Source of the DNA: Actinocorallia populi | GTDB lineage: Bacteria; Actinomycetota; Actinomycetes; Streptosporangiales; Streptosporangiaceae | Assembly (NCBI RefSeq): GCF_002995495.1 | Contig: NZ_PVZV01000001.1 | Coordinates: 310,001 to 374,000, forward strand | Direction: 5' to 3' | Length of the DNA stretch: 64,000 nt | In this document: piece after piece, positions 1-64,000 of the stretch | Layout: each line of letters begins with the position of its first letter | How positions within the stretch are numbered: the first letter of the stretch is position 1 | Notes under the pieces: model-generated | Seen by the model: only the letters and a program-made list of their open reading frames with translations | The model's database searches: none | What the model was told of the DNA's origin: nothing | Made by a program: the position numbers and the translations under genes

Positions 1-123
1 GGGGCCCGCCTCGGGCGCGTCCGGCGGGTCGGCCGCCACGAGGCCGTGCCCCGCGGCGCGCAGCTCGCCGTACGGCGTGCGGGACGGGGGGAAACCGAGG
101 AGAACGAGAGTGCCGGGCGTCAT
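1..123 (-). CDS. Partial hypothetical protein (N-terminus only)
   Basis: An open frame begins with ATG at 123 and runs off the left edge, giving 41 residues that start MTPGTLVLLGFPPSRTPYGE. It is divergent from pyrE with about 70 bases between them. The fragment has a short hydrophobic stretch (LVLLGF) and then a Pro/Ala-rich segment. I do not recognise a family from this little sequence. A real gene is plausible because the frame is open to the edge and shows actinobacterial codon bias, but no strong ribosome site precedes the ATG. Confidence 0.45.
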   Translation of the reverse strand, partial: MTPGTLVLLGFPPSRTPYGELRAAGHGLVAADPPDAPEAGP

Positions 124-191
124 ACCGGCCATCGTGGCAGTTCGCGGGACGCGCGATGCCCGGACGCCGCCGGGCGCTCTAGGGTTTGGGG

Positions 192-725
192 GTGAGCGAT
201 CGCGATGAGCTGCTGGAAGAGATCAAGACCAAGGCCGTGGTGCACGGCGACTTCACCCTGTCGTCGGGGAGGAAGGCCTCCTTCTACGTGGACCTGAGGA
301 GGATCACCCTGGACGGGACGGCGGCGCCGCTCGTCGGCCGGGTGATGCTCGACCTGACCACCGACCTCGGGTACACCGCCGTGGGCGGGCTGACGCTGGG
401 CGCGGACCCGGTGGCGGCGGCGATGCTGCACGCCGCGGCGGCGCGGGGGCAGCGGCTGGACGCGTTCGTGGTGCGCAAGGCCGTCAAGCAGCACGGGATG
501 CAGCGGCGGATCGAAGGGCCGGACATCGCCGGCAAGCGGGTGCTGATCGTGGAGGACACCTCCACCACGGGCGGCTCCCCGCTGACGGCGGTGGAGGCGG
601 CCCGGGAGGCCGGTGCGACGGTGGTCGGCGTGGCGACCGTGGTGGAGCGCAGCGCGGCCGAGCCGATCACGCGGGCGGGCCTGGAGTACCGGTACGCCTA
701 CGACCTGGAGTCGCTGGGCCTGTGA
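192..725 (+). CDS. pyrE: Orotate phosphoribosyltransferase
   Basis: Cytosolic enzyme of de novo pyrimidine synthesis that joins orotate and PRPP to give OMP and pyrophosphate. The PRPP-binding signature VLIVEDTSTTGGS lies near residues 118-130, after a Lys-rich flexible loop (VRKAVKQHG). The N-terminal segment with HGDFTLSSGRKASFYVDLR is the orotate-site region typical of PyrE. The product is about 177 residues, the normal length. GTG at 192 is preferred because AGGG at 181-184 sits 7 bases upstream; an in-frame TTG at 186 would be too close to it. No other pyr gene is adjacent, so it appears to be a single-gene unit, convergent with the next gene. Confidence 0.95.
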   Translation: MSDRDELLEEIKTKAVVHGDFTLSSGRKASFYVDLRRITLDGTAAPLVGRVMLDLTTDLGYTAVGGLTLGADPVAAAMLHAAAARGQRLDAFVVRKAVKQHGMQRRIEGPDIAGKRVLIVEDTSTTGGSPLTAVEAAREAGATVVGVATVVERSAAEPITRAGLEYRYAYDLESLGL

Positions 726-804
726 ACCCGGGGCCGGGCGGCCGCGGCGGCGCGGATCGTCCGGCCCGACCCCCGGGGGCCGGCACCGTCCCGGACGGAC
801 GGAC

Positions 805-1257
805 TCATTCGACGAGTTCGGGCACTCCGCCGACGAACCGGATGCTGATGTTCCCCTTGGCGGGGAGCTGGAAGCGCTTGCCCTTGACGGTGATCCGGAC
901 CGCGGACGCGTCCGAGATCGTCAGGTCCAGGTCCTTCCAGCTGATGTTGCGGATGTCGCCCCGGTTGAACAGGCCGTTCCAGATGACCTCGCTGTTGCCC
1001 GGCTCGGCGGCGTAGACCTTGACGCTCTGCCCGACGACCTCCAGCTTGGCGTAGGGCTGCTGGCTCTCGCCCTTGGTCAGGACCTGCGCGGGCTGCTCCT
1101 GTGGAGACGCGGTGGCGCCCGGGGCGGCGCTCTCGGAGTTCATGGAGCGCACCAGCGCCGAACCGCCGACCGCGATCAGGCCGATGACCACGGCTACGGC
1201 CACGACGATGATCGCGATACGAGCGAGACCCTGAGGGTCATTCCGGTGACGTCCCAC
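805..1257 (-). CDS. Membrane-anchored protein with RodZ C-terminal-like (DUF4115-like) domain
   Basis: About 150 residues. A short basic N-terminus is followed by one transmembrane helix (ARIAIIVVAVAVVIGLIAVG) and a Ser/Ala/Pro/Gln-rich linker. The C-terminal beta-rich domain of about 80 residues ends RFVGGVPELVE and resembles the extracytoplasmic DUF4115 domain of RodZ-type cell-shape proteins, but there is no N-terminal HTH. GTG at 1257 is chosen because TACTCT (1265-1270) lies 7 bases upstream, the arrangement of leaderless actinobacterial genes. An alternative ATG at 1326 has an AGGAG site, but its N-terminus would be atypical and its ribosome site is buried in a hairpin (1312-1338). The domain match is from memory. 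Confidence 0.7.
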   Translation of the reverse strand: MGRHRNDPQGLARIAIIVVAVAVVIGLIAVGGSALVRSMNSESAAPGATASPQEQPAQVLTKGESQQPYAKLEVVGQSVKVYAAEPGNSEVIWNGLFNRGDIRNISWKDLDLTISDASAVRITVKGKRFQLPAKGNISIRFVGGVPELVE

Positions 1258-1311
1258 GCGCCAGAGAGTATCGACACAAAGGGAGTGGGGCGACCGGTAT
1301 GACCTATCCGT

Positions 1312-1338
1312 AGGAGATAAACACATCCGTTATCTCCT
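1312..1338. promoter_or_regulatory. Perfect 9-bp dyad upstream of the RodZ-tail-like gene
   Basis: AGGAGATAA (1312-1320) and TTATCTCCT (1330-1338) are exact inverted repeats separated by 9 bases. Read as RNA on the minus strand, the right arm is an AGGAG ribosome site and the loop contains ATG at 1326. It may therefore be a translation-masking hairpin if that ATG is used. If the leaderless GTG at 1257 is used, it is an upstream operator about 55 bases from the transcript start. Sequence alone does not decide between them. Confidence 0.5.
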
Positions 1339-1663
1339 GACCGAGACGCTTGGTTTCGGTCTTCCCTTTCCCCGTTCCGTGTCCGCCCGGAGCCCGCGGC
1401 GGTGGCGGCCGGTGCCGCCGGACCCGCCCCCGCGGTGCCGATTAATAGAACAAATAGGACGGCGAGCTAAAAAACCCCACAGTGGCACAAGGTGGCCTAA
1501 GTGGTGGAGATGTGCTGGTGGGAGGTACCGGCAGGCAGAACCCCTGTCCGGGTCCGGAGAGGGGGTACGAGATAGTAAGGGCTGAGGCAGACCATCGCCG
1601 CACCCTCCTGCGGCACCACCGCTCCGGCGGTGGCTGACCTGCCCCGTCATGAGAGGAACGCAC
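1339..1663. other. Intergenic region upstream of fba
   Basis: About 325 bases between divergent genes with no convincing reading frame. Around 1441-1490 it is notably A/T-rich for this genome (ATTAATAGAACAAATAGG), suggesting a promoter region. GC-rich short inverted repeats follow near 1588-1635 (for example CACCGC..GCGGTG). It probably carries the fba promoter and a long 5' leader, but I cannot place the transcription start. Confidence 0.35.
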
Positions 1664-2683
<1,020 letters not shown>

Positions 2684-2727
2684 CCCTCGGGGTGAACGCC
2701 GGGGGGCGGGTTGCTTAGCATTCGGGT

Positions 2728-3135
2728 ATGACCCAGAACCTGCTTGACGGCCCGCCCCCCACCCACCTGCCCGACGTGCCCGAGGCCGCGGGCATGCTCT
2801 CCGACGGCACGGACCCGTACGAGGTGGCGGCGAAGTTCCCCGCCTACCCGGCGGTCTGGGCCGAGCTGGCCGAGCGCTCCTTCGCCAAGGGCAGCGTCAT
2901 CGACTGCTACGCCTACGCCCGCACCGGCTACCACCGCGGCCTTGACGCGCTGCGCCGCAGCGGCTGGAAGGGCCACGGACCCATCCCGTGGTCGCACGAG
3001 CCGAACCGCGGCTTCCTGCGGGCGCTGGCCGCCCTGGGACGGGCCGCGGCGGCCATCGGCGAGGAGGAGGAGGCCCAGCGGTGCAGGGCGTTCCTGCGGG
3101 ACTCCAGCCCCGAGGCGGCGGACGAACTGGGCTGA
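2728..3135 (+). CDS. DUF3151 family protein
   Basis: 135 residues, conserved in actinobacteria and often found between fba and purA, as here. The function is not established. The sequence is soluble and rich in Ala/Trp/Tyr helices (for example SVIDCYAYARTGYHRGLDAL and WKGHGPIPWSHEPNRGF). No catalytic signature is obvious to me. TAGCAT at 2716-2721 lies 6 bases upstream of the ATG, and there is no Shine-Dalgarno sequence, so the mRNA is probably leaderless and the gene has its own promoter despite being only 44 bases after fba. Confidence 0.85.
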   Translation: MTQNLLDGPPPTHLPDVPEAAGMLSDGTDPYEVAAKFPAYPAVWAELAERSFAKGSVIDCYAYARTGYHRGLDALRRSGWKGHGPIPWSHEPNRGFLRALAALGRAAAAIGEEEEAQRCRAFLRDSSPEAADELG

Positions 3136-3166
3136 CCCCGCTGTTTCCTCGCAGCTCAGAGCCGGG

Positions 3167-4526
<1,360 letters not shown>

Positions 4527-4541
4527 GGCCTCGTCGCCGCA

Positions 4542-4580
4542 CACGACGCCCTCCGGCTCCCGCCGGGGGGCGTCGTGCTT
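4542..4580 (+). terminator. Intrinsic terminator after purA
   Basis: CACGACGCCC (4542-4551) and GGGCGTCGTG (4568-4577) form a perfect 10-bp stem with a 16-base loop, followed by CTT. It lies between the convergent purA and MerR genes and may act in both directions. Confidence 0.75.
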
Positions 4581-4595
4581 CTCGTCGGTCTCCCC

Positions 4596-4955
4596 TCAGG
4601 CGGAGGCGAGGGCGCGGGTGGAGGACTCCAGGATGTCGCCCAGGGCCGTGCGGGCCCGGGTGAGGTCGCCGATCCGGGAGTCCAGGTCGGCCAGCTGGGT
4701 TCTGAGGTGGTCCAGGACGCAGGCCTGGAGCTCGGTGCCGTCGCCGGCGAAGCAGGGCATGAGCTCGCGGATGACCTTGGTGGGGAGTCCGGCGGCGAGC
4801 AGGGCGCGGATGCGGGCGACGGCGGCGGGCGCTTCGGCGCCGTAGTGGCGGTGGCCTCCCTCGCTGCGGTGGGAGGTGAGGAGGCCCTGCGCCTCGTAGT
4901 AGCGCAGGAGGCGCACGGCGACGCCCGTCTCGCGGGACAGTTCACCGATCTTCAT
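4596..4955 (-). CDS. MerR-family transcriptional regulator
   Basis: About 119 residues. The N-terminal winged helix-turn-helix reads MKIGELSRETGVAVRLLRYYEAQGLL and continues HRHYG. A dimerisation coiled coil near residues 75-110 (LRTQLADLDSRIGDLTRARTAL) follows. A single Cys (MPCFAGDGTEL) is present but there is no metal-binding Cys array, so the effector is unknown. ATG at 4955 gives the canonical MKIGEL start; a GTG at 4964 is the alternative. It is divergent from a monooxygenase-like gene, and a near-perfect dyad sits between them in a MerR-type long-spacer promoter. It probably controls that gene and itself. Confidence 0.88.
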   Translation of the reverse strand: MKIGELSRETGVAVRLLRYYEAQGLLTSHRSEGGHRHYGAEAPAAVARIRALLAAGLPTKVIRELMPCFAGDGTELQACVLDHLRTQLADLDSRIGDLTRARTALGDILESSTRALASA

Positions 4956-4980
4956 GTGGCCCACCTCACGGGGAAGCGAC

Positions 4981-5012
4981 TTGAATCTGACACTTATGTC
5001 ACATTCTAACGT
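4981..5012 (+). promoter_or_regulatory. MerR-type promoter with operator dyad in a long spacer
   Basis: TTGAAT (4981-4986, -35) and TAACGT (5007-5012, -10) are separated by 20 bases. The dyad GAATCTGACA (4983-4992) / TGTCACATTC (4997-5006) has arms that differ at one position and fills the spacer, the hallmark of promoters that MerR activators untwist. The predicted transcript starts at or next to the ATG at 5020. Confidence 0.75.
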
Positions 5013-5019
5013 TGCTCAC

Positions 5020-5358
5020 ATGACGACGACATCGACGACCTCGACTTCGCAGACGCCCGTCTCCCTCTACGGATTCCTCACGCCCAGGCCCGGACACGCC
5101 GACGAGCTCAGGAGGCTCCTGATGGACCTCGTCGAGCCGTCCCGGGGACACGAGGGCAGCCTCCAGTACCACCTCCACGAGCAGGAGGACGGCCGGTTCT
5201 TCCTCTACGAGGTCTGGCGCTCGCGGGAGGATCTCGACCGGCACAACGCGACACGGCTGCTGCGCACCACCCTGAGCGAGCTGCCCGAACACCTGGAAGG
5301 AGCACCCGAGTCCTACTTCGGTGCGATGCGGAGCCCCTACCCGTCCGGCGCGGCCTGA
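5020..5358 (+). CDS. Antibiotic biosynthesis monooxygenase (ABM)-fold protein / putative quinol monooxygenase
   Basis: 112 residues with a small ferredoxin-like ABM fold. The segments VSLYGFLTPRPGHADELRRL, HEGSLQYHLHEQEDGRFFLYEVW and DLDRHNATRLLRTTL are typical, with the conserved His and the FxxYExW strand. Members of this fold act as quinol monooxygenases, haem-degrading enzymes or stress proteins, so the substrate cannot be named. ATG at 5020 is preferred over longer frames because a MerR promoter ends 7 bases before it, implying a leaderless mRNA. The Thr/Ser-rich first 15 residues look disordered. Confidence 0.78.
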   Translation: MTTTSTTSTSQTPVSLYGFLTPRPGHADELRRLLMDLVEPSRGHEGSLQYHLHEQEDGRFFLYEVWRSREDLDRHNATRLLRTTLSELPEHLEGAPESYFGAMRSPYPSGAA

Positions 5359-5383
5359 CCGGCGGAACGGGGGCCTGGGCCGT

Positions 5384-7210
5384 TCACGGGGGATGCGAGT
5401 GGATGTTCCACACCCGGATCAGCCCGTCGCGGCCGCCCGACAGGACGACGGGACGGCCGTCGGCCTCGCCGAACGCCACCGAGGTGATCGCGCCCGTGTG
5501 GCCGGTGAGGGACAGGCCGCCGGAGCGCGGGGCGTGCAGGTCCCACACCCGGACCGTCCCGTCGCGGCCGCCCGCCGCGGCGACGGGACGGCCGTTCACC
5601 TCGCCGAACGCCACGGAGGCGGCGGTGCCCGAGGGGCCGGTGAACGGTTCGCCGACGGGGCGCAGGTCGGTCAGGTCCCAGGCCCGCACCGTGCCGTCCG
5701 CGCCGGCGGACAGGGCGGCGGGGCGGCCGTTCATCCGGCCGAAGGCCACCGAGCGGACCTCTCCCGTGTGTCCGGCGAGCGGTTCGCCGACGAACCGCAT
5801 CGCGGCCGGGTTCCACAGGCGCACCGTGCCGTCGCCGCCGCCGAACAGCACCAGGGGCCGGTCGGCCGATCCGCCGAACGCCACGGAGACGGCGTCGCTG
5901 ATCGGACCGGCCAGCGGCACCCGGCGCAGGTCGATCGGATCCCACAGCTGCGCCGCCTCCCCGTCTCCGGCGGACAGGGCGACGGGGCTCCGCCAGACCT
6001 CGCCGAAGGCCACCGACCTGATCCGGGTGCCGTGGCCGACGGAGGCCCTGCCGAGGATCTGCATGGTGCGCAGGTCCCACGTCCGCAGCAGGCTCCCGCC
6101 CGCGGCGAGCGCGACCGGGCGGCCCCTCACCTCGCCGATCGCCACCGTGCCGACCGCGCACGGCAGGGACGGACCGAGCCGGTGGCTCTCGAGCCGGCCC
6201 AGGGAGCGCATGCCGTCCAGGTCCCAGACGCGCAGCTCGCCGCCGGCCCCGCCCGACAGTGCGACGGGGCGGCCGCCGACCTTCCCGAACGCCACGGCGG
6301 TGACCTCGTCCCCGTGGTCGAGGGAACCTCCGTGGAGCAGCTCTGGCGCCGGGTCGTGGCCGGAGGGCGCAGCGGCCTCGGACGGGACCGGCGCCCGCGG
6401 CGGCGGCGGAGACAGCAGGGAGATGAGCGCGTCCGCGGCGGTGGGGCGCAGCTCGGGGGCCTTGGCCAGGGTGGAGGTGACGACGTCCCGCAGCGGGACG
6501 GGGAGCGCGGACACGTCCGGATGGTGGTGGAGGACCCGGTGCAGGACCGCGGGGACGGTCGCCGCCTGGAACGGGGAGACGCCGGTGGCCGCGTAGCAGA
6601 GGGTGGCGGCCCAGGCGAACAGGTCGGTGGGCGGGCCGATGGTGCCGAGGTCGGGGTCGACCTGCTCGGGCGCCATGTAGGCGGGGGTGCCGATGAGGCG
6701 GCTCGCGTCGGCGGTGATGGTCTCCAGCGCGCGGGCGATGCCGAAGTCGACGACGCGGGGGCCGTCCGGCCCGAGGACGATGTTCTCGGGCTTGAAGTCG
6801 CAGTGCACGATCCCGGCCGCGTGGATCGCCACCAGCGCGGTGAGCGTCCCCGACGCCAGCCGCGTCAGCTCCCCGCCCTCGACCGGTTTGCCGTCGGCGA
6901 CCCGCGCGGCGAGCGAGGGCCCGGAGATGTACTCGCTGACCACGTACGGGATGCCGTGGTGCTCGCCCGCCTCCAGCACCCGTGCCGTGTAGTCCGACAC
7001 CCGCCGGGCCACCTCGATCTCCCGCAGGAAGCGGTCGCGGGACGCGCCGCGGGCCACGTAGCGCGGATGCAGCAGTTTGAGCGCGACCGCCTCGCCGTCC
7101 GCCTCGGCGAGGTAGACGATGCCCTGCCCGCCCTCCCCCAGCACCTCGGCCAGGGAGTACCGGCCCACCCGCCGGGGATCCCAAGCGTCCAACGGCCGAG
7201 CCCCCGGCAT
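5384..7210 (-). CDS. Serine/threonine protein kinase fused to a WD40 beta-propeller
   Basis: 608 residues with no transmembrane helix, so predicted cytosolic. The kinase domain is at about 15-270: glycine loop GEGGQG at 25-30, ATP-anchoring Lys45 (VALK), catalytic loop HCDFKPENI near 136, DFG near 155 and GTPAYMAPEQ. The Arg before the catalytic Asp is replaced by Cys, making it a non-RD kinase that may not need activation-loop phosphorylation. After a Pro-rich linker at about 275-300, roughly seven WD40 blades follow, each with SVAFGE..GRPVALSGG..G.VRVWD. The propeller probably recruits substrates or partners. The start has GGAGG upstream. It is convergent with the ABM gene. Confidence 0.9.
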   Translation of the reverse strand: MPGARPLDAWDPRRVGRYSLAEVLGEGGQGIVYLAEADGEAVALKLLHPRYVARGASRDRFLREIEVARRVSDYTARVLEAGEHHGIPYVVSEYISGPSLAARVADGKPVEGGELTRLASGTLTALVAIHAAGIVHCDFKPENIVLGPDGPRVVDFGIARALETITADASRLIGTPAYMAPEQVDPDLGTIGPPTDLFAWAATLCYAATGVSPFQAATVPAVLHRVLHHHPDVSALPVPLRDVVTSTLAKAPELRPTAADALISLLSPPPPRAPVPSEAAAPSGHDPAPELLHGGSLDHGDEVTAVAFGKVGGRPVALSGGAGGELRVWDLDGMRSLGRLESHRLGPSLPCAVGTVAIGEVRGRPVALAAGGSLLRTWDLRTMQILGRASVGHGTRIRSVAFGEVWRSPVALSAGDGEAAQLWDPIDLRRVPLAGPISDAVSVAFGGSADRPLVLFGGGDGTVRLWNPAAMRFVGEPLAGHTGEVRSVAFGRMNGRPAALSAGADGTVRAWDLTDLRPVGEPFTGPSGTAASVAFGEVNGRPVAAAGGRDGTVRVWDLHAPRSGGLSLTGHTGAITSVAFGEADGRPVVLSGGRDGLIRVWNIHSHPP

Positions 7211-7401
7211 GCCACCTCCATCCCCGGCCTAAGGACCTATCACCCGGGGCGGTCATACGTCTCCGATTTCGAAGATCCCTGAGGAATCATCCTGTACCGG
7301 ACTGCGGAAACACCAGGTTTCCGAAGGGACGAGACCACCTGCGGCCGACGCGGAGAACACATACTCGGACGGAAGTCAGCATGGGGTAAGTGCCACGGCA
7401 G

Positions 7402-7917
7402 TCAGAGCGGAAGGGCGGGGGCGGCGGCGAATCCGAGCGCGACGCAGACGGGCGCCCAGAGGGCTCCGGCCACGGTGGACCAGACGAGGTAGCCGCGCAA
7501 AGGCGTGCCGCTCATGCCGCACAGGGCCGGGACGAGGGTGCGCAGGACGGCGGTGAAGCGGGCGATCAGCACGGCCTTGCCGCTGTGGCCCGCGATCAGG
7601 CGCAGGGCGCGGTCGGTCTGGCCGGGCCTGCGCCAGCGGGCGGGGACGCGGTGCAGCAGCCCCTCCTGCCAGCGGCGGCCCGCCAGGTATCCGGCGAAGT
7701 TGCCCGCCACCGCGCCGATCAGCGCGGCCGCGAGGATCGCCGCGAGCGGCACCCGCTGGTGGTAGGCGAGGATCCCGCCGACGACCACGGCCGTCTGCCC
7801 GGGGACCACCACTCCGATCAGGGGCAGCGCCGCCTCCAGCGCCGGGATGAGCAGCACCATGGCCAGCGCCCCCCACACCCCGATCGACGCCGCGTTCGCA
7901 GCCAGCCACCCCGTCAT
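7402..7917 (-). CDS. DedA / SNARE-associated family membrane protein
   Basis: 171 residues with about four hydrophobic segments. It has the DedA pattern: an N-terminal GALAMVLLIPALEAALPLIG re-entrant segment, VVVPGQTAV, and a central GNFAGYLAGRRWQ..GL. A conserved basic segment RFTAVLRTLVPALCGMSG precedes the last helix. DedA proteins support membrane homeostasis, and some members flip phospholipid or undecaprenyl phosphate; which applies here is unknown. ATG at 7917 has GGAGG upstream; the longer frame beginning at 8523 has no support for its extra N-terminus. Confidence 0.85.
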   Translation of the reverse strand: MTGWLAANAASIGVWGALAMVLLIPALEAALPLIGVVVPGQTAVVVGGILAYHQRVPLAAILAAALIGAVAGNFAGYLAGRRWQEGLLHRVPARWRRPGQTDRALRLIAGHSGKAVLIARFTAVLRTLVPALCGMSGTPLRGYLVWSTVAGALWAPVCVALGFAAAPALPL

Positions 7918-8100
7918 TTCTGCCCCTCCGCATCGTTTCTTCCGATACGTCAAGACAATCGGATCTTGCTCCGGGAAACCCTCCCCCTGATCTCTCTTTC
8001 CGGGGTGGCACCAGTGCCACCCCCGCCCTCCGTCTGCCTTCTCCTCCGCCGCCGGCCGCGGACCCGGCCGCCTTGTCTCCAGGGGTTCCCGGCCCGCATA

Positions 8101-8143
8101 CGGCGAACGTCCGGGGCGGGTGGGCCGCCCCGGACGTTCGCCG
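8101..8143 (-). terminator. Long perfect stem-loop terminator
   Basis: A 19-bp perfect inverted repeat (8101-8119 and 8125-8143, core GGCGAACGTCCGGGGCGG) with a 5-base loop lies 28 bases after the stop of the upstream membrane protein gene. It has no U-tract, as is usual for actinobacterial terminators. Confidence 0.75.
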
Positions 8144-8171
8144 CGAGACGCCCTCGCCGTTCGAGCGGAGC

Positions 8172-8594
8172 TCAGCGGGTCGAGCGGCGCAGGCCCGTGA
8201 ACTGGAGTTCGGCGTAGGCGGCGACGATGAGGGCCATCAGCAGCATGAAGGCGACGCCCAGACCGGTGAGGGGGACCAGGTCGGTGAGCGCCAGGACCAC
8301 GAGCCCGGCGGCCGAGAGGGCGTTGCCGCCGATGACGAACGCGACGTGGCGCGGGACGGTGTCCGGGTGGTCGACGACGAGGGCGACGGCCAGCGCCCAG
8401 CCCAGCAGGGCGATGCCGAGGGGGACGCCCCAGGCGACGGGCAGGCCGAGCAGGTCCTCGAGCGGCCGTGCCGCGGCGAGCAGGAGGACCCCGGAGGCCG
8501 CGGTGCTCACGCTGTCGATCCACAGGACGCGGCGCAGCAGGGGCGAGGCTTCGGCGGTCGCGGGACGGTGAAGCGCTCCGGTCTGCATGCTCAT
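8172..8594 (-). CDS. Small four-helix integral membrane protein
   Basis: 140 residues. After about 25 polar residues there are four hydrophobic helices: SVSTAASGVLLLAAARPL, GVPLGIALLGWALAVALVV, HVAFVIGGNALSAAGLVVLA and GVAFMLLMALIVAAYAEL. The architecture resembles SPW/DUF-type small membrane proteins in actinobacteria, but I do not assign a family. The start is set by GAGGAGG six bases upstream of ATG AGC ATG. A strong stem-loop follows the stop, and it appears to be transcribed alone. Confidence 0.7.
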   Translation of the reverse strand: MSMQTGALHRPATAEASPLLRRVLWIDSVSTAASGVLLLAAARPLEDLLGLPVAWGVPLGIALLGWALAVALVVDHPDTVPRHVAFVIGGNALSAAGLVVLALTDLVPLTGLGVAFMLLMALIVAAYAELQFTGLRRSTR

Positions 8595-8686
8595 ACGAGC
8601 CTCCTCGGTCGGAAGCGGGCCTGACCTGGCCCGATGCGAGAAGCGTGCCACCGCACCGTTCACGGCCTCAATAACCCGTCAGGTCA

Positions 8687-9406
8687 TCATCCGGACCAGC
8701 CTTGGCCCATCAAGTGGGGGAACCACAACCGCGCGGCGGCGTCCCGGGCGACGAGGAATCCGGCGATGGCGATGATCCAGCCGGTGGCGCCGCCGGCCTT
8801 CTCGGTGATCCATGTGTTCATGCGCTGCAAGAGCGGTTCGATCCGGGACCGGGCGGTGACGCGCGCGGTGAGGAGCACCGTGGCGGGAAGCACCATGAGG
8901 AGGCAGTAGCCGGCGAGGAGCGCCGCCACCCAAGGGGTGCCGAGCTCCGAGGTGGTGATCATCCCGATGGCGCCGAGGTAGGGCAGCATCGTGGCGACCT
9001 CGACCAGGCCCGCGAGGAGGGCCAGTCCCATCAGCCACGCCGTCGACGTGGACTCCGCCGTGGCGCGGTCGCGCCACCGGGAGACGCCGCCGGTCCCTTT
9101 GGCGCGCTCGGGGTCGAAACGGAAGCTCCACGCGAACAGGGCGATGCCGATGGCGAGCTGGACCCAGAGCGCGGCGCGGCCGTCCAGTGCCGCGCCCGCG
9201 GCGTCGGCGGCCGAGCCGGCGCCGAGCACGACGAGCAGGCCGACGCAGAAGTAGAAGACCGTGATGGCGGCGAGGTAGGCCAGCACCCGTCCGGCCCTGA
9301 CGCGGCCGGGCGCCAGCAGCAGCCAGACCGGGATGAACAGCGTTCCGATGCTGGTGCCGTCCACCAGGGCGAGACCGGCCAGGGACAGGACCAGTCCAGT
9401 GCTCAA
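8687..9406 (-). CDS. GAP-family (Sap / sulfolipid-1-addressing-like) membrane protein
   Basis: 239 residues with six predicted helices: N-terminal LVLSLAGLALVDGTSIGTL, IPVWLLLAPGRVRAGRVLAYL, then WVQLAIGIALFAWSF and further helices after a cytoplasmic RFDPERAKGTGGVSRWRD loop. The G-x-A-L-x-D-G-T-S motif and overall pattern match the GAP/Sap group, which includes the mycobacterial Sap protein for surface glycolipid export. It may export a small molecule or lipid. TTG at 9406 is the likely start, with GGGAG upstream. It lies 15 bases after the tetR-like gene on the same strand, so the two form an operon and this is the probable regulated target. Confidence 0.75.
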   Translation of the reverse strand: MSTGLVLSLAGLALVDGTSIGTLFIPVWLLLAPGRVRAGRVLAYLAAITVFYFCVGLLVVLGAGSAADAAGAALDGRAALWVQLAIGIALFAWSFRFDPERAKGTGGVSRWRDRATAESTSTAWLMGLALLAGLVEVATMLPYLGAIGMITTSELGTPWVAALLAGYCLLMVLPATVLLTARVTARSRIEPLLQRMNTWITEKAGGATGWIIAIAGFLVARDAAARLWFPHLMGQGWSG

Positions 9407-9421
9407 CGTTGCTCCCGTTCG

Positions 9422-10030
9422 TCAGGGGGTGGTGAAGATGCGGCCGATGTGGCGGCGGAGCATCCGGCGGGCGGCCTCCTTGGTCACCAGGTCGGGTTCG
9501 AGGGCGCGTTGGAGCGCGATGCCGTCGGCGAAGGCCGCGAGCGCGACGGCCTCGTCGCGGGGGTCGAGGGCCGCGTCGACCTGGCCGAGGGAGCGGGCGA
9601 CCTCGAACGCGTGCTGACACCGGACGCGGATCATCTCGGCGCCCGCGACGTGCCGTTCGCGCAGCACCGGGTGGAACGCCGCCCGTGCGAGGAACGCGAG
9701 CCAGATCCGCCCCTCGCCGTCCTGCTCGTCCTCGTCCGCGCTGGCCAGCACGCTCATGCTGCGGAGGAGCCGTTCGTCGATGCCCTCGTGGGCGGTGTCG
9801 GCGAGCGCGGCGTCGACGCGTTCGTTCACCAGGTCGGCGAGGTGGTCGAAGGCGAACAGCAGGAGCTCGTCCTTGCTGCGGAAGTAGGTCTGCACCAGGC
9901 CGGTGGTGGCCCCCAGCTCACGCGCGATCCGGGGGATGCTCGCCGCGTCCAGCCCCTCGGCGTCCACGACCCGCAGGAGCGCTTCGGCCACCTCGCGGCG
10001 GCGCTGCAGGGGGTCGACCCGTCGCGGCAT
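9422..10030 (-). CDS. TetR-family transcriptional regulator
   Basis: 202 residues. The N-terminal HTH is at about 10-56 (REVAEALLRVVDAEGLDAAS..IARELGATTGLVQTYFRSKDELL). The C-terminal ligand domain has FLARAAFHPVLRERH and resembles the AcrR/BetI group. It heads a two-gene operon with the GAP-family membrane protein. A 26-bp A/T-rich dyad abuts its start codon and overlaps its own -10, so autorepression is very likely. The transcript appears leaderless (TAATTT ends 6 bases before the ATG). Confidence 0.9.
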   Translation of the reverse strand: MPRRVDPLQRRREVAEALLRVVDAEGLDAASIPRIARELGATTGLVQTYFRSKDELLLFAFDHLADLVNERVDAALADTAHEGIDERLLRSMSVLASADEDEQDGEGRIWLAFLARAAFHPVLRERHVAGAEMIRVRCQHAFEVARSLGQVDAALDPRDEAVALAAFADGIALQRALEPDLVTKEAARRMLRRHIGRIFTTP

Positions 10031-10032
10031 AT

Positions 10033-10058
10033 TTTTAAATTAAGGTCTTAATCTAAAA
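10033..10058 (-). promoter_or_regulatory. A/T-rich TetR operator overlapping a leaderless promoter
   Basis: TTTTAAATTAAG (10033-10044) and CTTAATCTAAAA (10047-10058) are 12-base arms with a single mismatch and a 2-base centre. In a very GC-rich genome this is conspicuous. On the minus strand it contains the -10 TAATTT (10042-10037), so a bound dimer would block RNA polymerase. Confidence 0.8.
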
Positions 10059-10561
10059 CCGTCAACCGGCGCCGGGGTAGTGCTGGGGCTACCTCCAGGT
10101 TGGTGGATCGCCGTGATGCCGGCACCGGGGCGATGGGATCGGCGAGCGCGAGTTCGAGCTGTGCGCCGTCGCGCGTGCCGGAGGCCCTGGAGAAGAACGG
10201 CAGCGACAACTTCCTGGTGCCGCGCGGCCTCGTCCCCGCCGCGATGCTCACGGACGCGCCGGCTGAGACCATGGTCCAAGTCGCCCCGGCATGTCGCCGC
10301 AGGCGGTCGCCGACCGGATCCGCGCCGCCGGGGTCGGCGAGGTGCGCACCCTCCGGCAGCGGGCCGACGCGTCGGCCGTGAGCGCCGCGCTCGCTGGGCA
10401 CCGGCCCGCCATCGCGCCTGAGGCAGGGGTCTGCGAGCACCGGGCCCCGGCTCGGCCGGGGGCGAGCCGGGTGATGTTCCGGCCGGTCAGGGTCGCGGCG
10501 GAAGTGCGGGACGGCGGCCTCGATGGGTCGAGGCCGTGGACGACCAGGTCGGCCGGGCGGC
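10059..10561. other. Gene-poor stretch with degraded coding remnants
   Basis: No intact gene is convincing here. The + strand encodes a short protein-like stretch (EALEKNGSDNFLVPRGLVPA at about 10180-10245) that then needs a frameshift to continue (SPQAVADRIRAAGVGEVRTL), suggesting a decayed oxidoreductase-like gene. At 10394-10494 the sequence is similar to 12424-12519. On the minus strand this gives a TGRNITRLAPG tail like the C-terminus of the DinB/MPI-type gene ending at 12480. Both observations point to old duplication and decay. Confidence 0.4.
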
Positions 10562-11170
10562 TCAGGAGGGCGGGTGGGCGGGACCGGTGGGCAGGGTGTC
10601 GAGCCAGTGGAGGAGGCGGGCGCCCTCGCGGGTCATGATCTCGGGGTCCCGGAGGGCGTTGGCCAGGAGGGACATGCCCTGGTAGGAGGCGACGAGGGTG
10701 AGCGCGAGGTCGTCGGGGGCGGGGAGGGACAGTTCGCGGAACTGGCGTTCCACCCAGTCGAGCAGCAGGCGGATGACCCGGCCGGCCTCCAGGTCCATGC
10801 CGCCCTCGGTGCGTTTGTCGAGCTCGACCGCCAGCGTTCCGGTGGGGCAGCCGTACTGAGCCGCGGTCTCCCGCTGGCTCACCCAGGCTTCGACCAGGGC
10901 CCTGAGGCGGTCGAGGGGGTCGGGGAGGCGGTCGAGTTCGCCGGTGAGCCGCGCGAGGTGCTCGGAGTGCTCGGCCAGGGCGGCCTGGACCAGCTCGTCC
11001 TTGGTCTTGAAGTAGTAGTACACGTTTCCGACGGGGACGTCGGCGGCGCGGGCGATGTCGGCGATGGTGGTGCGCTCCACGCCCTGCTCGTGCAGGACTC
11101 TGGCGGCGGCGCCCATCAGGCGCCGCCGCTTGTCGGCTCCCCGTGCCCGGGGTTTCACTGAGTCGGACAT
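10562..11170 (-). CDS. TetR-family regulator (LmrA/YxaF-like C-terminus)
   Basis: 202 residues. The HTH is at about 15-60 (RLMGAAARVLHEQGVERTTIADIARAADVPVGNVYYYFKTKDEL is read across this span). The C-terminal part has AWVSQRETAAQYGCPTGTLA, the Cys-containing segment of the LmrA/QacR-like TetR subgroup that senses hydrophobic or electrophilic compounds. It is divergent from an NmrA-like NAD(P)-binding gene. TATAGT (11178-11183) lies 7 bases before the ATG with no Shine-Dalgarno sequence, so it is leaderless. AGTCAG half-sites occur on both sides of the divergent region. Confidence 0.9.
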   Translation of the reverse strand: MSDSVKPRARGADKRRRLMGAAARVLHEQGVERTTIADIARAADVPVGNVYYYFKTKDELVQAALAEHSEHLARLTGELDRLPDPLDRLRALVEAWVSQRETAAQYGCPTGTLAVELDKRTEGGMDLEAGRVIRLLLDWVERQFRELSLPAPDDLALTLVASYQGMSLLANALRDPEIMTREGARLLHWLDTLPTGPAHPPS

Positions 11171-11177
11171 CTGACTG

Positions 11178-11235
11178 ACTATAGACAGCCCGCCATGGAG
11201 GTGTGCTAGCGTTCTTCTAAGTCAGCCAACTAACT
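11178..11235 (+). promoter_or_regulatory. Divergent promoter region with AGTCAG/AGTTAG operator half-sites
   Basis: On the + strand TAGACA (11182-11187) and TAGCGT (11207-11212) are a candidate -35/-10 with a 19-base spacer. AGTCAGCC-AACTAACT (11220-11235) is an imperfect 16-bp dyad just after the -10. A second AGTCAG half-site lies at 11171-11180 on the other strand, beside the regulator's own TATAGT box. Confidence 0.55.
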
Positions 11236-11249
11236 AACAGGAGAACGCA

Positions 11250-12110
11250 ATGATCGTGGTGACAGGGGCGACCGGGAACGTCGGCCGTACGCTGGTGGGT
11301 CTGCTGGCGGAGGCGGGCGAGCCGGTGACCGCCGTGTCCAGGAAGATCACCGAATCCGACGTGCCGCGGGGTGTGGCGGCCTTCGCGGCGGACCTGACCG
11401 ATCCGGCCGGCCTCCGGCCCGCCCTCGAGGGCGCCGACGCGCTGTTCCTGCTGATCTCGGGTGACTTCGTGGCGGCCGCCGACGACCCGAGCGGCGTCAT
11501 CGACGCCGTCCTCGCCGACGCCGAGGGCGCCGGGGTGAAACGGGTGGTGCTGCTGTCCTCCCAGGGGGTCGCCACCCGGCCGGACTCGCCCTCCCACGGG
11601 ATCACCGGACGGTCCATCGAGGACGCCGTCCGGCGGTCGGGCGCCGACTGGACGATCCTGCGCCCCGGCGGCTTCGCCTCCAACACCTACGCCTGGGCCG
11701 AGTCGATCCGCGCCCGGCGGACGGTCGCCGCGCCGTTCGGCGACGTCGGCCTGCCGTTCATCGACCCGGCCGACATCGCGGAGGTCGCCGCCGCGGTCCT
11801 GCGCGGAGACGGGCACACGGGACAGGTCTACGAGCTGACCGGGCCCGCCCCCACCACGCCCCGGCAGCGGGCCGAGGCGATCGGCGCGGCCATCGGCGAA
11901 CCCGTCCTGTTCGTCGAGCAGACCCGCGAGGAGGCACGCGCGCAGATGCTGCAGTTCATGCCCGAGCCCGTGGTCGAGACCACCTTGGCCATCATCGGCG
12001 ACCCCACCCCCGCGGAGCTGCGCATCAGCCCCGACGTCGAGCGCGTCCTCGGCCGCGCACCCCGCTCTTTCGCCGAGTGGGCCCGCGACAACGCCGCCGC
12101 CTTCCGCTGA
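11250..12110 (+). CDS. NmrA-like / atypical SDR NAD(P)-binding protein
   Basis: 286 residues. The N-terminal Rossmann motif VVTGATGNVGRTLVGLL replaces the classical TGxxxGxG and is typical of NmrA/azoreductase-like atypical SDRs (QorB or NAD(P)H azoreductase type). Other family marks are KRVVLLSSQGVATRPDSP, the WTILRPGGFASN strand and PFIDPADIAEVAA. The classical YxxxK is absent, so it may be a redox sensor or quinone/azo reductase. The start has AGGAG upstream. Its promoter carries TetR half-sites and the divergent LmrA-like regulator is the obvious repressor, suggesting induction by quinones or similar compounds. Confidence 0.85.
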   Translation: MIVVTGATGNVGRTLVGLLAEAGEPVTAVSRKITESDVPRGVAAFAADLTDPAGLRPALEGADALFLLISGDFVAAADDPSGVIDAVLADAEGAGVKRVVLLSSQGVATRPDSPSHGITGRSIEDAVRRSGADWTILRPGGFASNTYAWAESIRARRTVAAPFGDVGLPFIDPADIAEVAAAVLRGDGHTGQVYELTGPAPTTPRQRAEAIGAAIGEPVLFVEQTREEARAQMLQFMPEPVVETTLAIIGDPTPAELRISPDVERVLGRAPRSFAEWARDNAAAFR

Positions 12111-12117
12111 GCGGCGC

Positions 12118-12232
12118 GAGCGCGAAGCCATGGCACACGGTCCGTCGGCCACCGAATGACGTGAGTCGTCGGGCCGGTGTCGGTTTCTTCTCGTGTACGG
12201 GTGGGTGCGTTCCGATGCTCGGAAGCGGCGCC
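12118..12232. repeat. Dispersed intergenic repeat, module A copy 1
   Basis: About 110 bases just after the NmrA-like stop codon match 14866-14975 at high identity. Shared blocks include GCGAAGCCATG, CACACGGTCCGTCGG, CACCGAATGACGTG, GTCGGGCCGGTGTCGG and CTCGTGTACGGG. The copy follows a stop codon in both places. It is not an IS: there is no transposase and no terminal inverted repeats. Confidence 0.7.
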
Positions 12233-12360
12233 TGCCCGTGCCGGGCACCGAGAGGGCGCGGGGCCGGGCCGTCGCGTGCGCCTGTACCGGGTGCGGCGTC
12301 CGCCTTACCCCGACGGGATGGTGGCTTCTTCGGCGGTCGCGGTCGGTGTGAGGGGCGGTC

Positions 12361-12414
12361 ATGGCCGATTCGTTCAAGCCCTGGGCGGGTGCGCGTGCGT
12401 ATGTTGCCGCTCGT
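12361..12414. repeat. Dispersed intergenic repeat, module B copy 1
   Basis: GCCGATTCGTTCAAGCC followed by GGGCGG and then GCGTATGTTGCCGCTCGTGG here is nearly identical to 16249-16304. In the second copy it supplies the start codon of the FAD-linked oxidase. The adjacent 12424-12519 segment (module C) resembles 10394-10494. Confidence 0.7.
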
Positions 12415-12479
12415 GGACTCGCCGGACACCGGCCCGCCACCGCGCTTGGGACAGAGGCCTACGAGCACGGAACCCCGGC

Positions 12480-13157
12480 TCAGCCGAGGGCGAGCCAGGT
12501 GATGTTCCGGTCGGTGAGGGCCCGGGTTTCGGCGGGGGTGAGGGGGAGGCGGCCGGTGGCCTTGCGGAGGAAGGTGGCTCGGTCCCAGCCGTCGGGGCGG
12601 GAGGCGCCGCCGAGGAGGAGGTGTTCGACGGCCCGGGCGGCATGCGGGGTCGGCCACGGGGTGCGGGCGAGGGCGGCGGCCAGGTCGAGGCCGTGGAGGG
12701 TGAGTTCGACCAGGCGGGTCAGGAGGAAGTCGGCGAGGAGCATGGCGTCGCCGTGGCGGGTGCGGACGACGCGGGGTGCGGGCTCGGCCGCGCAGAGGGC
12801 ATGGGCCAGCCGCCAGGTGGCGGCGAAGTCCTCGACGAGGTCGGGGGGCGTGGCGTGGGCGGCGGCCTTGGCGCGGGCGAGGGCGACGCGGGCCTGGTCG
12901 GTCTGCGGGGAGAAGCGGTCGTCGGGGCGGTAGTAGGCGGCCGCGGAGACCTCGGCACGGGACGGCGCGGGATCGGTGAGCATCGCGGGGAGCCAGGAGA
13001 TGACGACCGTCAGGTGGCCGACGAGGTCGCGGACGGTCCACGGCTCGCAGGGAGTCGGAAGGTCCCATTCGGCCGGGGTGAAGGTGGTGAGGACGTCTTC
13101 GAGTTTCCAGGCTTCGTCATGGAAAGCCTGGATCATCGATTTCTGGGCGGTCTTCAT
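12480..13157 (-). CDS. Maleylpyruvate isomerase N-terminal / DinB-like mycothiol-dependent protein
   Basis: 225 residues. The N-terminal four-helix DinB-like domain has LPTPCEPWTVRDLVGHLTVV near residues 33-52 and a HGDAM..FLLTRLVELTLHGLDLA segment near 135-165. The His residues correspond to the metal site of mycothiol-dependent maleylpyruvate isomerases. The C-terminal wing ends TPAETRALTDRNITWLALG. Members catalyse mycothiol transfer or isomerisation, or are uncharacterised; the substrate is unknown. ATG at 13157 gives MKTAQKSMIQAF with a purine-rich GGCGGGAAAA upstream; a longer frame from 13550 is unsupported. The 3' end lies inside the dispersed-repeat zone. Confidence 0.78.
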   Translation of the reverse strand: MKTAQKSMIQAFHDEAWKLEDVLTTFTPAEWDLPTPCEPWTVRDLVGHLTVVISWLPAMLTDPAPSRAEVSAAAYYRPDDRFSPQTDQARVALARAKAAAHATPPDLVEDFAATWRLAHALCAAEPAPRVVRTRHGDAMLLADFLLTRLVELTLHGLDLAAALARTPWPTPHAARAVEHLLLGGASRPDGWDRATFLRKATGRLPLTPAETRALTDRNITWLALG

Positions 13158-13273
13158 GAGTTTTCCCGCCTTTCGGGGGCTCACCGGGCTGGGTCTTCCC
13201 GGCTCCATGGTGCAGATCCCGGGCGATACCCCTCCGGTTCGCCCGAACGACGAAGAAAGCATGGGTGCCGTGC

Positions 13274-13399
13274 TCACCGGTGCCTGCCCTTCCGCCCGGA
13301 GAGGGCGAGAAAGGCCAGGGTCGCGGCCAGGGACAGCACCATCACCATGAGGAGGACGAAGCCGACGGCCCCCATGGCCGTCACCGGTACCTCGTTCAT
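13274..13399 (-). CDS. Small single-helix membrane protein (41 aa)
   Basis: It starts MNEVPVTAMG, has one helix (FVLLMVMVLSLAATLAFLAL) and ends with a basic tail, SGRKGRHR. Its ATG (13399-13397) overlaps the stop of the upstream gene as ATGA, so it is probably translationally coupled. The topology suggests N-out with a cytoplasmic basic C-terminus. No family is known to me. Confidence 0.5.
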   Translation of the reverse strand: MNEVPVTAMGAVGFVLLMVMVLSLAATLAFLALSGRKGRHR

Positions 13400-13719
13400 C
13401 GGCCGGCCTCCCCCGGGAAGGACACGGACTCCTCCGGACAGGGTTTCCCCGAAGGAGGCGCTTGCAAGCCGGGCTCCCCCGAGACGGGCTCGCACGGCCC
13501 GGCCTCCCGCAGGGCGGACTCGATGTCGAGCTGGACGGACAGCTCGTCACGGAGGTCCTCGGCCGAGTCGGCCAGGAGGGTGCAGGCCAGACCGGCGGTG
13601 AGCTCGTCGTCGGTGAGGGAGCAGCGGCGGCGGGTCGCCATCCAGCCGCCCGCAGGCAGCACCCGCACCCGCCAGCCCGGATGCCGTTCCCGCAGGTCCT
13701 CCAGCATGTGCTCGCCCAT
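13396..13719 (-). CDS. Hypothetical protein, first gene of a two-gene unit
   Basis: 107 residues starting MGEHMLEDLRERHPGWRVRV. The centre is acidic (LTDDELTAGLACTLLADSAEDLRDELSVQL is spread over residues 35-65) and the C-terminus is Pro/Gly/Glu-rich and probably disordered. GGAAGGGG lies upstream of the ATG. The ATGA overlap with the downstream 41-aa membrane protein supports a real operon. It is divergent from the Scr1-type regulator gene. It resembles small uncharacterised proteins often found beside DUF5753/DUF397 pairs, but I do not assign a function. Confidence 0.55.
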   Translation of the reverse strand: MGEHMLEDLRERHPGWRVRVLPAGGWMATRRRCSLTDDELTAGLACTLLADSAEDLRDELSVQLDIESALREAGPCEPVSGEPGLQAPPSGKPCPEESVSFPGEAGR

Positions 13720-13848
13720 GGTCGCGCCCCTTCCAGATCTTTCGCGGTTCAGGGGACCAGGATCGTGACGCGCGGATACTCTCGGCTACATACCGGTCAC
13801 ACCCAGAGTCCCCCCACCCGGGCGTGCAGGACCTACCAGAGGACCCCC

Positions 13849-14667
13849 ATGGCACAAGGCGAACTGGCCCGAGATCCCCTGATCAGGGCGTTCGGCGCGG
13901 TGGTGCGCACTCATCGGGAAGCGGCAGGACTGTCTCGCGCCAAACTGGCGGACGCGCTCGGTTGTTCACCGCAGTGGATCGAGAAGATCGAGACGGGAGC
14001 ACGGCCCCCATCCGAGGCGACTGCGATCGATCTGGACACCTATTTCAAAACGCCTGGCGTCCTCCACGCCATGTGGAAGGAGATCAAGCGATCCGGGAAG
14101 GCCGTGGAACTACCACCCGGGTTTCCGGGATTCATGGTTTTGGAATCCAAGGCCCGAGTCATGAGCATCTTCGAGAACATGACCGTCACAGGACTATTCC
14201 AGACCCCCGATTACGCCTATGAGATACTTAGTCCCGGCCGTGGGAAGGAGGCCATTGAGGAAGTAATACAGACCCGCCTGGAACGCCAGAAGATCCTTAC
14301 CAGAAGAAACCCTCCAGAGATCGTCCTCGTCCTCGACGAAACCGCCCTCCATCGCCCTATCGGGGATGCAGCGCTGCGCAGAAAACAACTCGACCACCTG
14401 GCATCACTCGCCGAATCCCCCAACATCACCGTCCAGGTCGTCCCCAAGACCAAAGGATCATACGCAGGGATCATGGGGACCTTCACGCTCATGGAATTCG
14501 ACGATGGACCTCATCTCGTCTATACCGAAGGCCACATCGATGGTCACGTCATAGACCATCCCGAGAAAGTAATGAAATACGGAATCAGATTTAGCCTCAT
14601 CCGGAGCGCAGCAATGTCAGCCGACGATTCACTAAACCTCATCCGCGCAATTGAGGGCACTCTATGA
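13849..14667 (+). CDS. Scr1/DUF5753-type XRE regulator (TA-like antitoxin family)
   Basis: 272 residues. The N-terminal XRE helix-turn-helix is at about 15-70 (VVRTHREAAGLSRAKLADAL, SPQWIEKIETGARPPSE). The C-terminal DUF5753 domain is at about 95-265 (MTVTGLFQTPDYA, ETALHRPIGD, ITVQVVPKTKGSYAGIMGTF). In streptomycetes these pair with small DUF397 proteins; some pairs affect development and antibiotic production, and they have been proposed as toxin-antitoxin-like. GAGG precedes the ATG and the stop overlaps the DUF397 start. The codon use is less GC-biased than its neighbours, suggesting horizontal arrival. Confidence 0.9.
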   Translation: MAQGELARDPLIRAFGAVVRTHREAAGLSRAKLADALGCSPQWIEKIETGARPPSEATAIDLDTYFKTPGVLHAMWKEIKRSGKAVELPPGFPGFMVLESKARVMSIFENMTVTGLFQTPDYAYEILSPGRGKEAIEEVIQTRLERQKILTRRNPPEIVLVLDETALHRPIGDAALRRKQLDHLASLAESPNITVQVVPKTKGSYAGIMGTFTLMEFDDGPHLVYTEGHIDGHVIDHPEKVMKYGIRFSLIRSAAMSADDSLNLIRAIEGTL

Positions 14668-14861
14668 ATCAGAAGAACGAGACGTTCACCACATGGCGCA
14701 AAAGCAGCCATAGTGGCGACACCGGCGGCCAATGCGTCGAAGTCACCGCGCTCCCCGGCCAAGTCGGAGTACGCGACTCCAAGAACCCCGACGCCCCCCA
14801 CCTCACCCTCACCCTCTCCACCTTCCACCAGCTCACCCGGCGGCTCCGCTCCGAGGGATGA
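14664..14861 (+). CDS. DUF397 domain protein
   Basis: 65 residues with the complete DUF397 pattern: TWRKSSHSGDTGGQCVEV, then VGVRDSKNPDAPHLTLT and a FHQLTRRLR tail. It overlaps the Scr1-type regulator by ATGA, so the pair is translationally coupled. In this family the small protein is thought to act with its partner regulator (Scr2-like). The exact activity is not established. A copy of the dispersed repeat begins right after the stop. Confidence 0.9.
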   Translation: MNQKNETFTTWRKSSHSGDTGGQCVEVTALPGQVGVRDSKNPDAPHLTLTLSTFHQLTRRLRSEG

Positions 14862-14865
14862 ACGC

Positions 14866-14975
14866 GAAGCCATGACACACGGTCCGTCGGTCACCGAATG
14901 ACGTGGGGCCGTCGGGCCGGTGTCGGGCTCTCCCTCTCGTGTACGGGCGGGAGGTGCCGTTCCGGTGCTCGAAGG
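14866..14975. repeat. Dispersed intergenic repeat, module A copy 2
   Basis: Second copy of the module at 12118-12232, again immediately after a stop codon. The identity falls away after about 14975. The remaining stretch to 15131 contains no convincing gene. Confidence 0.7.
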
Positions 14976-15131
14976 TGACGGCTGCCCGCCGTCCGAGGAC
15001 TTCGCCGAGCGGTGGGAGAGAGCGGGCCTGGACCGGCGTGTGCGTGCTCGGAAGTGCGGCCGGTCGACAGCCGGAGGCGGTCTTTCGGTCTGCTCGCGTG
15101 GCGGATGCCGGGGCACCGGCGGGTCGGGCCG

Positions 15132-15686
15132 TCAGGGTGCCAGGCCCTGGAACAGGGTGGCGAGGGTGCGGCGGCGCAGATCGTCGTCCCAGGCGCCGTG
15201 GACCGCGCCCTGGCAGACGGCTCCGAGCAGGGCGACCACCTCGTCCGCTCGTACCTCCGGGCGGACCGTGCCGGCCTGCTGAGAGCGGAGGAGCAGAGCC
15301 TGGACGCCGTCGTGGAGCAGGGCGACGGCCTCGGCGACCTGGAAACCGGAGCCGTCACGTGACAACAGGTCGATGACGGTTCGCTTGCGGGCCGCCTGCT
15401 CGACCGTCCGGGTGAAGTAGACGAACAGGCCTTCCGCCGCGTCGCCTGCGGCCAGTTCCTCCGCCTGGGCGAGGAGGTCCGCCAGCAGCCGTTTCATGAC
15501 GGCCTGCAGGAGCTCCGCCTTGGTGGGGAAGTGCCGGAAGACCGTGCCGATCGCAACTCCGGCCCGTGCCGCGACCTCCTCGGTCGAAGCGGTCGCGCCG
15601 TGTTCGGCGAACACCTCCTCGGCCGCCGCCAGGATCTTCTCCCGGTTGATCCGCGCGTCCGCGCGCATGCCCTTGGACGTTGACAA
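15132..15686 (-). CDS. TetR-family transcriptional regulator
   Basis: 184 residues. The HTH is at about 12-58 (INREKILAAAEEVFAEHGA, VAIGTVFRHFPTKAELL). The C-terminal domain resembles the TetR group with SBP-like DUF helices (LSRDGSGFQVAEAVALLHDG). TTG at 15686 with GGAG upstream is the likely start; ATG at 15668 would still keep the HTH. It is divergent from a SnoaL-like gene and two TGAGY-n4-ACTCA dyads lie between, so it very likely represses both genes. Confidence 0.9.
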   Translation of the reverse strand: MSTSKGMRADARINREKILAAAEEVFAEHGATASTEEVAARAGVAIGTVFRHFPTKAELLQAVMKRLLADLLAQAEELAAGDAAEGLFVYFTRTVEQAARKRTVIDLLSRDGSGFQVAEAVALLHDGVQALLLRSQQAGTVRPEVRADEVVALLGAVCQGAVHGAWDDDLRRRTLATLFQGLAP

Positions 15687-15688
15687 GA

Positions 15689-15728
15689 TGAGTCTCCACT
15701 CAGCATCATGAAAATGAGCCCCGACTCA
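15689..15728. promoter_or_regulatory. Two tandem TetR operators (TGAGY-n4-ACTCA)
   Basis: TGAGT-CTCC-ACTCA (15689-15702) and TGAGC-CCCG-ACTCA (15715-15728) repeat with 26 bases between centres, in the divergent gap between the TetR gene and the SnoaL-like gene. Two similar dyads at fixed spacing imply two dimers bound to one region. Confidence 0.75.
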
Positions 15729-15752
15729 CCTTAATGGGAAAGGACGTTCACC

Positions 15753-16151
15753 ATGCCGACCCCCCGTGATGTCTTCGAGCACATGCGCCGCCAATGGCTC
15801 GGTCCCGTTCCCGGACCCCACGCCGACCTCCTCGCCGACGACGTCGTCATCGAGACGCCCTTCGCCCCACCCGGCCGGCCCTCCCGTATCCAGGGCCGCG
15901 AGGCGTTCCTCGCCTACGCCGGTCCCCAGCGCGCCGCCCTCCCCGTCCGCTTCGAGGCCGTCGACGTCCTGGCCGTCCACGACACCGCCGACCCCGAGGT
16001 CATCGTCGTCGAATACACCATCACCGGCGCCCTCGGCGAACACCGCGCCACCGCCCCCTTCATCGGCGTCCTACGCGCCCGCGACGGCCTCATCACCCAC
16101 TGGCGCGAGTACCAGAACCCGCTCGCCCTCGCCCTGCTCTCCGGCGCTTAG
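15753..16151 (+). CDS. SnoaL-like / NTF2-fold protein
   Basis: 132 residues with the SnoaL-like cone fold. The N-terminal helix is [42 protein letters not shown] and the closing strands [21 protein letters not shown] and [16 protein letters not shown] follow. Members include polyketide cyclases, ketosteroid isomerase-like proteins and many unknowns; a free-standing copy beside a TetR gene is more often a detoxification or stress enzyme than a cyclase. The start has GAAAGGA upstream. Transcription is probably controlled through the tandem TetR operators directly upstream. Confidence 0.8.
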
Positions 16152-16248
16152 CCCCGACCGACGAGCGCGGACGCCTGTCCCACCGCCCTGCCCGCCGAGC
16201 CGGTCGATCGGGAGCGGCTTCTCCGGTGTCCGAGCTCGGTGCGCAGGG

Positions 16249-16304
16249 GGCACGGCCGATTCGTTCAAGCCTCGGGCGGGGCGCGTGCGTATGTTGCCGC
16301 TCGT
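16249..16304. repeat. Dispersed intergenic repeat, module B copy 2
   Basis: Nearly identical to 12361-12414. The repeat spans the ATG at 16291, so the first residues of the downstream enzyme (MLPLVD) are encoded by repeat DNA. No ribosome site is visible ahead of that ATG. Confidence 0.65.
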
Positions 16305-17661
16305 GGACACGGGTGAAGGTGTGGTGCTGCGTCCGGGGGACGCGGGTTATGACGGCGAGCGGCTCGGGTTGAACCGGGCGGTCGGGTCGCGGCCCGCGTA
16401 CGTGGTCGGGGCGGCCGGGGAACGGGACGTGGTGGACGCGGTGCGGTCGGCCGGCCGGCGGGGGCTGGCCGTGGGGGTGATGGCCACCGGGCACGGGCCG
16501 GCGGTGTCCGCCGACGGCGCCGTGCTGGTCAACACGCGGCGCATGGACGGGGTCGCGGTCGACGCGGCGGGCGCCACCGCGTGGGTCGAGGCCGGGGCGC
16601 GCTGGGAGCGGGTGCTGGCGCGCACCGCCCCGCACGGGCTGGCGCCGCTGAACGGGTCGAGCCCCCACGTGGGCGCGGTCGGCTACACGACGGGCGGCGG
16701 CGCGGGGCTGCTGGGCCGCCGGTTCGGTTTCGCCGCCGACCACGTACGCCGGTTGCGGCTCGTCACCGCCGACGGGCGGCTGCGCGACGTGACGGCCGAG
16801 ACCGACCCCGACCTGTTCTGGGCGGTACGCGGTGGAAAAGATAACTTCGGCCTGGTCGTGGGCATGGAGATCGACCTCTTCCCCGTTCCGCGGCTGTACG
16901 GGGGCGGGCTGTACTTTCCGGGCGAAGCAGCGGCCGAGGTGCTGCACGCCTACTCCGCATGGACCCGGCACGCTCCCGAGGAGCTGGCCTCCTCGGTGCT
17001 GCTGGTCCGCAACCCCGACCTGCCCTCCGTCCCCGGGCCGCTGCGCGGACGGTTCGTCATCCACGTCCGCGTCGCCCACAGCGGAGACGCGGCCGAAGGC
17101 GAACGGCTGGTGCGGCCGCTGCGCGACCTGGGCCCGACGCTCCTGGACACCGTGCGGGACATGCCCTACGCCCAGGTCGGCTCCATCCACCACGAACCCG
17201 TCGCCGAACCGTACGCCGCCGACGACCGCAACCTGCTGCTGCGCGACCTGACCTCCGACGCCGTCGAAGTCATCACCGCGCACGCCGGACCGGACGCCCC
17301 GTTCGTCACCGAACTGCGGCACTTCGGCGGCGCCTACGCCCGTCCGCCACGCGTCCCGAACTGCGTAGGCGGCCGCGACGCCGCGTTCTCCCTCTTCACC
17401 GGCTCCACCACGCGGCCCGCGGCCCTCAAGCGGCGCGAGGACCTGCTCACCCGCATGCGCCCGTGGAGCACCGGGAACACCAACCTCAACCTCGCCGGCA
17501 TCCAGGACACCGGCCCGGACCGGGTGGCCGCCGCCTACACCCCGGCCGACTTCGACCGCCTCTCCGCGCTCAAGGCCCGCTACGACCCTGAGAACACCTT
17601 CCGGATCAACTTCAACATCCCACCCATGAAGGAAGCCCCCGCACCCCGCCTCCCGCTGTGA
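16291..17661 (+). CDS. FAD-linked oxidase (berberine-bridge-enzyme-like)
   Basis: 456 residues. The N-terminal PCMH-type FAD domain is at about 25-205: [12 protein letters not shown] carries the His usually linked to FAD, and [20 protein letters not shown] is the diphosphate loop. The Cys of bicovalent BBEs is replaced by Ser-Pro-His, so attachment is probably monocovalent. The C-terminus has the BBE signature [13 protein letters not shown]. It probably oxidises a sugar, alcohol or alkaloid-like compound. The start is uncertain: ATG at 16291 lies in a dispersed repeat and has no ribosome site; GTG at 16303 is an alternative. It has no signal peptide. Confidence 0.85.
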
Positions 17662-17674
17662 GGAGTGGCGGGCC

Positions 17675-18274
17675 TCAGGTGAAGAGCGCGGTTTCCAGCA
17701 TCGTGACGAGGGCTTCGGCGGCGGCCTCGGTGTCGTAGGCGGCGTCCTGGAGGCGTTCGCCGATGATCGCGTCGATCGCGCCGCCGACGATGAGCGCGAG
17801 TGTGCGGGGGTCCGTTCCCGGGGCGAGGCCGCGGGCCTCGCGGGCGCTCCGCAGGAGGGCGGCGAGCGGCCTCCAGCGGGCCTCCGCGTCGGGGCGGTCG
17901 ACATTGATCATCGCCTCGATGATCATCCGGGCGTGGTCCGGGTGCTCGGTCAGGTGGCCGATCATCCGCCGCACGTAGGCGGCCGGGGCCCGGTCGGCCG
18001 GGGCGGCGTCGACCGCCGCCCCCACGTCGGCCACCAGCGCGTTCAGGACGTGCGCGTGCGCCGCCGCCACGACGGCGTCCTTGGAGGCGAAGTGGTAGAG
18101 CACCGCGCCCTTGGTGAGCCCCGCGGCCTGCGCGATCCGCGCCAGCGAGGCGGCGGCGTATCCGCGCTCGGCCACCAGGTCGACCGTGACCCCGATGAGC
18201 TGGTCGCGCCGCGCCTGCTCGATGAAGCTGAGCGGCCTGTCCCCGGTGCCCGAGGGTGTTCGCCTCACTGCCAT
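17675..18274 (-). CDS. TetR-family transcriptional regulator
   Basis: 199 residues. The HTH is at about 22-68 (RRDQLIGVTVDLVAERGYAA, GLTKGAVLYHFASKDAVV). The C-terminal domain is Ala-rich (GGAIDAIIGERL). TAACTT (18282-18287) ends 7 bases before the ATG with no ribosome site, so the mRNA is leaderless. It is divergent from a membrane-anchored hydrolase gene, and a TGACC-ATGA-GGTCA dyad lies between them. Convergent with the FAD-linked oxidase. Confidence 0.9.
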   Translation of the reverse strand: MAVRRTPSGTGDRPLSFIEQARRDQLIGVTVDLVAERGYAAASLARIAQAAGLTKGAVLYHFASKDAVVAAAHAHVLNALVADVGAAVDAAPADRAPAAYVRRMIGHLTEHPDHARMIIEAMINVDRPDAEARWRPLAALLRSAREARGLAPGTDPRTLALIVGGAIDAIIGERLQDAAYDTEAAAEALVTMLETALFT

Positions 18275-18307
18275 GGGGACGAAGTTACCCCATCTTCACA
18301 TATTCTC

Positions 18308-18321
18308 TGACCATGAGGTCA
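18308..18321. promoter_or_regulatory. TetR operator dyad TGACC-ATGA-GGTCA
   Basis: A perfect 5+5 palindrome in an A/T-rich patch of the divergent gap (about 20 bases upstream of the regulator's -10 and 34 upstream of the hydrolase ATG). It is the only good dyad in the gap, so it is the best candidate site for the adjacent TetR protein. Confidence 0.6.
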
Positions 18322-18354
18322 AAAATATGACCGGTGTTCAGCACGGAGGGACCG

Positions 18355-19518
18355 ATGGACGGCGTCGAGCAGAGCGGACCAGGCGAGCAGGCCCGGCAGG
18401 CCGAGCCGGGCCGGCGGGCCGAGCAAGCCGGACGGGAGCGGCAAGCCGAGCGACCCGGGCAAGCCGAGCGGGACCAGCAGGACCAGCAGGACCAACGGAC
18501 CGTTCAGGACCGGCAGGCCGGTGAGGCGGTGCGGGCGGCCGCTCGGGCGGACCGCGGGCGCCGTCGCTGGCGGGTGTTGAAGATCTCGGCCGCCGTCGCC
18601 GCCGTGGCGGTCGTGGCGCTGGCCTTCGCCCTGCGCAAGCCGTCGCCCGTGGGGCACTGGAACGGCGCCGAGGGCCACGCGGACTTCATGGCCGCCTACG
18701 ACAGGGCGATGGCGGACATGCCGCGGGCCGCCGAGACGATCGACGTGCGCACCGGTTTCGGGTTCGTGCGGGCCTACCGGTACGAGGGTTCCTCCGACCG
18801 TGCCGAACCGCTCGTGCTGCTGCCCGGGAGGGCGTCCGCGTCACCAGTGTGGGCGGACAACCTGCCGCGCCTGCTGGAGATCGGCGACGTCTACACGATC
18901 GACCTGCTGGGCGAGCCGGGCAAGAGCGTGCAGGAGGCGCCGATCACCTCCGACGCCGACCAGGCCGCGTGGCTGGACCAGGTGCTCGCGCACCTGCCGG
19001 AGAAGTCCTTCCACGTGGTCGGGCTGTCGATCGGCGGCTGGACGGCCGCCAACCTCGCCGTCCACAGGCCGCGGCACGTCGCCACGCTGACGCTGATCGA
19101 CCCCGTGTACACGTTCTCGAACATCCCGATCGGCACGGCGGTCCGCGCCATCCCCGCCTCCGTGCCGTGGCTGCCGAAGTCCTGGCGCGACTCGTTCAAC
19201 TCCTACACCGCGGGCGGCGCTCCCGTGGAGGACGTGCCGGTCGCGGACATGATCGAGTCCGGCATGAAGAACTACACGCTGCACCTGCCCCAGCCCTCGC
19301 TCATCGACGAGAAGGCGCTGGGCCGCCTGACGATGCCGGTGCTGGCGATCCTGGCCGGCGAGTCGGTGATGCACGACGTCGAGGCCTCTCCCGAGGTCGC
19401 CGAACGCGCGCTCCGGAACGGAACGGTGAAGCTCTACCCGAACGCCTCACACGCGATCAACGGCGAACACCCGAACGAGATCGCCGCCGACATCGCCGCG
19501 TTCCTCGACGCCCGCTGA
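18355..19518 (+). CDS. Membrane-anchored alpha/beta hydrolase with charged low-complexity N-terminus
   Basis: 387 residues. Residues 1-65 are a Gln/Arg/Glu/Ala low-complexity tail with degenerate repeats (QAERPGQAERDQQDQQDQ). One helix at about 75-93 (ISAAVAAVAVVALAFAL) and then an extracytoplasmic alpha/beta-hydrolase domain follow. The nucleophile elbow is GLSIGGW (Ser near 225), an HxD-like acid lies near LTLIDPVY, and the His is in the NASHAINGEHP segment. The substrate is unknown. ATG at 18355 is fixed by GGAGGG; a GTG at 18334 is in frame but unsupported. Probably repressed by the divergent TetR. Confidence 0.85.
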   Translation: MDGVEQSGPGEQARQAEPGRRAEQAGRERQAERPGQAERDQQDQQDQRTVQDRQAGEAVRAAARADRGRRRWRVLKISAAVAAVAVVALAFALRKPSPVGHWNGAEGHADFMAAYDRAMADMPRAAETIDVRTGFGFVRAYRYEGSSDRAEPLVLLPGRASASPVWADNLPRLLEIGDVYTIDLLGEPGKSVQEAPITSDADQAAWLDQVLAHLPEKSFHVVGLSIGGWTAANLAVHRPRHVATLTLIDPVYTFSNIPIGTAVRAIPASVPWLPKSWRDSFNSYTAGGAPVEDVPVADMIESGMKNYTLHLPQPSLIDEKALGRLTMPVLAILAGESVMHDVEASPEVAERALRNGTVKLYPNASHAINGEHPNEIAADIAAFLDAR

Positions 19519-19524
19519 CCCGAT

Positions 19525-19669
19525 CCCGGCCCCGCGAGACCGACCGCGACGACCACAGCCAGGCCACGCCGTCACCGCACTCCTCGGCTTCCGCTGAACA
19601 ACCCCCGGCCCGCGAGACCAGCCGCAGCGACCGGGACCAGGCCACACCGTCTCCGCGGCTCCCGCCGAG
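19525..19669. repeat. Imperfect tandem duplication (about 77-bp period)
   Basis: Two adjacent copies (19525-19596 and 19602-19669) share CCCGCGAGACC, CAGGCCAC.CCGTC.CCGC and CTCC/CTCCCGC-type blocks in the same order. The stretch is non-coding between the hydrolase and the MerR gene. Significance unknown. Confidence 0.5.
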
Positions 19670-19705
19670 CGGCTCCCGAACCCGCCGCAGCGGCCGGGCC
19701 AGGGC

Positions 19706-20152
19706 CTACGTGGCTCTTCGGGCGGGACGGCGGAGCGGGGTTCTGGGCGGGGGTTCGAGGGTGCCGGAGGCGGCGGAGCGCAGGAAGTCCTGGAAGGTGG
19801 GGCATTCCAGGTGGGTGGGGGCGGGGCAGGCGGCGGCGTGGCGGAGGCCGTCGCGCAGGGCGGTGAGCCTGGCGACCGTCTCGTCCAGTTCCTGCGCCTT
19901 GGCTGCGAGCATCTCCCGGTCGATGTGCGGTCGGCCGTCCGGGGCGAACATGCGGGCCATCTCGTCGAGGGAGAAACCGGCGGTGCGGCCCAGGCGGATC
20001 AGCGCCAGGCGCTCCAGCACGGCCGGGCCGAACCGGCGGCGCAGGCCGTGCCTGCCGCTGGAGGCGATCAGGCCCTTCTCCTCGTAGAAGCGCAGGGTCG
20101 AAACGGCGAGGCCGGTGCGGCGCGCCACTTCGGCGATGTCCAGATCCGTCAT
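19706..20152 (-). CDS. MerR-family transcriptional regulator (SoxR-like operator)
   Basis: About 148 residues. The N-terminal HTH is MTDLDIAEVARRTGLAVSTL followed by RFYEEKGLI. The coiled-coil helix is near 85-110 (AAKAQELDETVARLTALRDG). The C-terminus has only two Cys (ACPAPTHLECPTF), not the four-Cys iron-sulfur array of SoxR, so it senses something else. ATG at 20152 is chosen because the HTH starts there; upstream in-frame codons lie across its operator. A perfect 18-bp dyad in a 19-base spacer drives the divergent methyltransferase-RidA pair. Confidence 0.88.
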   Translation of the reverse strand: MTDLDIAEVARRTGLAVSTLRFYEEKGLIASSGRHGLRRRFGPAVLERLALIRLGRTAGFSLDEMARMFAPDGRPHIDREMLAAKAQELDETVARLTALRDGLRHAAACPAPTHLECPTFQDFLRSAASGTLEPPPRTPLRRPARRAT

Positions 20153-20156
20153 GCTC

Positions 20157-20187
20157 TTGACCTCAAGTCGACTTGAGGTGGCACGGT
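20157..20187 (+). promoter_or_regulatory. SoxR-box-like MerR promoter
   Basis: TTGACC (20157-20162) and CACGGT (20182-20187) are separated by 19 bases. The spacer and -35 edge contain the perfect palindrome CCTCAAGTCGACTTGAGG (20161-20178). The CCTCAAG..CTTGAGG arms match the SoxR box known from proteobacteria and actinobacteria, although the adjacent regulator lacks a SoxR cluster. Confidence 0.8.
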
Positions 20188-20238
20188 TGCACCTCCGGCA
20201 GGGAAAAGCAACCACGAGAACCAGGACGGGAGACGAAC

Positions 20239-21078
20239 GTGGACACCACGCGCACGAGCGAGGACCAGAGCGCACGCTGGAACGGGCCGTCCGGGCAGGT
20301 CTGGACCGAGTTCCAGGCGATGATGGACGAGATGTTCCGGGACTTCGAGGAGATCCTCGTCGAGGCCGCCGGGCCCTGGGGACGGGTGCTCGACGTCGGC
20401 TGCGGCACCGGCGGCACGACGGTGGCCATCGCGCGGCGGCTCGGCGAGAAGGGGCACTGCACGGGCGTCGACATCTCCGGCCCGATGGTCGAGGCCGCGC
20501 GGGCCCGCGCCGAACGCGAGCACGTGCGGGCCGAGTTCGTCCAGGCCGACGCGCAGGACCACGCGTTCGAGCCGGCCTCCTTCGACACGATCGTCTCGCG
20601 CTTCGGCGTCATGTTCTTCGGCGACTCCGTCCGCGCCTTCACGAACCTGCGGCATGCCGCGAAGGACGGGGCCCGGCTCCGCCTCATCGTCTGGCGCGGG
20701 GCCGAGGACAACCCCTTCATGACGACGGCCGAACGCGCCGCGGCCCCGCTCCTGCCGGGCATCCCCGCCCGCGTCCCGGACGCGCCGGGGCAGTTCGGCT
20801 TCGCGAACCGCGACAGGGTCCACCGCATCCTGGAGGAGAGCGGCTGGTCCGGCATCGGCATCCAGCCGATCGACGTGACCTGCGCCTTCCCCGAGAGCGA
20901 GCTGACCGGCTACTTCACCCGCTTCGGACCGCTGGGCCAGGTGCTTCCCGACGCGGACGAGCGGACCCGCGAGCAGGTCGTCGAAGCGGTCCGCGGCGCG
21001 TTCGCCCCCTACGTGCGCGGCACGGAGGTCCGCTTCACCGCCGCATGCTGGCTGGTCGACGCCCGCCGGAACGGATAG
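20239..21078 (+). CDS. Class I SAM-dependent methyltransferase
   Basis: 279 residues, soluble. Motif I is VLDVGCGTGGTTVAIAR near residues 49-65. The acidic ribose-binding residue follows in HCTGVDISGPMVEAAR, and motif II is ADAQDHAFEPASFDTIVSRF. The fold resembles the UbiE/COQ5-like group and small-molecule O-, N- or C-methyltransferases. GTG at 20239 is preceded by GGGAG; the longer frame at 20173 overlaps the operator. It is followed after about 105 bases by a RidA-like gene, and both probably respond to the divergent MerR regulator. Confidence 0.87.
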   Translation: MDTTRTSEDQSARWNGPSGQVWTEFQAMMDEMFRDFEEILVEAAGPWGRVLDVGCGTGGTTVAIARRLGEKGHCTGVDISGPMVEAARARAEREHVRAEFVQADAQDHAFEPASFDTIVSRFGVMFFGDSVRAFTNLRHAAKDGARLRLIVWRGAEDNPFMTTAERAAAPLLPGIPARVPDAPGQFGFANRDRVHRILEESGWSGIGIQPIDVTCAFPESELTGYFTRFGPLGQVLPDADERTREQVVEAVRGAFAPYVRGTEVRFTAACWLVDARRNG

Positions 21079-21183
21079 CTTCAAGACGATCATGGGCACG
21101 GGGCCGGTCTCCGGCCCGTGATCCGTCGTTCCGCCCGCGGGCCCTCCCGCGGCCCGCGGGCCTCCCCTCGAAAGGAGACACCC

Positions 21184-21603
21184 ATGGCGAAGACCGTGAC
21201 CCTGATCCGCTCGGGCAGGCTGTCCGACGTCGCCGAATACGCGTACGCGGCCACCGCTCCCGCCGACGCGCGGCTGGTCTACCTCGCCGGCGCCTGCCCC
21301 CTGAACGCCGACGGCACCACGGCCGCCATCGGCGACTACGCCGGCCAGGCCGCCAAGGCCGTGGAGAACCTGCGCATCGCCCTGGAGGACGCCGGGGCCT
21401 CGCTCGAAGACGTCATAGGCACCCGGGTCCTCGTCGCGTCCACGCGGCAGAGCGACCTCGTCACCGCCTGGGAGGTCGTGCGCGGCGCGTTCGGCGAGCA
21501 CGACGTGCCCAGCACCCTCTTCGGCGTCACCGTCCTCGGCTACGACCACCAGCTCGTCGAGATCGAGGCCGTCGCCGCCGTCCGGGACCTGCCCGCCACC
21601 TGA
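21184..21603 (+). CDS. RidA / YjgF-YER057c-UK114 family protein
   Basis: 139 residues. Typical segments are YAYAATAPADARLVYLAGACPL, YAGQAAKAVENLRIALEDAG, DVIGTRVLVASTRQSDL and VPSTLFGVTVLGYDHQLVEIEA. RidA-type proteins hydrolyse reactive enamines/imines, and related ones serve in specialised degradation. The catalytic Arg of true RidA (R105) is not visible (VPSTLFGV replaces the P-R-S/T-type segment), so imine deaminase activity is uncertain. AAAGGAGA lies just upstream. Probably co-expressed with the methyltransferase. Confidence 0.83.
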   Translation: MAKTVTLIRSGRLSDVAEYAYAATAPADARLVYLAGACPLNADGTTAAIGDYAGQAAKAVENLRIALEDAGASLEDVIGTRVLVASTRQSDLVTAWEVVRGAFGEHDVPSTLFGVTVLGYDHQLVEIEAVAAVRDLPAT

Positions 21604-21812
21604 GAGCCGGGCGGGGCCCGTGCGGCCCCACCCGTACAGATGCCTTTACCGGCGTCAGAAATTCATTCACGGAGAGTGATGAGGTGAGCCGGGCCACGGG
21701 GGGCGCCAACTTTTGAGGGACGTTGGGGGTGTTGTGCCTCACAACACACGGTCAATCGGGTGAACACGGGCATGGAGGTGTTGGGAGGGCCCCTAGCCTG
21801 TGGGGCCATAAG

Positions 21813-21831
21813 GGTTGTTCTTGGAACAACC
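21813..21831. promoter_or_regulatory. Perfect 8-bp dyad upstream of the GDPD gene
   Basis: GGTTGTTC-TTG-GAACAACC is a perfect palindrome in the 289-base gap before the GDPD start. It is a candidate operator (perhaps for a phosphate- or sugar-responsive regulator) or a small hairpin. No regulator gene is adjacent. The rest of the gap holds no convincing gene. Confidence 0.5.
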
Positions 21832-21892
21832 ACCGGTTTGAGCGGGGGTCTGGCCCATTACTCTCCGTACGTTTTCCCCTTTCCTGCGCAGG

Positions 21893-22789
21893 GTGGAGCT
21901 CCAGGGCCACCGGGGGGCGCGCGGGCTGCGGCCCGAGAACACGCTGCCCGGCATCGCGCACGCGCTCGCCCTCGGCGTCGACGCGGTCGAGTTCGACGTG
22001 GGGCTGACCGCCGACGGCGCGGTCGTCGTGCACCACGACCAGACGCTCTCGGCGCTGACGTCCGTGGACGGGGCCCCCGCCGAGCCCGGCGACCCGATGT
22101 GGCCCTATGTGGGGCGGCGCATCCGGGAGCTGACGCTGGCGCAGGTCAAGACCGTCGACTCGGGGGTGCGGCGGCCCGACGACCCGCTGGACCCCTTCAC
22201 GCTGACGCAGCTCCCGCTGCCGGGGACCCCCGTGGCGACCCTGCAGGAGGTGTGCCGGCTGATCCGGTGCGCGCCCACGGTGCGGCTCTGCGTAGAGCTG
22301 AAGACCGACCCGTCCTGGCCCGACGCCGAGGTCGGGGAGTTCACCGCCACCGTGGTGCGCGTGCTGAACGAGCACGGGCTGCTCAGCCGGTCGCGGCTGC
22401 TGGGGTTCGACTGGCGGTTCCTCAAGCACGCGCGGCGGCTCGCCCCCAGGCTGGGCCGGGTGGCGCTGGCGGAGCCGCCGACGCTCGCCCCGGAATGGCT
22501 CGCGGGAACCGATCCCGGCCATCCCGTGGTCTCGGCCTTCGCGGCGGGGGCGACCGTCTACTCCCCGCAGTACACGATCCTCGACGAGGACGTCGTCAAG
22601 GAGTCCGCCGAACTCGGAATGCCGGTGACCGTCTGGACGGTGAACGATTCCGAGGAGATGGAGCGGTTCATCCGGATGGGGGTTTCGGCGATCGTCTCGG
22701 ATTATCCGGATCAGCTGCGCATCGTCGCCAGAAAGCAGGGGCTGAATCTGCCCCGGCGTTACCGGACGCGGGAAGCCGTCTTCTTCTGA
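21893..22789 (+). CDS. Glycerophosphodiester phosphodiesterase
   Basis: 298 residues with a TIM-barrel GDPD fold and no signal peptide, so cytosolic. Catalytic motifs are in order: GHRGARGLRPENT near residues 5-17 (catalytic His, and Glu in PENT), VEFDVGLTADGAVVVHHD near 33-50 (metal ligands and second His), then CVELK and the C-terminal VTVWTVNDSEEMERFI strand. It hydrolyses glycerophosphodiesters to glycerol 3-phosphate and alcohol in phospholipid recycling. GTG at 21893 lacks a ribosome site, but moving the start downstream would remove the catalytic His. A strong bidirectional terminator separates it from convergent purD. Confidence 0.92.
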   Translation: MELQGHRGARGLRPENTLPGIAHALALGVDAVEFDVGLTADGAVVVHHDQTLSALTSVDGAPAEPGDPMWPYVGRRIRELTLAQVKTVDSGVRRPDDPLDPFTLTQLPLPGTPVATLQEVCRLIRCAPTVRLCVELKTDPSWPDAEVGEFTATVVRVLNEHGLLSRSRLLGFDWRFLKHARRLAPRLGRVALAEPPTLAPEWLAGTDPGHPVVSAFAAGATVYSPQYTILDEDVVKESAELGMPVTVWTVNDSEEMERFIRMGVSAIVSDYPDQLRIVARKQGLNLPRRYRTREAVFF

Positions 22790-22794
22790 GCCTT

Positions 22795-22836
22795 GGGAAA
22801 AGCCCCGGCCGTGTGCGCACGGCCGGGGCTTTTCCC
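22795..22836. terminator. Bidirectional intrinsic terminator between GDPD and purD
   Basis: A perfect 19-bp stem (22795-22813 / 22818-22836; GGGAAAAGCCCCGGCCGTG arm) with a TGCG loop. The outer A/T run in both arms gives each strand a U-tract. It sits exactly between convergent stops. Confidence 0.9.
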
Positions 22837-22842
22837 GCGGAT

Positions 22843-24096
22843 TCAGATACGGCCTTCGGCCGCCTTGAGAGCGATGTCGGCGCGGTGGTGCGACCCGCGC
22901 AACGAGATCCTCGCGACCGCCTCGTAGGCGCGGCTGCGCGCCTCGGCGAGGTCCGCGCCGGTGCCCATCACCGACAGCACGCGCCCGCCGTTGCTGACGA
23001 GCACGTCGTTCTCGTCGAGCGCGGTGCCCGCGTGCAGGACGTACGCGCCCTCCACCGCCTCGGCTTCCGCCAGGCCCTCGATGGCGTCGCCCTTCACCGG
23101 GTTCGCCGGGTAGCCGTCCGCGGCCACGACGATCGTCACGGCCGAGCCGGGCTTCCACTCCAGCTTGGTGTCGGGGGCGAGGTTGCCGATGGCGCAGGAC
23201 TGCAGGAGCAGGCCCAGCGGGGACGCCAGCCGGTCCAGGACGACCTGCGTCTCCGGGTCGCCGAACCGCGCGTTGAACTCGATCACCCGCACCCCGCGCG
23301 ACGTGAGCGCCAGGCCCGCGTAGAGCACGCCCACGTACGGGCTGTTGCGGCGGCGCAGCTCGTCGATCGTCGGCTGGACGACGGTGCGCATCACCTCGTC
23401 GACCATGCCCTCGGGGACCCACGTCAGCGGCGTGTAGGCGCCCATGCCGCCGGTGTTGGGGCCCTCGTCGCCGTCGAGCGCGCGCTTGAAGTCCTGGGCG
23501 GGCAGCAGCGGCACCGCGTGCTCGCCGTCGGACAGGGCGAACAGGGAGACCTCGGGACCGTCCAGGTACTCCTCGATCACCACGCGCTCGCAGCTCAGCG
23601 CGTGCGCGAGCGCCTCGGCCCGGTCAGCGGTGACCACGACGCCCTTGCCCGCGGCCAGCCCGTCGTCCTTGACCACGTACGGGGGGCCGAAGACGTCCAG
23701 GGCCTGCTCGATCTGGCCGGCGTCGTCGCACACGAACGCGCGGGCCGTCGGCACCCCGGCGACCTGCATGATCTCCTTGGCGAACGCCTTGGAGCCCTCG
23801 ATGCGGGCCGGGCCCGCGTCGGGCCCGAAGCAGGGGATGCCCTCGCGGCGCACCGCGTCGGCGACCCCGGCCACCAGGGGGGCCTCGGGTCCGATCACCA
23901 CGAGGTTGATCCTCAGCCGGACGGCCAGTTCGACCACGGCTATCGGGTCGGTGGGGTCCAGTACGTGGTTCTCGGCCGACGCCGCCGTTCCGGGGTTGCC
24001 GGGGGCGCAGAACAGCGCGGTCACGGAGGGGTCTTGGGCAAGGGATCGGACCAGGGCGTGCTCGCGGCCGCCGGATCCGAGAACAAGGACGCGCAC
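22843..24096 (-). CDS. purD: Phosphoribosylamine-glycine ligase (GAR synthetase)
   Basis: 417 residues. ATP-grasp enzyme of de novo purine synthesis joining 5-phosphoribosylamine and glycine. It starts [16 protein letters not shown], the typical PurD N-terminus, followed by [26 protein letters not shown], the ATP-grasp stretch [25 protein letters not shown] and [15 protein letters not shown] at 24096 has TAGGCT (24105-24110) 8 bases upstream and no ribosome site, so leaderless initiation is likely. It is not clustered with purC (26,337) or purA, so purine genes are scattered. Confidence 0.96.
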
Positions 24097-24204
24097 GTTG
24101 GTTGAGCCTATCTCGCCGTGGGTGTGAACCTTGACGTTGACCGGTACGTCTTAAGTGTCAGCTGCTAACCTGGCAGAAGTTCGTGGCCCTGTCCCCCAGC
24201 CGAG

Positions 24205-24351
24205 AGGAGGTGGCCGGAATGAGTACTGGTGATCCATGCAGTACCAGCGAAATGCCTCATCATCCGCAGTCCACCTCTTGCAGGGGTCCGGTCACGCCCG
24301 CGCTGCGCTCCTTCCGATAATCGGAGGTCGAGCGCCGCTTTCGGCGTTTTT
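24205..24351 (+). ncRNA. Structured 5' leader with intrinsic terminator upstream of corA
   Basis: The 300-base gap before corA holds a nested fold. AGGAGGTGG-type bases 24205-24213 pair with 24271-24279, CGGA (24215-24218) with TCCG (24263-24266), TGAG (24220-24223) with CTCA (24256-24259), and an apical GTACTG/CAGTAC stem lies at 24223-24244. A small TCCGA-TAA-TCGGA hairpin (24313-24325) and then CGCCG-CTTT-CGGCG followed by five T (24333-24351) form an intrinsic terminator before the gene. This looks like an attenuator, possibly sensing a divalent cation. I do not recognise it as the M-box. Confidence 0.6.
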
Positions 24352-24395
24352 GCCTTGATGGTCCGGGTCCCCCGTCCTGCGTGAAGGAGCCCGTC

Positions 24396-25481
24396 ATGGC
24401 CATGACCAAGGTGCCCGGCTTGTCCCTGTTCGGACGCAGCCCCAAGCCCGTCGCCTGCGACCCGGTGGTCCGCCGCGGCAGCGCGGTGATCGACTGGGCC
24501 GTCTACATCGACGGCCACCGCGTGGTGACCGAGAGCGTCGCCGACGCGATCCGCCTCGTGCGGGACGGCGAGCTGTTCGTCCCGCGGGACACCGAGTCGC
24601 CCGGGTTCGTCTGGGTGGGCCTGCACAACCCCGAGTCCAGCGAGCTGGAGCGGCTCGCCGAGCTGTTCGGGCTGCCCGAGCTGGCCGTCGAGGACGCCAT
24701 CAACGCCCACCAGCGCCCCAAGCTGGAGCGGTACGACGACATGCAGTTCTTCGTCCTGAAGACCGCCGGTTACGTCGACAGGGACGGCGTCGACTCGGTC
24801 GAGACCGGCGAGATCATGGTCTTCTGCGGGCCGGACTTCGTGGTGACCGTCCGCCACGGCGCGCACGCCGAGCTCGCGTCCGTCCGCCGCCGCCTGGAGG
24901 CCGACCCCGAGCGCCTGGCGCTGGGCCCCACCAGCGTCCTGCACGCGGTCGCCGACCGGGTCGTGGACGGCTACCTGTCGGTCTCCGAGGCCGTCCAGCA
25001 GGACGTCGACGAGGTCGAGGAGTCCGTCTTCTCCCCCGAGCGCACCAACGACACCAACCGCATCTACCACCTCAAGCGCGAGACCATCCAGCTCAAGCGC
25101 GCCGTCGGCCCCCTGGCCGCCCCCCTGCGCACCCTGTGCAACCGCCGCTCGGTCCCCCTGGAGATCCGCGAGTACCTCCGCGACGTCGAGGACCACCTCA
25201 CCCGCGTCCGCGAGCAGGTGGACGCCTGCGACGAGCTCCTGAACCCCATCCTGCAGGCGCACATGACCCAGGTGACCGTCGGCGACAACCAGGACATGCG
25301 CAAGATCTCCGCCTGGGGCGCCATCCTCATGCTCCCCACCGCCATAGCCGGCATCTACGGCATGAACTTCGACCACATGCCCGAACTCGGCTGGGTCTAC
25401 AGCTACCCGGCCGTCATCGCCGTCATCGCCACCGGCTGCCTCCTCCTCTACCGCGGCTTCCGCCGCAACGGCTGGCTCTGA
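24396..25481 (+). CDS. corA: CorA-family magnesium/cobalt transporter
   Basis: 361 residues. A large cytoplasmic N-terminal domain (about 1-295) with a long coiled helix (RIYHLKRETIQLKRAVGPLA) is followed by two C-terminal transmembrane helices (KISAWGAILMLPTAIAGIYG and YPAVIAVIATGCLLLYRG). The pore signature YGMNF is near residue 322, with an acidic loop DHMPEL after it (MPEL-type). The channel imports Mg2+ as a pentamer in the cell membrane. ATG at 24396 is fixed by AAGGAG at 24384. A terminator-bearing folded leader precedes it. Confidence 0.94.
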   Translation: MAMTKVPGLSLFGRSPKPVACDPVVRRGSAVIDWAVYIDGHRVVTESVADAIRLVRDGELFVPRDTESPGFVWVGLHNPESSELERLAELFGLPELAVEDAINAHQRPKLERYDDMQFFVLKTAGYVDRDGVDSVETGEIMVFCGPDFVVTVRHGAHAELASVRRRLEADPERLALGPTSVLHAVADRVVDGYLSVSEAVQQDVDEVEESVFSPERTNDTNRIYHLKRETIQLKRAVGPLAAPLRTLCNRRSVPLEIREYLRDVEDHLTRVREQVDACDELLNPILQAHMTQVTVGDNQDMRKISAWGAILMLPTAIAGIYGMNFDHMPELGWVYSYPAVIAVIATGCLLLYRGFRRNGWL

Positions 25482-25560
25482 CCAGGCACGGAGCGGGTCG
25501 ACTACCGTGTGAAGGGTCGGCGGTGTGGCCGATCCGAGGGCCGAGGGAGAAGGACCGCGC

Positions 25561-26340
25561 ATGGGCACGCTGGTCGCGTTGAACGTTCATCCGCTGAAGA
25601 GCGGGGCGGGGATCCCGCTGACGGAGGCGGTGCTGACGCCCAGGGGGCTGCTGCACGACCGGGAGTTCATGCTGGTCGACGCGGAGGGCGCGTTCCTGTC
25701 GCAGCGGAAGCACCCCCGCATGGCCCTGCTGCGGACGGCCTACGACGGCGAGGTGCTGAGCGTCAACGAGTTCGTCCACAAGGCCGTGGACGACGGAGGC
25801 GTCCGGGAGGTCACCGTCCACGGCAGGCCGTGCCTCGGAGTGGAGCAGGGGGACGAGGCCGCGGCCTACTTCTCCGACTTCCTCGGGCTGGAGTGCCGCC
25901 TGGTGCGGTTCACGGGGCACCGTGCGACGCGGCGCGGCGAGGGCGAGCTGGCCTTCGCCGACGGGTACCCGCTGCTGGTGGTCTCGCAGGAGTCCCTCGA
26001 CGACCTGAACGGCCACCTGGACGAGCCCGTGCCGATGAACAGGTTCCGGCCGAACCTGGTGTTCTCCGGGCTGGGGGCGTTCGGGGAGGACGGCGTCGGG
26101 CGGCTGCGGGTCGGCGAGACCGAGATCGAGCTCATCAAGCCGTGCGGGCGGTGCGTGATCACGACCGTCGACCAGGAGACCGGGGTGAAGGGGCGGCAGC
26201 CGCTGGCCGCGCTGGCCCGCTACCGGGCCCGGGAGTTCGAAGGTCAGCGGCAGGCGATGTTCGGGCAGAACGCGATCCCCCGGACGACCGGTAACCTCAA
26301 GGTCGGCGACCCGGTGGAAGTTCTGGAGTACAAGGCGTGA
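25561..26340 (+). CDS. MOSC-domain protein (MOSC N-terminal beta-barrel plus MOSC)
   Basis: 259 residues. The N-terminal MOSC_N barrel is VALNVHPLKSGAGIPLTEA..LLHDREFMLVD. The MOSC domain contains RFRPNLVFSG and IKPCGRCVITTVD, with the conserved Cys that binds molybdenum cofactor in mARC/YcbX-type reductases. It probably reduces N-hydroxylated or sulfoxide compounds, or delivers sulfurated Moco; the electron partner is unknown because no ferredoxin domain is fused. ATG at 25561 has AAGGA upstream. Its stop overlaps the purC start (GTGA), so purC is translated downstream of it. Confidence 0.87.
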   Translation: MGTLVALNVHPLKSGAGIPLTEAVLTPRGLLHDREFMLVDAEGAFLSQRKHPRMALLRTAYDGEVLSVNEFVHKAVDDGGVREVTVHGRPCLGVEQGDEAAAYFSDFLGLECRLVRFTGHRATRRGEGELAFADGYPLLVVSQESLDDLNGHLDEPVPMNRFRPNLVFSGLGAFGEDGVGRLRVGETEIELIKPCGRCVITTVDQETGVKGRQPLAALARYRAREFEGQRQAMFGQNAIPRTTGNLKVGDPVEVLEYKA

Positions 26341-27191
26341 AGCACCTGCACAGCGGCAAGGTCCGTGACCTCTACGAGCTGCCGGGCGGTGAACTGCTCA
26401 TCGTCGCGCGCGACTCGATCTCGGCCTACGACCACGTGTTGAAGACGCCGATCCCCGACAAGGGCAGGGTGCTCACGCAGCTGTCCCTGTGGTGGTTCGA
26501 GCAGCTGGCCGACGTCGTGCCCAACCACGTGGTCTCCACCGAGCTGCCCGAAGGCGCTCCCGCGGAGTGGGCGGGGCGTGCCGTCGTCGTCAAGAAGCTC
26601 GACATGGTGCCCGTGGAGTGCGTGGCGCGCGGCTACCTGACCGGCGGCGGGCTCAAGGAGTACCGCCAGAGCGGCTCGGTGTGCGGGGTGGCGCTGCCGG
26701 AGGGCCTGGTGGACGGCTCGCGGCTGCCCGAACCGGTCTTCACGCCGACCACCAAGGCGGCGGTCGGCGCCCACGACGAGCCGATGAGCTTCCCCGAGGT
26801 CGAGCGGGCCGTCGGCGCGGAGCTCGCGGCGCAGTTGCGCCGGATCACCCTGGAGGTCTACCGGCGCGGCGCGGAGCTCGCCCGCGACCGCGGCGTGATC
26901 GTCGCCGACACCAAGATCGAGCTGGGACTGCGCGACGGAGGGCTGGTACTGGGCGACGAGGTGCTCACACCCGACTCCTCCCGGTTCTGGCCCGCCGACG
27001 ACTGGGAGCCCGGCCGTTCCCAGAAGTCCTTCGACAAGCAGTTCGTCCGCGACTGGCTGGTCTCCCCCGAGTCCGGCTGGGACCCGGCCTCCGGCGCCGA
27101 GCCGCCCGTGCTGCCCGAGCACATCGTCGAGCAGACCCGCGCCAAGTACGTCGAGGCCTACGAGCGGCTCACCGGCCGCACCTGGATCTGA
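26337..27191 (+). CDS. purC: Phosphoribosylaminoimidazole-succinocarboxamide synthase
   Basis: 284 residues. ATP-dependent joining of CAIR and aspartate to give SAICAR in purine synthesis. VKHLHSGKVRDLYELPGGEL is the SAICAR-synthase N-terminus. RDSISAYD, PIPDKGRVLTQLS, VVKKLDMVPVECVARGYLTG and LIVADTKIELGL-like segments (GVIVADTKIELG) follow. GTG at 26337 overlaps the MOSC gene stop by four bases, an unusual pairing that ties a core purine gene to a molybdenum-cofactor-type protein. The family is unambiguous. Confidence 0.97.
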   Translation: MKHLHSGKVRDLYELPGGELLIVARDSISAYDHVLKTPIPDKGRVLTQLSLWWFEQLADVVPNHVVSTELPEGAPAEWAGRAVVVKKLDMVPVECVARGYLTGGGLKEYRQSGSVCGVALPEGLVDGSRLPEPVFTPTTKAAVGAHDEPMSFPEVERAVGAELAAQLRRITLEVYRRGAELARDRGVIVADTKIELGLRDGGLVLGDEVLTPDSSRFWPADDWEPGRSQKSFDKQFVRDWLVSPESGWDPASGAEPPVLPEHIVEQTRAKYVEAYERLTGRTWI

Positions 27192-27265
27192 GCGGCACGG
27201 CGCGGCCCGGTCCGGCCCGCCCGACCGGGCACGTGAGGCCGTCCCCACCGGATAGGTTCTGTGGC

Positions 27266-27940
27266 ATGTCGGTGCCCAGGGTCGCGCTCACGGTCGATCT
27301 CGTCGTGCTCACCGTGCGGGAGCAGCGGCTGTGCGCGCTGACCTGGATGCGGGACCGCGAGCCCTACCGCGGCTGCTGGTCGCTGCCCGGCGGCTTCATC
27401 CAGCTCGACGAGGACCTCCCGGTGGCCGCCGCCCGCGTCATGGACGAGAAGGCCGGGCTCGCCGACGTCCGCATCCACCTGGAGCAGCTCGCGACCTTCG
27501 GCTACCCCGACCGCGACCCGCGCCAGCGCGTGGTCAGCGTGACCTACCTCGGCCTGGCCCCGCACCTGCCGGCGTCGTCCCGCGCCCAGGTGACGTGGAA
27601 GCCCGTGGACGTGCTGCTCGACCTGGAGGAGAACGCCTTCGACCACCGGCGGATACTGCGCGACGGCGTGGAACGGGCCAGGTCCAAGCTGGAGTACACC
27701 TCGCTGGCCGCCGCGTTCTGCCCGCCGGAGTTCACCGTCGCCGAGCTCCGCCGGGTCTACGAGATCGTCTGGGGCACCCCGCTGGACCCGCGGAACTTCC
27801 ACCGCAAGGTGACCGGCTCCGACAGGTTCCTGGTGCCGACCGGCACGACCACCACCCGCGACGGCGGCCGGCCCGCCCGGCTCTTCCGGCGGGGCAGCGC
27901 GGTGCAGCTCCACCCGCCGATGCTCCGGCCGGGCGCCTGA
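27266..27940 (+). CDS. NrtR-like Nudix-wHTH regulator with degenerate Nudix box
   Basis: 224 residues. The Nudix fold at about 1-140 has YRGCWSLPGGFIQLDEDL and then ARVMDEKAGL, where the catalytic REXXEE is RVMDEK. The metal-binding glutamates are partly lost, as in NrtR regulators that bind ADP-ribose instead of cleaving it. The C-terminal winged helix is FTVAELRRVYEIVWGTPLDP near 160-180 and then FHRKVTGSDRF. It may control NAD or nucleotide-sugar genes, but no nad gene is adjacent. TAGGTT (27253-27258) ends 7 bases before the ATG: leaderless. Confidence 0.8.
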   Translation: MSVPRVALTVDLVVLTVREQRLCALTWMRDREPYRGCWSLPGGFIQLDEDLPVAAARVMDEKAGLADVRIHLEQLATFGYPDRDPRQRVVSVTYLGLAPHLPASSRAQVTWKPVDVLLDLEENAFDHRRILRDGVERARSKLEYTSLAAAFCPPEFTVAELRRVYEIVWGTPLDPRNFHRKVTGSDRFLVPTGTTTTRDGGRPARLFRRGSAVQLHPPMLRPGA

Positions 27941-27986
27941 GCCCCGGGCATAAAGTGTGCAGGACCCCGCAGAGGAGAGAGACGAG

Positions 27987-29066
27987 ATGAGCCCGCGATT
28001 CCGTTCCGTTCTCGACCGCTTCCAGGCCTACAAGCCGGGCCGTACGGTCGCCGCTCCCGACGGACGGTCGTTCAAGCTCTCCTCCAACGAGTCGCCCTAC
28101 CCGCCGCTCCCGTCCGTGCTGAAGGCCATCTCCGAGGCCGCCCTGCAGGTCAACCGCTACCCCGACAACACCTGCGCCGAGCTGATCTCCGCGATCGCCC
28201 GGCACCACGGGGTGCCCGAGGAGCACGTCGCGGTCGGCTGCGGCTCGGTCGGCGTGGCCCAGCACCTCTTCGAGGCCGTCGCCGAACCCGGCGCCGAGGT
28301 CGTCTACGCCTGGCGCTCCTTCGAGGCCTACCCGCTGCTGGCCGACCTGTCGGGGGCCACGTCGGTGCGGGTCCCGCTGCTCGCCGACGAGCGGCACGAC
28401 CTGGACGCGATGCTCGCCGCGATCACCCCGGCGACCCGGCTGGTCCTCGTCTGCAACCCCAACAACCCGACCGGCGAGGTCGTGCGGCGCGCCGAGCTGG
28501 AGGCGTTCCTCGACCGCGTCCCGCAGGACGTGCTGGTCGTGCTGGACGAGGCCTACCGCGAGTACCTCACGGACGCCGACGTCCCGGACGGCCTGGAGAT
28601 CTACCCGTCCCGGCCGAACGTGGCGGTGGTGCGCACGTTCTCCAAGGCCTACGGGCTGGCGGGGCTGCGCGTGGGCTTCCTGGTGGCGCACCCGGTCATC
28701 GCCGAGGCCATCCGCAAGGTGTACCTGCCGTTCAGCGTGAACAGCCTCGCGCAGTCCGCCGCGATCGCGTCCCTGGCGGCCGAGGACGAGCTGCTGGAGC
28801 GCGTCGCCGTCACCGCGAAGGAACGCGAGCGCGTCATCACGGCGCTGCGCGGGCAGGGCTGGACGGTCGTGCCGTCCCAGGGCAACTTCGTGTGGCTGCG
28901 GCTCGGCGAGCGCACTCTGGAGTTCGCCGAGCTCTGCGAGGGGGCCGGGGTCAGCGTCCGGCCGTTCGCCGGGGAGGGCGCGCGCGTCTCCATCGGCTCG
29001 CCGGAGGAGAACGACGCCTTCCTTGCCGTCGCGGCGTCAGCGGCAGGAGTACTCGAACGAGGCTGA
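27987..29066 (+). CDS. Histidinol-phosphate/aromatic aminotransferase (HisC/Pat-type)
   Basis: 359 residues, fold-type I PLP enzyme. [18 protein letters not shown] is the HisC N-terminal signature. [11 protein letters not shown] and [11 protein letters not shown] bind PLP, and the lysine is in [14 protein letters not shown] near residue 221. [14 protein letters not shown] at the C-terminus has the substrate Arg. It may serve histidine or aromatic amino-acid synthesis. No his operon surrounds it, which favours the Pat/HisC2 paralogue. AGAGGAG precedes the ATG. Its last 30 bases overlap the convergent membrane-protein gene. Confidence 0.88.
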
Positions 29067-29657
29067 GGCCTCCCGTGCGGACGGCGCGCTCACCTCGAAG
29101 GTCCCGGTGAGCCTGGTGCGCCCGGTGCCGCTCACCTGCCAGTTGAGCGGCACCACGAGGGTCTCCTCACCGGCGGAGACCTCGGCGGTGGCGAACCCGC
29201 CCGGCTCGCGGTCGCTCTGCCGCCAGCGGTAGCGGATCTCGCCCGTGCCGCCGTTCAGGGTGAGTGCCGCCGTCAGCCGCACCGTGCGCGACCGGCTGGC
29301 CTTGTCGCACGCGAGCAGCCCCTCGGGGGCTTCCACCCGCACTCGCGTCACCTCGAGGACGGTCCGTTCGCGGGCCTGCAGCCACAGCAGAACGCCGCCG
29401 ATGACGGCCAGGGACACCGCGATGCTCACCCACGAGGTCAGTCGCGACCTGCGCCGGCGCCGGGCGGCCGTGGCCGGGTCCCACATCCTGGGCGCGTCCT
29501 GGCCGGGACGCCGGGCGAACCGCTCGTCCTCCGGCGGCGCGGCCGGTCGCGGCACCCGGCCGTAGGCGTCCAGGGGGCGGCGCGGACCGCCCGGGTCCTG
29601 GCGCGTGGCGTCCGCGGGGACGTCGCCGCGGACGGCCTCGGGCTCGTCGGGCGTCAT
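29037..29657 (-). CDS. Single-pass membrane protein with C-terminal Ig-like domain, kinase partner
   Basis: 206 residues. A disordered cytoplasmic N-terminus rich in Pro/Arg/Asp (about 1-72) is followed by one helix ([17 protein letters not shown], about 76-92). An extracytoplasmic beta-rich domain of about 105 residues follows with two Cys (LLACDK and FEYSCR), likely a disulfide-stabilised Ig-like fold. Its ATG overlaps the stop of the preceding kinase gene (ATGA), so the two are coupled. It may be a substrate or co-sensor of that kinase. The 3' end overlaps the hisC-type gene tail to tail. Confidence 0.7.
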
Positions 29658-31297
29658 TGGGCGAGGATGCCGCCGCCCTCGGTCTTCTCAGGGGTCTTCG
29701 AAGCCGTCGGGCGTTCGGCGGGGGCGCCCGGCGCGACAGGGCCGGTCGTGTCCTCCGGGACGGCCGGCGTCTCCGGGTCCGTCGGCTTCCCGCCCGGCGG
29801 GGTGGGCTCCACCGGGTCCGTGGGATCCGTCGGGTCCGTCGGGTCGGTCGGATCCGTCGGGTCCGTCGGATCGGTGGGGTCCGTCGGATCGGTCGGATCG
29901 GTGGGGTCCGTCGGGTCCGTCGGGTCCGTGGGGTCCGTCGGATCGGTGGGGTCCGGGTCGACCGGGTCCTCGGTGGGCTCCTCCTCGGTCGGGTCCGGGT
30001 CGGGGGAGTCGGTCTCGGACGGCTTGGGACCGGTGGGGGTCCCGGGCTCGGAGGGCTTGGCCGGGCCGTCCGGGGAGGGGGCGCCCGAGGGCGAGGCGGT
30101 GACCGTCACGGTGATGGACGGCCGGTCCCCGACCGGCTGGACCCCGTCGGGCTCGCCGGTGGGCACCTCGCCGCCGGTCTGCGCGGTCGGCGAGGACTGG
30201 GTGGCGGGCGCCGCCTGCTGGACGACCTGGTCGCGGTCGGCGGCGTTGACCGCCAGCAGCGCGCCGGTGACGACCAGCGCCATGACCGCGCCCGCGGCGG
30301 TGGCCACCAGGCCCATGCGGGTGCTCGGCCGGTACCTGGCGGGCTCCGGCGGGAGCAGGAGCGGCGCGGACGCCGTCGCGTCCATGACCGTGGTGAGGAC
30401 CTCGGTGTTCGGCTCGTACTGGGGCCGGGTCACGGGGAACAGCAGCGCCAGCGAGTGCGCGCGGGCCTTGAGCTGGGCGCGGCCCCTGTCCTCCCAGTCG
30501 GCGCCGTAGGCGGCGCCGGCCGTCATCTCCAGCTCCAGCAGGTAGGCGAACGCGCTCTGCGGGCGGCCCCGCACGTCCTTGGCCAGGCCCGCGGCGACGA
30601 GGTCGCGCAGGCCGGGCGGCACGTTCTCCACCGGGGCCGGCCGGCTCTGGTGCATCATCGCCAGTTCCTGCAGCGTCCGCGCCTCGTACGGGCGGCGGCC
30701 CGTCAGGCACTCGTAGCAGACGGCGGTGGCGGCGTAGACGTCCGCGGCGGCCGTGACGGGGCCGCCCGCCCACTGCTCGGGCGGCATGTACGCGGGCGTC
30801 CCGGCGACCGGGAGCCTCTCGTCGGCGCGCGCGGCGACGCAGAAGTCCGACAGCAGGCTGTTGCCCTCGCCGTCGACGAGCACGTTGCCGGGCTTGTAGT
30901 CGCGGTGCACGACGCCGGAGGCGTGCGCGGCGGCCAGGCCGAGCAGCGAGCCCTTGAGCACGACCAGCGCGGCCTCGGGCGCCAGCGGCCCGCCGTCGGC
31001 CAGGATCTGGGACAGGCTCACCCCGTCGACCAGCTCCATCACGACCGCGGCCTGGGTGGACGTCTCGACGTACTCGAAGAACTGCACCAGGTGCGGGTCC
31101 TCGAGTTCGGAGAGCAGCTGGGCCTCGTCGCGAAAGCGCGCCACGAAGGCGGGGTCGAGGGCGAGCTCGGGGTTCAGGTACTTGACGGCGACCTGGATGC
31201 CGGATTCCATGTGCTCGGCCATGACGACCCGCCCGGTCGCCCCCGTGCCGATCTCACGGATGTGCCGGTAACCCGGTACCGTCCATACGCTCTCCAC
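29654..31297 (-). CDS. PknB-type transmembrane Ser/Thr kinase with DPT-repeat tail
   Basis: 547 residues. Kinase domain at about 8-265: GTGATGRV loop, Lys39 (VAVKYL), intact catalytic HRDYKPGNV near 130, but DFC in place of DFG near 151, then GTPAYMPPEQ. One helix follows at about 326-348. The extracytoplasmic tail is Pro/Thr/Ser-rich, with 15 consecutive 9-bp units coding Asp-Pro-Thr, and ends EGGGILAQ. There are no PASTA domains. The tail may span the cell wall. GTG at 31297 has GGAGGA upstream. Translationally coupled to the Ig-like membrane protein. Confidence 0.9.
   Translation of the reverse strand: MESVWTVPGYRHIREIGTGATGRVVMAEHMESGIQVAVKYLNPELALDPAFVARFRDEAQLLSELEDPHLVQFFEYVETSTQAAVVMELVDGVSLSQILADGGPLAPEAALVVLKGSLLGLAAAHASGVVHRDYKPGNVLVDGEGNSLLSDFCVAARADERLPVAGTPAYMPPEQWAGGPVTAAADVYAATAVCYECLTGRRPYEARTLQELAMMHQSRPAPVENVPPGLRDLVAAGLAKDVRGRPQSAFAYLLELEMTAGAAYGADWEDRGRAQLKARAHSLALLFPVTRPQYEPNTEVLTTVMDATASAPLLLPPEPARYRPSTRMGLVATAAGAVMALVVTGALLAVNAADRDQVVQQAAPATQSSPTAQTGGEVPTGEPDGVQPVGDRPSITVTVTASPSGAPSPDGPAKPSEPGTPTGPKPSETDSPDPDPTEEEPTEDPVDPDPTDPTDPTDPTDPTDPTDPTDPTDPTDPTDPTDPTDPTDPTDPTDPVEPTPPGGKPTDPETPAVPEDTTGPVAPGAPAERPTASKTPEKTEGGGILAQ
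29814..29948 (-). repeat. 15 tandem 9-bp units inside the kinase gene
   Basis: Units of the form GG(G/A)TC(C/G)GT(C/G) repeat in frame and encode Asp-Pro-Thr on the minus strand. Unit divergence is confined to a few silent positions. Copy number probably varies between strains by slippage without breaking the frame. Confidence 0.9.
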
Positions 31298-31391
31298 GCC
31301 GAATCCTCCAGACCACGCGCAATCACAGCTTGAGACGCGCCTCGTTGTGCAGTGGTTGCGGGGATTTTAGTCTTTTTCTATTAAGTGTCTG

Positions 31392-32735
31392 TTACCCGGG
31401 GCTCTTTCCGGGGCCCAGCTTCTCGACGATGAGCCGGTAGAGCTGGCGGGGCCGACCCGGCTGGGGAGTGCGGTTGGGCGGAAGAGGCCAGGCCAGGCCC
31501 TCCTCCACCAGCGTCCTCAGCAGCCGGCGAGCGGTACGGGGTGTGACGCCCAACATACGTCCGGCGTTCTCCGCGTCGACGATCAGCGGAGCCCCCATGT
31601 CCCCTTGGTCACCGAGCTTATCGGCCAACCGGGACAAAGTTTCCAATCCCTTGGGTTTGGCGGGCTGCCCGCCGCGTGCGGGCTGGCGCGGCGCGGGCAC
31701 CAGGGCCCGCCCGTCGCGGTCGAGCGCGAAGCCCTGCGCCCGCTGGGAGGTCTGCGAACGGGCCAGCGCGGCGCGGGCGTGGGTCTCGGCCTCCTGGGCG
31801 GTGCGGCCCATGCCGATGCCCACCTCGATCACCAGGCCGAGCTCCTCGCGGACCCGCTCCACGAACGGCGGCGTGCGAAACCCCTCGGTGCCCGAGACGA
31901 CCGAGCCGCGGGTGGCGGTGACCAGGTAGCTGTGGTCGTCCAGCGGCCACACCGTGGCGTTCATCCGGTGCGCCTCCTGCAGCAGCACCCGGTGCAGCGC
32001 CAGCTTGAGCTCCTCGCGCCAGTAGCGGGGGGTGACCCGGCGCGGCGACTCGCGCAGCGTGGGCACGTCCACCAGCACCACGACCAGCTGGGACTCCTCC
32101 AGCCGGTGGTGGGCGCCCAGCAGCGCGGCGGTCTGCAGCGAGCTGCGGATGGCCGCGCCGGTCGGCCGGATCCGCAGGGTGGGCACGCCCGCCAGCTCCA
32201 TGCGCTCGGCGGTGGCGTGCACGCAGGTGAGCGCGACGCTGGTGAGGCCGCGGCGCCACAACCGCTCGTGGAAGGCCGCCAGCGTGCCGGGGCCGGCCAC
32301 CTCCTCGCGCAGGTGCACCTGGTCCACGGGCAGGCCGACCTCGGCGAAGGCCTCCTCGACCTCGCCGCGGCCCAGCACGTCGACGCTCACCCTGGCCGGG
32401 TCGAAGCGCTCGTCCAGCGCGGCCCGCAGCAGGGCGCCCTGCAGCGCGGCGCCGTTGAGCGGGACGTAGGTGGCGGGCATGGTCAGCACGCCGGCCTTGC
32501 GCGCGAAGTCGTAGGGGACGGGGCTGGCGAACAGGCAGACGTCGACGCCCGAACCCAGCCGCACGACCTTGTCCGCGGCCTCCTGCTCGTCCCGGTAGGC
32601 CGCCGCGACCAGGCGGCTGGGCACCGGGGTGGGCCCGTGGCCCATCAACATGACGCGTTCGACGAGATCATGGGGTCCGACGACGCCGATGGTCAGGTCC
32701 GGGGTCATCGCAGCACCCGTCCGCGGTCCACTCAT
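31392..32735 (-). CDS. Multidomain regulator: N-terminal sensor-like, cyclase/GGDEF-like and C-terminal winged-HTH domains
   Basis: 447 residues, soluble. Residues about 10-200 look like a receiver or periplasmic-binding-like alpha/beta domain (LTIGVVGPHDLVERVMLMGH, VCLFASPVPYDFARKAGVL). Residues about 235-350 resemble a nucleotide-cyclase/GTP-cyclohydrolase-III-like palm (QLVVVLVDVPTLRE, EVGIGMGRTAQEAETHA). Residues about 385-435 form a winged HTH (NAGRMLGVTPRTARRLLRTL, GRPRQLYRL). It probably senses a small molecule or nucleotide. I cannot name the family with confidence. ATG at 32735 with GGGG upstream is preferred; ATG at 32708 is an alternative. Confidence 0.6.
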   Translation of the reverse strand: MSGPRTGAAMTPDLTIGVVGPHDLVERVMLMGHGPTPVPSRLVAAAYRDEQEAADKVVRLGSGVDVCLFASPVPYDFARKAGVLTMPATYVPLNGAALQGALLRAALDERFDPARVSVDVLGRGEVEEAFAEVGLPVDQVHLREEVAGPGTLAAFHERLWRRGLTSVALTCVHATAERMELAGVPTLRIRPTGAAIRSSLQTAALLGAHHRLEESQLVVVLVDVPTLRESPRRVTPRYWREELKLALHRVLLQEAHRMNATVWPLDDHSYLVTATRGSVVSGTEGFRTPPFVERVREELGLVIEVGIGMGRTAQEAETHARAALARSQTSQRAQGFALDRDGRALVPAPRQPARGGQPAKPKGLETLSRLADKLGDQGDMGAPLIVDAENAGRMLGVTPRTARRLLRTLVEEGLAWPLPPNRTPQPGRPRQLYRLIVEKLGPGKSPG

Positions 32736-32951
32736 GCGCCCCTGCCTCTCGGCCGCCCACGTTGCCCTATGTAGCTCGATACAGCTCGCCCGCGATGTCG
32801 CGGGTTCCCCATCCTCTTCAGGCGGACCGCGCATCCGCCCACAGATGTGGCTCTCTGACGCGAAACCGAATCAAGAGTGCGGCGAAAAAGTAACCTAAGG
32901 AAGGGTGCGGACAGAAATTCCTTACCGAGGGGTCAGGTTCCGGTCAACGCA

Positions 32952-32996
32952 CACAGCCCATGAACACGCACCTTAAAGTGCGGATCATGGGCTGTG
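32952..32996 (-). terminator. Large stem-loop downstream of murA
   Basis: CACAGCCCATGA (32952-32963) pairs exactly with TCATGGGCTGTG (32985-32996), and an inner GCAC/GTGC pair flanks a CTTAAA loop. It lies 54 bases beyond the murA stop. A second GACCGGATTCGGTC-type dyad lies nearer the stop (about 33031-33045). A probable transcription terminator for murA. The remaining bases to 32835 hold no gene. Confidence 0.7.
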
Positions 32997-33049
32997 AAGG
33001 GGTTTAAGGGCCTGATAACCGGACCGAAGGGTGACCGAATCCGGTCGCT

Positions 33050-34336
33050 TTAGTCGGTCCCCCGCTGCACGTCGGCACCCAGGGCGGCGAGTCTCTCGGC
33101 GAAATTCGAGTGGCCCCGGTCGATGTAGTAGGCCTGGCTGATCTCGGTCTCGCCCTCGGCCGCCAGACCCGCCAGCACCAGCGCCGCGCCCGAGCGCAGG
33201 TCGTGGGCGACGGTCTGGGCGCCGCGCAGCGGCGTCGGCCCGTAGACCTTGGCGCGCTGGTTGCCGGCGACCTCGATGGAGGCGCCCATCCTGATCAGCT
33301 CCTCGGCGAGCTGGAAGCGGCTGTCGAAGATGCGCTCGTAGATGTAGGACTCGCCCACCGCCTGGGTGGCCAGCGCCATGATCGGCGACTGGAGGTCGGT
33401 GGCGAAGCCCGGGTACTCGTCGGTGATGATGTTGATCGGGCGCAGCGGGCGGTCGCGCCGCACCTGCAGCACCGCGCCCTGCTGGTTGAACTCCACGCCC
33501 ATCTGCTCGAGCTTGTCGACCGCCACGCCCAGGTGCTCCAGCTCCGCGCCGACCAGGCTGACCTCGCCGCCGGTCATCGCGCAGGCCATGACCAGCACGC
33601 CCGCGTCGATGCGGTCGGGCATCACGGTGTGCTCGACCGCGGTGAGCTCCTCCACGCCGGTGACCCGGATGAAGCCGGTGCCGCCGCCCTCGATCTGGGC
33701 GCCCATGCGCTGCAGGAAGTCGATGTTGTCCAGGACCTCGGGCTCCAGCGCGCAGTTCTTGATCAGCGTGGTGCCGTTGGCCAGCGCGCCGGCCATGACG
33801 AGGTTCTCGGTGCCGGTGTGCGAAGGCGTGTCGCAGTACAGCGTGCCGGCCTGCAGCTGGCCCACCTTGACGTGGATGTAGCCGCCGTCCGCGCTGTCGG
33901 TGTCGTGCTCGGTGACCGTCGCGCCCATGCGCTTGAAGCCGTTGTAGTGGAAGTCGAGGTTGCGGGAGCCCAGGTTGCAGCCGCCGACGCCCTCGATCAC
34001 CGCCTCGCCGAGCCGGTGCAGCAGCGCCGGGACGAACAGGAACGAGCCGCGGAAGCGCGCGGCGATCTCCGCGGGCAGCACCGGGCTGCTCAACTCCGAG
34101 GCGTCGATGACCAGGGTGCGCTCGGCCTCGTGCAGGTCGGCCTTGGCGCCGACCGCCTGGGCCAGCTCGACCGCCCGCTTCACGTCCTCGATGATCGGGA
34201 TGTTGCGCAGGACCGTGCGACCCTTGGAGGCCATCAGCGCCGCGCCGATCATGGGCAGTGCCGAGTTCTTGGCCCCCTGGATGAACACGGTGCCCTGCAG
34301 CTGCTTGCCGCCCTTGACGCGGTAGGTAACGCTCAT
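33050..34336 (-). CDS. murA: UDP-N-acetylglucosamine 1-carboxyvinyltransferase
   Basis: 428 residues, EPSP-synthase-type double barrel. Transfers enolpyruvate from PEP to UDP-GlcNAc, the first committed step of peptidoglycan synthesis, in the cytosol. FIQGAKNSALPMIGAAL is the N-terminal UDP-GlcNAc site. The reactive Cys (fosfomycin target) is in GVGGCNLGSRNLDFH; the usual RPxDxH is RNLDFH here. TDEYPGFATDLQSP and DLRSGAALVLAGLAAEG match the family. ATG at 34336 has GAAGGGA upstream. A TAGGAC-T-GTCCTA dyad lies about 110 bases upstream. Confidence 0.93.
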   Translation of the reverse strand: MSVTYRVKGGKQLQGTVFIQGAKNSALPMIGAALMASKGRTVLRNIPIIEDVKRAVELAQAVGAKADLHEAERTLVIDASELSSPVLPAEIAARFRGSFLFVPALLHRLGEAVIEGVGGCNLGSRNLDFHYNGFKRMGATVTEHDTDSADGGYIHVKVGQLQAGTLYCDTPSHTGTENLVMAGALANGTTLIKNCALEPEVLDNIDFLQRMGAQIEGGGTGFIRVTGVEELTAVEHTVMPDRIDAGVLVMACAMTGGEVSLVGAELEHLGVAVDKLEQMGVEFNQQGAVLQVRRDRPLRPINIITDEYPGFATDLQSPIMALATQAVGESYIYERIFDSRFQLAEELIRMGASIEVAGNQRAKVYGPTPLRGAQTVAHDLRSGAALVLAGLAAEGETEISQAYYIDRGHSNFAERLAALGADVQRGTD

Positions 34337-34441
34337 TGCCGGGTGGTCCCTTCCCCTTAGACACACGCGCCGCCCAGTATCGCACCGGGCCCTGAATGCG
34401 CCGACCGTCCGGAATCTGCGGCCGCGCTCCTCGACGTCCGA

Positions 34442-34454
34442 TAGGACTGTCCTA
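34442..34454. promoter_or_regulatory. TAGGAC-T-GTCCTA dyad upstream of murA
   Basis: A perfect 6+6 palindrome in the gap between the lipoprotein stop and the murA start. Candidate operator or small hairpin for the upstream lipoprotein transcript. Role unknown. Confidence 0.35.
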
Positions 34455-34477
34455 CGCCCCCCTAAGTTCACGTCTTT

Positions 34478-35194
34478 TCACGGCAGTACCCGGGCGGCCT
34501 GCTCGTGGGCGAGCGTGCCGACGCGCTCGGCCTCCCGGCGGGAGGCCTTGGCCCCGTACACACTGATGGTTCCCAGGTAGCCCCGTGCCTTGAACACCAC
34601 GAACCACATCGTGACCTTCGTCGACCCGCTCATCGTGAGCAATCCCACGGTCCGCGAGCCCTCGCCGACGAAGCGGCGGTCGGGCGTGGCCTCCACCACC
34701 TGGTGGGTGGACCACCGCCCGCCGACCTTGGTGCGGAAGGTCCGGCACAGGGCCGGGACGCGCCGGCCGATCTCCTCGGTGGCGGTCAGCTCCGGGACCG
34801 CCACCAGCGTCTGGGTGATCGTCTGCCCGTCGGCGCGGGCGAAGGTGGTCAGGGCCGCGGGCGCCGAGGCGAGCCCGGCGCCGGAGCCGAGCGTCTGGGA
34901 GGCCGTGGCGCACTTGGGCTTGTCGAGGGTGACCTGGCCCTGGAGCTGGGCGAAGTTGCGGACGGGCTTGAGCATCCCGTAGACGCCCGAGTCGGGCTCA
35001 CCCGCCCTGACGTACTGCTGGATCTCCGGGAGCAGCGCCTGGCGCAACTGGTCGGAGGTGTACGTCCGCGCCTGCGCCGGGACGGAGGCGGCGTCCTCGC
35101 GCGCCGCGACCGGTGACTCGCGGGTCTCCCCGGCGCACCCGCCCAACCCGACGAGGACCGCCAGACCGGCGGGGAGGAGCTGCTTGATCCGCAT
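34478..35194 (-). CDS. Secreted lipoprotein
   Basis: 238 residues. The signal peptide MRIKQLLPAGLAVLVGLGGC ends in the lipobox LGGC, so Cys20 would be lipidated and the protein anchored outside the membrane. The mature part has a mixed alpha/beta pattern (TSDQLRQALLPEIQQYV, FVVFKARGYLGTISVYG) and two further Cys. It resembles uncharacterised actinobacterial lipoproteins of the PknH/LpqN-like sensor type, but that is a weak impression. ATG at 35194 is fixed by the signal peptide. TATCGT (35202-35207) ends 7 bases upstream, so leaderless. Confidence 0.8.
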   Translation of the reverse strand: MRIKQLLPAGLAVLVGLGGCAGETRESPVAAREDAASVPAQARTYTSDQLRQALLPEIQQYVRAGEPDSGVYGMLKPVRNFAQLQGQVTLDKPKCATASQTLGSGAGLASAPAALTTFARADGQTITQTLVAVPELTATEEIGRRVPALCRTFRTKVGGRWSTHQVVEATPDRRFVGEGSRTVGLLTMSGSTKVTMWFVVFKARGYLGTISVYGAKASRREAERVGTLAHEQAARVLP

Positions 35195-35264
35195 GGGACC
35201 GACGATACTGCCGGTCCCCCGGCCCGCCCCGCTCATCCGGGGGGAACGTCCCCCGGGCCCGCCG

Positions 35265-35933
35265 CTACTTGCTCTGGTGGTCGTTGTACTCCGGCACGTA
35301 CTCCTGCTCGGAGAGCTTCTGGATGGCCTGGACGATCTCGTCGGTGATCGCGCGGCGGGCGCGGCCCTTGGGCTCGCCCTCGTAGCGGCCGAACTCCAGC
35401 ACGGGGCCGATCCGCACGGTCACGCCCTTGCCGATCTTGGGGAACCTGCTGCCGTAAGGCTGGAGCTCCTGGGTGCCGATCAGGCCGACCGGCAGGACCG
35501 GGGCCCCGGTGGCCAGGACCACCCACCCGGCGCCCGTCCGGCCCCGGTGCAGCCGCCCGTCGATGGAGCGGGTGCCCTCGGGGTAGATGCCGAAGACCGC
35601 GCCGCCGCTGACGATCTCCGCGGACTGCTCCAGCGAGGACAGCGCCGAGGCGCCGTTGCCGCGGGCCACCGGGATCATGCCCAGGGAGGTGAAGAACCAG
35701 CGGCTCACCCGGCCCTTGAAGCCCTTGGTCTCGAAGTACTCGGCCTTCGCCAGGAACACGACCTTCAGCGGGAGCAGGGCGATCGGGATCACGTAGCTGT
35801 CGATGAAGGACAGGTGGTTGCTCGCCACGATGAGCGGCCCCTTGGCGGGGATGTTCTCCTTGCCCTCCACGCGAAGGCGGAACAACAGCCGGAAAAGAGG
35901 CGGCACCACCAGCCTCATGAACCGATAGAACAA
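35265..35933 (-). CDS. 1-acyl-sn-glycerol-3-phosphate acyltransferase (PlsC-type)
   Basis: 222 residues. Acylates lysophosphatidate in phospholipid synthesis at the membrane face. The acyltransferase box NHLSFID (NHx4D) is near residues 39-45. The substrate-binding box YPEGTRSIDG is near 119-128. N-terminal hydrophobic and basic residues (RLVVPPLFRLLFRL) are the membrane anchor. TTG at 35933 with GGGAGAG upstream is likely. Similar actinobacterial PlsC-like proteins are common and there can be several per genome, so the acceptor could also be another lysolipid. Confidence 0.9.
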   Translation of the reverse strand: MFYRFMRLVVPPLFRLLFRLRVEGKENIPAKGPLIVASNHLSFIDSYVIPIALLPLKVVFLAKAEYFETKGFKGRVSRWFFTSLGMIPVARGNGASALSSLEQSAEIVSGGAVFGIYPEGTRSIDGRLHRGRTGAGWVVLATGAPVLPVGLIGTQELQPYGSRFPKIGKGVTVRIGPVLEFGRYEGEPKGRARRAITDEIVQAIQKLSEQEYVPEYNDHQSK

Positions 35934-36126
35934 CAGCTCTCCCCAGGCTCCCGATGACGCGATTTTTGCCCCACACCCTAGCCTCCGGCCGTTACCGCTC
36001 AGCGACCGGGTAGCTACCAGTTAGTAATACTTATCACCTGACTCCATGGCACAGGCCAGGAACTTGTCACCATCCCTTAAGTAAGCGATGTGACCCGGCA
36101 GACAGACTGATCGAAAAGCGGCTATT

Positions 36127-36142
36127 GTTACTTCTATGTAAC
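36127..36142. promoter_or_regulatory. GTTAC-n6-GTAAC dyad upstream of the CocE-like gene
   Basis: A short perfect dyad 46 bases before the ATG at 36189, in an A/T-rich patch (CTATTGTTACTTCTATG). The whole 255-base gap from 35934 carries no gene. Probably the promoter or operator region of the downstream hydrolase. Confidence 0.4.
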
Positions 36143-36188
36143 GAGGAGCAACGCACCAGAGACATCCGTCTCACCAGGGGAGGTCCTC

Positions 36189-37856
36189 ATGGCCCTGACC
36201 GATCGCCTCAGCGTCCCCGACCTGCTGCGTCTGCCTCATCTGCCCGGGCTCCCCGGCCTGCCGAACCTTCCCGCCCTGCCGCGGCCCCACTACCGGGTGT
36301 CCCACGTCAAGGACATCCCCGTCGTCATGCCCGACGGGGTGAAGCTCCTGACCGACCGGTACGTCCCGGTGGGGGTCAAGAGCCCGCCGACGATCCTCGT
36401 CCGCACCCCGTACGGGCGGCGCGGCGTCACCGGGGCGATCAACGGCTACCCGTTCGCCTACTTCGGCTACCAGATCGTCGTGCAGAGCGTGCGGGGGACG
36501 TTCGGCTCCGGTGGGGAGTTCGACCCCCTCAACGAGCAGGTCGACGGGCTGGCCACCGTGGAGTGGCTCAAGCGCCAGCCGTGGTTCAACGGGGCCTTCG
36601 GCACCTACGGGCCCAGCTACCTGGGGCACACCCAGTGGGCCGTGGCCTCCCGGTCCGGCCCCGAGCACAAGGCGATGGCCCTGTCGGTGACCGCCTCCCA
36701 GTTCCGCGACGCGATCTACATCGGCGGCTCGTTCGCCCTGGAGTCCACGCTGGGCTGGGTCTCGGTCACCTCCAAGATCGAGAACCCGCTGGAACTGCTC
36801 CGGATGCGGCGGCGCACCACCCGCGCCATCCGGGCCGGGCTGCCCCTGGAGGAGCTCGACGCCTTCACCACCGGCGGCAACGTGCCGTTCTTCCAGGAGC
36901 TGCTCACCGGGCACGGGCTGGCCGAGAACCCGTTCTGGGACGGGCGGGTGCACACCTCGGCGATCTGCGCGGACCTGCCGGCCGCGGCGATGGTCGGCGG
37001 CTGGTACGACGTCTTCCTGCCCTGGATGATCAAGGACTACCTGGCCATGCGGGAGTGCGGCCAGCAGCCCCAGCTCACCATCGGGCCCTGGTGGCACGCC
37101 GACCCGAGGCACGGCCTCGTGGCCGTCCGCGAGTCCCTCAACTGGTTCCGCGCCCACCTCAAGGGCGACCGGCGCGGCCTGCGGGAGCACCCCGTCCGGC
37201 TGTTCATCACCGGGGCGGGCGAGTGGCGCGAGTTCGAGGACTGGCCGGTGCCCGGCATGAAGATCCGCCGCTGGCACCTGCACGCCGGACGCGGCTTCCG
37301 CACCGGCACGCCACGCGCCTGCGCGCCCGACAGATACCGCTACGACCCGGCCGACCCGACGCCCGCCTACGGCGGCCCGACACTGCTGGGGCTCAGCCGC
37401 CCGGTCGACCAGCGGCCCGCCGAACGCCGCCCGGACGTGCTGGTGTTCACCTCCGAGGAGCTGAAGGCCGACCTGGAGCTGATCGGCCCGGTCGGGGCGG
37501 AGCTGTTCGTCCGCTCGTCCCGCCCGCACACCGACTTCATCGTCCGGCTGTGCGACGTCGCACCCGACGGCACGTCCAAGAACGTCTGCGAGGGCGGGCT
37601 GCGGCTGAGCGAGCACAACGCGCCCCCGGACGGCGAGGGCGTGCGCCGCATCGACCTGGAGCTGTGGCCGATCGGGCACCGGTTCAAGAAGGGGCACCGG
37701 CTGCGCGTCCACGTCAGCAGCGGGGCCTACCCGAAGATCGCCAGCAACCCGGGCACGGGCGAGCCGATCGGCTCGGCCCGCAAGGCCGTCGCGGCCGAAC
37801 AGGAGGTCTTCCACGACCCGGAGCGCCCCTCGGCCCTCCTGCTTCCGGTGGTCTGA
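36189..37856 (+). CDS. CocE/NonD-family (S15 X-Pro dipeptidyl-peptidase-like) hydrolase
   Basis: 555 residues, no signal peptide. After an N-terminal Leu/Pro repeat (LPHLPGLPGLPNLPALPRPH) the alpha/beta-hydrolase domain has a nucleophile elbow YGPSYLGHTQW (Ser near 142). VGGWYDVFLPW carries the acid and GPWWHADPRHG the His. The C-terminal jelly-roll (LVFTSEELKADLELIGPVGAELFVRSS spans about 418-445) is typical of the CocE/X-Pro peptidase family. The substrate is an ester or amide of unknown kind. GGGGAGG precedes the ATG. Confidence 0.9.
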   Translation: MALTDRLSVPDLLRLPHLPGLPGLPNLPALPRPHYRVSHVKDIPVVMPDGVKLLTDRYVPVGVKSPPTILVRTPYGRRGVTGAINGYPFAYFGYQIVVQSVRGTFGSGGEFDPLNEQVDGLATVEWLKRQPWFNGAFGTYGPSYLGHTQWAVASRSGPEHKAMALSVTASQFRDAIYIGGSFALESTLGWVSVTSKIENPLELLRMRRRTTRAIRAGLPLEELDAFTTGGNVPFFQELLTGHGLAENPFWDGRVHTSAICADLPAAAMVGGWYDVFLPWMIKDYLAMRECGQQPQLTIGPWWHADPRHGLVAVRESLNWFRAHLKGDRRGLREHPVRLFITGAGEWREFEDWPVPGMKIRRWHLHAGRGFRTGTPRACAPDRYRYDPADPTPAYGGPTLLGLSRPVDQRPAERRPDVLVFTSEELKADLELIGPVGAELFVRSSRPHTDFIVRLCDVAPDGTSKNVCEGGLRLSEHNAPPDGEGVRRIDLELWPIGHRFKKGHRLRVHVSSGAYPKIASNPGTGEPIGSARKAVAAEQEVFHDPERPSALLLPVV

Positions 37857-37912
37857 AAGTTCATCATCGGGAGTGATGACCTGTTCAGGCGGGTCATGCC
37901 ACGCTCTTAGGC

Positions 37913-38284
37913 GTGAACATTCTGATCAAATTCGTCATCACCGCGGCCTCGCTGGCCGCGGCCGCCTACTTCCTGGACGGGATCAGCGTCGCGGGCGGCG
38001 ACAACGTCGAGCGCGGCGTCACGCTCGTCGCCGTCGCCGCCATCTTCGGCATCGTCAACGCCCTGCTCAAGCCGATCATCAAGACGCTCGGCTGCGCCTT
38101 CTACGTGCTGACCCTCGGCCTGTTCGGGCTGGTCGTCAACGCCCTGCTGCTGATGCTCACCGGCTGGATCGCCGAGCAGGTCGACCTGCCGTTCGCCGTG
38201 GACGGGTTCTGGCCGGCCCTGTGGGGCGCGATCATCGTCGGCGTCGTCGGCTGGGCGCTCAGCCTGGTGCTCGACCGGGAGTAG
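37913..38284 (+). CDS. Phage-holin-family-4 (DUF360-like) membrane protein
   Basis: 123 residues with four helices: IKFVITAASLAAAAYFLDGI, LVAVAAIFGIVNALLKPIIK, FYVLTLGLFGLVVNALLLML and WGAIIVGVVGWALSLVL. The NALLKPIIKTL motif between helices 2 and 3 is the family mark. Despite the name, most chromosomal members are not proven holins. GTG start at 37913 without a good ribosome site. Convergent with a PGRP amidase gene that lacks a signal peptide. Confidence 0.85.
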   Translation: MNILIKFVITAASLAAAAYFLDGISVAGGDNVERGVTLVAVAAIFGIVNALLKPIIKTLGCAFYVLTLGLFGLVVNALLLMLTGWIAEQVDLPFAVDGFWPALWGAIIVGVVGWALSLVLDRE

Positions 38285-38298
38285 GCGGGTTCACGGGC

Positions 38299-39261
38299 TC
38301 AGCGGGCGACGCGCAGGTGCGCCCTGGTCACGGTCACCGGCCGCGCCCCCTCGTTGACCAGGTCGACGCGGTAGCTGCGGTCGTTCCTGAGCCACATCAG
38401 GCCCGAGAGGGTGTACTCCGAACGCGTGCCGTTGCCGATCTTGTCCTCGCCGAAGTGGTCCTTGACCCGGGTCGCGCCGGACCTCTCGTACTCGGCGAGG
38501 GCGAGCCTCAGCTTCTCGCCCGCCGCCTGGCCGTCCACGACCGTGCCGAGCGTGACCAGCGCCCAGTCCTTGGACCTGGGCGTCCAGGAGGGGCCGCCGC
38601 CGTGCACGTTCGACGGGTCGGCGTACTCGGCGTCCCACGGGATGGACACCCGGCTGCCCGGCGGGACCGTCAGGGCGTCCCGGATGCCCGCGTTGAGCAG
38701 GATCTCCAGCACGTCCTCGGGCGGCGCAGGGGGCTTCTCCGGCGGCCGGGAGCCGCCCTTCGGACGGGGGGCGCCCCGCTCCACCCAGGCGTAGAGCCTC
38801 GCGCCGGGGCAGTCGGTGGCGTAGCCGTCCCGGTGGCCCTTGATCTCCCGGCCGGCGCCGCCCTTCGCGCGGACGTGCTCGATGGCGTCGCGGATGCCGT
38901 GCAGCATCCCGTCCGTCGGGGTGACGAGGCCCTTGTTGCCGACCATGCCCAGGACCGCGTAGTGGCCCGTGTTGAGGCCGGGGCCGTTGGCCGCCGGGAG
39001 CCGGTGCAGGCCGCGCCCCTCGAAGACGTACTGGTGCGGGCACACCGCGAAGCTGTAGCCGATGTCGTTCCAGCCGTTGCCGTCCATGTGGCCGTTCTGG
39101 ATCTGGCGCATCAGCGCGGCGCAGCGGCCGTGGTCGTCGGCCACGCGCGGGTCCACGTAGCTTCCGGTGTAGTGGACCTTCACACCGCGGGTCGAGGCCA
39201 GGTATCCGGCCTGGCCGCGCGCCGGGCGGGCGCCCCACTGCCGGCGGGTCACGAGTTTCAC
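38299..39261 (-). CDS. Peptidoglycan-recognition (N-acetylmuramoyl-L-alanine amidase 2) domain protein
   Basis: 320 residues. The PGRP/amidase-2 domain is at about 1-160: VTRRQWGARPARG N-terminus, VKVHYTGSYVDP with the first Zn His, and GHRDGYATDCPG with the second His and Cys ligands. After a Pro-rich linker the C-terminal part (about 185-320) has no clear family and ends in a beta sandwich-like TVTRAHLRVAR. No signal peptide is seen, unlike secreted amidases, so export is unexplained. GTG at 39261 has GGGGA upstream; the longer frame is a shadow. Confidence 0.85.
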   Translation of the reverse strand: MKLVTRRQWGARPARGQAGYLASTRGVKVHYTGSYVDPRVADDHGRCAALMRQIQNGHMDGNGWNDIGYSFAVCPHQYVFEGRGLHRLPAANGPGLNTGHYAVLGMVGNKGLVTPTDGMLHGIRDAIEHVRAKGGAGREIKGHRDGYATDCPGARLYAWVERGAPRPKGGSRPPEKPPAPPEDVLEILLNAGIRDALTVPPGSRVSIPWDAEYADPSNVHGGGPSWTPRSKDWALVTLGTVVDGQAAGEKLRLALAEYERSGATRVKDHFGEDKIGNGTRSEYTLSGLMWLRNDRSYRVDLVNEGARPVTVTRAHLRVAR

Positions 39262-39335
39262 GGCATCCCCTTCTCCGACGGACCGTCGTGTGCGACGGTA
39301 CTCGGAATCGCGGGGATACCGCAGTTCCTCACTAC

Positions 39336-40088
39336 CTATAGGGCTGTGTCTTTCTCCTCGCTTTCGAGAAGGAACTCCAGTTTGTCGCCCAATTCGGCGC
39401 GCACGCGCTTCTCCATCGCGCGGGCGACGAACGGGTTCACCACCATCTGGACGAGCGGGCGCATGCGCCGGACGACCTCCGCGACGCGCACGGCGTCCTT
39501 TCCGAGCAGGTCGGCGTCCGCGATGACGTGCTCGTTCACCAGGTCCACGAAACGGCCGGCGATGACCTCGCAGTCGCGGCGGATCTCGCCGGCGATGCCC
39601 AGCACCGCCTCCAAAGGAACGCCGTTGGCCACGAGCTCCGCGCCGACGTGCAGGAGCCGGGGGCTGGGGGCGCGGTAGCGGTCGCCCTCCGGCTCGACCA
39701 GGCCGAGTTCCACGGCGCGGGCCAGGAGGGCGTCGATCTCCGCGGCGTCGCGGCCGGGGCCGAAGACCTCGACCAGCTCGGCGAAGGACAGCCACGCGGG
39801 GATCTCGTCGGACCAGGGGTCGGTGAGGACCTGCTCCAGGCCCAGGACGTCGCCCACGTCCCGCCCCGCCTCCCAGGCCGCGACGAGGTCGCCGATGTTG
39901 GACAGGGTGTAGCCGCGCTCCAGCATCTGGCCGATGAGGCGGAGGCGGGCGAGGTGAGCATCGTCATAGATGCCGACCCTGCCCTGCAGGCGCGGCGGCG
40001 GCAGGAGGCCTCTGTCCTGGTAGGAGCGGATGTTGCGCACGGTCGTCCCGGCGGTCTGCGCCAGCTCGTCGATCCGGTACTCGCGCAT
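39336..40088 (-). CDS. Large MerR-family transcriptional regulator
   Basis: 250 residues, about twice the usual MerR length. The N-terminal HTH is EYRIDELAQTAGTTVRNIRS then YQDRGLLPPPRLQGRVGIYD. The long C-terminal domain is helical (LARAVELGLVEPEGDRYRAP, ELVANGVPLEAVLGIAGEIR) and resembles the actinobacterial MerR group with a C-terminal sensory helix bundle. ATG at 40088 follows GGGGAGACGGAG. Divergent from an adenylate cyclase gene with a GGCGTA-n7-TACGCC dyad between. Confidence 0.88.
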   Translation of the reverse strand: MREYRIDELAQTAGTTVRNIRSYQDRGLLPPPRLQGRVGIYDDAHLARLRLIGQMLERGYTLSNIGDLVAAWEAGRDVGDVLGLEQVLTDPWSDEIPAWLSFAELVEVFGPGRDAAEIDALLARAVELGLVEPEGDRYRAPSPRLLHVGAELVANGVPLEAVLGIAGEIRRDCEVIAGRFVDLVNEHVIADADLLGKDAVRVAEVVRRMRPLVQMVVNPFVARAMEKRVRAELGDKLEFLLESEEKDTAL

Positions 40089-40118
40089 CTCCGTCTCCCC
40101 GCTTGACCTGGTGTCCCC

Positions 40119-40137
40119 GGCGTACGAATCTTACGCC
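40119..40137. promoter_or_regulatory. GGCGTA-n7-TACGCC dyad between MerR and cyclase genes
   Basis: A perfect 6+6 dyad in the 93-base divergent gap, with TAAGAT (40127-40132, minus strand) inside it as a candidate -10 of the MerR gene. A likely autoregulatory site. Confidence 0.5.
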
Positions 40138-40181
40138 TGACAGGAATGAGACATTGACTGATGTAACGGTGGTGGCCTGCC

Positions 40182-41168
40182 ATGGCGGAAACACGCGCGG
40201 TCGAGGAACTCCTGCTCGGTGAACCGCTGCTGTTCACCCTCCACGACGTCGTGGACGAGTCCGGCATCGAGCTGGAGCTCGGGCTGCGGATCTGGTCCGC
40301 GCTCGGCTTCCCCACCCCGCCCGGCGACACGCCCGCCTTCACCGCGGAGGACGTCGTGGCCATGCGCACCATCCGGGAACTGCTCGAACACGAGTACGTC
40401 GACGAGGAGATGGTGCTCCAGCTGTCGCGGGGCGTGGGCCAGACGATGAGCCGGCTCGCGCACTGGCTCGGCGAGGTGTGGCTGGAACGGCTCGCCGAGC
40501 ACCTGGTGAAGCCCGGCGACCCCGTCACGGACGAGGTGGTCACGGCGGCCCTGGTGGCCAGCGCGGAACTGCGGCCCAAGTTCGAGAACCTGCTGCTGCG
40601 CGGATGGCGGCGGCAGCTGTCCGCCGTCGGCGTCGGCACGCTCACCGGGACGGCCGCCGCCACCGCCGACCCCGGTGCGGGAACGGCGACGCTGGCCGTC
40701 GGGTTCGCCGACATCGTGTCGTTCACCCGGCTCAGCCGCCGGCTCGACACCGACGGGCTGGCCGAGCTCATCGACCGCTTCGAGACGGAGACCGCCGCGA
40801 TCATCGCCTCGCACGGAGGGCGGGTGATCAAGACGCTGGGGGACGAGGTGCTGTTCACCGCGCCCGACGCGGAGTCGGGGGCGGAGATCGCGCTGCGGAT
40901 CTCGGAACGGGCCGCCGGGGACGACTTCCCGCAGGTCCGGGTCGGAGCCGCCTACGGGGAGGTCATCCTGCGGCTGGGGGACGTCTTCGGAACACCGGTG
41001 AACATGGCGGCCAGGCTGACGGCCACGGCGCATCCCGGGACGGTACTGGTCAGCCCGGAGCTGGCCGAGGCACTGGAGGGCTACTCGTTGCGGCGGCTCA
41101 AGGCACGTTCGCTGCAGGGGCTGGGGAAGGTGCGGCCGTGGTTGTTGCGTCGTCCTTCGCGGGCTTAG
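40182..41168 (+). CDS. Class III adenylate/guanylate cyclase with N-terminal regulatory domain (Rv1264-like layout)
   Basis: 328 residues, soluble. Residues 1-150 form a helical regulatory domain (LLLGEPLLFTLHDVVDESGI, FTAEDVVAMRTIRELLEHEY) like the autoinhibitory, pH-sensing domain of Rv1264-type cyclases. The catalytic domain is at about 165-328: GFADIVSFTR with metal Asp near 176, KTLGDEVLF with the second Asp near 220, and FGTPVNMAARLTA. It should make cAMP. It has no SD-like sequence directly upstream. Paired with a divergent large MerR regulator. Confidence 0.9.
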   Translation: MAETRAVEELLLGEPLLFTLHDVVDESGIELELGLRIWSALGFPTPPGDTPAFTAEDVVAMRTIRELLEHEYVDEEMVLQLSRGVGQTMSRLAHWLGEVWLERLAEHLVKPGDPVTDEVVTAALVASAELRPKFENLLLRGWRRQLSAVGVGTLTGTAAATADPGAGTATLAVGFADIVSFTRLSRRLDTDGLAELIDRFETETAAIIASHGGRVIKTLGDEVLFTAPDAESGAEIALRISERAAGDDFPQVRVGAAYGEVILRLGDVFGTPVNMAARLTATAHPGTVLVSPELAEALEGYSLRRLKARSLQGLGKVRPWLLRRPSRA

Positions 41169-41181
41169 GAACCCTTCCGGC

Positions 41182-42738
41182 CTACAGGAGGCCGAGGCCC
41201 CAGCGGACCGTCACCTCTTCTTGCGCGCCGTTCTCCACGTTGGTGATCGAGACGACGGCGGAGCCCGCCAGGCGGACGAGGCTGAGCGGGAGGCGCACCC
41301 GCAGGTCGTAGGCCTGGCCCTCGGGCAGGACACCGCTCCCGGCGTCCAGGGTGATCTTGTCGCTGCTGGAGGCCGCCTGCCAGGTGACGGCCCCGTTGAA
41401 CGCCTGGAACCTGATGTCCGCCGACCGGTTCGCGCCGATCTCCACCAGCGGGGTGTCCACTTTGATCTCCGTGGGCTCCACCCTGATGGACGGCGGCTGC
41501 AGCGGCGCCTGCTCCTCCTGCGGCGGTGGCGAGGGGGCGGGCGGCGGCGGACGGCCCTCCTCGGTGTACTGGGGAGCCGGATGCGGCGGCGACACGGACG
41601 AGGACGGCGCCGCCGAGCCCAGCGGGGACGGCGTGCCGTACTGGGTGACGTCCGGGGCGGGAAGGTCGTTCTCCACCTGGGAAGGCGGCGAGGAGGTCGA
41701 CATGTGCGTCACGTCCGGGACGCCCGGCGCCCCTTCGGGGTGCGGCCGAACGGGCGCCTCGCGGGGCACCGTGGGCTTGGTCACCACGGGCTTCTCGGTC
41801 CGGTCCGGGGCCGGCGGCCCGGAGAGCGTCGGCATCCCCAGTTCCGGCCCGATGAGGAAGGTCGTCACGAGCGCCAGCACGAACGTTCCAGCCATGCCGC
41901 TGCCCGCCAGAAGCCAGCGCCGCCCGAGCGGCGAAGGCACGTCCGGCTGGCGCGGCATGCCCTCCGGAGTGAGGTTCCCGCCCTTTCCGGCGATGTCGGC
42001 ACGGTATCCGGCGAGTTCGGGATCGGTACCCGTGTGCAGCACCCTGTGCCGCAACCCCGGCGACGGCACGGGCGCGGGCGGCGCCTCCAACAACACCGGA
42101 AGCGGCACCGCGGCCATCCGCCGGCACCGCGCACACCGCTTGCGATGCCCGTCCTGCGCCTTCTCCCCCCGCTCGCGCCGGCACCGCTTCTCCTGCGCCC
42201 GCAGCTGCGCCTCCAGCGCCGCCTCGGCCCTCCCCCGCGCCTTGCCCACCAGCGCCGCCGCCTTGAACGGCGACACCCCCAGCACCGCCGCCAGATCCGC
42301 GGCGGCGACCCCGTGGCGGAACGTCAGCAGCAGCAGGTCCTGATCGCTGAGCGAGATCCTGTCGAGCGCCCCCTCGAGCAACTCCCGGGCCTCCCCTGCC
42401 GTCACCCCCCGAAGGACCCCCGCCCCCGGCAGCTCCCAGTCCCAGGCCAGCCCCCTGGCCCGGCTCCGCTCCATCCCCCGGCGCCGCACCGCCGCGTACA
42501 ACCACGCCCGCAACCGCCCCCGGTCCCGCAACCGCGGCCCCCGCCGCGCCGCGTCGATGAAGACGTCGTGCACCAGAGCCTCGGCGGCCTTGCCCTCCCC
42601 CACCAGCGAGACCGCATAATCAAACATTTGTTCGACGTAGACGTCGTAGAGCCTCGCAAGCGCGTTCTCCTCGCCGTCGCTCAGCCCCCGAACCAACCCC
42701 CGGTCGATCTCGGGAACGAACGCAGACCATCTGGGCAT
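41182..42738 (-). CDS. ECF-type sigma factor fused to a transmembrane helix and extracytoplasmic domain
   Basis: 518 residues. The sigma-2 region is at about 22-90 (ENALARLYDVYVEQMFDYAV, ALVHDVFIDAARR), and sigma-4 at about 125-180 (LSDQDLLLLTFRHGVAAADL, GVSPFKAAALVGKARGR). A basic Cys-containing patch with CARC near 203 follows, then a helix near 278-296 (MAGTFVLALVTTFLIG). A long Pro/Ser-rich spacer and a terminal beta domain (TWQAASSSDKITLDAGSGVL) complete it. The layout recalls ECF52/ECF53-type sigma factors, whose membrane tail controls release. No separate anti-sigma gene is adjacent. Confidence 0.85.
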   Translation of the reverse strand: MPRWSAFVPEIDRGLVRGLSDGEENALARLYDVYVEQMFDYAVSLVGEGKAAEALVHDVFIDAARRGPRLRDRGRLRAWLYAAVRRRGMERSRARGLAWDWELPGAGVLRGVTAGEARELLEGALDRISLSDQDLLLLTFRHGVAAADLAAVLGVSPFKAAALVGKARGRAEAALEAQLRAQEKRCRRERGEKAQDGHRKRCARCRRMAAVPLPVLLEAPPAPVPSPGLRHRVLHTGTDPELAGYRADIAGKGGNLTPEGMPRQPDVPSPLGRRWLLAGSGMAGTFVLALVTTFLIGPELGMPTLSGPPAPDRTEKPVVTKPTVPREAPVRPHPEGAPGVPDVTHMSTSSPPSQVENDLPAPDVTQYGTPSPLGSAAPSSSVSPPHPAPQYTEEGRPPPPAPSPPPQEEQAPLQPPSIRVEPTEIKVDTPLVEIGANRSADIRFQAFNGAVTWQAASSSDKITLDAGSGVLPEGQAYDLRVRLPLSLVRLAGSAVVSITNVENGAQEEVTVRWGLGLL

Positions 42739-42953
42739 GCGTGCTCCACCTCACAAACGGCTTCCTGAATACACCCACCCCCCCACCACGTCCAGGGTTC
42801 CCCCAAAAACGTGCACTCCCCACTCTTCACATAGCCGTACAACGGGCTTTCCAGACGCCCCTCCACCCCCGCCCCCGGCACCCCCCGCCCAACCGATTCG
42901 CCTACATGCCCGACACCCGGTATGCTCATCTCTCGTTGCGGCAATCGCAACGG

Positions 42954-43026
42954 GCACCCGTAGCTCAATGGATAGAGCATCTGACTACGGATCAGAAGGT
43001 TAGGGGTTCGAATCCCTTCGGGTGCG
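42954..43026 (+). tRNA. tRNA-Arg(ACG)
   Basis: 73 bases. The acceptor stem GCACCCG (42954-42960) pairs with CGGGTGC (43019-43025). The anticodon arm is TCTGA-CTACGGA-TCAGA with anticodon ACG, which is read as ICG. The T arm is GGGG-TTCGAAT-CCCT-like. CCA is not encoded. A TATGCT box (42921-42926) and a GTTGCG-GCAAT-CGCAAC hairpin (42935-42951) lie just upstream in the leader. An integrase remnant follows, consistent with use as an attachment site. Confidence 0.96.
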
Positions 43027-43034
43027 CACAGCTC

Positions 43035-43069
43035 AAAGGACCCTTGCGAATGATCGCGAGGGTCCTTTT
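43035..43069 (+). terminator. Intrinsic terminator after tRNA-Arg
   Basis: AAAGGACCCTTGCGA (43035-43049) and TCGCGAGGGTCCTTT (43054-43068) pair over 15 positions with one U-G, closed by ATGA and followed by TTTT. The first clear U-tract terminator for the tRNA transcript. Confidence 0.9.
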
Positions 43070-43094
43070 GCTAACGGATCTGCTAACAGGAGCG

Positions 43095-44029
43095 TCAGCC
43101 GGCCTTCTCCACCTCCCTGGCGAAGACGTCCGCGGCTTCGGCCAGCTGCTCGCTGACGACGTGGGCGTAGACGCTCAGCGTGATGGACGGGTCTGCGTGG
43201 CCCAGCCGCGCAGCCACTACATGCACGGGGACGCCCGCCAGGAGAAGGATCGTGGCGTGGACGTGGCGCAAATCGTGGAGCCTCGCGTGCGGGAGTGGGT
43301 TGGATTGAGTGCCTTCCTTCGGCTCGTTGTGGCGCTGGATCAGCCGGGGGACCAGCGAGGAGGCCGTGTCCGGGTGGATCTGTTCTCCCCAGGCTGTGGA
43401 AAACACATAGCCTTCCGAGCCGCCGCGCCAGGCTTCACCGAGTTCCAGCTTTCGGCGTTCTGCTTCGCGCAGTGAGCCCGGAGAATCTTGACGGTCTCCT
43501 CGTCGAGACTGACCGTTCTTGATCTGCCGCTCTTGGTGGTCCCCTCGATGCGCTCCCCCGCGATAAACGCGGCCGAACCGGTGATGCGGATCTCGGCGGC
43601 GTCGAAATCGACGTCTCGCCAGCGCAGGTTCAACAGCTCGCTCCGGCGCGCGCCAAAGTAGGCGGCGAGGCGGAAGAAGGCGAACAGGCGGTGCGTCTGG
43701 GCGATGCTCAGGAACGTTCGGAGCTGGGCCGAGGTCCACGCCTTGCCCGGCTCGCTCGTCTGCCTACGGGGCGTTTGGCTCGCTCGACGGGGCTGGAAGG
43801 GATGAGCTGGTCGACTTCCACAGCGTCCCGGAATGCCTTGCGTAGGACGGCATGGACGTAGGCGACCGTTCGAGGTGGCAGGCCCTTGCCGGACCGGCCG
43901 CCGGAAGTCACCAGGTCCCGGTGGAGCTTGGTGATCTGGGCTGCGCGGACGACTTGGAGGCGCAGGCCGCCGATGTTCGGCTTGATGTGGCGGTCGATCA
44001 GGCACAGGTAACCGCAGCGCATACGTCAT
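43095..44029 (-). pseudogene. Decayed tyrosine recombinase (phage/ICE integrase)
   Basis: Three overlapping minus-strand frames together make one integrase. The N-terminal SAM-like core-binding segment is HIKPNIGGLRLQVVRAAQIT..PPRTVAYVHAVLRKAF (about 43790-44010). The first catalytic-domain half with FGARRSELLNLRWRDVDF (catalytic Arg) is in a second frame (about 43460-43750). HDLRHVHATILLLAGVPVHV and ARLGHADPSITLSVYAHV (R-H-H-Y residues) are in a third (43095-43440). Frame changes occur near 43,755 and 43,450. The extreme N-terminus (arm-binding domain) is missing. It lies next to tRNA-Arg, the usual target of such enzymes. Confidence 0.85.
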
Positions 44030-44040
44030 GCTCTACAGCC

Positions 44041-44547
44041 ATGGCGAACGTGCACAACAGCAGGTGGGACCAGTGGTTGAGCACCCTGCCCGAAGACCGA
44101 CAAGGCACAGCGGCCACGTTGCGAGACCGCTTCGCCGAGCTCGGTGTCGATGCCCCCGAAGAGTGGGCGCAGTCCGAAGTCGACGAGGACGTCCCGCAGC
44201 TGGCCCGTCTTCTCATCCTGCGGCGACTGTGGGCTGAAGGCGTCAACGGATGGGAGCGCCCAGGAGCCATCGAGAACATTCCGGCAGCCCGCCGTCTCCT
44301 GGAGGCCGGCGCCAACCGCGCCGACCTCATCACAGCCATGAGAGCCGCAGCCTTCGAAGCGATCTCAACCACAGTCGACATACTCCAGAGCGACCTTCAC
44401 GACCCTGACCACACGACGCACCCAGGCTGGTCACTCCAGGAGACCACCCACAACGGCCGGCCCACCGGACGGCGCATCGACGGACTACAGGAAGACCTCC
44501 GAGGGACCGATCCGTCCGGCCACGAAGCCGACGATCTGTGGAGTTGA
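44041..44547 (+). CDS. Hypothetical protein of the integrated remnant
   Basis: 168 residues starting MANVHNSRWDQWLSTLPEDR. Helical and acidic, with EEWAQSEVDEDVPQLARLLI and RRLLEAGANRADLITAMRAA. It has no membrane segment, signal or catalytic motif I recognise. It is divergent from the integrase remnant with 11 bases between, and no ribosome site is visible. It may be a cargo gene. Codon use is less GC3-biased than the core genes. Confidence 0.6.
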   Translation: MANVHNSRWDQWLSTLPEDRQGTAATLRDRFAELGVDAPEEWAQSEVDEDVPQLARLLILRRLWAEGVNGWERPGAIENIPAARRLLEAGANRADLITAMRAAAFEAISTTVDILQSDLHDPDHTTHPGWSLQETTHNGRPTGRRIDGLQEDLRGTDPSGHEADDLWS

Positions 44548-44583
44548 AGCCGACTACCGGCAATGCCGTTCTGGCAGGTCGGC

Positions 44584-45018
44584 TCAGTCTTCGCTGAAGC
44601 TTCGCCTGGTCGCCGCGAAATCCATGACGACTTGGTTCTGCCCCCAGCAGTCGGCCTGCTCGGCGGCCACCGGCGTTCCGCACCCTGCGCAGATGAGGTT
44701 CGGCCCGTCGATGCCGGAGGGTCCGCAGCATCCGTCCCCGGTGCTCTCGTCCGGGTTCCGCGCCGTTCCGATGACATCGCCTGGGTGGAGCACGTATCCC
44801 TCAGGCTCGCGCGTGTGCTCGCAGGGGTACAGGTTGGCCGCGTAGGTACCGCGAGGCATCCGCGGAGGAGGGATCCGGTCAGCAAACGTGATCTCCCCTG
44901 AGAACGCGGTGAAGTCAACGTAGACCTTGTCAGGCAGATTGATCTTCACCAAGAGCAGACTCAGGGGCTGTCGACACCGATCACAGATGAAGCGGGGCAC
45001 CCAGGCATCCTCCGGCAC
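44584..45018 (-). CDS. Hypothetical zinc-ribbon-like protein
   Basis: 144 residues. Two CxxC knuckles stand at either end (FICDRC near residue 10 and LICAGC near 110), with additional Cys in DGCCGPSG and EQADCWGQ. This suggests a metal-stabilised or rubredoxin/zinc-ribbon fold. No family recognised. GTG at 45018 is the likely start, with GGGGC upstream. It lies within the tRNA-linked remnant and is convergent with the neighbouring hypothetical gene. Confidence 0.6.
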   Translation of the reverse strand: MPEDAWVPRFICDRCRQPLSLLLVKINLPDKVYVDFTAFSGEITFADRIPPPRMPRGTYAANLYPCEHTREPEGYVLHPGDVIGTARNPDESTGDGCCGPSGIDGPNLICAGCGTPVAAEQADCWGQNQVVMDFAATRRSFSED

Positions 45019-45282
45019 GCCCCGACGAGCAGCAAGCGAGTACCTCAGGCAGTCACATCAAGTGCAGCGCCCACGAGAGCAACCGCCACCAGCCCACCGC
45101 CAAGCCCCAGGTCAAGGCAGAACTCTCAGCCACCCCGATGAGAACTTTCGTTACGGGTGTGCTCTCGGTCCTGTATCGGGGTGAGCATGCCGAGGCTGCT
45201 GCGCGGGCGTCGTCGGGCCGGTGGCTCGACCTGCGTGCGGGACCAGAAGGGATCCATCAAAGTCCGCTGGCCGGGAAAAAGC
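45019..45282. other. Gap at the far side of the integrated remnant
   Basis: 264 bases without a convincing gene. It has lower coding bias than its surroundings. I looked for a second copy of the tRNA 3' end (attR) and did not see one, so the element boundary is not defined. Confidence 0.4.
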
Positions 45283-45945
45283 TCAGCCTCGGACGGGGTA
45301 CCTGATCCGGCGCGCGGCGGCCAGGTTGGCGGCGAGTCGCTCGCGCGTCTGGTGGGCGTGCGCCAGCCAGGCGGGCTGGCCGGGGCCGCTTCGCCAGGAC
45401 TCGCTGAGCGGACTGTTGTCGACGGTGTCGAATCCGAACTCGTCGTACAGGCGCGTGACGAGTTCCACCGCCTCGGGGTGGTCGCTGGAGACCGAGAGAG
45501 CGTGCCGGTCGGGAGTGCCCGGGGCTCTGGCGGAGAGGAAGAGGCGCGGAGCCTGGATGTGCGTGAACGCCTTGGCGACCTTCGAGGCGGGCAACTGCTC
45601 CTGCCGCAGCTCGTGCACGGTCTTCTCCCCCGAGTCGATGGCCTCGAAGCGGCCGTCGCGCCAGGGCATGTAGTTGTTGGTGTCGAGCACGGTCTTGCCG
45701 GCCAGCTGCTCCACGGGCATGTCGTTGGCCGGCTTGAGGGGGGCGGCGATGATCACGAAGTCGCCCGCTTCGGCGGCGTCGGCCGCTGTCGCGGCACGGG
45801 CCGAGGGCCCGAGCTCGTCGACGAGGTAGCTCAGCGTCTCCGGTCCTCGTGAATTGGCGATGACCACCCGGTAGCCGTGGGCGACCGCTGCGCGGGCGAG
45901 CTGGCTGCCCACCTCGCCCGCTCCGATGATGCCGATCGTGGTCAT
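45283..45945 (-). CDS. NADP-dependent F420-reductase-like (Pro_F420_bind) oxidoreductase
   Basis: 220 residues. The N-terminal Rossmann motif TIGIIGAGEVGSQLARAAV is followed by VVIANSRGPETL, the NADP phosphate-recognition region of F420H2:NADP oxidoreductase-like proteins. FVIIAAPLKPANDMPVEQL, TVLDTNNYMPWRDGR and KAFTHIQAPRLF follow. The cofactor partner may be F420 or another acceptor. Its ATG overlaps the stop of the MmyB-like regulator gene (ATGA), so it is the direct co-translated target of that operon. Confidence 0.85.
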   Translation of the reverse strand: MTTIGIIGAGEVGSQLARAAVAHGYRVVIANSRGPETLSYLVDELGPSARAATAADAAEAGDFVIIAAPLKPANDMPVEQLAGKTVLDTNNYMPWRDGRFEAIDSGEKTVHELRQEQLPASKVAKAFTHIQAPRLFLSARAPGTPDRHALSVSSDHPEAVELVTRLYDEFGFDTVDNSPLSESWRSGPGQPAWLAHAHQTRERLAANLAAARRIRYPVRG

Positions 45946-46796
45946 GCGTCGCTCCTCGGAGAGGAGATGATGCCGGCGAGCTCGAGCTTGGACTCGTCCT
46001 CGCTGCCCGGGACCGCCGCATAGGCGACGATCTTGAGGTCGGTGTCCCCGTCCGTCAGGACGTCGCAGTCGACGCTCACCTCCCCGATGACGGGGTGCCG
46101 GATGGTCTTGCGGTCCTCGGCGTGCCGCCCCACGGCGGCCTCGGCCCAGAACGCGGCGAACCGGGGGTTGCCGGCGACCCTGCCGGCCACCAGCCCGGTC
46201 ACGCGCGGATCGTCGGGGAACCGGGCCGCGGCCTGGCGCAGGTCGGCCACAAGGGCCCGGTCGGCGGCCTCGGCGTTGTCCGGGATCACCGGCCAGCTCG
46301 TCAGACGGCCGCGGTCGGAGGCGACCGGAAAGCGCAGCCGCACCAGGTTGCGCGCCTCGTCCTCGATCTTCGTGGGTTCGCCGAACAGCGCCGCCCACCT
46401 GGGGTTCCACCAGACCAGCTTCCAGTCCGCGGCGAAGACCGCGACCGGAGTGGAGTCGAGCAGTGCCAGCAGCCGCCGCATGCTCGGCGGAATGTCGTCG
46501 ACGACCCGCCGGTCCTGCGGCGGCCCGAACCCGGCGAGTCGATGGAGGTGGTCCCGCTCGTCCCGGGAGAGCCGCAGTGCGCGGGCCGACGAGCCGATGA
46601 CCTGCTCGGAGGGGCTGAGGGCCCGGCCCTGTTCGAGTCGCACGAGGTAGTCGACGGAGAGGCCCGCCAGCTCGGCGAGCTCTTCACGCCGCAGGCCCGG
46701 CGATCGCCGCGCCCTGTCCACCGGCAGCCCGACGGTTTCCGGCGAGAGCCGGTCCCGCCAGGCACGAAGCGTCGCTCCCAACTCGCCGCTCTCCAT
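45942..46796 (-). CDS. MmyB-like XRE regulator with C-terminal PAS-like ligand domain
   Basis: 284 residues. The XRE HTH at about 8-75 has RSPGLRREELAELAGLSVDY and YLVRLEQGRALSPSEQVIGS. The C-terminal domain at about 105-275 carries the MmyB/MLTR signature: TPVAVFAADWKLVWWNPRWA and then a FAAFWAEAAVGRH segment. Such regulators bind fatty-acid-like ligands in MmyB. ATG at 46796 is chosen; a GTG at 46808 is in frame. Operon with the F420-reductase-like gene by ATGA overlap. Divergent from a truncated SnoaL-like gene. Confidence 0.88.
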   Translation of the reverse strand: MESGELGATLRAWRDRLSPETVGLPVDRARRSPGLRREELAELAGLSVDYLVRLEQGRALSPSEQVIGSSARALRLSRDERDHLHRLAGFGPPQDRRVVDDIPPSMRRLLALLDSTPVAVFAADWKLVWWNPRWAALFGEPTKIEDEARNLVRLRFPVASDRGRLTSWPVIPDNAEAADRALVADLRQAAARFPDDPRVTGLVAGRVAGNPRFAAFWAEAAVGRHAEDRKTIRHPVIGEVSVDCDVLTDGDTDLKIVAYAAVPGSEDESKLELAGIISSPRSDA

Positions 46797-46837
46797 CGAT
46801 TCCCGCACAGGGATCGACGACCCAGAAGGAGAAACCG

Positions 46838-47080
46838 ATGACCGACTCCGGCCTCAAGGACTGGTACCTGCGCTACGTGGCGGCGCTCAACGCCCACGAG
46901 TTCGACGGCATGGACGCATTCATCGCCGACGAAGTCGTGCTGAACGGCGAACCGGGCACCCGCGACGACGTCATCACGGTCCAGAAGCATGACATCGACG
47001 CCGTTCCGGACCTCCACTGGTTCGTACAGATGACGGCGCTGCACGACTCGTCCGACCTGCTGCGGCGGCTGGCCGCATGA
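46838..47080 (+). CDS. Truncated SnoaL-like protein
   Basis: 80 residues: KDWYLRYVAALNAHEFDGMD then EVVLNGEPGTRDDVI and HIDAVPDLHW-like (IDAVPDLHWFVQM) follow the SnoaL ester-cyclase pattern. The usual second half (about 50 residues with the closing strands) is absent, replaced by ALHDSSDLLRRLAA. AGAAGGAG precedes the ATG, so it can be translated, but the fold is incomplete. Probably a decaying gene. Confidence 0.55.
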   Translation: MTDSGLKDWYLRYVAALNAHEFDGMDAFIADEVVLNGEPGTRDDVITVQKHDIDAVPDLHWFVQMTALHDSSDLLRRLAA

Positions 47081-47168
47081 CCTCAGCCGGTGTCGGCGCG
47101 GCATCCCGGTATGCCGCGGCGACGAGCGACCGATCCGTCGCACGTGACCGTGGTCCATGTGCGCCGGA

Positions 47169-47579
47169 TCAGTCGAGCAGTGCGGTCGCCTCGACCTCGA
47201 CGAGCACGTCCGGCTCGAAGAGGTGGTCGACACCGATGAGGCTGGCCGGCGGCATGGGGAGCCGGAGGCCGATCTCTTCGGCGACGGCCTCCACCCCGGC
47301 CATGAAGTCGCCGATCTTCTCCGGGCTCCACTGGGTCACGTAGAACGTCAGGCGCAGCACGTCCTCGAACGAGGCGCCCGCACCCGCCAGGCCGAGGGCG
47401 GTGTTCCGCAGCGCCTGGGCGACCTGCCCGGCGAGATCGCCGGGGGCCACCGGGGTTCCGTCGGCCTCGCGGGCGATCTGCCCGCTGACATGTACCTGAG
47501 TCGTGCCCTTGCCGACGGCCACGTGGTGGTAGGGGGTGGGCTGCATCATGCCTTCCGGCGTGAAGTGCTGGACAGCCAT
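47169..47579 (-). CDS. RidA-family protein
   Basis: 136 residues. HHVAVGKGTTQVHVSGQIAR, GDLAGQVAQALRNTALGLAG, DVLRLTFYVTQWSPEKIGDF and the final SLIGVDHLFEPDVLVEVEAT match the RidA/YjgF group. The position of the catalytic Arg is occupied by PPASLIGV, so enamine deaminase activity is doubtful and it is probably of the Rid4-7 type. GAGAAGGAG precedes the ATG. Divergent from an HxlR regulator with a dyad between, the likely control. Confidence 0.85.
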   Translation of the reverse strand: MAVQHFTPEGMMQPTPYHHVAVGKGTTQVHVSGQIAREADGTPVAPGDLAGQVAQALRNTALGLAGAGASFEDVLRLTFYVTQWSPEKIGDFMAGVEAVAEEIGLRLPMPPASLIGVDHLFEPDVLVEVEATALLD

Positions 47580-47600
47580 GGCCGTTCTCCTTCTCTCAGT

Positions 47601-47619
47601 AGGTATCCGTAAGATATCT
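47601..47619. promoter_or_regulatory. HxlR operator candidate AGGTATC-n5-GATATCT
   Basis: Seven-base arms with a single mismatch in the 78-base divergent gap. The (G/A)TATC..GATA form is typical for HxlR-type winged-helix proteins. Confidence 0.65.
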
Positions 47620-47657
47620 AGTGCAAGAAAGGCACTTCAACGAGACCAGGTTTCACC

Positions 47658-48029
47658 ATGGACACCAACGGCGAACTCCGCATCGACGCCCCGCACCGCG
47701 AGCTCCTCGACCAGGTGCTCGACAAGTGGTCCCTCGGCATACTCAAAGAGCTGTGCGAACGCCCCTGCCGCTTCAACGAGCTCCGCCGCGCCATTCCCGC
47801 GGTCACGCAGAAGTCGCTGACCGCTACTCTTCGCCGACTCGAGCGCAACGGAGTGATCGAACGCGAGGTCGTCTCCACGCGCCCGGTGGCGGTCAGGTAC
47901 CGGATCACGCCGCTCGGCAAGACCCTGCGGCAGCCCATTGACGTACTGCTGGCATGGGCCTCGGAGCACATGCCCGCCATCGAACGCGCACGCGACGCTT
48001 TCGACACGCGGGAAGAGGCAGGCCTCTGA
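47658..48029 (+). CDS. HxlR-family transcriptional regulator
   Basis: 123 residues with a single MarR-like winged helix. LDQVLDKWSLGILKELCERP, CRFNELRRAIPAVTQKSLTA, LRRLERNGVIEREVVSTRPV and RYRITPLGKTL match the family from helix 1 to the wing. HxlR proteins are often redox or aldehyde responsive. The N-terminal Cys typical of redox members is not present, but a Cys lies in LCERPCRF. Likely regulates the divergent RidA-like gene and itself. Confidence 0.9.
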   Translation: MDTNGELRIDAPHRELLDQVLDKWSLGILKELCERPCRFNELRRAIPAVTQKSLTATLRRLERNGVIEREVVSTRPVAVRYRITPLGKTLRQPIDVLLAWASEHMPAIERARDAFDTREEAGL

Positions 48030-48135
48030 GCCTTCTCCCCGACCACACCACCCACCTGCTCGGACGGCGACCGAGAGGAGCCTCCTTACCCACACGCGTT
48101 GCCGGCATCGCTCGAGCGGTACCTCCTCGATCGGT

Positions 48136-48999
48136 TCATCGGACCGGTTCGGTTCGCATCGCCTGGGTGCCCACGACGGTCAGCAGCGAGAGTTTCTCGG
48201 CGGTGTCGGTCCCGGCACGTGGGGTGAACCAGAGCAACCGCTGGCGGCCGTCCTCGCTGAAAAGGCTGAGGCAGTCGAGGTCGAGCATGCCGACGGTGGG
48301 GTGGACGATCCGCTTGCGCTCGTCTCTGCGCACCTCCACGTCCTGATCGGCCCAAAGCGCCTGGAACTCCGGCGACTGCTGCAGCAGCCCGTCCACCAGC
48401 TCGGTCGCCTCGGCGTCGCCTGGGCTGCGTCGCCCCACTGCCGCACGCAGGTCGGCGACGAACGAGCGTGACTGCGGGGCGAGGTCCTCCTGCGGGTAGA
48501 TCTGCCGCGAGGCCGGGTCGGTGAACCATCGGTAGATGAAGCTCGCCGCGCGGCCGTGGTGCGCGGACAGGTCGCCGAGCATCGCGATGGCGAGCGGGTT
48601 CTGGACCAGCACGGTGTGCAGGTCGGTGCTCACCATCGCCGGGGTCCCGTCGATGCGCCTCAGCAGGTCGAGCATCGCGGGGTGGACGTGTGACACCGTC
48701 CCGCCCCGGTGCGGGATCGGGCGGTTCGCCAACCGGTACAGATGGTCGCGTTCGTCGCGACTGAGGCGCAGGGCGCGGGCGAGCGCGGCCAGCATCTGGT
48801 CGGAGGGCTGCGAGCCGGCACCGCGCTCGAGCTCGGTGTAGTACTCCACCGAGGCTCCGGCCAGAACGGCGACCTCGTCGCGACGCAGACCGGGGACGCG
48901 GCGCCGCGGACCGGGCGCGAGCCCGACCTCCTCGGGGCGGATCCGCTCGCGTCGCGAACGCAGGAAGCCACCGAGTTCGGAGTACCTCGTGTTCGACAT
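48136..48999 (-). CDS. MmyB-like XRE regulator (second copy)
   Basis: 287 residues. The XRE HTH is VPGLRRDEVAVLAGASVEYY and TELERGAGSQPSDQMLAALA. The C-terminal MmyB-like domain has TPAMVSTDLHTVLVQNPLAI and IYRWFTDPASRQIYP, ending LSLLTVVGTQAM. ATG at 48999 has GGGAGG upstream. It is divergent from an SDR gene. The arrangement mirrors the 45.3-46.8 kb MmyB/oxidoreductase pair about 2 kb upstream, though the two regulators are only distantly similar. Confidence 0.88.
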   Translation of the reverse strand: MSNTRYSELGGFLRSRRERIRPEEVGLAPGPRRRVPGLRRDEVAVLAGASVEYYTELERGAGSQPSDQMLAALARALRLSRDERDHLYRLANRPIPHRGGTVSHVHPAMLDLLRRIDGTPAMVSTDLHTVLVQNPLAIAMLGDLSAHHGRAASFIYRWFTDPASRQIYPQEDLAPQSRSFVADLRAAVGRRSPGDAEATELVDGLLQQSPEFQALWADQDVEVRRDERKRIVHPTVGMLDLDCLSLFSEDGRQRLLWFTPRAGTDTAEKLSLLTVVGTQAMRTEPVR

Positions 49000-49100
49000 G
49001 GGCAAAGCCTCCCCGGGCGGCGCCGTTGGTGCCAGGGGATGTCGTCCCCACCTTTGGAAGCAACTGTCGCGGGCCCGCGCCGCGTCACAGAGTGGACGCC

Positions 49101-49850
49101 ATGAACACCTCACTCACCGGCTCCGGCGCGTCGCCGGTCGCTGGAAAGACGGTCCTGATCACCGGTGGCACGAGCGGGATCGGCGCCGCGACCGCTCGGC
49201 TCCTGCTCGTGCGTGGCCACCGGGTCGCCGTCACCGGGCGCGACCCTGGTCGGCTCAAGGCCTTCCTCGACGAAGTCGGCCACGCGGACCGCGTCCTGGG
49301 CCTGGTGGCAGATGCCTCCGACTGGGACTCCACGGACACGGCGGTCACCAGCACGGTGGAGCGCTTCGGGTCGCTCGACGCGGCGATCGCGAACGCAGGC
49401 GGCGCGTCCGCGGACCACTTCCGGACGGGCGGTGCCGGCGTCGTCGACGGCGGCGATCCGAAGCTGTGGGCGCCGATGGTACTCGCCAACGTGCTCGGTC
49501 CGGCTCTGCTGGCCAAGGCGACCCTGCCCCACCTCGAGCGGTCCCGCGGCCGACTGGTGCTCATCGGCAGCGTGGCCGGAATCAAGAACAGCCCGGGCAA
49601 CCTCTACTCCGCCACGAAGTGGGCAGTGGTCGGCTTCGCCGAGAACCTCCGCCTGCACGCCACGACCCGCGGCATCGGGGTCACGGTCGTGAACCCGGGC
49701 ATGATCGACACCGCGTTCTGGCACGGCCAGGCTCCCCCCGTCGCGATGAGCCCGGATCCGGTGGCCGAGGCGATCGGCTTCGCGCTCGACCAGCCGGCAG
49801 GCGTCGACCTCAACACGGTCACGATCCGTCCGATCGGCCAGCCCGTCTGA
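49101..49850 (+). CDS. Short-chain dehydrogenase/reductase
   Basis: 249 residues, classical SDR. The NADP motif TGGTSGIGAATARLL is followed by NAG (IANAGGA). The catalytic Ser is in LIGSVAGIKN and the YxxxK is YSATKWAVVG. The C-terminus NPGMIDTAFWHG suggests a broad alcohol/ketone substrate. It is probably controlled by the divergent MmyB-like regulator, a common arrangement in actinobacteria. ATG at 49101; GAGTGG is a weak ribosome site. Confidence 0.9.
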   Translation: MNTSLTGSGASPVAGKTVLITGGTSGIGAATARLLLVRGHRVAVTGRDPGRLKAFLDEVGHADRVLGLVADASDWDSTDTAVTSTVERFGSLDAAIANAGGASADHFRTGGAGVVDGGDPKLWAPMVLANVLGPALLAKATLPHLERSRGRLVLIGSVAGIKNSPGNLYSATKWAVVGFAENLRLHATTRGIGVTVVNPGMIDTAFWHGQAPPVAMSPDPVAEAIGFALDQPAGVDLNTVTIRPIGQPV

Positions 49851-50034
49851 CCCCGGGCGGGCAGCGGCTCACCGGCGCGCCATCCTCACCGGCTTCCGCG
49901 ACCGCCCGCTACACGTTCGTCCGGATCGGCCGGTTGACGTTTCTACGGATTCGTCCAGTGGAACCAGATGCGGGGCGCCTGGAATTGAGGGTTTGTTACA
50001 AGCTGCCCAGTGGGCTGGGGTGGATTATTCCGGT

Positions 50035-51060
50035 ATGCGGAGAAACTTGGTGGCCGTGCTCACGGCTGCGGCCCTGCTGATACCGGCGACGGCCGCCCAC
50101 GCAGATGAGCGTCCGTGGCGGGAGGTGCCGCTGCCGTCCCTGTGGCCCGAATTCCAGGTCAGCGAGCTCGCGGGGGCGGGCCCGGACGAGGCCTGGATCG
50201 CCGGCTACGAGGGCAGGAAATGCGTCTCCTGGTCCGTGCCGGGCTGGGGCAACCCGTCGGTGTGCAGTATGAACGCGATCGTCCGCAAGTGGAACGGCGC
50301 CTCCTGGGAGAACAAGAACCCGCCCGGCCGGTGGAACCTCCAGGTCGAGGATCTGGAGGCGTCCAGCCGCACCAACGTCTGGCTGACCGGCCAGAACCCC
50401 CAAGGCCAGTATCTGGCCCGCTGGGACGGCAGGCGCTGGAACAAGATCACCAATCCGCCCGGCTGCTTCTACCCCCGCAACCTCCACCCCGTCGGCCCGG
50501 ACGAGCTGTGGGCCTCGTTCAACGGCTCGGCCTGGGGCGACAGCTGCGTCGCCCGCTGGAAGGCCGGAACCTGGCAGGTCCACCCGTTCACCGCCCGCAC
50601 GATCGACTTCATCGGCTCGCCCGCCCCTGACGAGGTCTACATCTCCACCAACACCGTCGAGGGCCTGAACACGCGGGCCACGCTCCGCTTCACCGGCTCC
50701 GGCTGGGAACCCGCCCCGGTCCCCGCCGGCCACCCGTCCCTCGTGCTGGCCGGCGGCGGCGCCCTCTACCACCGCGTCTGGGACCGCGAGGACACCCTCA
50801 AGGTCACCACCGCGGGCACCGAGACGATCCCCGCCGCCCCCGACGGCGCTTCATCCCTGCTCCTGGACGACCTGGGCCGCCTCTGGGCCTCCAACGCAGG
50901 CTCCACTCTCTACCGGTACGACGCCCCGGCCTGGGTCCCCGTCCCCACGAGCGCTCCGTCCGCCTACTCGGTCGCCTCTCTCCCGGAATCCAACGGAGTC
51001 CTGTGGACCCTCTCCGCCACCGGCTCCCCGCCCGCCTACCACGCCCACACCAACGGCTGA
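50035..51060 (+). CDS. Secreted beta-propeller-like protein
   Basis: 341 residues. The signal peptide MRRNLVAVLTAAALLIPATA ends with an AHA-DE cleavage site. The mature part has about six repeats of the type DEAWIAGYEG..IVRKWNGASWE, with Trp-rich strands (NVWLTGQNPQGQYLARWDGR) and four Cys. This is the layout of actinobacterial WD-like secreted proteins of unknown role. GGGGTGG lies about 10 bases ahead of the ATG; codons before 50035 are not supported. Confidence 0.75.
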   Translation: MRRNLVAVLTAAALLIPATAAHADERPWREVPLPSLWPEFQVSELAGAGPDEAWIAGYEGRKCVSWSVPGWGNPSVCSMNAIVRKWNGASWENKNPPGRWNLQVEDLEASSRTNVWLTGQNPQGQYLARWDGRRWNKITNPPGCFYPRNLHPVGPDELWASFNGSAWGDSCVARWKAGTWQVHPFTARTIDFIGSPAPDEVYISTNTVEGLNTRATLRFTGSGWEPAPVPAGHPSLVLAGGGALYHRVWDREDTLKVTTAGTETIPAAPDGASSLLLDDLGRLWASNAGSTLYRYDAPAWVPVPTSAPSAYSVASLPESNGVLWTLSATGSPPAYHAHTNG

Positions 51061-51230
51061 ATCGGTAGACCGTCCGGCGGCGCCAGGTGAACGCCCCATG
51101 CGGGGCCGGTGTCCTCGAGGGTCTCCCGCGCCGTGATGGATTGTCCGCTTGAGTCGCTTTCCAGCCCCTGTCGAGCCTGCCGCGGCACCGTGATGCCAAC
51201 GCACCGCACTCTGGCTCGAGAGAGGCTCGC

Positions 51231-51905
51231 ATGGCTCAGCACCTGCTTCACATCGACAGCACCGCGGCTACCCGGGGATCCGACTCCAAGCAGCTCGCCG
51301 CCGTCTTCCGCCGTGTCTGGGCCGAGGAGTGCCCGGCGGGCACCGTGGTCCACCGCGACCTGGCGACCGACCCGCTGCCGCACCTGGACGAGGCGGCGAT
51401 TTCGGCCCAGTTCGTGCCGAAGGAGGGTTGGAGCCCCGAGCAGCGGGCGTCCAGTGCGCTGCGCGATGAGCTGATCGGCGAGCTGCTGGAGGCCGAGGGG
51501 CTGTTGATCAGCGCCCCGATGTACAACTGGAACGTGCCCTCCACCCTCAAGGCGTGGCTCGACTGGGTGCTCCAGCAGGGCCGCATCCTGCCCTACGGAG
51601 ACGGAGCCGGTCCGCTCGCGGGACGGCCGGTGACCGTGGTGCTCACCTACGGCGGCGGCTACATGCCGGGGGCTCCGCTGGAGAAGTGGGACCACCTGGA
51701 CCCGTACCTGCGCACGGTGTTCACCGACGCGCTCGGCATGGACCTCGCCGTCATCACCGCGCAGCTCACCCTCGCGGGGCGGGCGCCGGGGATGGACCAC
51801 CTGGTGGAGCTGGGCAGACAGTCGCGGATCGACGCGGAGAAGGCGATCGAGGAGCGCGCCCGCCGGTTCGCCGGCCTCGGCGGCCGGGTGACGGCGGCCG
51901 TCTGA
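51231..51905 (+). CDS. FMN-dependent NADH-azoreductase (AzoR-like flavodoxin-fold)
   Basis: 224 residues. IDSTAATRGSDSKQLAA is the FMN-phosphate loop. ISAPMYNWNVPSTLKAWLDW is the AzoR signature (PMYNFxIPxxLKxWxD) and TYGGGYMPG the FMN ring loop. It reduces quinones, azo and nitro compounds with NAD(P)H, in the cytosol. GAGAGG precedes the ATG. A strong bidirectional stem-loop separates it from the convergent UvrA-like gene, which marks a natural left border for the biosynthetic region. Confidence 0.92.
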   Translation: MAQHLLHIDSTAATRGSDSKQLAAVFRRVWAEECPAGTVVHRDLATDPLPHLDEAAISAQFVPKEGWSPEQRASSALRDELIGELLEAEGLLISAPMYNWNVPSTLKAWLDWVLQQGRILPYGDGAGPLAGRPVTVVLTYGGGYMPGAPLEKWDHLDPYLRTVFTDALGMDLAVITAQLTLAGRAPGMDHLVELGRQSRIDAEKAIEERARRFAGLGGRVTAAV

Positions 51906-51916
51906 CTCCAGGCGAC

Positions 51917-51953
51917 GTCGTAGGGGCCGTCCCGCCGGGACGGCCCCTACGAC
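51917..51953. terminator. Bidirectional terminator between azoR-like and UvrA-like genes
   Basis: A perfect 17-bp stem (51917-51933 and 51937-51953, arm GTCGTAGGGGCCGTCCC) with a 3-base loop, exactly between convergent stop codons. Confidence 0.88.
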
Positions 51954-51974
51954 GCTGCCTCGGAGGAAGGCCTC

Positions 51975-54458
51975 TCAGCCGGACAGCGCCTCCTTCAGGA
52001 ACCTGCCGGTGTGCCCCGTGCTCCCGGCGACCTCCTCGGGTGTGCCCGCGGCGACCAGTTTCCCGCCCCGGTCGCCTCCGTCGGGGCCGATGTCGACCAC
52101 CCAGTCCGCCGTCTTGATCACATCGATGCAGTGGCTGACGGTGATGACGGTGTGCCCCTTGTCCACCAGGCTGTGCAGCACCGTCAGCAGGCGGTCGACA
52201 TCGCTCGAGTGCAGCCCGTTCGTGGGCTCGTCCAGCAGGTACAGGGTGTGCGCGCCCGCCTTGCGCTGCAGCTCGTTGGCGAGCTTGATGCGCTGTGCCT
52301 CGCCGCCCGACAGGGTGTTCGCGGGCTGCCCCAGGCGCAGGTAGCCGAGCCCGACCGCGCACAGCACCTGCAGCGGGGCGACGATCGCCGGCACGCCCTC
52401 GAAGAAGTCGAGCGCCTCGGCGATGGGCAGTTCCAGGACCTCCGCGATCGTGCGGCCCCGGTAGCGGACCAGGAGGGTCTCCTCGTTGTACCGGGCGCCT
52501 TCGCACTTGTCGCACCGCAGGAACACGTCCGGAAGGAAGTGCATCTCCATCCTGACGGTTCCGTCGCCCGAACACCCCTCGCAGCGCCCGCCCGGCGAGT
52601 TGAAGGAGAACCGCCCGAGCTTGAAGCCGCGCGCCTTGGCCTCCTCGGTCCGCGCGAACTCCTTGCGTATCTGGTCGAAGATCCCCGTGTAGGTGGCGGG
52701 GGTGGACCGGCCGGACCTGCCGATCGGCGCCTGATCCACCCGGATGACGCGGTCGACGTGGGCGAGGCCCTCGATCCGGTCGTGGGCGCCGGGCGGCGGC
52801 GCCTCGCCGCCGAGCGCGCCCTCCACCGCCGGGTACAGGATGGCGTCCACCAGCGTCGACTTGCCCGCGCCCGAGACCCCGGTGACGGCGACGAAGCAGC
52901 CCAGCGGGAACGCCGCGTCGATCCCGGTGAGGTTGTGCTCCCGCGCCCCCCGCACCATGATCTCGTACCCGGGCCGCGGCGCCCTCCGCGGCGGCACGGC
53001 GATCCGGCGCCTGCCGCTGAGGTAGCCGCCGGTCAGCGACTCCTCGTCGGCCAGCAGGTCCGCCACCGGGCCGGCGAACGTCAGCTCGCCCCCGTGCTCG
53101 CCCGCCGCCGGACCCAGCTCGACCACCCAGTCCGCGGCCCTGATCACCTGGTGGTCGTGCTCCACCACGGCCACGGTGTTGCCCTGGTCGCGCAGCGTCC
53201 GCAGGGTCGAGACCAGGTGTTCGGTGTCCTTGGGGTGCAGCCCCGCGCTCGGCTCGTCCAGGACGTACAGCAGCCCGAACATGTTCTGGCCGAGCAGGCC
53301 CGCCATCCTGACCCGCTGGGCCTCGCCGCCCGACATGGTGCGGGCCGGCCGGTCCAGGGTCAGGTAGTCGAGGCCGACGTCGACCAGGTACCCCAGCCGC
53401 TGGACGATCTCCCCGGTCGCCTGGGCGGCCACCTCGCCGTCCCGGCCCGGCAGCCGCAGCTCCTCGAAGAAGCGCAGGCAGTCCGCGACCTGGAGCCCGG
53501 TCGCCTCGGCGATGCCGAGTCCGCCGACCTTCACCGCGAGCTGCGCGGGGAGCAGCCGCCCTCCGCCGCAGGCGTCGCACCGCGCGGGCCGCATGTAGTT
53601 CTCCAGCTGGCCGAAGCTCTCGCCCTGCTTGGCGCGGTACCGCTCGTACAGCCAGGGCGCCGCCCCGACGAACGTCAGGTCCTCCACCCCGCCTCCGCCC
53701 TTGCGGTACTTGCGGCACCGCACCGGGATGCCCGTGGCGTACAGCAACCGGTCCCGCAGGTCCTCGGGCAGCTCGCGCCAGGGCGTGTCCAGGCTGTGGC
53801 CCTCGGCCAGCACCAGGGCACGTGACTTGTTCTGTTCGGGTTCGGCGAAGTTCGTCCGCCACGGCGCGATGGCGCCCTCGAGCAGCGACAGGCCGTCATC
53901 GGTGACCAGCGTCTCCGGGACGACGACCAGGCGGGTACCCACCCCGAGGCACTCCGGGCACTGCCCGAACGGCAGGTTGAAGGAGAACGCGCCAGGGGAC
54001 ATGTCCGGCACCGGGGTGTCGTGCCCCTCCGGGCACACCGGCGCGGATCCGGTGCCCGGGTCCTTCAGCTCCTGGTCGCACACGGTGCAGTGCGGGCGGC
54101 CGCTGCGCGCGTACACCACCCGCATCAGATCGTAGATCTCCGTCGCCGTGCCGACCGTCGACCTGGGGCTGCGGGAGGCGGAGGAGCGCTGGTCGACGGC
54201 GACCGCCGTGCACATGCCCTCCAGCCGGTCCACGGCGGGCTTGTCCAGCTGCTGCATGAACTGCCGCGCGAACGTGGACATCGACTGCAGCTGCCTGCGC
54301 TGCCCCTCCGCGTAGACGGTGGCGAAGGCCAGGGACGACTTGCCCGAGCCCGAAACGCCGGTGAACACGGTCAGGGTCCGGTGCGGCAGGTCGACGTCGA
54401 CGTTCTTGAGGTTGTGCTCTCTGGCGCCGCGCACCACGAGTTTGTCCGGAAGTGCCAT
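51975..54458 (-). CDS. UvrA-like excinuclease ATPase of the drug-resistance (DrrC) type
   Basis: 827 residues, shorter than housekeeping UvrA (about 950), as expected for class II UvrA/DrrC proteins missing the UvrB-interacting insert. Two ABC ATPase halves: Walker A GVSGSGKSS near 34 and GVSGAGKST near 526; signatures MSGGEAQRVRMAG near 376 and LSGGEAQRIKLAN near 716. Zinc-knuckle Cys pairs are present (CPECLGVG, CEGCSGDG, CDKCEGA). DrrC removes intercalated daunorubicin from DNA. AAAGGGAG precedes ATG at 54458. The location beside biosynthetic genes supports self-resistance. Confidence 0.92.
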   Translation of the reverse strand: MALPDKLVVRGAREHNLKNVDVDLPHRTLTVFTGVSGSGKSSLAFATVYAEGQRRQLQSMSTFARQFMQQLDKPAVDRLEGMCTAVAVDQRSSASRSPRSTVGTATEIYDLMRVVYARSGRPHCTVCDQELKDPGTGSAPVCPEGHDTPVPDMSPGAFSFNLPFGQCPECLGVGTRLVVVPETLVTDDGLSLLEGAIAPWRTNFAEPEQNKSRALVLAEGHSLDTPWRELPEDLRDRLLYATGIPVRCRKYRKGGGGVEDLTFVGAAPWLYERYRAKQGESFGQLENYMRPARCDACGGGRLLPAQLAVKVGGLGIAEATGLQVADCLRFFEELRLPGRDGEVAAQATGEIVQRLGYLVDVGLDYLTLDRPARTMSGGEAQRVRMAGLLGQNMFGLLYVLDEPSAGLHPKDTEHLVSTLRTLRDQGNTVAVVEHDHQVIRAADWVVELGPAAGEHGGELTFAGPVADLLADEESLTGGYLSGRRRIAVPPRRAPRPGYEIMVRGAREHNLTGIDAAFPLGCFVAVTGVSGAGKSTLVDAILYPAVEGALGGEAPPPGAHDRIEGLAHVDRVIRVDQAPIGRSGRSTPATYTGIFDQIRKEFARTEEAKARGFKLGRFSFNSPGGRCEGCSGDGTVRMEMHFLPDVFLRCDKCEGARYNEETLLVRYRGRTIAEVLELPIAEALDFFEGVPAIVAPLQVLCAVGLGYLRLGQPANTLSGGEAQRIKLANELQRKAGAHTLYLLDEPTNGLHSSDVDRLLTVLHSLVDKGHTVITVSHCIDVIKTADWVVDIGPDGGDRGGKLVAAGTPEEVAGSTGHTGRFLKEALSG

Positions 54459-54584
54459 GATCTCCCTTTCCTGAGCGGTGGCGTTCCACCGTCGCAGGGG
54501 CTCCTCGACGCGCACTTGACCCGACTTCCAGAGCGGCCCGGCACGTTTGCCGCAAGATGGTCGTACCGACAAAGGAGACAAGAC

Positions 54585-55688
54585 GTGCTCACCCTCCGGG
54601 CCCTCAACCGCGCCTACCTTGACCGGCAGCTGCTGCTACGCCGCTCGGAGATGACGGTGCCGCAAGCTCTGGAGCACCTGGTCGGGCTCCAGGCGCAGTC
54701 CACGCACACCTGGTACCTCGGCCTGTGGACCCGCCTCGCGGACTACACGCCCGAGCCCACGGGGCAGCTGCTCACCGACCGGCGGGTGGTCCGGATGGCG
54801 CTCATGCGCTCCACCATCCACCTGGTGACCGCCGACGACTGCCTCTGGCTCAGGCCCCTGGTCGAGCCGGTCATCGAGCGGATGACCAAGGCCGTGTTCG
54901 GCCGGAACGTCGCCGGTCTCGAGCGTGCCGAGATCGAGGCCGAGGCCCGGCGCCTGATGCGGGAGGAGCCGCGGACGTTCAGCGAGCTCGGCCGCCGCAT
55001 GGCCGAGCGGTGGCCCGGCCACGACCCCGCCTCGATGGCCCAGATGGCCCGCGCGTACGTCCCGCTGGTCCAGGTGCCGCCGCGCGGAGTGTGGGGCAGG
55101 ACCGGGCAGGCCGCCCACCTCCCGGTGGAGACCTGGCTGGGTCGGCCGGTCGATCCCGGCGCCTCCCTGGAGACCCTGGTCCTGCGCTACCTGGCGGCGT
55201 TCGGGCCCGCCACGGTCCGCGACGTCCAGCACTGGAGCGGCCTCACCCGCCTGGCCGAGGTCGTGGACCGGCTCAGGTCCCGGCTCGCGGTGTTCCGCGG
55301 CGAGGACGGGCGCGAGCTGTTCGACCTGCCGGACGCCCCGAGGCCCGACCCGGACACCCCCGCCCCGGTCCGCTTCATCTACGACTTCGACAACCTGCTC
55401 CGCTCGCACGCCGACATCACCCGGGTGAAGACCGTGGACTTCGCCGCGCACGGGTTCACCGCGCGGACCGGCCAGGAACCCCAGGTGGTCCTCGTGGACG
55501 GCTTCGTGGGCGCCACCTGGACGCTGGTCACCAAGCGGGGCACCGCGACCCTGACCGTCCGGCCGTTCCGCGAGCTCACCGCGACCCAGCGGGACGACCT
55601 GTACTCCGAGGCCGAGGCCATGATCGCGTTCTCCAGCCCGAAGGCGAAGGCCCGCGACATCGTGCTGGAGCCGCCGACTCCCGGGTGA
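54585..55688 (+). CDS. HTH_42 winged-helix protein, AlkZ-like DNA glycosylase candidate
   Basis: 367 residues of the HTH_42 superfamily. LLLRRSEMTVPQALEHLVGL is followed by the motif Q36-A37-Q38, matching the catalytic QxQ of AlkZ, the azinomycin self-resistance glycosylase (YcaQ has QxD instead). VVRMALMRSTIHLVTADDC, FSELGRRMAERWPGHDPASM (winged helix), YDFDNLLRSHADITR and DGFVGATWTL follow in order. AlkZ-type enzymes unhook bulky N7-guanine adducts and crosslinks. GTG at 54585 is set by AAAGGAG. Housekeeping homologues without known substrate also exist. The UvrA-like gene stands divergent, so the two could share control. Confidence 0.82.
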   Translation: MLTLRALNRAYLDRQLLLRRSEMTVPQALEHLVGLQAQSTHTWYLGLWTRLADYTPEPTGQLLTDRRVVRMALMRSTIHLVTADDCLWLRPLVEPVIERMTKAVFGRNVAGLERAEIEAEARRLMREEPRTFSELGRRMAERWPGHDPASMAQMARAYVPLVQVPPRGVWGRTGQAAHLPVETWLGRPVDPGASLETLVLRYLAAFGPATVRDVQHWSGLTRLAEVVDRLRSRLAVFRGEDGRELFDLPDAPRPDPDTPAPVRFIYDFDNLLRSHADITRVKTVDFAAHGFTARTGQEPQVVLVDGFVGATWTLVTKRGTATLTVRPFRELTATQRDDLYSEAEAMIAFSSPKAKARDIVLEPPTPG

Positions 55689-56465
55689 TCAGGCCGTGGC
55701 GCGCCGGTTGCGGTCCTCGAGCCGCTGCTGCAGCACGTTGATCCCGTCGAGCCAGCCTTCGTGGTCGGTCACCCGGGCGGCCGCGTGGTCGGCCGCCTCG
55801 GGATGCGGGAGGATCAGGAAGCGCCCTTCCTCGATGCCCTTGAGCACGGCGTCCGCGACCTCCTCCGGCCCGATCGCGGCCGAGGTGAGCATCAGGTCGG
55901 CCGAGCCCTCGGAGACGTGGTGCAGCCCGGTGCGCACCCCGCGCGGGCACACCGCGTGCACCTCGATCCCGCGGTGCCGGTAGGTGACCGCCAGCCATTC
56001 CGCGAAGGCGAGCGCCGCGTGCTTGGACACGCTGTACGGAGCGGAGCCGATCATGGTGGTCATCCCCGCGGCCGAGACCGTGGCGACGAAGCGGCCCCGG
56101 CCGCGCTCCAGCCAGCCGGGGAGCAGCTCGCGCGCCGCCCGGACGTGCGCCTTGAGGTTCACCTCGAGGGCCGAGTCCCACACCTCCTCCGGTGTCTCGG
56201 GGCCGCCGGTCGGCGCGATCCCTGCATTGGCGCAGAAGATGTCGACGGTCCCGCCCAGCGCGTCGAGGGCGGCCGGCACGATGGCGCAGGCGTCGCCGGG
56301 CAGGGCCGTCCCCCCTATCTCGGCGGCGACCGCCCCGGCCCGCTCCGGATGCCGGTCGTTGACCACGACCTGGGCGCCCTCGGCCGCGAACCGCCTGGCC
56401 AGGGCGGCGCCGATGCCCCGGCCCGCCCCGGTGACGACGACCTTGGCGCCGATCAGGCTCTCCAT
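55689..56465 (-). CDS. Short-chain dehydrogenase/reductase near the cluster edge
   Basis: 258 residues, classical SDR: VTGAGRGIGAALARRF, FCANAGIAPTGG, Ser in TVSAAGMTTM, and YSVSKHAALAFAEW. HAVCPRGVRTGLHHVS follows, and the C-terminal RLEDRNRRATA is polar. The substrate could be a polyketide or an alcohol; no feature decides. Its stop meets the HTH_42 stop with no gap, and its start is 13 bases after the epimerase stop, so it is the last gene of the minus-strand run 59,911 to 55,689. Confidence 0.88.
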   Translation of the reverse strand: MESLIGAKVVVTGAGRGIGAALARRFAAEGAQVVVNDRHPERAGAVAAEIGGTALPGDACAIVPAALDALGGTVDIFCANAGIAPTGGPETPEEVWDSALEVNLKAHVRAARELLPGWLERGRGRFVATVSAAGMTTMIGSAPYSVSKHAALAFAEWLAVTYRHRGIEVHAVCPRGVRTGLHHVSEGSADLMLTSAAIGPEEVADAVLKGIEEGRFLILPHPEAADHAAARVTDHEGWLDGINVLQQRLEDRNRRATA

Positions 56466-56478
56466 CGTTCCTGCCTCC

Positions 56479-57108
56479 TCATCGTGCGGCCGGGCGCCGG
56501 TGCGCCACCGCGCCCCAGGCCGCGTCCGCCTCCCGGCATGTGGCGTAGTCGGGCAGCAAGTGCCGCTCTCTCGCCTGGGCGAGCGTGAGCCCTTCCCTGT
56601 CCCGTGGCGACAGGATCGGCTCCATCCCCTCCGGGATGGGCAGGCGCAGTTCGGGGTCGAGGGGGTTCAGGGCGTGTTCGTACTCCGCGACGTAGGCGGT
56701 GGAGAGCAGGTAGGCCATGGTGGTGTCGTCCTCCAGCGAGACGAACAGGTGCCCCACGCCCACCGGGAGGTACACCGAAGTGAACCCGTCCTGGCCCAGC
56801 GTGACCGCGTCCCAGCGCCCGAACGTCGGCGACCCCGTCCTGGTGTCCACGACGACGTCGAGCGCCCGGCCGCGCGAGCAGAAGGCGTACTTGGCCATTC
56901 CCGGCGGTGTCGCGGTGAAATGGACACCCCGGACGACCCCGCGGCGAGACCGGCTGTAGCTGCACTGCGCCACCGGAAAGAGCGCGTGCCCCACTGCCTC
57001 GGTGAACGCCGCCTCCTGGTACGGCGAGAGGAACACGCCGCGGTCGTCGGGGAAGGAGCCTGCGGCGAACGCGTAGGCTCCCTCGACCGTCAGTTCATGC
57101 GCCCGCAT
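56479..57108 (-). CDS. dTDP-4-keto-6-deoxyhexose 3,5-epimerase (RmlC family)
   Basis: 209 residues, cupin fold. FPDDRGVFLSPYQEAAFTEA, the catalytic His in RGVVRGVHFTATPPGMAKY, DVVVDTRTGSPTFGRWD, and LPVGVGHLFVSLEDDTTMAY then STAYVAEYEHALNPLDPEL carry the RmlC signature (His, Asp and Tyr base/acid). Antibiotic-cluster members act as 3,5- or 5-epimerases and set the L-configuration of deoxysugars. It sits 3 bases after the fused glycosyltransferase gene on the same strand, so it is co-transcribed with it. Confidence 0.9.
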   Translation of the reverse strand: MRAHELTVEGAYAFAAGSFPDDRGVFLSPYQEAAFTEAVGHALFPVAQCSYSRSRRGVVRGVHFTATPPGMAKYAFCSRGRALDVVVDTRTGSPTFGRWDAVTLGQDGFTSVYLPVGVGHLFVSLEDDTTMAYLLSTAYVAEYEHALNPLDPELRLPIPEGMEPILSPRDREGLTLAQARERHLLPDYATCREADAAWGAVAHRRPAAR

Positions 57109-57111
57109 GGC

Positions 57112-59001
57112 CTACTTACCCCGCACTCCGACGAAGAGGCCCGGCCCCACGTGCTCGTACGGCACGTACTCCACGGTGAGCCCCGCCCGCTCGAACGCCG
57201 CTTGGTACCGCTCCCTGTCGAACAGGCTCATCACGTGCGTGTCCGTGAAGTGCCGCAGGCCGGACTCGCGCTCCGCGACCACGTAGTTCACCTCCATCCG
57301 GCTCGCCCGTCCGTGCGGCTCGCGCACCGTGTGGGAGATCCGCGAGATGGTGCGCCCGTCCACGGCGACCACGTCGCCCGCGACATGGCCGGGCGTGAAC
57401 GTGTCCGGGAACCACCACGGCTCGACGACGACGACGCCGCCGGGGTTCAGATGCCGGGCGAAGGTGCGCAGCGTCGCGTCCAGGTCCTCCTCGGTCGGCA
57501 GGTAGCCGAACGAGCTGAACATGCAGGTGATCGCGTCGAAGGTCTCACCGAGGGTGAAGTCCCGCATGTCGCCCTGGGTCACCGGGACATCGGGCACGTA
57601 CGACCTGGCGATCTCCAGCATCTCCGCGGAGATGTCCAGGCCCGCCACGCGGTCGAAGGCACCGGTGAAGAACTTCAGGTGCGAGCCGGTGCCGCAGGCG
57701 ACGTCGAGCAGGGACGCCGCCGCCGGGGCGCGGTCGCGGACGTGCCCGATGACGATCTCGGATTCGGCGGCGTAGTCCTTGCCCCGCCCCCGGTAGAACG
57801 CCTCGTACACATCCGCCCGCGCGTAGATGTCGACGATGTCGTCCGCCGGCACCCGCGCTCCCCGCTCGACGAGCCTCTCCAGCACGGAGACGACCTCGTC
57901 GGCCGGAGGCAGTGCGGCGATCTCGCGGGCGATCTCGCGGGCGCGGTCGCGGTAGGAGGAGTCGGCGAGCAGCTTCTCGCAGGCCGCGGTGATCGCGGCG
58001 GTGGTGTTCTCGCCGAGCGGCAGGGTGATCGCCGCGCCGTAGTCCGCGATCCGCTGCGCCGCCGGGACGGACACCCCGCGCGCGGGGATGAGGAGCTGCG
58101 GCACCCCGGCGCTCAGCGCGGTCATCTCCGTGGCCCCGCCGCCGTGGTGGACCAGCAGGTCGCAGGTGGGCACCAGCACGTCCAGCGGGACCCAGCCGAC
58201 CCTGCCCTCGGGGAACTGCGTGCGCAGCTCCGACGCGATGTCGTCGGGCGCCGCGACCACGATCTCCAGGTCGGAGAACGCCGGGTTCCCGGCGAGCTCC
58301 CGCAGGAACTCGGCGCCCAGCAGCTCGTCCTTGCCCACCCGGCTTCCTCCGGTGACGCAGACCCGGCGGCGCTCGCCCCGCGTGTACATCCAGGGCTCCA
58401 GGGGGAGCTGCCGGTTGGCCGCGACGAAGCGGAGCGGCTGGTCGTCCCGGGCGTCGGCCGGGAGCAGGCTCGGCGGCGTGATCTCGATGAACAGGTCGGG
58501 CTCGGGGAGGCCGGTCAGGCCGAGCTCGCTGAGCTCGGGTTCCAGCTCGGCGACGGCGGCGGCGTCGAAACCGGTGTTGTCGATGGCGTCCCAGGCGTGC
58601 CGGACGTACGGGACGCCCAGCTCGCGCGCCAGGAGGCCGGCGGCGTAGCAGAGCGAGCCGCCGACCACCAGCTGCGGCCGCCAGTCCCGGCCGAGCGCGC
58701 TGAGCCCCTCGCGGCCGGCGAGCGCGAGCCTGGCGAAGGCGCTGCCGACGAACCGCTGCTCCTCGGCCAGATTCGTCGGGGGCTTCACCCTGTTGCCGGA
58801 TCGGTCGGTGAACATGCACTGCCCCAGGCTCACGGGGGTGACCGCCACGGCCGGGAGGCCGATCTCGGTGGCGGAGGCCGCCGCCTCCGCGGGGGCCGCC
58901 ACCAGGATGTCGTGTCCCGCGTTCCGGGCCGCCGTCGCCAGTGGTGCGAGCGCGAACACGGTCGGCCCGCCGGCGCCGCCTGTGACGAACAAGATACGCA
59001 T
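57112..59001 (-). CDS. Fused glycosyltransferase (GT1) and aminosugar N,N-dimethyltransferase
   Basis: 629 residues in one uninterrupted frame. Residues 1-375 form a GT-B glycosyltransferase: MRILFVTGGAGGPTVFALAP, VVGGSLCYAAGLLA, and donor-site HHGGGATEMTALSAGVPQLL near 283-302, the layout of UrdGT2/AknS-type enzymes for dTDP-deoxysugars. From about 385 it is a DesVI/TylM1-type methyltransferase: AFYRGRGKDYAAESEIVI, LLDVACGTGSHLKFF near 428-442, GDMRDFTLGETFDAITCMFS, and VVVEPWWFPDTFTPGHVAG. It should attach a sugar and N-dimethylate a 3-aminosugar. AGAAGGAG precedes ATG at 59001. I recall no described fusion of this kind. Confidence 0.9.
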   Translation of the reverse strand: MRILFVTGGAGGPTVFALAPLATAARNAGHDILVAAPAEAAASATEIGLPAVAVTPVSLGQCMFTDRSGNRVKPPTNLAEEQRFVGSAFARLALAGREGLSALGRDWRPQLVVGGSLCYAAGLLARELGVPYVRHAWDAIDNTGFDAAAVAELEPELSELGLTGLPEPDLFIEITPPSLLPADARDDQPLRFVAANRQLPLEPWMYTRGERRRVCVTGGSRVGKDELLGAEFLRELAGNPAFSDLEIVVAAPDDIASELRTQFPEGRVGWVPLDVLVPTCDLLVHHGGGATEMTALSAGVPQLLIPARGVSVPAAQRIADYGAAITLPLGENTTAAITAACEKLLADSSYRDRAREIAREIAALPPADEVVSVLERLVERGARVPADDIVDIYARADVYEAFYRGRGKDYAAESEIVIGHVRDRAPAAASLLDVACGTGSHLKFFTGAFDRVAGLDISAEMLEIARSYVPDVPVTQGDMRDFTLGETFDAITCMFSSFGYLPTEEDLDATLRTFARHLNPGGVVVVEPWWFPDTFTPGHVAGDVVAVDGRTISRISHTVREPHGRASRMEVNYVVAERESGLRHFTDTHVMSLFDRERYQAAFERAGLTVEYVPYEHVGPGLFVGVRGK

Positions 59002-59104
59002 GCGTCTGTCTCCTTCTGGTGCTGGCCGGAGCGGTCGTCCACCCCGGGATCGACGCCGGCGACCCGGGCGCCCCCGCCTCGGCGGAGGCGCCCGGGTCAC
59101 TCGG

Positions 59105-59911
59105 TCAACGGCTGGCCGCCTTCTTGTACAGGTGGCTCGCGAGCGGCACGAACACGATCAGCAGGACCGCGGTCCAGATCAGCGAGGCGGCGACGGCGTT
59201 CTCCATCGGCCAGGCGCCGGACTGCGCGACTCCCGCGGGCGGGGTGTTCCCGAACAGCTCCCGGGTGGCCTGGGCGACCGCGGACACCGGATTCCATTCG
59301 GCCAGCACCCGCAGCACCGAGGGCAGGCCCTGACTCGGCACGAAGACATTGGAGATGAACGTGAACGGCAGGATCGCCATGAAGCTGACGTTCGCCAGCA
59401 CCTCGGGGGAACGCACCAGGAGGCCGGCCACGGACATCATCCACGAGGCGGCGTAGGCGAACGCGAACATCAGCGCGTACGCGGCAACGGCGTCGGTCAG
59501 CGAACCCCGGATCCGCCAGCCGACGAGCAGCCCCGTCGCCGTCAGCACGACCATGACGATCGCGATGTTCGCCAGGTCGCTGGTGGTCCGGCCGACCAGC
59601 ACCGCCGAGCGGGCGATCGGCAGGGAGCGGAACCGGTCGATCACGCCCTTCTGCAGGTCCTCCGAGAGCCCGACCGCCGTGTTCGACGCGGTGAACAGGA
59701 TCGTCTGGACCATGATCCCGACGACGAGGAACTCCCGGTAGCCCGTCCCCGGGACGTCGATGGCGCTGCCGAAGACGTACGCGAAGAGGAGCATGAAGAC
59801 GATCGGGGCGATCGTCGAGAAGATCAGGACGTCGGGAACCCGCTGGTTCTTGATGACGTTCCGCTTGGCGATGACCATGCCGTCGCCGAGCGACCGTGTC
59901 AGAGTGGCCAT
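59105..59911 (-). CDS. ABC-2 transporter permease (DrrB-like)
   Basis: 268 residues with six helices (VLIFSTIAPIVFMLLFAYVF, FLVVGIMVQTILFTASNTAV, AAYALMFAFAYAASWMMSVA, ANVSFMAILPFTFISNVFVP and a C-terminal SLIWTAVLLIVFVPLA). The EDLQKGVIDRFRSLPIARSA loop is the ABC-2 coupling segment of DrrB-type drug exporters. The ATG overlaps the ATPase stop (TGATG). It should form the membrane half of the exporter. The following glycosyltransferase fusion starts about 100 bases downstream on the same strand. Confidence 0.93.
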   Translation of the reverse strand: MATLTRSLGDGMVIAKRNVIKNQRVPDVLIFSTIAPIVFMLLFAYVFGSAIDVPGTGYREFLVVGIMVQTILFTASNTAVGLSEDLQKGVIDRFRSLPIARSAVLVGRTTSDLANIAIVMVVLTATGLLVGWRIRGSLTDAVAAYALMFAFAYAASWMMSVAGLLVRSPEVLANVSFMAILPFTFISNVFVPSQGLPSVLRVLAEWNPVSAVAQATRELFGNTPPAGVAQSGAWPMENAVAASLIWTAVLLIVFVPLASHLYKKAASR

Positions 59912-60891
59912 CAGAGCAGCTCCTTCTCACGGGTGTCCACCGGGGGCGCGTCCTCCACCGGGGTGCCGGTGAGGGTGAGGAAGACCTCGTCCAGCGTCGG
60001 GCGGCGCAGGCCCGCGTCCCTGAGCCGCAGGCCGGCTCCGTCGAGGACGCGGACGCCCGCCAGCAGCGCGTCCGAGCCGTCCGTCACCGGCACGGTCAGC
60101 CGCAGCGCCTTCTCGTCGACGACGATCTCGCCCTTGGCCAGCGGGACCAGTGCGGCACGGGCGGTGACCAGGTCTTCGGTGCGGCCCACGGTGAACTCGA
60201 GGCGTTCACCGTCGAGGCGGTCCTTGAGCTCGTCCGAGGTGCCCTCGGCGATGACCCTGCCGTGGTCGATGACCGCGATGCGGTCCGCCAGCTGGTCGGC
60301 CTCCTCCAGGTACTGGGTGGTGAGCAGCAGGGTGCTGCCGGAGGCCACCAGCTCGGAGATGACCTCCCACATGGCGATCCGGCTGCGCGGGTCCAGGCCG
60401 GTGGTGGGCTCGTCGAGGAACAGCACCGAAGGCCTGGCGACCAGCGCGCACGCCAGGTCGACGCGGCGCCGCATCCCGCCGGAGTAGCCCTTCACCGGCC
60501 GGTCCGCGGCCTCGGCGAGGTCGAAACGCTCCAGCAGCTCGTCCGCGCGCTTCCGGCTGCCCGCCCGGCCCAGGTGGTACAGGCGGCCGACCATGTCCAG
60601 GTTCTCGCGCGCGGTCAGATGCTCGTCCACCGCCGCGTACTGCCCGGACAGGCCGATCCGCTCGCGCACCCGGTCCGCGTCGGCGACGACGTCGAACCCG
60701 GCCACGGTGGCCCGTCCCGAATCGGCCCGCTGCAGGGTCGTCAGCACCTGGACGGAGGTGGTCTTCCCGGCTCCGTTGGGGCCGAGCAGGCCCATCACCG
60801 TGCCCTCCTCGACCGTGAAACTGACGCCGTCCAGTGCGGTCACCGCACCGAAGCGCTTCGTCAGCCCCTCAGCGACGATCGCGTCCGTCAT
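59911..60891 (-). CDS. ABC transporter ATPase (DrrA-like)
   Basis: 326 residues. Walker [15 protein letters not shown] near 38-51, Q-loop [15 protein letters not shown], signature [12 protein letters not shown], Walker [14 protein letters not shown] and switch TTQYLEEAD. The C-terminal extension of about 90 residues ([11 protein letters not shown]) is typical of DrrA-type ATPases that power export of antibiotics such as daunorubicin. GGAGG precedes ATG at 60891. Together with the overlapping permease it is the probable exporter of the cluster product. It is divergent from the aminotransferase. Confidence 0.94.
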
Positions 60892-61045
60892 GGCCACCTC
60901 CATTACGATCATTGGTGTCGTTCGTTGTTCTCCTCATCGGCCCCCAATCTGGGGCGAGGCCCTCGAGGCGGCATCGAGTCCAGGTGGACCGGGTCCCCCA
61001 GCGGCGCTCGAGCATTTCCCGACCCTTGCGCCGCACGCTCCGCCA
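60892..61045. other. Divergent promoter gap between exporter and aminotransferase
   Basis: 154 bases with no gene. An ACGATCATTGGTGTCGTTCG stretch (about 60906-60925) has interrupted ACGA/TCGT arms and could be a regulator site. No clear ribosome site precedes the aminotransferase ATG at 61046. Confidence 0.4.
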
Positions 61046-62167
61046 ATGACCATTCACGTATGGGACTATCTGCCGGAATACGAGAAGGAACGCGACGATA
61101 TCCACGACGCCGTGGACACGGTCTTCCGCTCGGGCAGGCTCGTGCTCGGTGAGAGCGTGCGTCTTTTCGAGGCGGAGTACGCGGCCTACCACGGGATCGG
61201 GCACTGCACCGGCGTCGACAACGGCACCAACGCCGTCAAGCTCGGCCTCCAGGCGCTCGGCGTCGGCCCGGGTGACGAGGTGATCACGGTGTCCAACACC
61301 GCGGCGCCGACCGTGCTCGCCATCGACGGGGCGGGCGCGACCGCCGTCTTCACGGACATCCGCCCCGACACCTACCTCATGGACACCGACCAGGTCGCCG
61401 CCGCCATCACCCCGCGCACCAAGGCGCTGCTCCCGGTGCACCTGTACGGGCAGTGCGTGGACATGGCCCCGCTGCGGCGCCTCGCCGACGAGCACGGCCT
61501 CGCGGTGCTCGAGGACTGCGCGCAGGCCCACGGCGCCCGCCGGCACGGAAGGCTCGCCGGGACGTTCGGGGACGCCGCCGCGTTCTCCTTCTACCCCACC
61601 AAGGTCCTGGGCGCGTACGGCGACGGCGGGGCGGTCATCACCGGCAGTCCGGCGGTGGACGCCAGGCTACGGCGGCTCCGCTACTACGGCATGACCGACG
61701 CGTACTACGTCGACGAGACCCCCGGCCACAACAGCCGGCTCGACGAGGTGCACGCGGAGATCCTGCGCCGCAAGCTCCGCAGGCTGGACGAGTACGTCGC
61801 CGGACGCCGCGCGGTCGCCCGCCGCTACGAGGAGGCGCTGAGCGACCTCACCGGGCCCGGCGGCCTCGTCCTGCCCGCCGTCGCCGAGGGCAACGACCAC
61901 GTCTACTACGTGTACGTGGTGCGCCACCCCAGGCGTGACGACATCATCGAGGCCCTGCGCGGCCATGGCATCTCGCTCAACATCAGCTACCCGTGGCCGG
62001 TGCACACCATGACCGGCTTCGCCCACCTCGAATACGCCGAGGGTTCGCTTCCCGTCACCGAGGCGCTGGCCAAGGAGATCTTCTCCCTGCCCATGTACCC
62101 GTCGCTCCCCCGGGAGACCCAGGAGAAGGTGATCAGTGCGCTGCGCGAGGTGCTGACCGGTTGGTGA
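61046..62167 (+). CDS. dTDP-3-oxo-deoxyhexose aminotransferase (DesV/TylB-type, DegT/DnrJ/EryC1)
   Basis: 373 residues, PLP fold-type I sugar aminotransferase. [20 protein letters not shown] is the N-terminus, with [20 protein letters not shown] in the PLP phosphate region. [14 protein letters not shown] and [15 protein letters not shown] follow; Lys186 in [15 protein letters not shown] forms the PLP aldimine. The sequence is closest in style to DesV/TylB (3-amination) rather than the 4-amino PseC/ArnB branch. It makes a 3-amino sugar that the fused N,N-dimethyltransferase can use. A terminator follows. ATG at 61046 lacks a ribosome site. Confidence 0.9.
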
Positions 62168-62178
62168 GGACGTCTGAT

Positions 62179-62208
62179 AGCCGCCCGTTCCGTTGGGAAC
62201 AGGCGGCT
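62179..62208. terminator. Terminator between aminotransferase and flavin oxygenase
   Basis: AGCCGCCCGTTCC (62179-62191) and GGAACAGGCGGCT (62196-62208) pair over 13 positions with one mismatch, closed by GTTG, between convergent genes. Confidence 0.8.
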
Positions 62209-62220
62209 TCGCCGCGCTTA

Positions 62221-63333
62221 CTAGGACTCCTCGAAAAGAGCGTTCGCGTAGTTGGCCGCCGCCCGGGTGATGTCATAGCGCAGCGCCACGTGGCTGGCAG
62301 CGGCGTTGATGTCGCGCCAGAAGCGCTGGAGTGCGCCGGATTCGGACATGCCCCGGGTCCCCGTGGCCGAGAGGAGGCCGGACAGCGCTTCGGTGACCTG
62401 TTCGGCGGCGAAGGCGGCGTTGCGCTGGTTGCGGGCGAGGAGGGCCGGGGCGAAGGTCCGCTCGTCGATGACCCGGGCGTTCTGCTCGACCAGGAAACGG
62501 GAAGTGTCGATCTTCGCTGAGGCGCGGACCAGGTCGACCTGGGTGGCCTCCAGGACCCGCTTGCCCCTGAGCACCGCGGCCGCGGCCTTGAGCGCCCCCT
62601 CGGCGGCACCGACGGCGGGCGCGATGAAGGTGAGGCCGCCGAAGGCCGGGAACGGGATGTTGTGCGTCGGCTGTGTGGACCAGGCGCTCCTGCCCGCCTC
62701 CATGTCGGCACGGGCGAACGACAGGTGGGCCGGGACGAAGACGTCGTCGACGATCACGGTGTGGCTGCCGGTGGCCCGCATGCCCGCGCAGTCCCAGGTC
62801 CGAAGGACCTCGAAGGAGCCCCGGGGAAGGGTGAAGAAGCGCAGCTCCGGGGCCGGATCACCGGGGATGGACGCGCAGAGCAGGGCCCAGTCGGCGAAGT
62901 CCACGCCGCTGATGTAGTCCCAGCGGCCGGTGACGCGGTGGCCGCCGTCCACCTGTTCTGCCTTCCCCATGGGGACGAGGCCGGTCACCAGGCACGTGTC
63001 CGGGCTCGATCCCCACAACTCCTCGTGGCCCGCCTCCGGGAGATGCGCGGCGTACCGCGAGGAAGCCGCCAGCAGGGAGGCGCACCAGCCGGTGGAGGCA
63101 CAACCCCTGGAGACGTTGAGCACGCCCTGGGTCAGCTCTCCGAACGTTCCCTCCCTGCCGCCCCAGCGCGCCGAGACGAAGTGCCGGGCGAAACCGGCCT
63201 CGCGCAGGCCGTCGACGATCTCGGGAGAAAGGGTTCGCGAGGCATCGGCTTCTGCGGCGTGCTGCGCGGCCAACGTACCGAGCTTCTCGGACGCACCGAG
63301 CAGTCCGGTATCGGGCAGTGGGGCGTTGGACAT
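62221..63333 (-). CDS. Acyl-CoA-dehydrogenase-fold flavin oxygenase (ActVA-ORF5/HsaA/nitrososynthase group)
   Basis: 370 residues. SPEIVDGLREAGFARHFVSA and GREGTFGELTQGVLNVSRGC then ASTGWCASLLAASSRYAAHL form the helical N-terminus. VTGRWDYISGVDFADWALL is the beta-domain, and a final SESGALQRFWRDINAAASHV completes the fold. This group uses reduced FMN from a partner reductase to hydroxylate phenols (ActVA-ORF5, HsaA) or oxidise aminosugar nitrogen (KijD3/RubN8). Either would fit this cluster. ATG at 63333 has GTGGAGG upstream. Divergent from the ACP gene, so probably in the same regulon. Confidence 0.85.
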   Translation of the reverse strand: MSNAPLPDTGLLGASEKLGTLAAQHAAEADASRTLSPEIVDGLREAGFARHFVSARWGGREGTFGELTQGVLNVSRGCASTGWCASLLAASSRYAAHLPEAGHEELWGSSPDTCLVTGLVPMGKAEQVDGGHRVTGRWDYISGVDFADWALLCASIPGDPAPELRFFTLPRGSFEVLRTWDCAGMRATGSHTVIVDDVFVPAHLSFARADMEAGRSAWSTQPTHNIPFPAFGGLTFIAPAVGAAEGALKAAAAVLRGKRVLEATQVDLVRASAKIDTSRFLVEQNARVIDERTFAPALLARNQRNAAFAAEQVTEALSGLLSATGTRGMSESGALQRFWRDINAAASHVALRYDITRAAANYANALFEES

Positions 63334-63550
63334 TTCGATGACCTCCACGAAGGGGTTGTGGGATCGCGCGTCACGGCCGACGGTGCTGCTCCCTCCTCGA
63401 AGCGACCTCGCGCGTGGCTGGAGCCGCCGAGGCGGGTTCGCGGGGCCGGCGGTGCTGCGCGGTCACCGCCTCAAGGCTGACGCCAGCACGCCTCGAGCAG
63501 GTCGGCGAACTCTTCGGGCAAGGGGAGCCGAACCTCAAGGAGAGACGAAC

Positions 63551-63799
63551 ATGGCGACACTGACCTTTGACCGGCTGAAGGAAATCCTGCGGACCAGTGC
63601 CGGCGAGGACGAGGGCATCAACCTCGACGGCGACATCATCGGTACCCCGTTCGGCATGCTCGGCTACGACTCTCTGGCGCTGCTGGAGACCGCGGCCCTG
63701 ATCAAGCGCGAATACGGCATCGACGTCACCGACGACATCGCGGAGATCGAGACCCCCGGCGCCCTGCTGGGGTACGTCAACGACAAGATCGCGGCATGA
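63551..63799 (+). CDS. Type II polyketide acyl carrier protein
   Basis: 82 residues. The phosphopantetheine serine is Ser41 in FGMLGYDSLALLETAALIKR; the LGYDSLALLE motif is the aromatic type II PKS ACP signature (not the DSLD of fatty-acid ACPs). FDRLKEILRTSAGEDEGINL and IETPGALLGYVND fit helices I and IV. It carries the growing poly-beta-keto chain for the KS-alpha/beta pair that should lie beyond the window. AAGGAG precedes the ATG; the stop overlaps the next gene by ATGA. Confidence 0.94.
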   Translation: MATLTFDRLKEILRTSAGEDEGINLDGDIIGTPFGMLGYDSLALLETAALIKREYGIDVTDDIAEIETPGALLGYVNDKIAA

Positions 63800-64000
63800 C
63801 CGGGAGGCGGACCGCCTTCGTCACCGGGGCGAGCAGCGGCATCGGCCTCGCCGTGGCCCGGACGCTCGCCGAGCAGGGCATCGCGGTCTTCGGCGTCGCA
63901 AGGGACCTCGGCAGGATGCAGGCCGCGGCCGACAAGCTCGCCGCCGAGGGGCTGGACGTCACCGCCGGGTCCTGCGACGTGACCAGCCGCGACGGCGTCC
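63796..64000 (+). CDS. Polyketide ketoreductase, partial (SDR, act-KR-like)
   Basis: The first 68 residues, running off the right edge: the NADP motif AFVTGASSGIGLAVARTLAE and AVFGVARDLGRMQAAADKLA, as in C-9 ketoreductases of aromatic type II PKSs. ATG overlaps the ACP stop (ATGA), so it is translationally coupled to the ACP, a strong sign of a pathway enzyme. The catalytic Ser-Tyr-Lys and any PDG/XGG region-specific motif lie beyond the window. Confidence 0.9.
   Translation, partial: MTGRRTAFVTGASSGIGLAVARTLAEQGIAVFGVARDLGRMQAAADKLAAEGLDVTAGSCDVTSRDGV

Follow-up and report, generated by a model that had tools for sequence, protein, structure and literature searches.

Pluramycins are potent DNA alkylators, and the biosynthesis of their side chains and sugars is only partly understood. 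In the kidamycin (kid) cluster of Streptomyces sp. W2061, a KSQ loading module and an extension module with a methylmalonyl-type AT and an ER feed a type II polyketide synthase (PKS); KS-alpha, CLF, ACP, KR, cyclases, amino-sugar genes and N-methylation accompany it, with two glycosyltransferases (GTs) and three methyltransferases for two sugars (PMC9452638, PMC10646177). The hedamycin (hed) cluster of S. griseoruber encodes the type I pair HedT/HedU, and a QAFH motif is common to the AT HedF, whose gene lies far from hedT, and to Kid13 AT1-1, which is part of the same polypeptide as the loading module (AT1-1-KSQ-AT1-2-ACP); Kid14 has a methylmalonyl-type AT and an additional ER relative to HedU, whose AT carries a malonyl motif (PMC10646177). 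Hedamycin also carries two sugars, and its cluster encodes a DrrA-like transporter, the UvrA-like HedH11 and the AZL glycosylase HedH4, which excises hedamycin-guanine and in which both Gln residues of the QxQ motif matter (PMC9040887, PMC10646177). The trioxacarcin and LL-D49194 clusters encode the AlkZ-related glycosylases TxnU and LldU, with QxQ in TxnU2 and LldU5 (PMC8934636); TxnO9 forms the pyrone ring, and the starter of trioxacarcin is supplied by isoleucine (PMC9570651).

Here, we compare with these systems a locus of Actinocorallia populi, in a window of 64,000 nucleotides (the whole stretch of DNA that was analysed; contig NZ_PVZV01000001.1, positions 310,001 to 374,000). The end of the window is likely to hold the left portion of an anthrapyran (pluramycin-type) cluster, the span of which runs from window position 51231 to about 34.4 kb beyond the window edge. 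An earlier note on the window had placed the edge of a type II PKS cluster at 51975-64000, with a product of pluramycin or anthracycline type. The genes it named are all present by open reading frame and family assignment, and a quinone reductase (51231-51905) and a short-chain dehydrogenase (55689-56465) are added. Across the 57 kb of the same contig examined beyond the edge, KS-alpha, CLF and an aromatase/cyclase are found as that note had anticipated; the KS-alpha/CLF genes are joined by those for an NTP-transferase, a 2,3-dehydratase and a 4,6-dehydratase, all within 34.4 kb of the edge, which speaks against an unlinked sugar pathway. The type II label holds for KS-alpha, CLF and ACP, but the cluster as a whole mixes type I and type II PKS parts, a feature invisible from the window alone, and a plain type II PKS is ruled out by its two type I proteins. 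Between the two classes offered, a pluramycin is favoured by these starter proteins, the KR, a TxnO9-like cyclase half, a QAFH AT and the AlkZ-like gene. The product is very probably an antitumour-type compound that attacks DNA and is related to kidamycin and hedamycin; given the AlkZ-like (QAQ), UvrA-like and DrrAB-type genes beside the pyrone and hybrid PKS features, it is best read as an anthraquinone-gamma-pyrone DNA alkylator.

Genes, domains, motifs and synteny are observed directly, and chance matches are not a concern at the family and PDB scores obtained. The comparison with hed and kid is mostly by motifs and published text, the only direct hed/kid sequence being the chain of PDB entry 3sju, which we take to be the hedamycin KR. 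Two related clusters, in S. tricolor NRRL B-16925 (NZ_MUMF01000007.1) and in genome G325, share KSIII, AT, both type I proteins and KS-alpha/CLF at 64-81% identity (KS-alpha 80-81%, CLF 76-80%), the AlkZ-like protein at 44-50% and a YcaO-kinase-regulator cassette at 32-76%.

To the right of the window, a KSQ-AT-ACP protein and a KS-AT-DH-ER-KR-ACP protein stand ahead of the type II PKS, matching the kid arrangement and the HedT/HedU pair. The KS of the loading protein has Gln in place of Cys in all nine clusters compared. The extension module combines a YASH (methylmalonyl-type) AT with DH, ER and KR domains; its DH motif has Asp where Gly is expected, which counts against the pluramycin reading. 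An enediyne PKS, suggested by the 1991-aa protein, was rejected, the domains being ordinary KS-AT-DH-ER-KR-ACP. The QAFH motif, found in seven of the nine compared clusters including this one (L015 and G008 deviate), is carried by a discrete AT whose gene and the KSQ gene share 8 bp, which places it between the two published cases, HedF at a distance and Kid13 in fusion. KS-alpha carries Cys (STGCTSG) and CLF carries Gln (SEQAGG). The ACP (63551-63799, plus strand; LGYDSLALLE; PF00550, E 3e-8) is overlapped by 4 bp by the start of the KR gene (63796-64000, plus strand), which continues for 575 bp past the window; the best PDB match of the KR is 3sju (labelled 'Keto reductase'; 399 bits), followed by the actinorhodin KR (312 bits). 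KSIII most resembles 4xs7, a chain from the daunorubicin PKS that we take to be DpsC. A KSIII with an active-site Cys was rejected: the Cys of 'SNGCMAAL' lies off the nucleophile position, which, judged by eye, is occupied by Ser, the nucleophile of DpsC. The chemistry that we infer from these genes, as we do the alkylation and the number and configuration of the sugars, would begin with decarboxylation of a malonyl-type unit by the KSQ loading module; the second type I module would add and process one methylmalonyl unit to give a short branched acyl starter, which the DpsC-like KSIII, bearing this Ser, and the QAFH AT may transfer or gate before extension by KS-alpha, CLF and ACP.

The product of G000:C1:406695-407498 joins two halves in one chain: residues 3-154 match TxnO9 (5z4f, E 2e-49) and residues 159-254 match SnoaB (3kng, E 2e-23). 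The TxnO9-like half supplies the predicted gamma-pyrone-forming cyclase. The ARO/CYC is closest to BexL, and the cluster also encodes a SnoaL_4 protein. The first ring would be shaped by the HedKR-like KR and the ARO/CYC, and the fusion may then close the gamma-pyrone and oxidize the anthrone. A TxnO9-like half, a KSIII and a relative of TxnU/LldU could also belong to a trioxacarcin- or parimycin-like anthraquinone-gamma-pyrone, with the same pyrone and a 2-methylbutyryl-like starter but other late tailoring and no C-glycoside; we regard this as improbable, since the trioxacarcin starter comes from isoleucine whereas this cluster encodes a kidamycin-like pair of type I proteins, and the KR and GT are closest to 3sju and 2p6p, entries that we take to be the hedamycin KR and UrdGT2. 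An anthracycline of the daunorubicin or nogalamycin type would account for the DpsC-like KSIII, the DrrAB/DrrC-like genes, the SnoaB-like half and the SnoaL_4 protein, but the type I modules, the KR closest to 3sju and the TxnO9-like half make it very remote; moreover, the SnoaL_4 match is to a general fold and does not indicate fourth-ring closure.

The cluster has a single GT, fused to an N-methyltransferase in a 629-aa protein (57112-59001, minus strand; GT about residues 1-380, methyltransferase about 395-629) encoded by one open frame with a third-position GC of 0.92-1.0 throughout. The GT half matches 2p6p (labelled 'Glycosyl transferase', E 5e-115), and the methyltransferase half matches the N,N-dimethyltransferase 3bxo (E 2e-82); the scores of 4rie/4rig, presumably LanGT2, are near that of 2p6p, so C- and O-glycosylation are not separated by these matches. 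Sugar assembly is further represented by a 3-aminotransferase (DegT/DnrJ; 61046-62167, plus strand; PF01041, E 4e-108), 80% identical to its G325 counterpart and matching 7b0d (labelled glutamine--scyllo-inositol transaminase, E 3e-93) ahead of 2oga (labelled Transaminase, E 5e-89), which we assume to be DesV, and by an NDP-4-keto-sugar 3,5-epimerase (56479-57108, minus strand; PF00908, E 1.5e-45), the one gene that suggests an L configuration. The classical di-C-glycosylated pluramycin set of two GTs, two N-methyltransferases, a C-methyltransferase and 4-ketoreductase(s) is not found in the cluster: it has no sugar C-methyltransferase gene and, besides the 4,6-dehydratase, no typical 4-ketoreductase (Epimerase-family) gene. 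The syntenic G325 cluster, in contrast, has the full two-sugar set, with two GTs, two N-methyltransferases, one C-methyltransferase and two Epimerase-family genes resembling 4-ketoreductases. The present cluster thus departs from hed and kid, and since it has only the one fusion, we do not place it in the hedamycin/kidamycin di-C-glycosylated subgroup; it represents a natural, apparently mono-glycosylated pluramycin variant with a bifunctional GT-methyltransferase and a cyclase-oxygenase fusion. The short-chain dehydrogenase (55689-56465, minus strand; PF00106, E 3e-37), for which the G325 cluster has no homologue of at least 38% identity over half its length, is a candidate for the missing 4-ketoreduction or for aglycone reduction. 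dTDP-glucose would be converted to a 2,3,6-trideoxy-3-amino sugar, which the bifunctional protein may dimethylate and attach, probably as a C-glycoside.

The fusion is not unique to this cluster. A search of 341 family genomes, with three candidates scored per genome, gave at least four other places with a match across both halves, in G104 without a stop and in G094, G023 and G247 with one internal stop each. Inspection of G104 and G094 showed one continuous frame in the former (36% identical overall) and a stop separating the two halves in the latter.

Probable self-resistance genes lie at the left of the cluster. The AlkZ-like (HTH_42) glycosylase (54585-55688, plus strand; PF06224, E 1e-85) has a QAQ motif (Q36, Q38); it matches AlkZ weakly (5uuj, E 6e-4) in an alignment that coincides at QxQ, both Gln residues are invariant across four aligned sequences, and the protein is predicted to be an AZL family member with the catalytic motif. 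The UvrA/DrrC-like ATPase (51975-54515, minus strand; UvrA_DNA-bind, E 5e-16; TIGR00630, 1032 bits), with counterparts in the clusters of S. tricolor (71% identity) and G325 (38%), is a probable self-resistance protein, and a DrrB-like ABC-2 permease (59105-59911, minus strand; PF01061, E 4.5e-25) adjoins a DrrA-like ABC ATPase (59911-60891, minus strand; PF00005, E 5e-32). The producer may thus survive through DrrAB export, UvrA-like action and excision of adducted bases by the AlkZ-like protein. Among 27 genomes searched, five (S. tricolor, G325, L013, L014 and L015) have an AlkZ homologue no more than 30 kb from KSIII, and four of these five show the highest KSIII identity; in the remaining 22 none lies within 30 kb of KSIII on its contig; because AlkZ homologues also occur away from KSIII in most of the 27, the gene by itself proves little. 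DrrABC also accompany intercalators of the daunorubicin type, the ARO/CYC is closest to BexL and the GT to 2p6p, as might be expected if the product were an angucycline or medermycin-like compound that is C-glycosylated but does not alkylate, and the AlkZ-like and UvrA-like genes served other lesions. The proximity of AlkZ to KSIII in the four KSIII-closest clusters and in L015 argues against this, and type I starter modules and a TxnO9-like half are, to our knowledge, not expected in those classes, so we hold it to be quite improbable.

For the favoured alkylating pluramycin, candidate late oxygenases are at hand. The cluster encodes a P450, 83% identical in S. tricolor, with a ferredoxin, the P450 being a candidate for the HedR/Kid10-type epoxidase of the side chain in pluramycin clusters, and an HsaA/XiaF-type flavin-dependent oxygenase (62221-63333, minus strand; NF045629, 204 bits, under the cut-off of 450) that matches 2rfq (E 2e-42) and XiaF (5lvu, E 8e-34) and is 64% identical to its S. 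tricolor counterpart; one FAD monooxygenase of G325 is matched by no protein of the present cluster, a point against the pluramycin reading. The P450 and flavin oxygenases may produce a reactive side chain or ring, such as an epoxide, that alkylates guanine. The FMN quinone reductase at the left edge (Flavodoxin_2; 51231-51905, plus strand; PF02525, E 4e-32) is counted in the cluster because of its homologues in the G325 cluster (54% identical) and adjoining KS-alpha in S. tricolor (56%).

Embedded in the polyketide cluster is a cassette of a short precursor, a YcaO cyclodehydratase, a truncated SagB-like protein, a histidine kinase and a LuxR regulator. It shares with SagD/SagB-type azol(in)e RiPP systems (TIGR03604, TIGR03605, TIGR03882) a YcaO with a leader-binding domain, both above family cut-offs (TIGR03604, 246 bits against 219; TIGR03882, 122 against 36.9), and differs in its very short candidate precursor, missing SagB dehydrogenase domain, attached kinase and regulator, and polyketide-cluster location. 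In the full-length SagB-like relatives examined (459-491 aa) the SagB domain follows residue 286; the protein here has 212 aa and no family match, so the dehydrogenase part is missing, as in the truncated G325 protein, whereas that of S. tricolor is full length. The dehydrogenase is not known to be needed for azolines. The candidate precursor (G000:C1:398080-398229, minus strand; 49 aa) is 40% identical over 47 columns to a G325 ORF, neither having an NCBIfam match, and has Ser in a C-terminal LPSY, further Ser/Thr earlier and no Cys; we rejected degeneracy for want of Cys, as LPSY fits, by eye, the pattern of some other candidate precursors.

The cassette is found at other loci too and may act as a switch that responds to a peptide signal. 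A YcaO search, with three candidates scored per genome, gave 69 places, of which 51 were examined together with S. tricolor, some loci being cut by contig ends; the 18 left out were G066, G068, G069, G072, G073 and G075 (scores like the examined G071/G074), G038 C4, G039 C106, G040 C10 and G041 C22 (scores like the examined G037 C29/G042) and eight others. A precursor-like ORF occurs within 1 kb in 12 of 28 short-type loci, the corresponding figures being 16 of 958 for control windows of 1 kb and 1 of 16 for LanM-type loci, a motif count that is partly circular because the motif was written after ten candidates had been seen. By eye, precursors were accepted at seven further short-type loci and this genome's own; at 8 of the 28 none was found. 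Among the open PMC papers listed in literature searches, none describes, in its title or the opening of its abstract, a link between such a YcaO cassette and kinases or aromatic polyketides.

In the switch that we tentatively propose, the YcaO would cyclize the 49-residue precursor at Ser/Thr near its C terminus, and the exported peptide would be read by the adjacent kinase and LuxR-type regulator, which would control the polyketide genes. That a modified peptide of its own turns on the cluster, and that the unit, which appears to be akin to larger LanM-SagB RiPP clusters, is a portable autoinduction module captured by several unrelated antibiotic clusters, is jointly possible but doubtful. 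If the cassette does control production, it would offer a handle to wake silent clusters of several kinds. There is a somewhat less than even chance that an unrelated RiPP set, with its own product, lies in the locus by accident. Of the 52 related loci, 16 resemble free-standing RiPP clusters, and sugar or KS-alpha/CLF matches are absent from the 11 kb around them; all 16 show an NHLP-type precursor match, 15 have two kinase/regulator pairs, and 15 have a LanM match (LanM being named by NCBIfam for one locus and by homology to it for the others). Against an accident, deoxysugar or KS-alpha/CLF matches occur no more than 11 kb away at 11 of the 28 short-type loci, and the cassette lies inside the polyketide cluster in this genome, G325 and S. 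tricolor alike. In this genome and G325 it occupies the same position, flanked by carboxyltransferase and metallo-beta-lactamase genes; in S. tricolor it lies at a different place, flanked by UvrA-like and HsaA-like/AlkZ-like genes.

The genes that an earlier note placed at window positions 51975-64000, as the edge of a type II polyketide synthase (PKS) cluster for a dimethylaminosugar-bearing, probably DNA-damaging product, were found there with strong family matches, and to them we add a short-chain dehydrogenase (55689-56465, minus strand) and a Flavodoxin_2 reductase (51231-51905, plus strand) with homologues in two related clusters. Extension to the right (G000:C1:373001-431000, the window being G000:C1:310001-374000; gene starts are from a simple ORF caller and may be off, and that of the discrete AT was set to 375818) reveals the KR (373796-374575; six-digit coordinates are on this contig), KSIII (374639-375658, minus), a discrete AT (375818-376828), KSQ-AT-ACP (376821-379715) and KS-AT-DH-ER-KR-ACP (379705-385680) proteins, an aromatase/cyclase didomain (385677-386615), an acyl-CoA-dehydrogenase-like protein (386612-387766), KS-alpha (387869-389125), CLF (389150-390352), a carboxyltransferase (390349-391959) and a 65-amino-acid ORF (391962-392159). 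Further genes encode a metallo-beta-lactamase-fold protein (398376-399284, minus), a SnoaL_4 protein (399395-399838), a P450 (402322-403542), a ferredoxin (403603-403926, minus), a TAP-like hydrolase (404107-405534) and a SARP (407557-408363, minus).

Homologues in G325, another genome of the family, were identified for 31 of the 37 cluster genes (numbered 57-93; E of 1e-15 or better, identity of at least 38%, over half of the length), and the cluster edges are drawn accordingly. Below these thresholds are the 55689 dehydrogenase, the HsaA-like oxygenase, the ferredoxin, DrrB (32% identity), the 65-amino-acid ORF (40% over 63 columns, with a weaker E) and a short precursor ORF, whose G325 counterpart was found by separate search. 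The evidence supports well a new cluster of a known kind, most probably the pluramycin type, in which the glycosylation set is reduced and two fusions are unusual. A separate small gene group lies to the right of the polyketide genes (418025-424432), encoding class II tRNA-synthetase-like, AurF-like oxygenase, nitronate monooxygenase, NAD_binding_4 reductase, cyclase-like, KSIII-like and luciferase-like proteins, and an 88-amino-acid carrier-like protein without a Pfam match.

The best PDB match of the KR is 3sju ('Keto reductase'; 399 bits versus 312 for the actinorhodin KR), which we take to be the hedamycin KR, HedKR; that of KSIII is a daunorubicin PKS chain, 4xs7 (340 bits), presumably DpsC; and the aromatase/cyclase matches BexL. 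A HedKR structure paper appears in the reference list of PMC7024178. The protein at 406695-407498 joins a SnoaB match to one for TxnO9, the trioxacarcin pyrone cyclase, described in PMC9570651 as a CalC-like protein that forms the pyrone ring. The starter system agrees with the one that PMC10646177 gives for kidamycin, where a second module, containing a methylmalonyl-type AT and an ER, accompanies the KSQ loading protein.

Across nine clusters, including that of A. populi, the loading KS has Cys replaced by Gln in all nine, the extension AT reads YASH in eight (truncation of the gene at a contig end made the G085 reading land on a different AT) and the discrete AT reads QAFH in seven (SPFH in L015, QGFH in G008). 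DH, ER and KR motifs are present in seven, with no match to them in the G008 extension module and G085 again cut by the contig end. The A. populi loading AT reads IAAH, not the VAGH of Kid and L014, so its substrate is not predictable; G325, Streptomyces tricolor and L013 were left out here, their readings having fallen on other ATs. The DH motif, HVVQDTVLVP, carries Asp in place of Gly, as in G325, making DH activity uncertain.

The AlkZ-like protein, a candidate self-resistance factor, has a QAQ motif with both Gln residues invariant in four aligned sequences and matches the AlkZ structure 5uuj weakly (E of 6e-4, single-sequence search). According to PMC9040887, HedH4, the AlkZ-like (AZL) protein of the hedamycin cluster, excises hedamycin-guanine, and both Gln residues of its QxQ matter; a UvrA-like protein and a transporter resembling DrrA belong to that cluster too. 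We examined co-location in 27 genomes: four named ones plus 23 other family members with KSIII matches at 1e-94 or better, drawn from 44 others matching at 1e-60. Five genomes (S. tricolor L012, L013, L014, L015 and G325) carry an AlkZ homologue no more than 30 kb from KSIII, whereas none of the remaining 22 has one at that distance on the same contig, although contig breaks could hide some; at least one homologue occurs somewhere in 26 of the 27. In S. tricolor and L013 the clustered copy is the only one among the matches listed. G232, G085, G008 and other family genomes hold clusters with the same KSIII, AT, KSQ and type II PKS; these clusters have no AlkZ-like gene on the same contig at 30 kb or less, and possibly make related non-alkylating products. 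L013 is a 3.3-Mb metagenome-assembled genome labelled Glaciihabitans, an unexpected genus, and a binning error is possible; its AlkZ lies 28 kb from a pluramycin-like core on the same contig.

The sugar genes comprise an NTP-transferase (399842-400738), a 4,6-dehydratase (405592-406572, minus), a 2,3-dehydratase (400851-402242), a 3-aminotransferase and a 3,5-epimerase, with an N,N-dimethyltransferase and glycosyltransferase joined in one 629-amino-acid protein; C-methyltransferase and 4-ketoreductase-type genes are absent from the cluster as annotated. Whereas A. populi has this single fusion, G325 has a C-methyltransferase, two glycosyltransferases, two N-methyltransferases and, in addition to its 4,6-dehydratase, two genes of the Epimerase family; the best A. 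populi match to one of these G325 genes (38% identity) is on another contig. PMC9452638 gives kidamycin two glycosyltransferases and three methyltransferases and notes sugarless pluramycin-family members, so a one-sugar member is possible. By the 2p6p match alone, C-linkage would be favoured over O-linkage. A second, distantly related glycosyltransferase fused in one frame to a sugar N-methyltransferase occurs at L052 (genome G104).

The most surprising element of the cluster, and that of least certain function, is a peptide cassette (392222-398229) lying 18-24 kb right of the window, between the PKS and sugar genes: a LuxR-type regulator (392222-392827), a histidine kinase (392769-395087, minus), a SagB-like fragment (395189-395827, minus), a YcaO (395836-397956, minus; true start probably about 90 bp further upstream) and the short precursor ORF (398080-398229, minus). 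The YcaO scores above the family cut-offs for SagD and the leader-binding domain. The SagB-like proteins of A. populi (212 amino acids) and G325 (222) lack the dehydrogenase domain, which that of S. tricolor keeps. Candidate precursors at 19 aligned loci (G126 was omitted as near-identical to G128) begin 209-701 bp before the YcaO match; most share an L-x-I-E-D-L-D-like stretch, that of A. populi only loosely, and six, including A. populi (MILPSYK), have (M/L/I/W)-P-(S/T)-(Y/F) near the C terminus.

YcaO relatives at 1e-30 or better occur in 59 of 341 family genomes, A. populi included, and the cassette recurs near other antibiotic-type genes. We surveyed 52 loci (51 of 69 listed YcaO places plus S. 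tricolor), defining a short type by YcaO identity of at least 42% without a LanM/NHLP match. Within 11 kb, the 28 short-type loci have a kinase in 24, a regulator in 25, at least one of these in all, and deoxysugar or KS-alpha/CLF matches in 11; the 16 LanM/NHLP-type loci all have kinase and regulator and none has sugar or KS-alpha/CLF matches, and one of eight loci with a more distant YcaO has a kinase or regulator. Fisher tests (p = 0.003 for sugar/PKS matches, short versus LanM type; p = 6e-8 for kinase/regulator, both types versus distant) are indicative only, the loci being related and the classes drawn after looking. Of the regulator matches listed outside the genome itself, with nine candidates scored per genome, the best 11 share a contig with a YcaO, which is no more than 6 kb away for nine and lies at 13.5 and 26 kb for the others. 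For the five that rank next (G060, G178, G061, G215 and G225) the regulator's contig shows no YcaO match; some proximity is expected by chance because NarL-type regulators are common. In L013, a 60% identical regulator adjoins a metallo-beta-lactamase gene and no YcaO match at 1e-10 was found. We infer that the cassette may have a signalling role. At L113 and 15 similar family loci a YcaO-SagB RiPP cluster is conserved that includes precursors of the NHLP type (TIGR04351 at 59 and 56 bits in L113, under the cut-off of 65) and kinase/regulator genes, with LanM in 15 of the 16 and an ABC exporter in the two read in detail.
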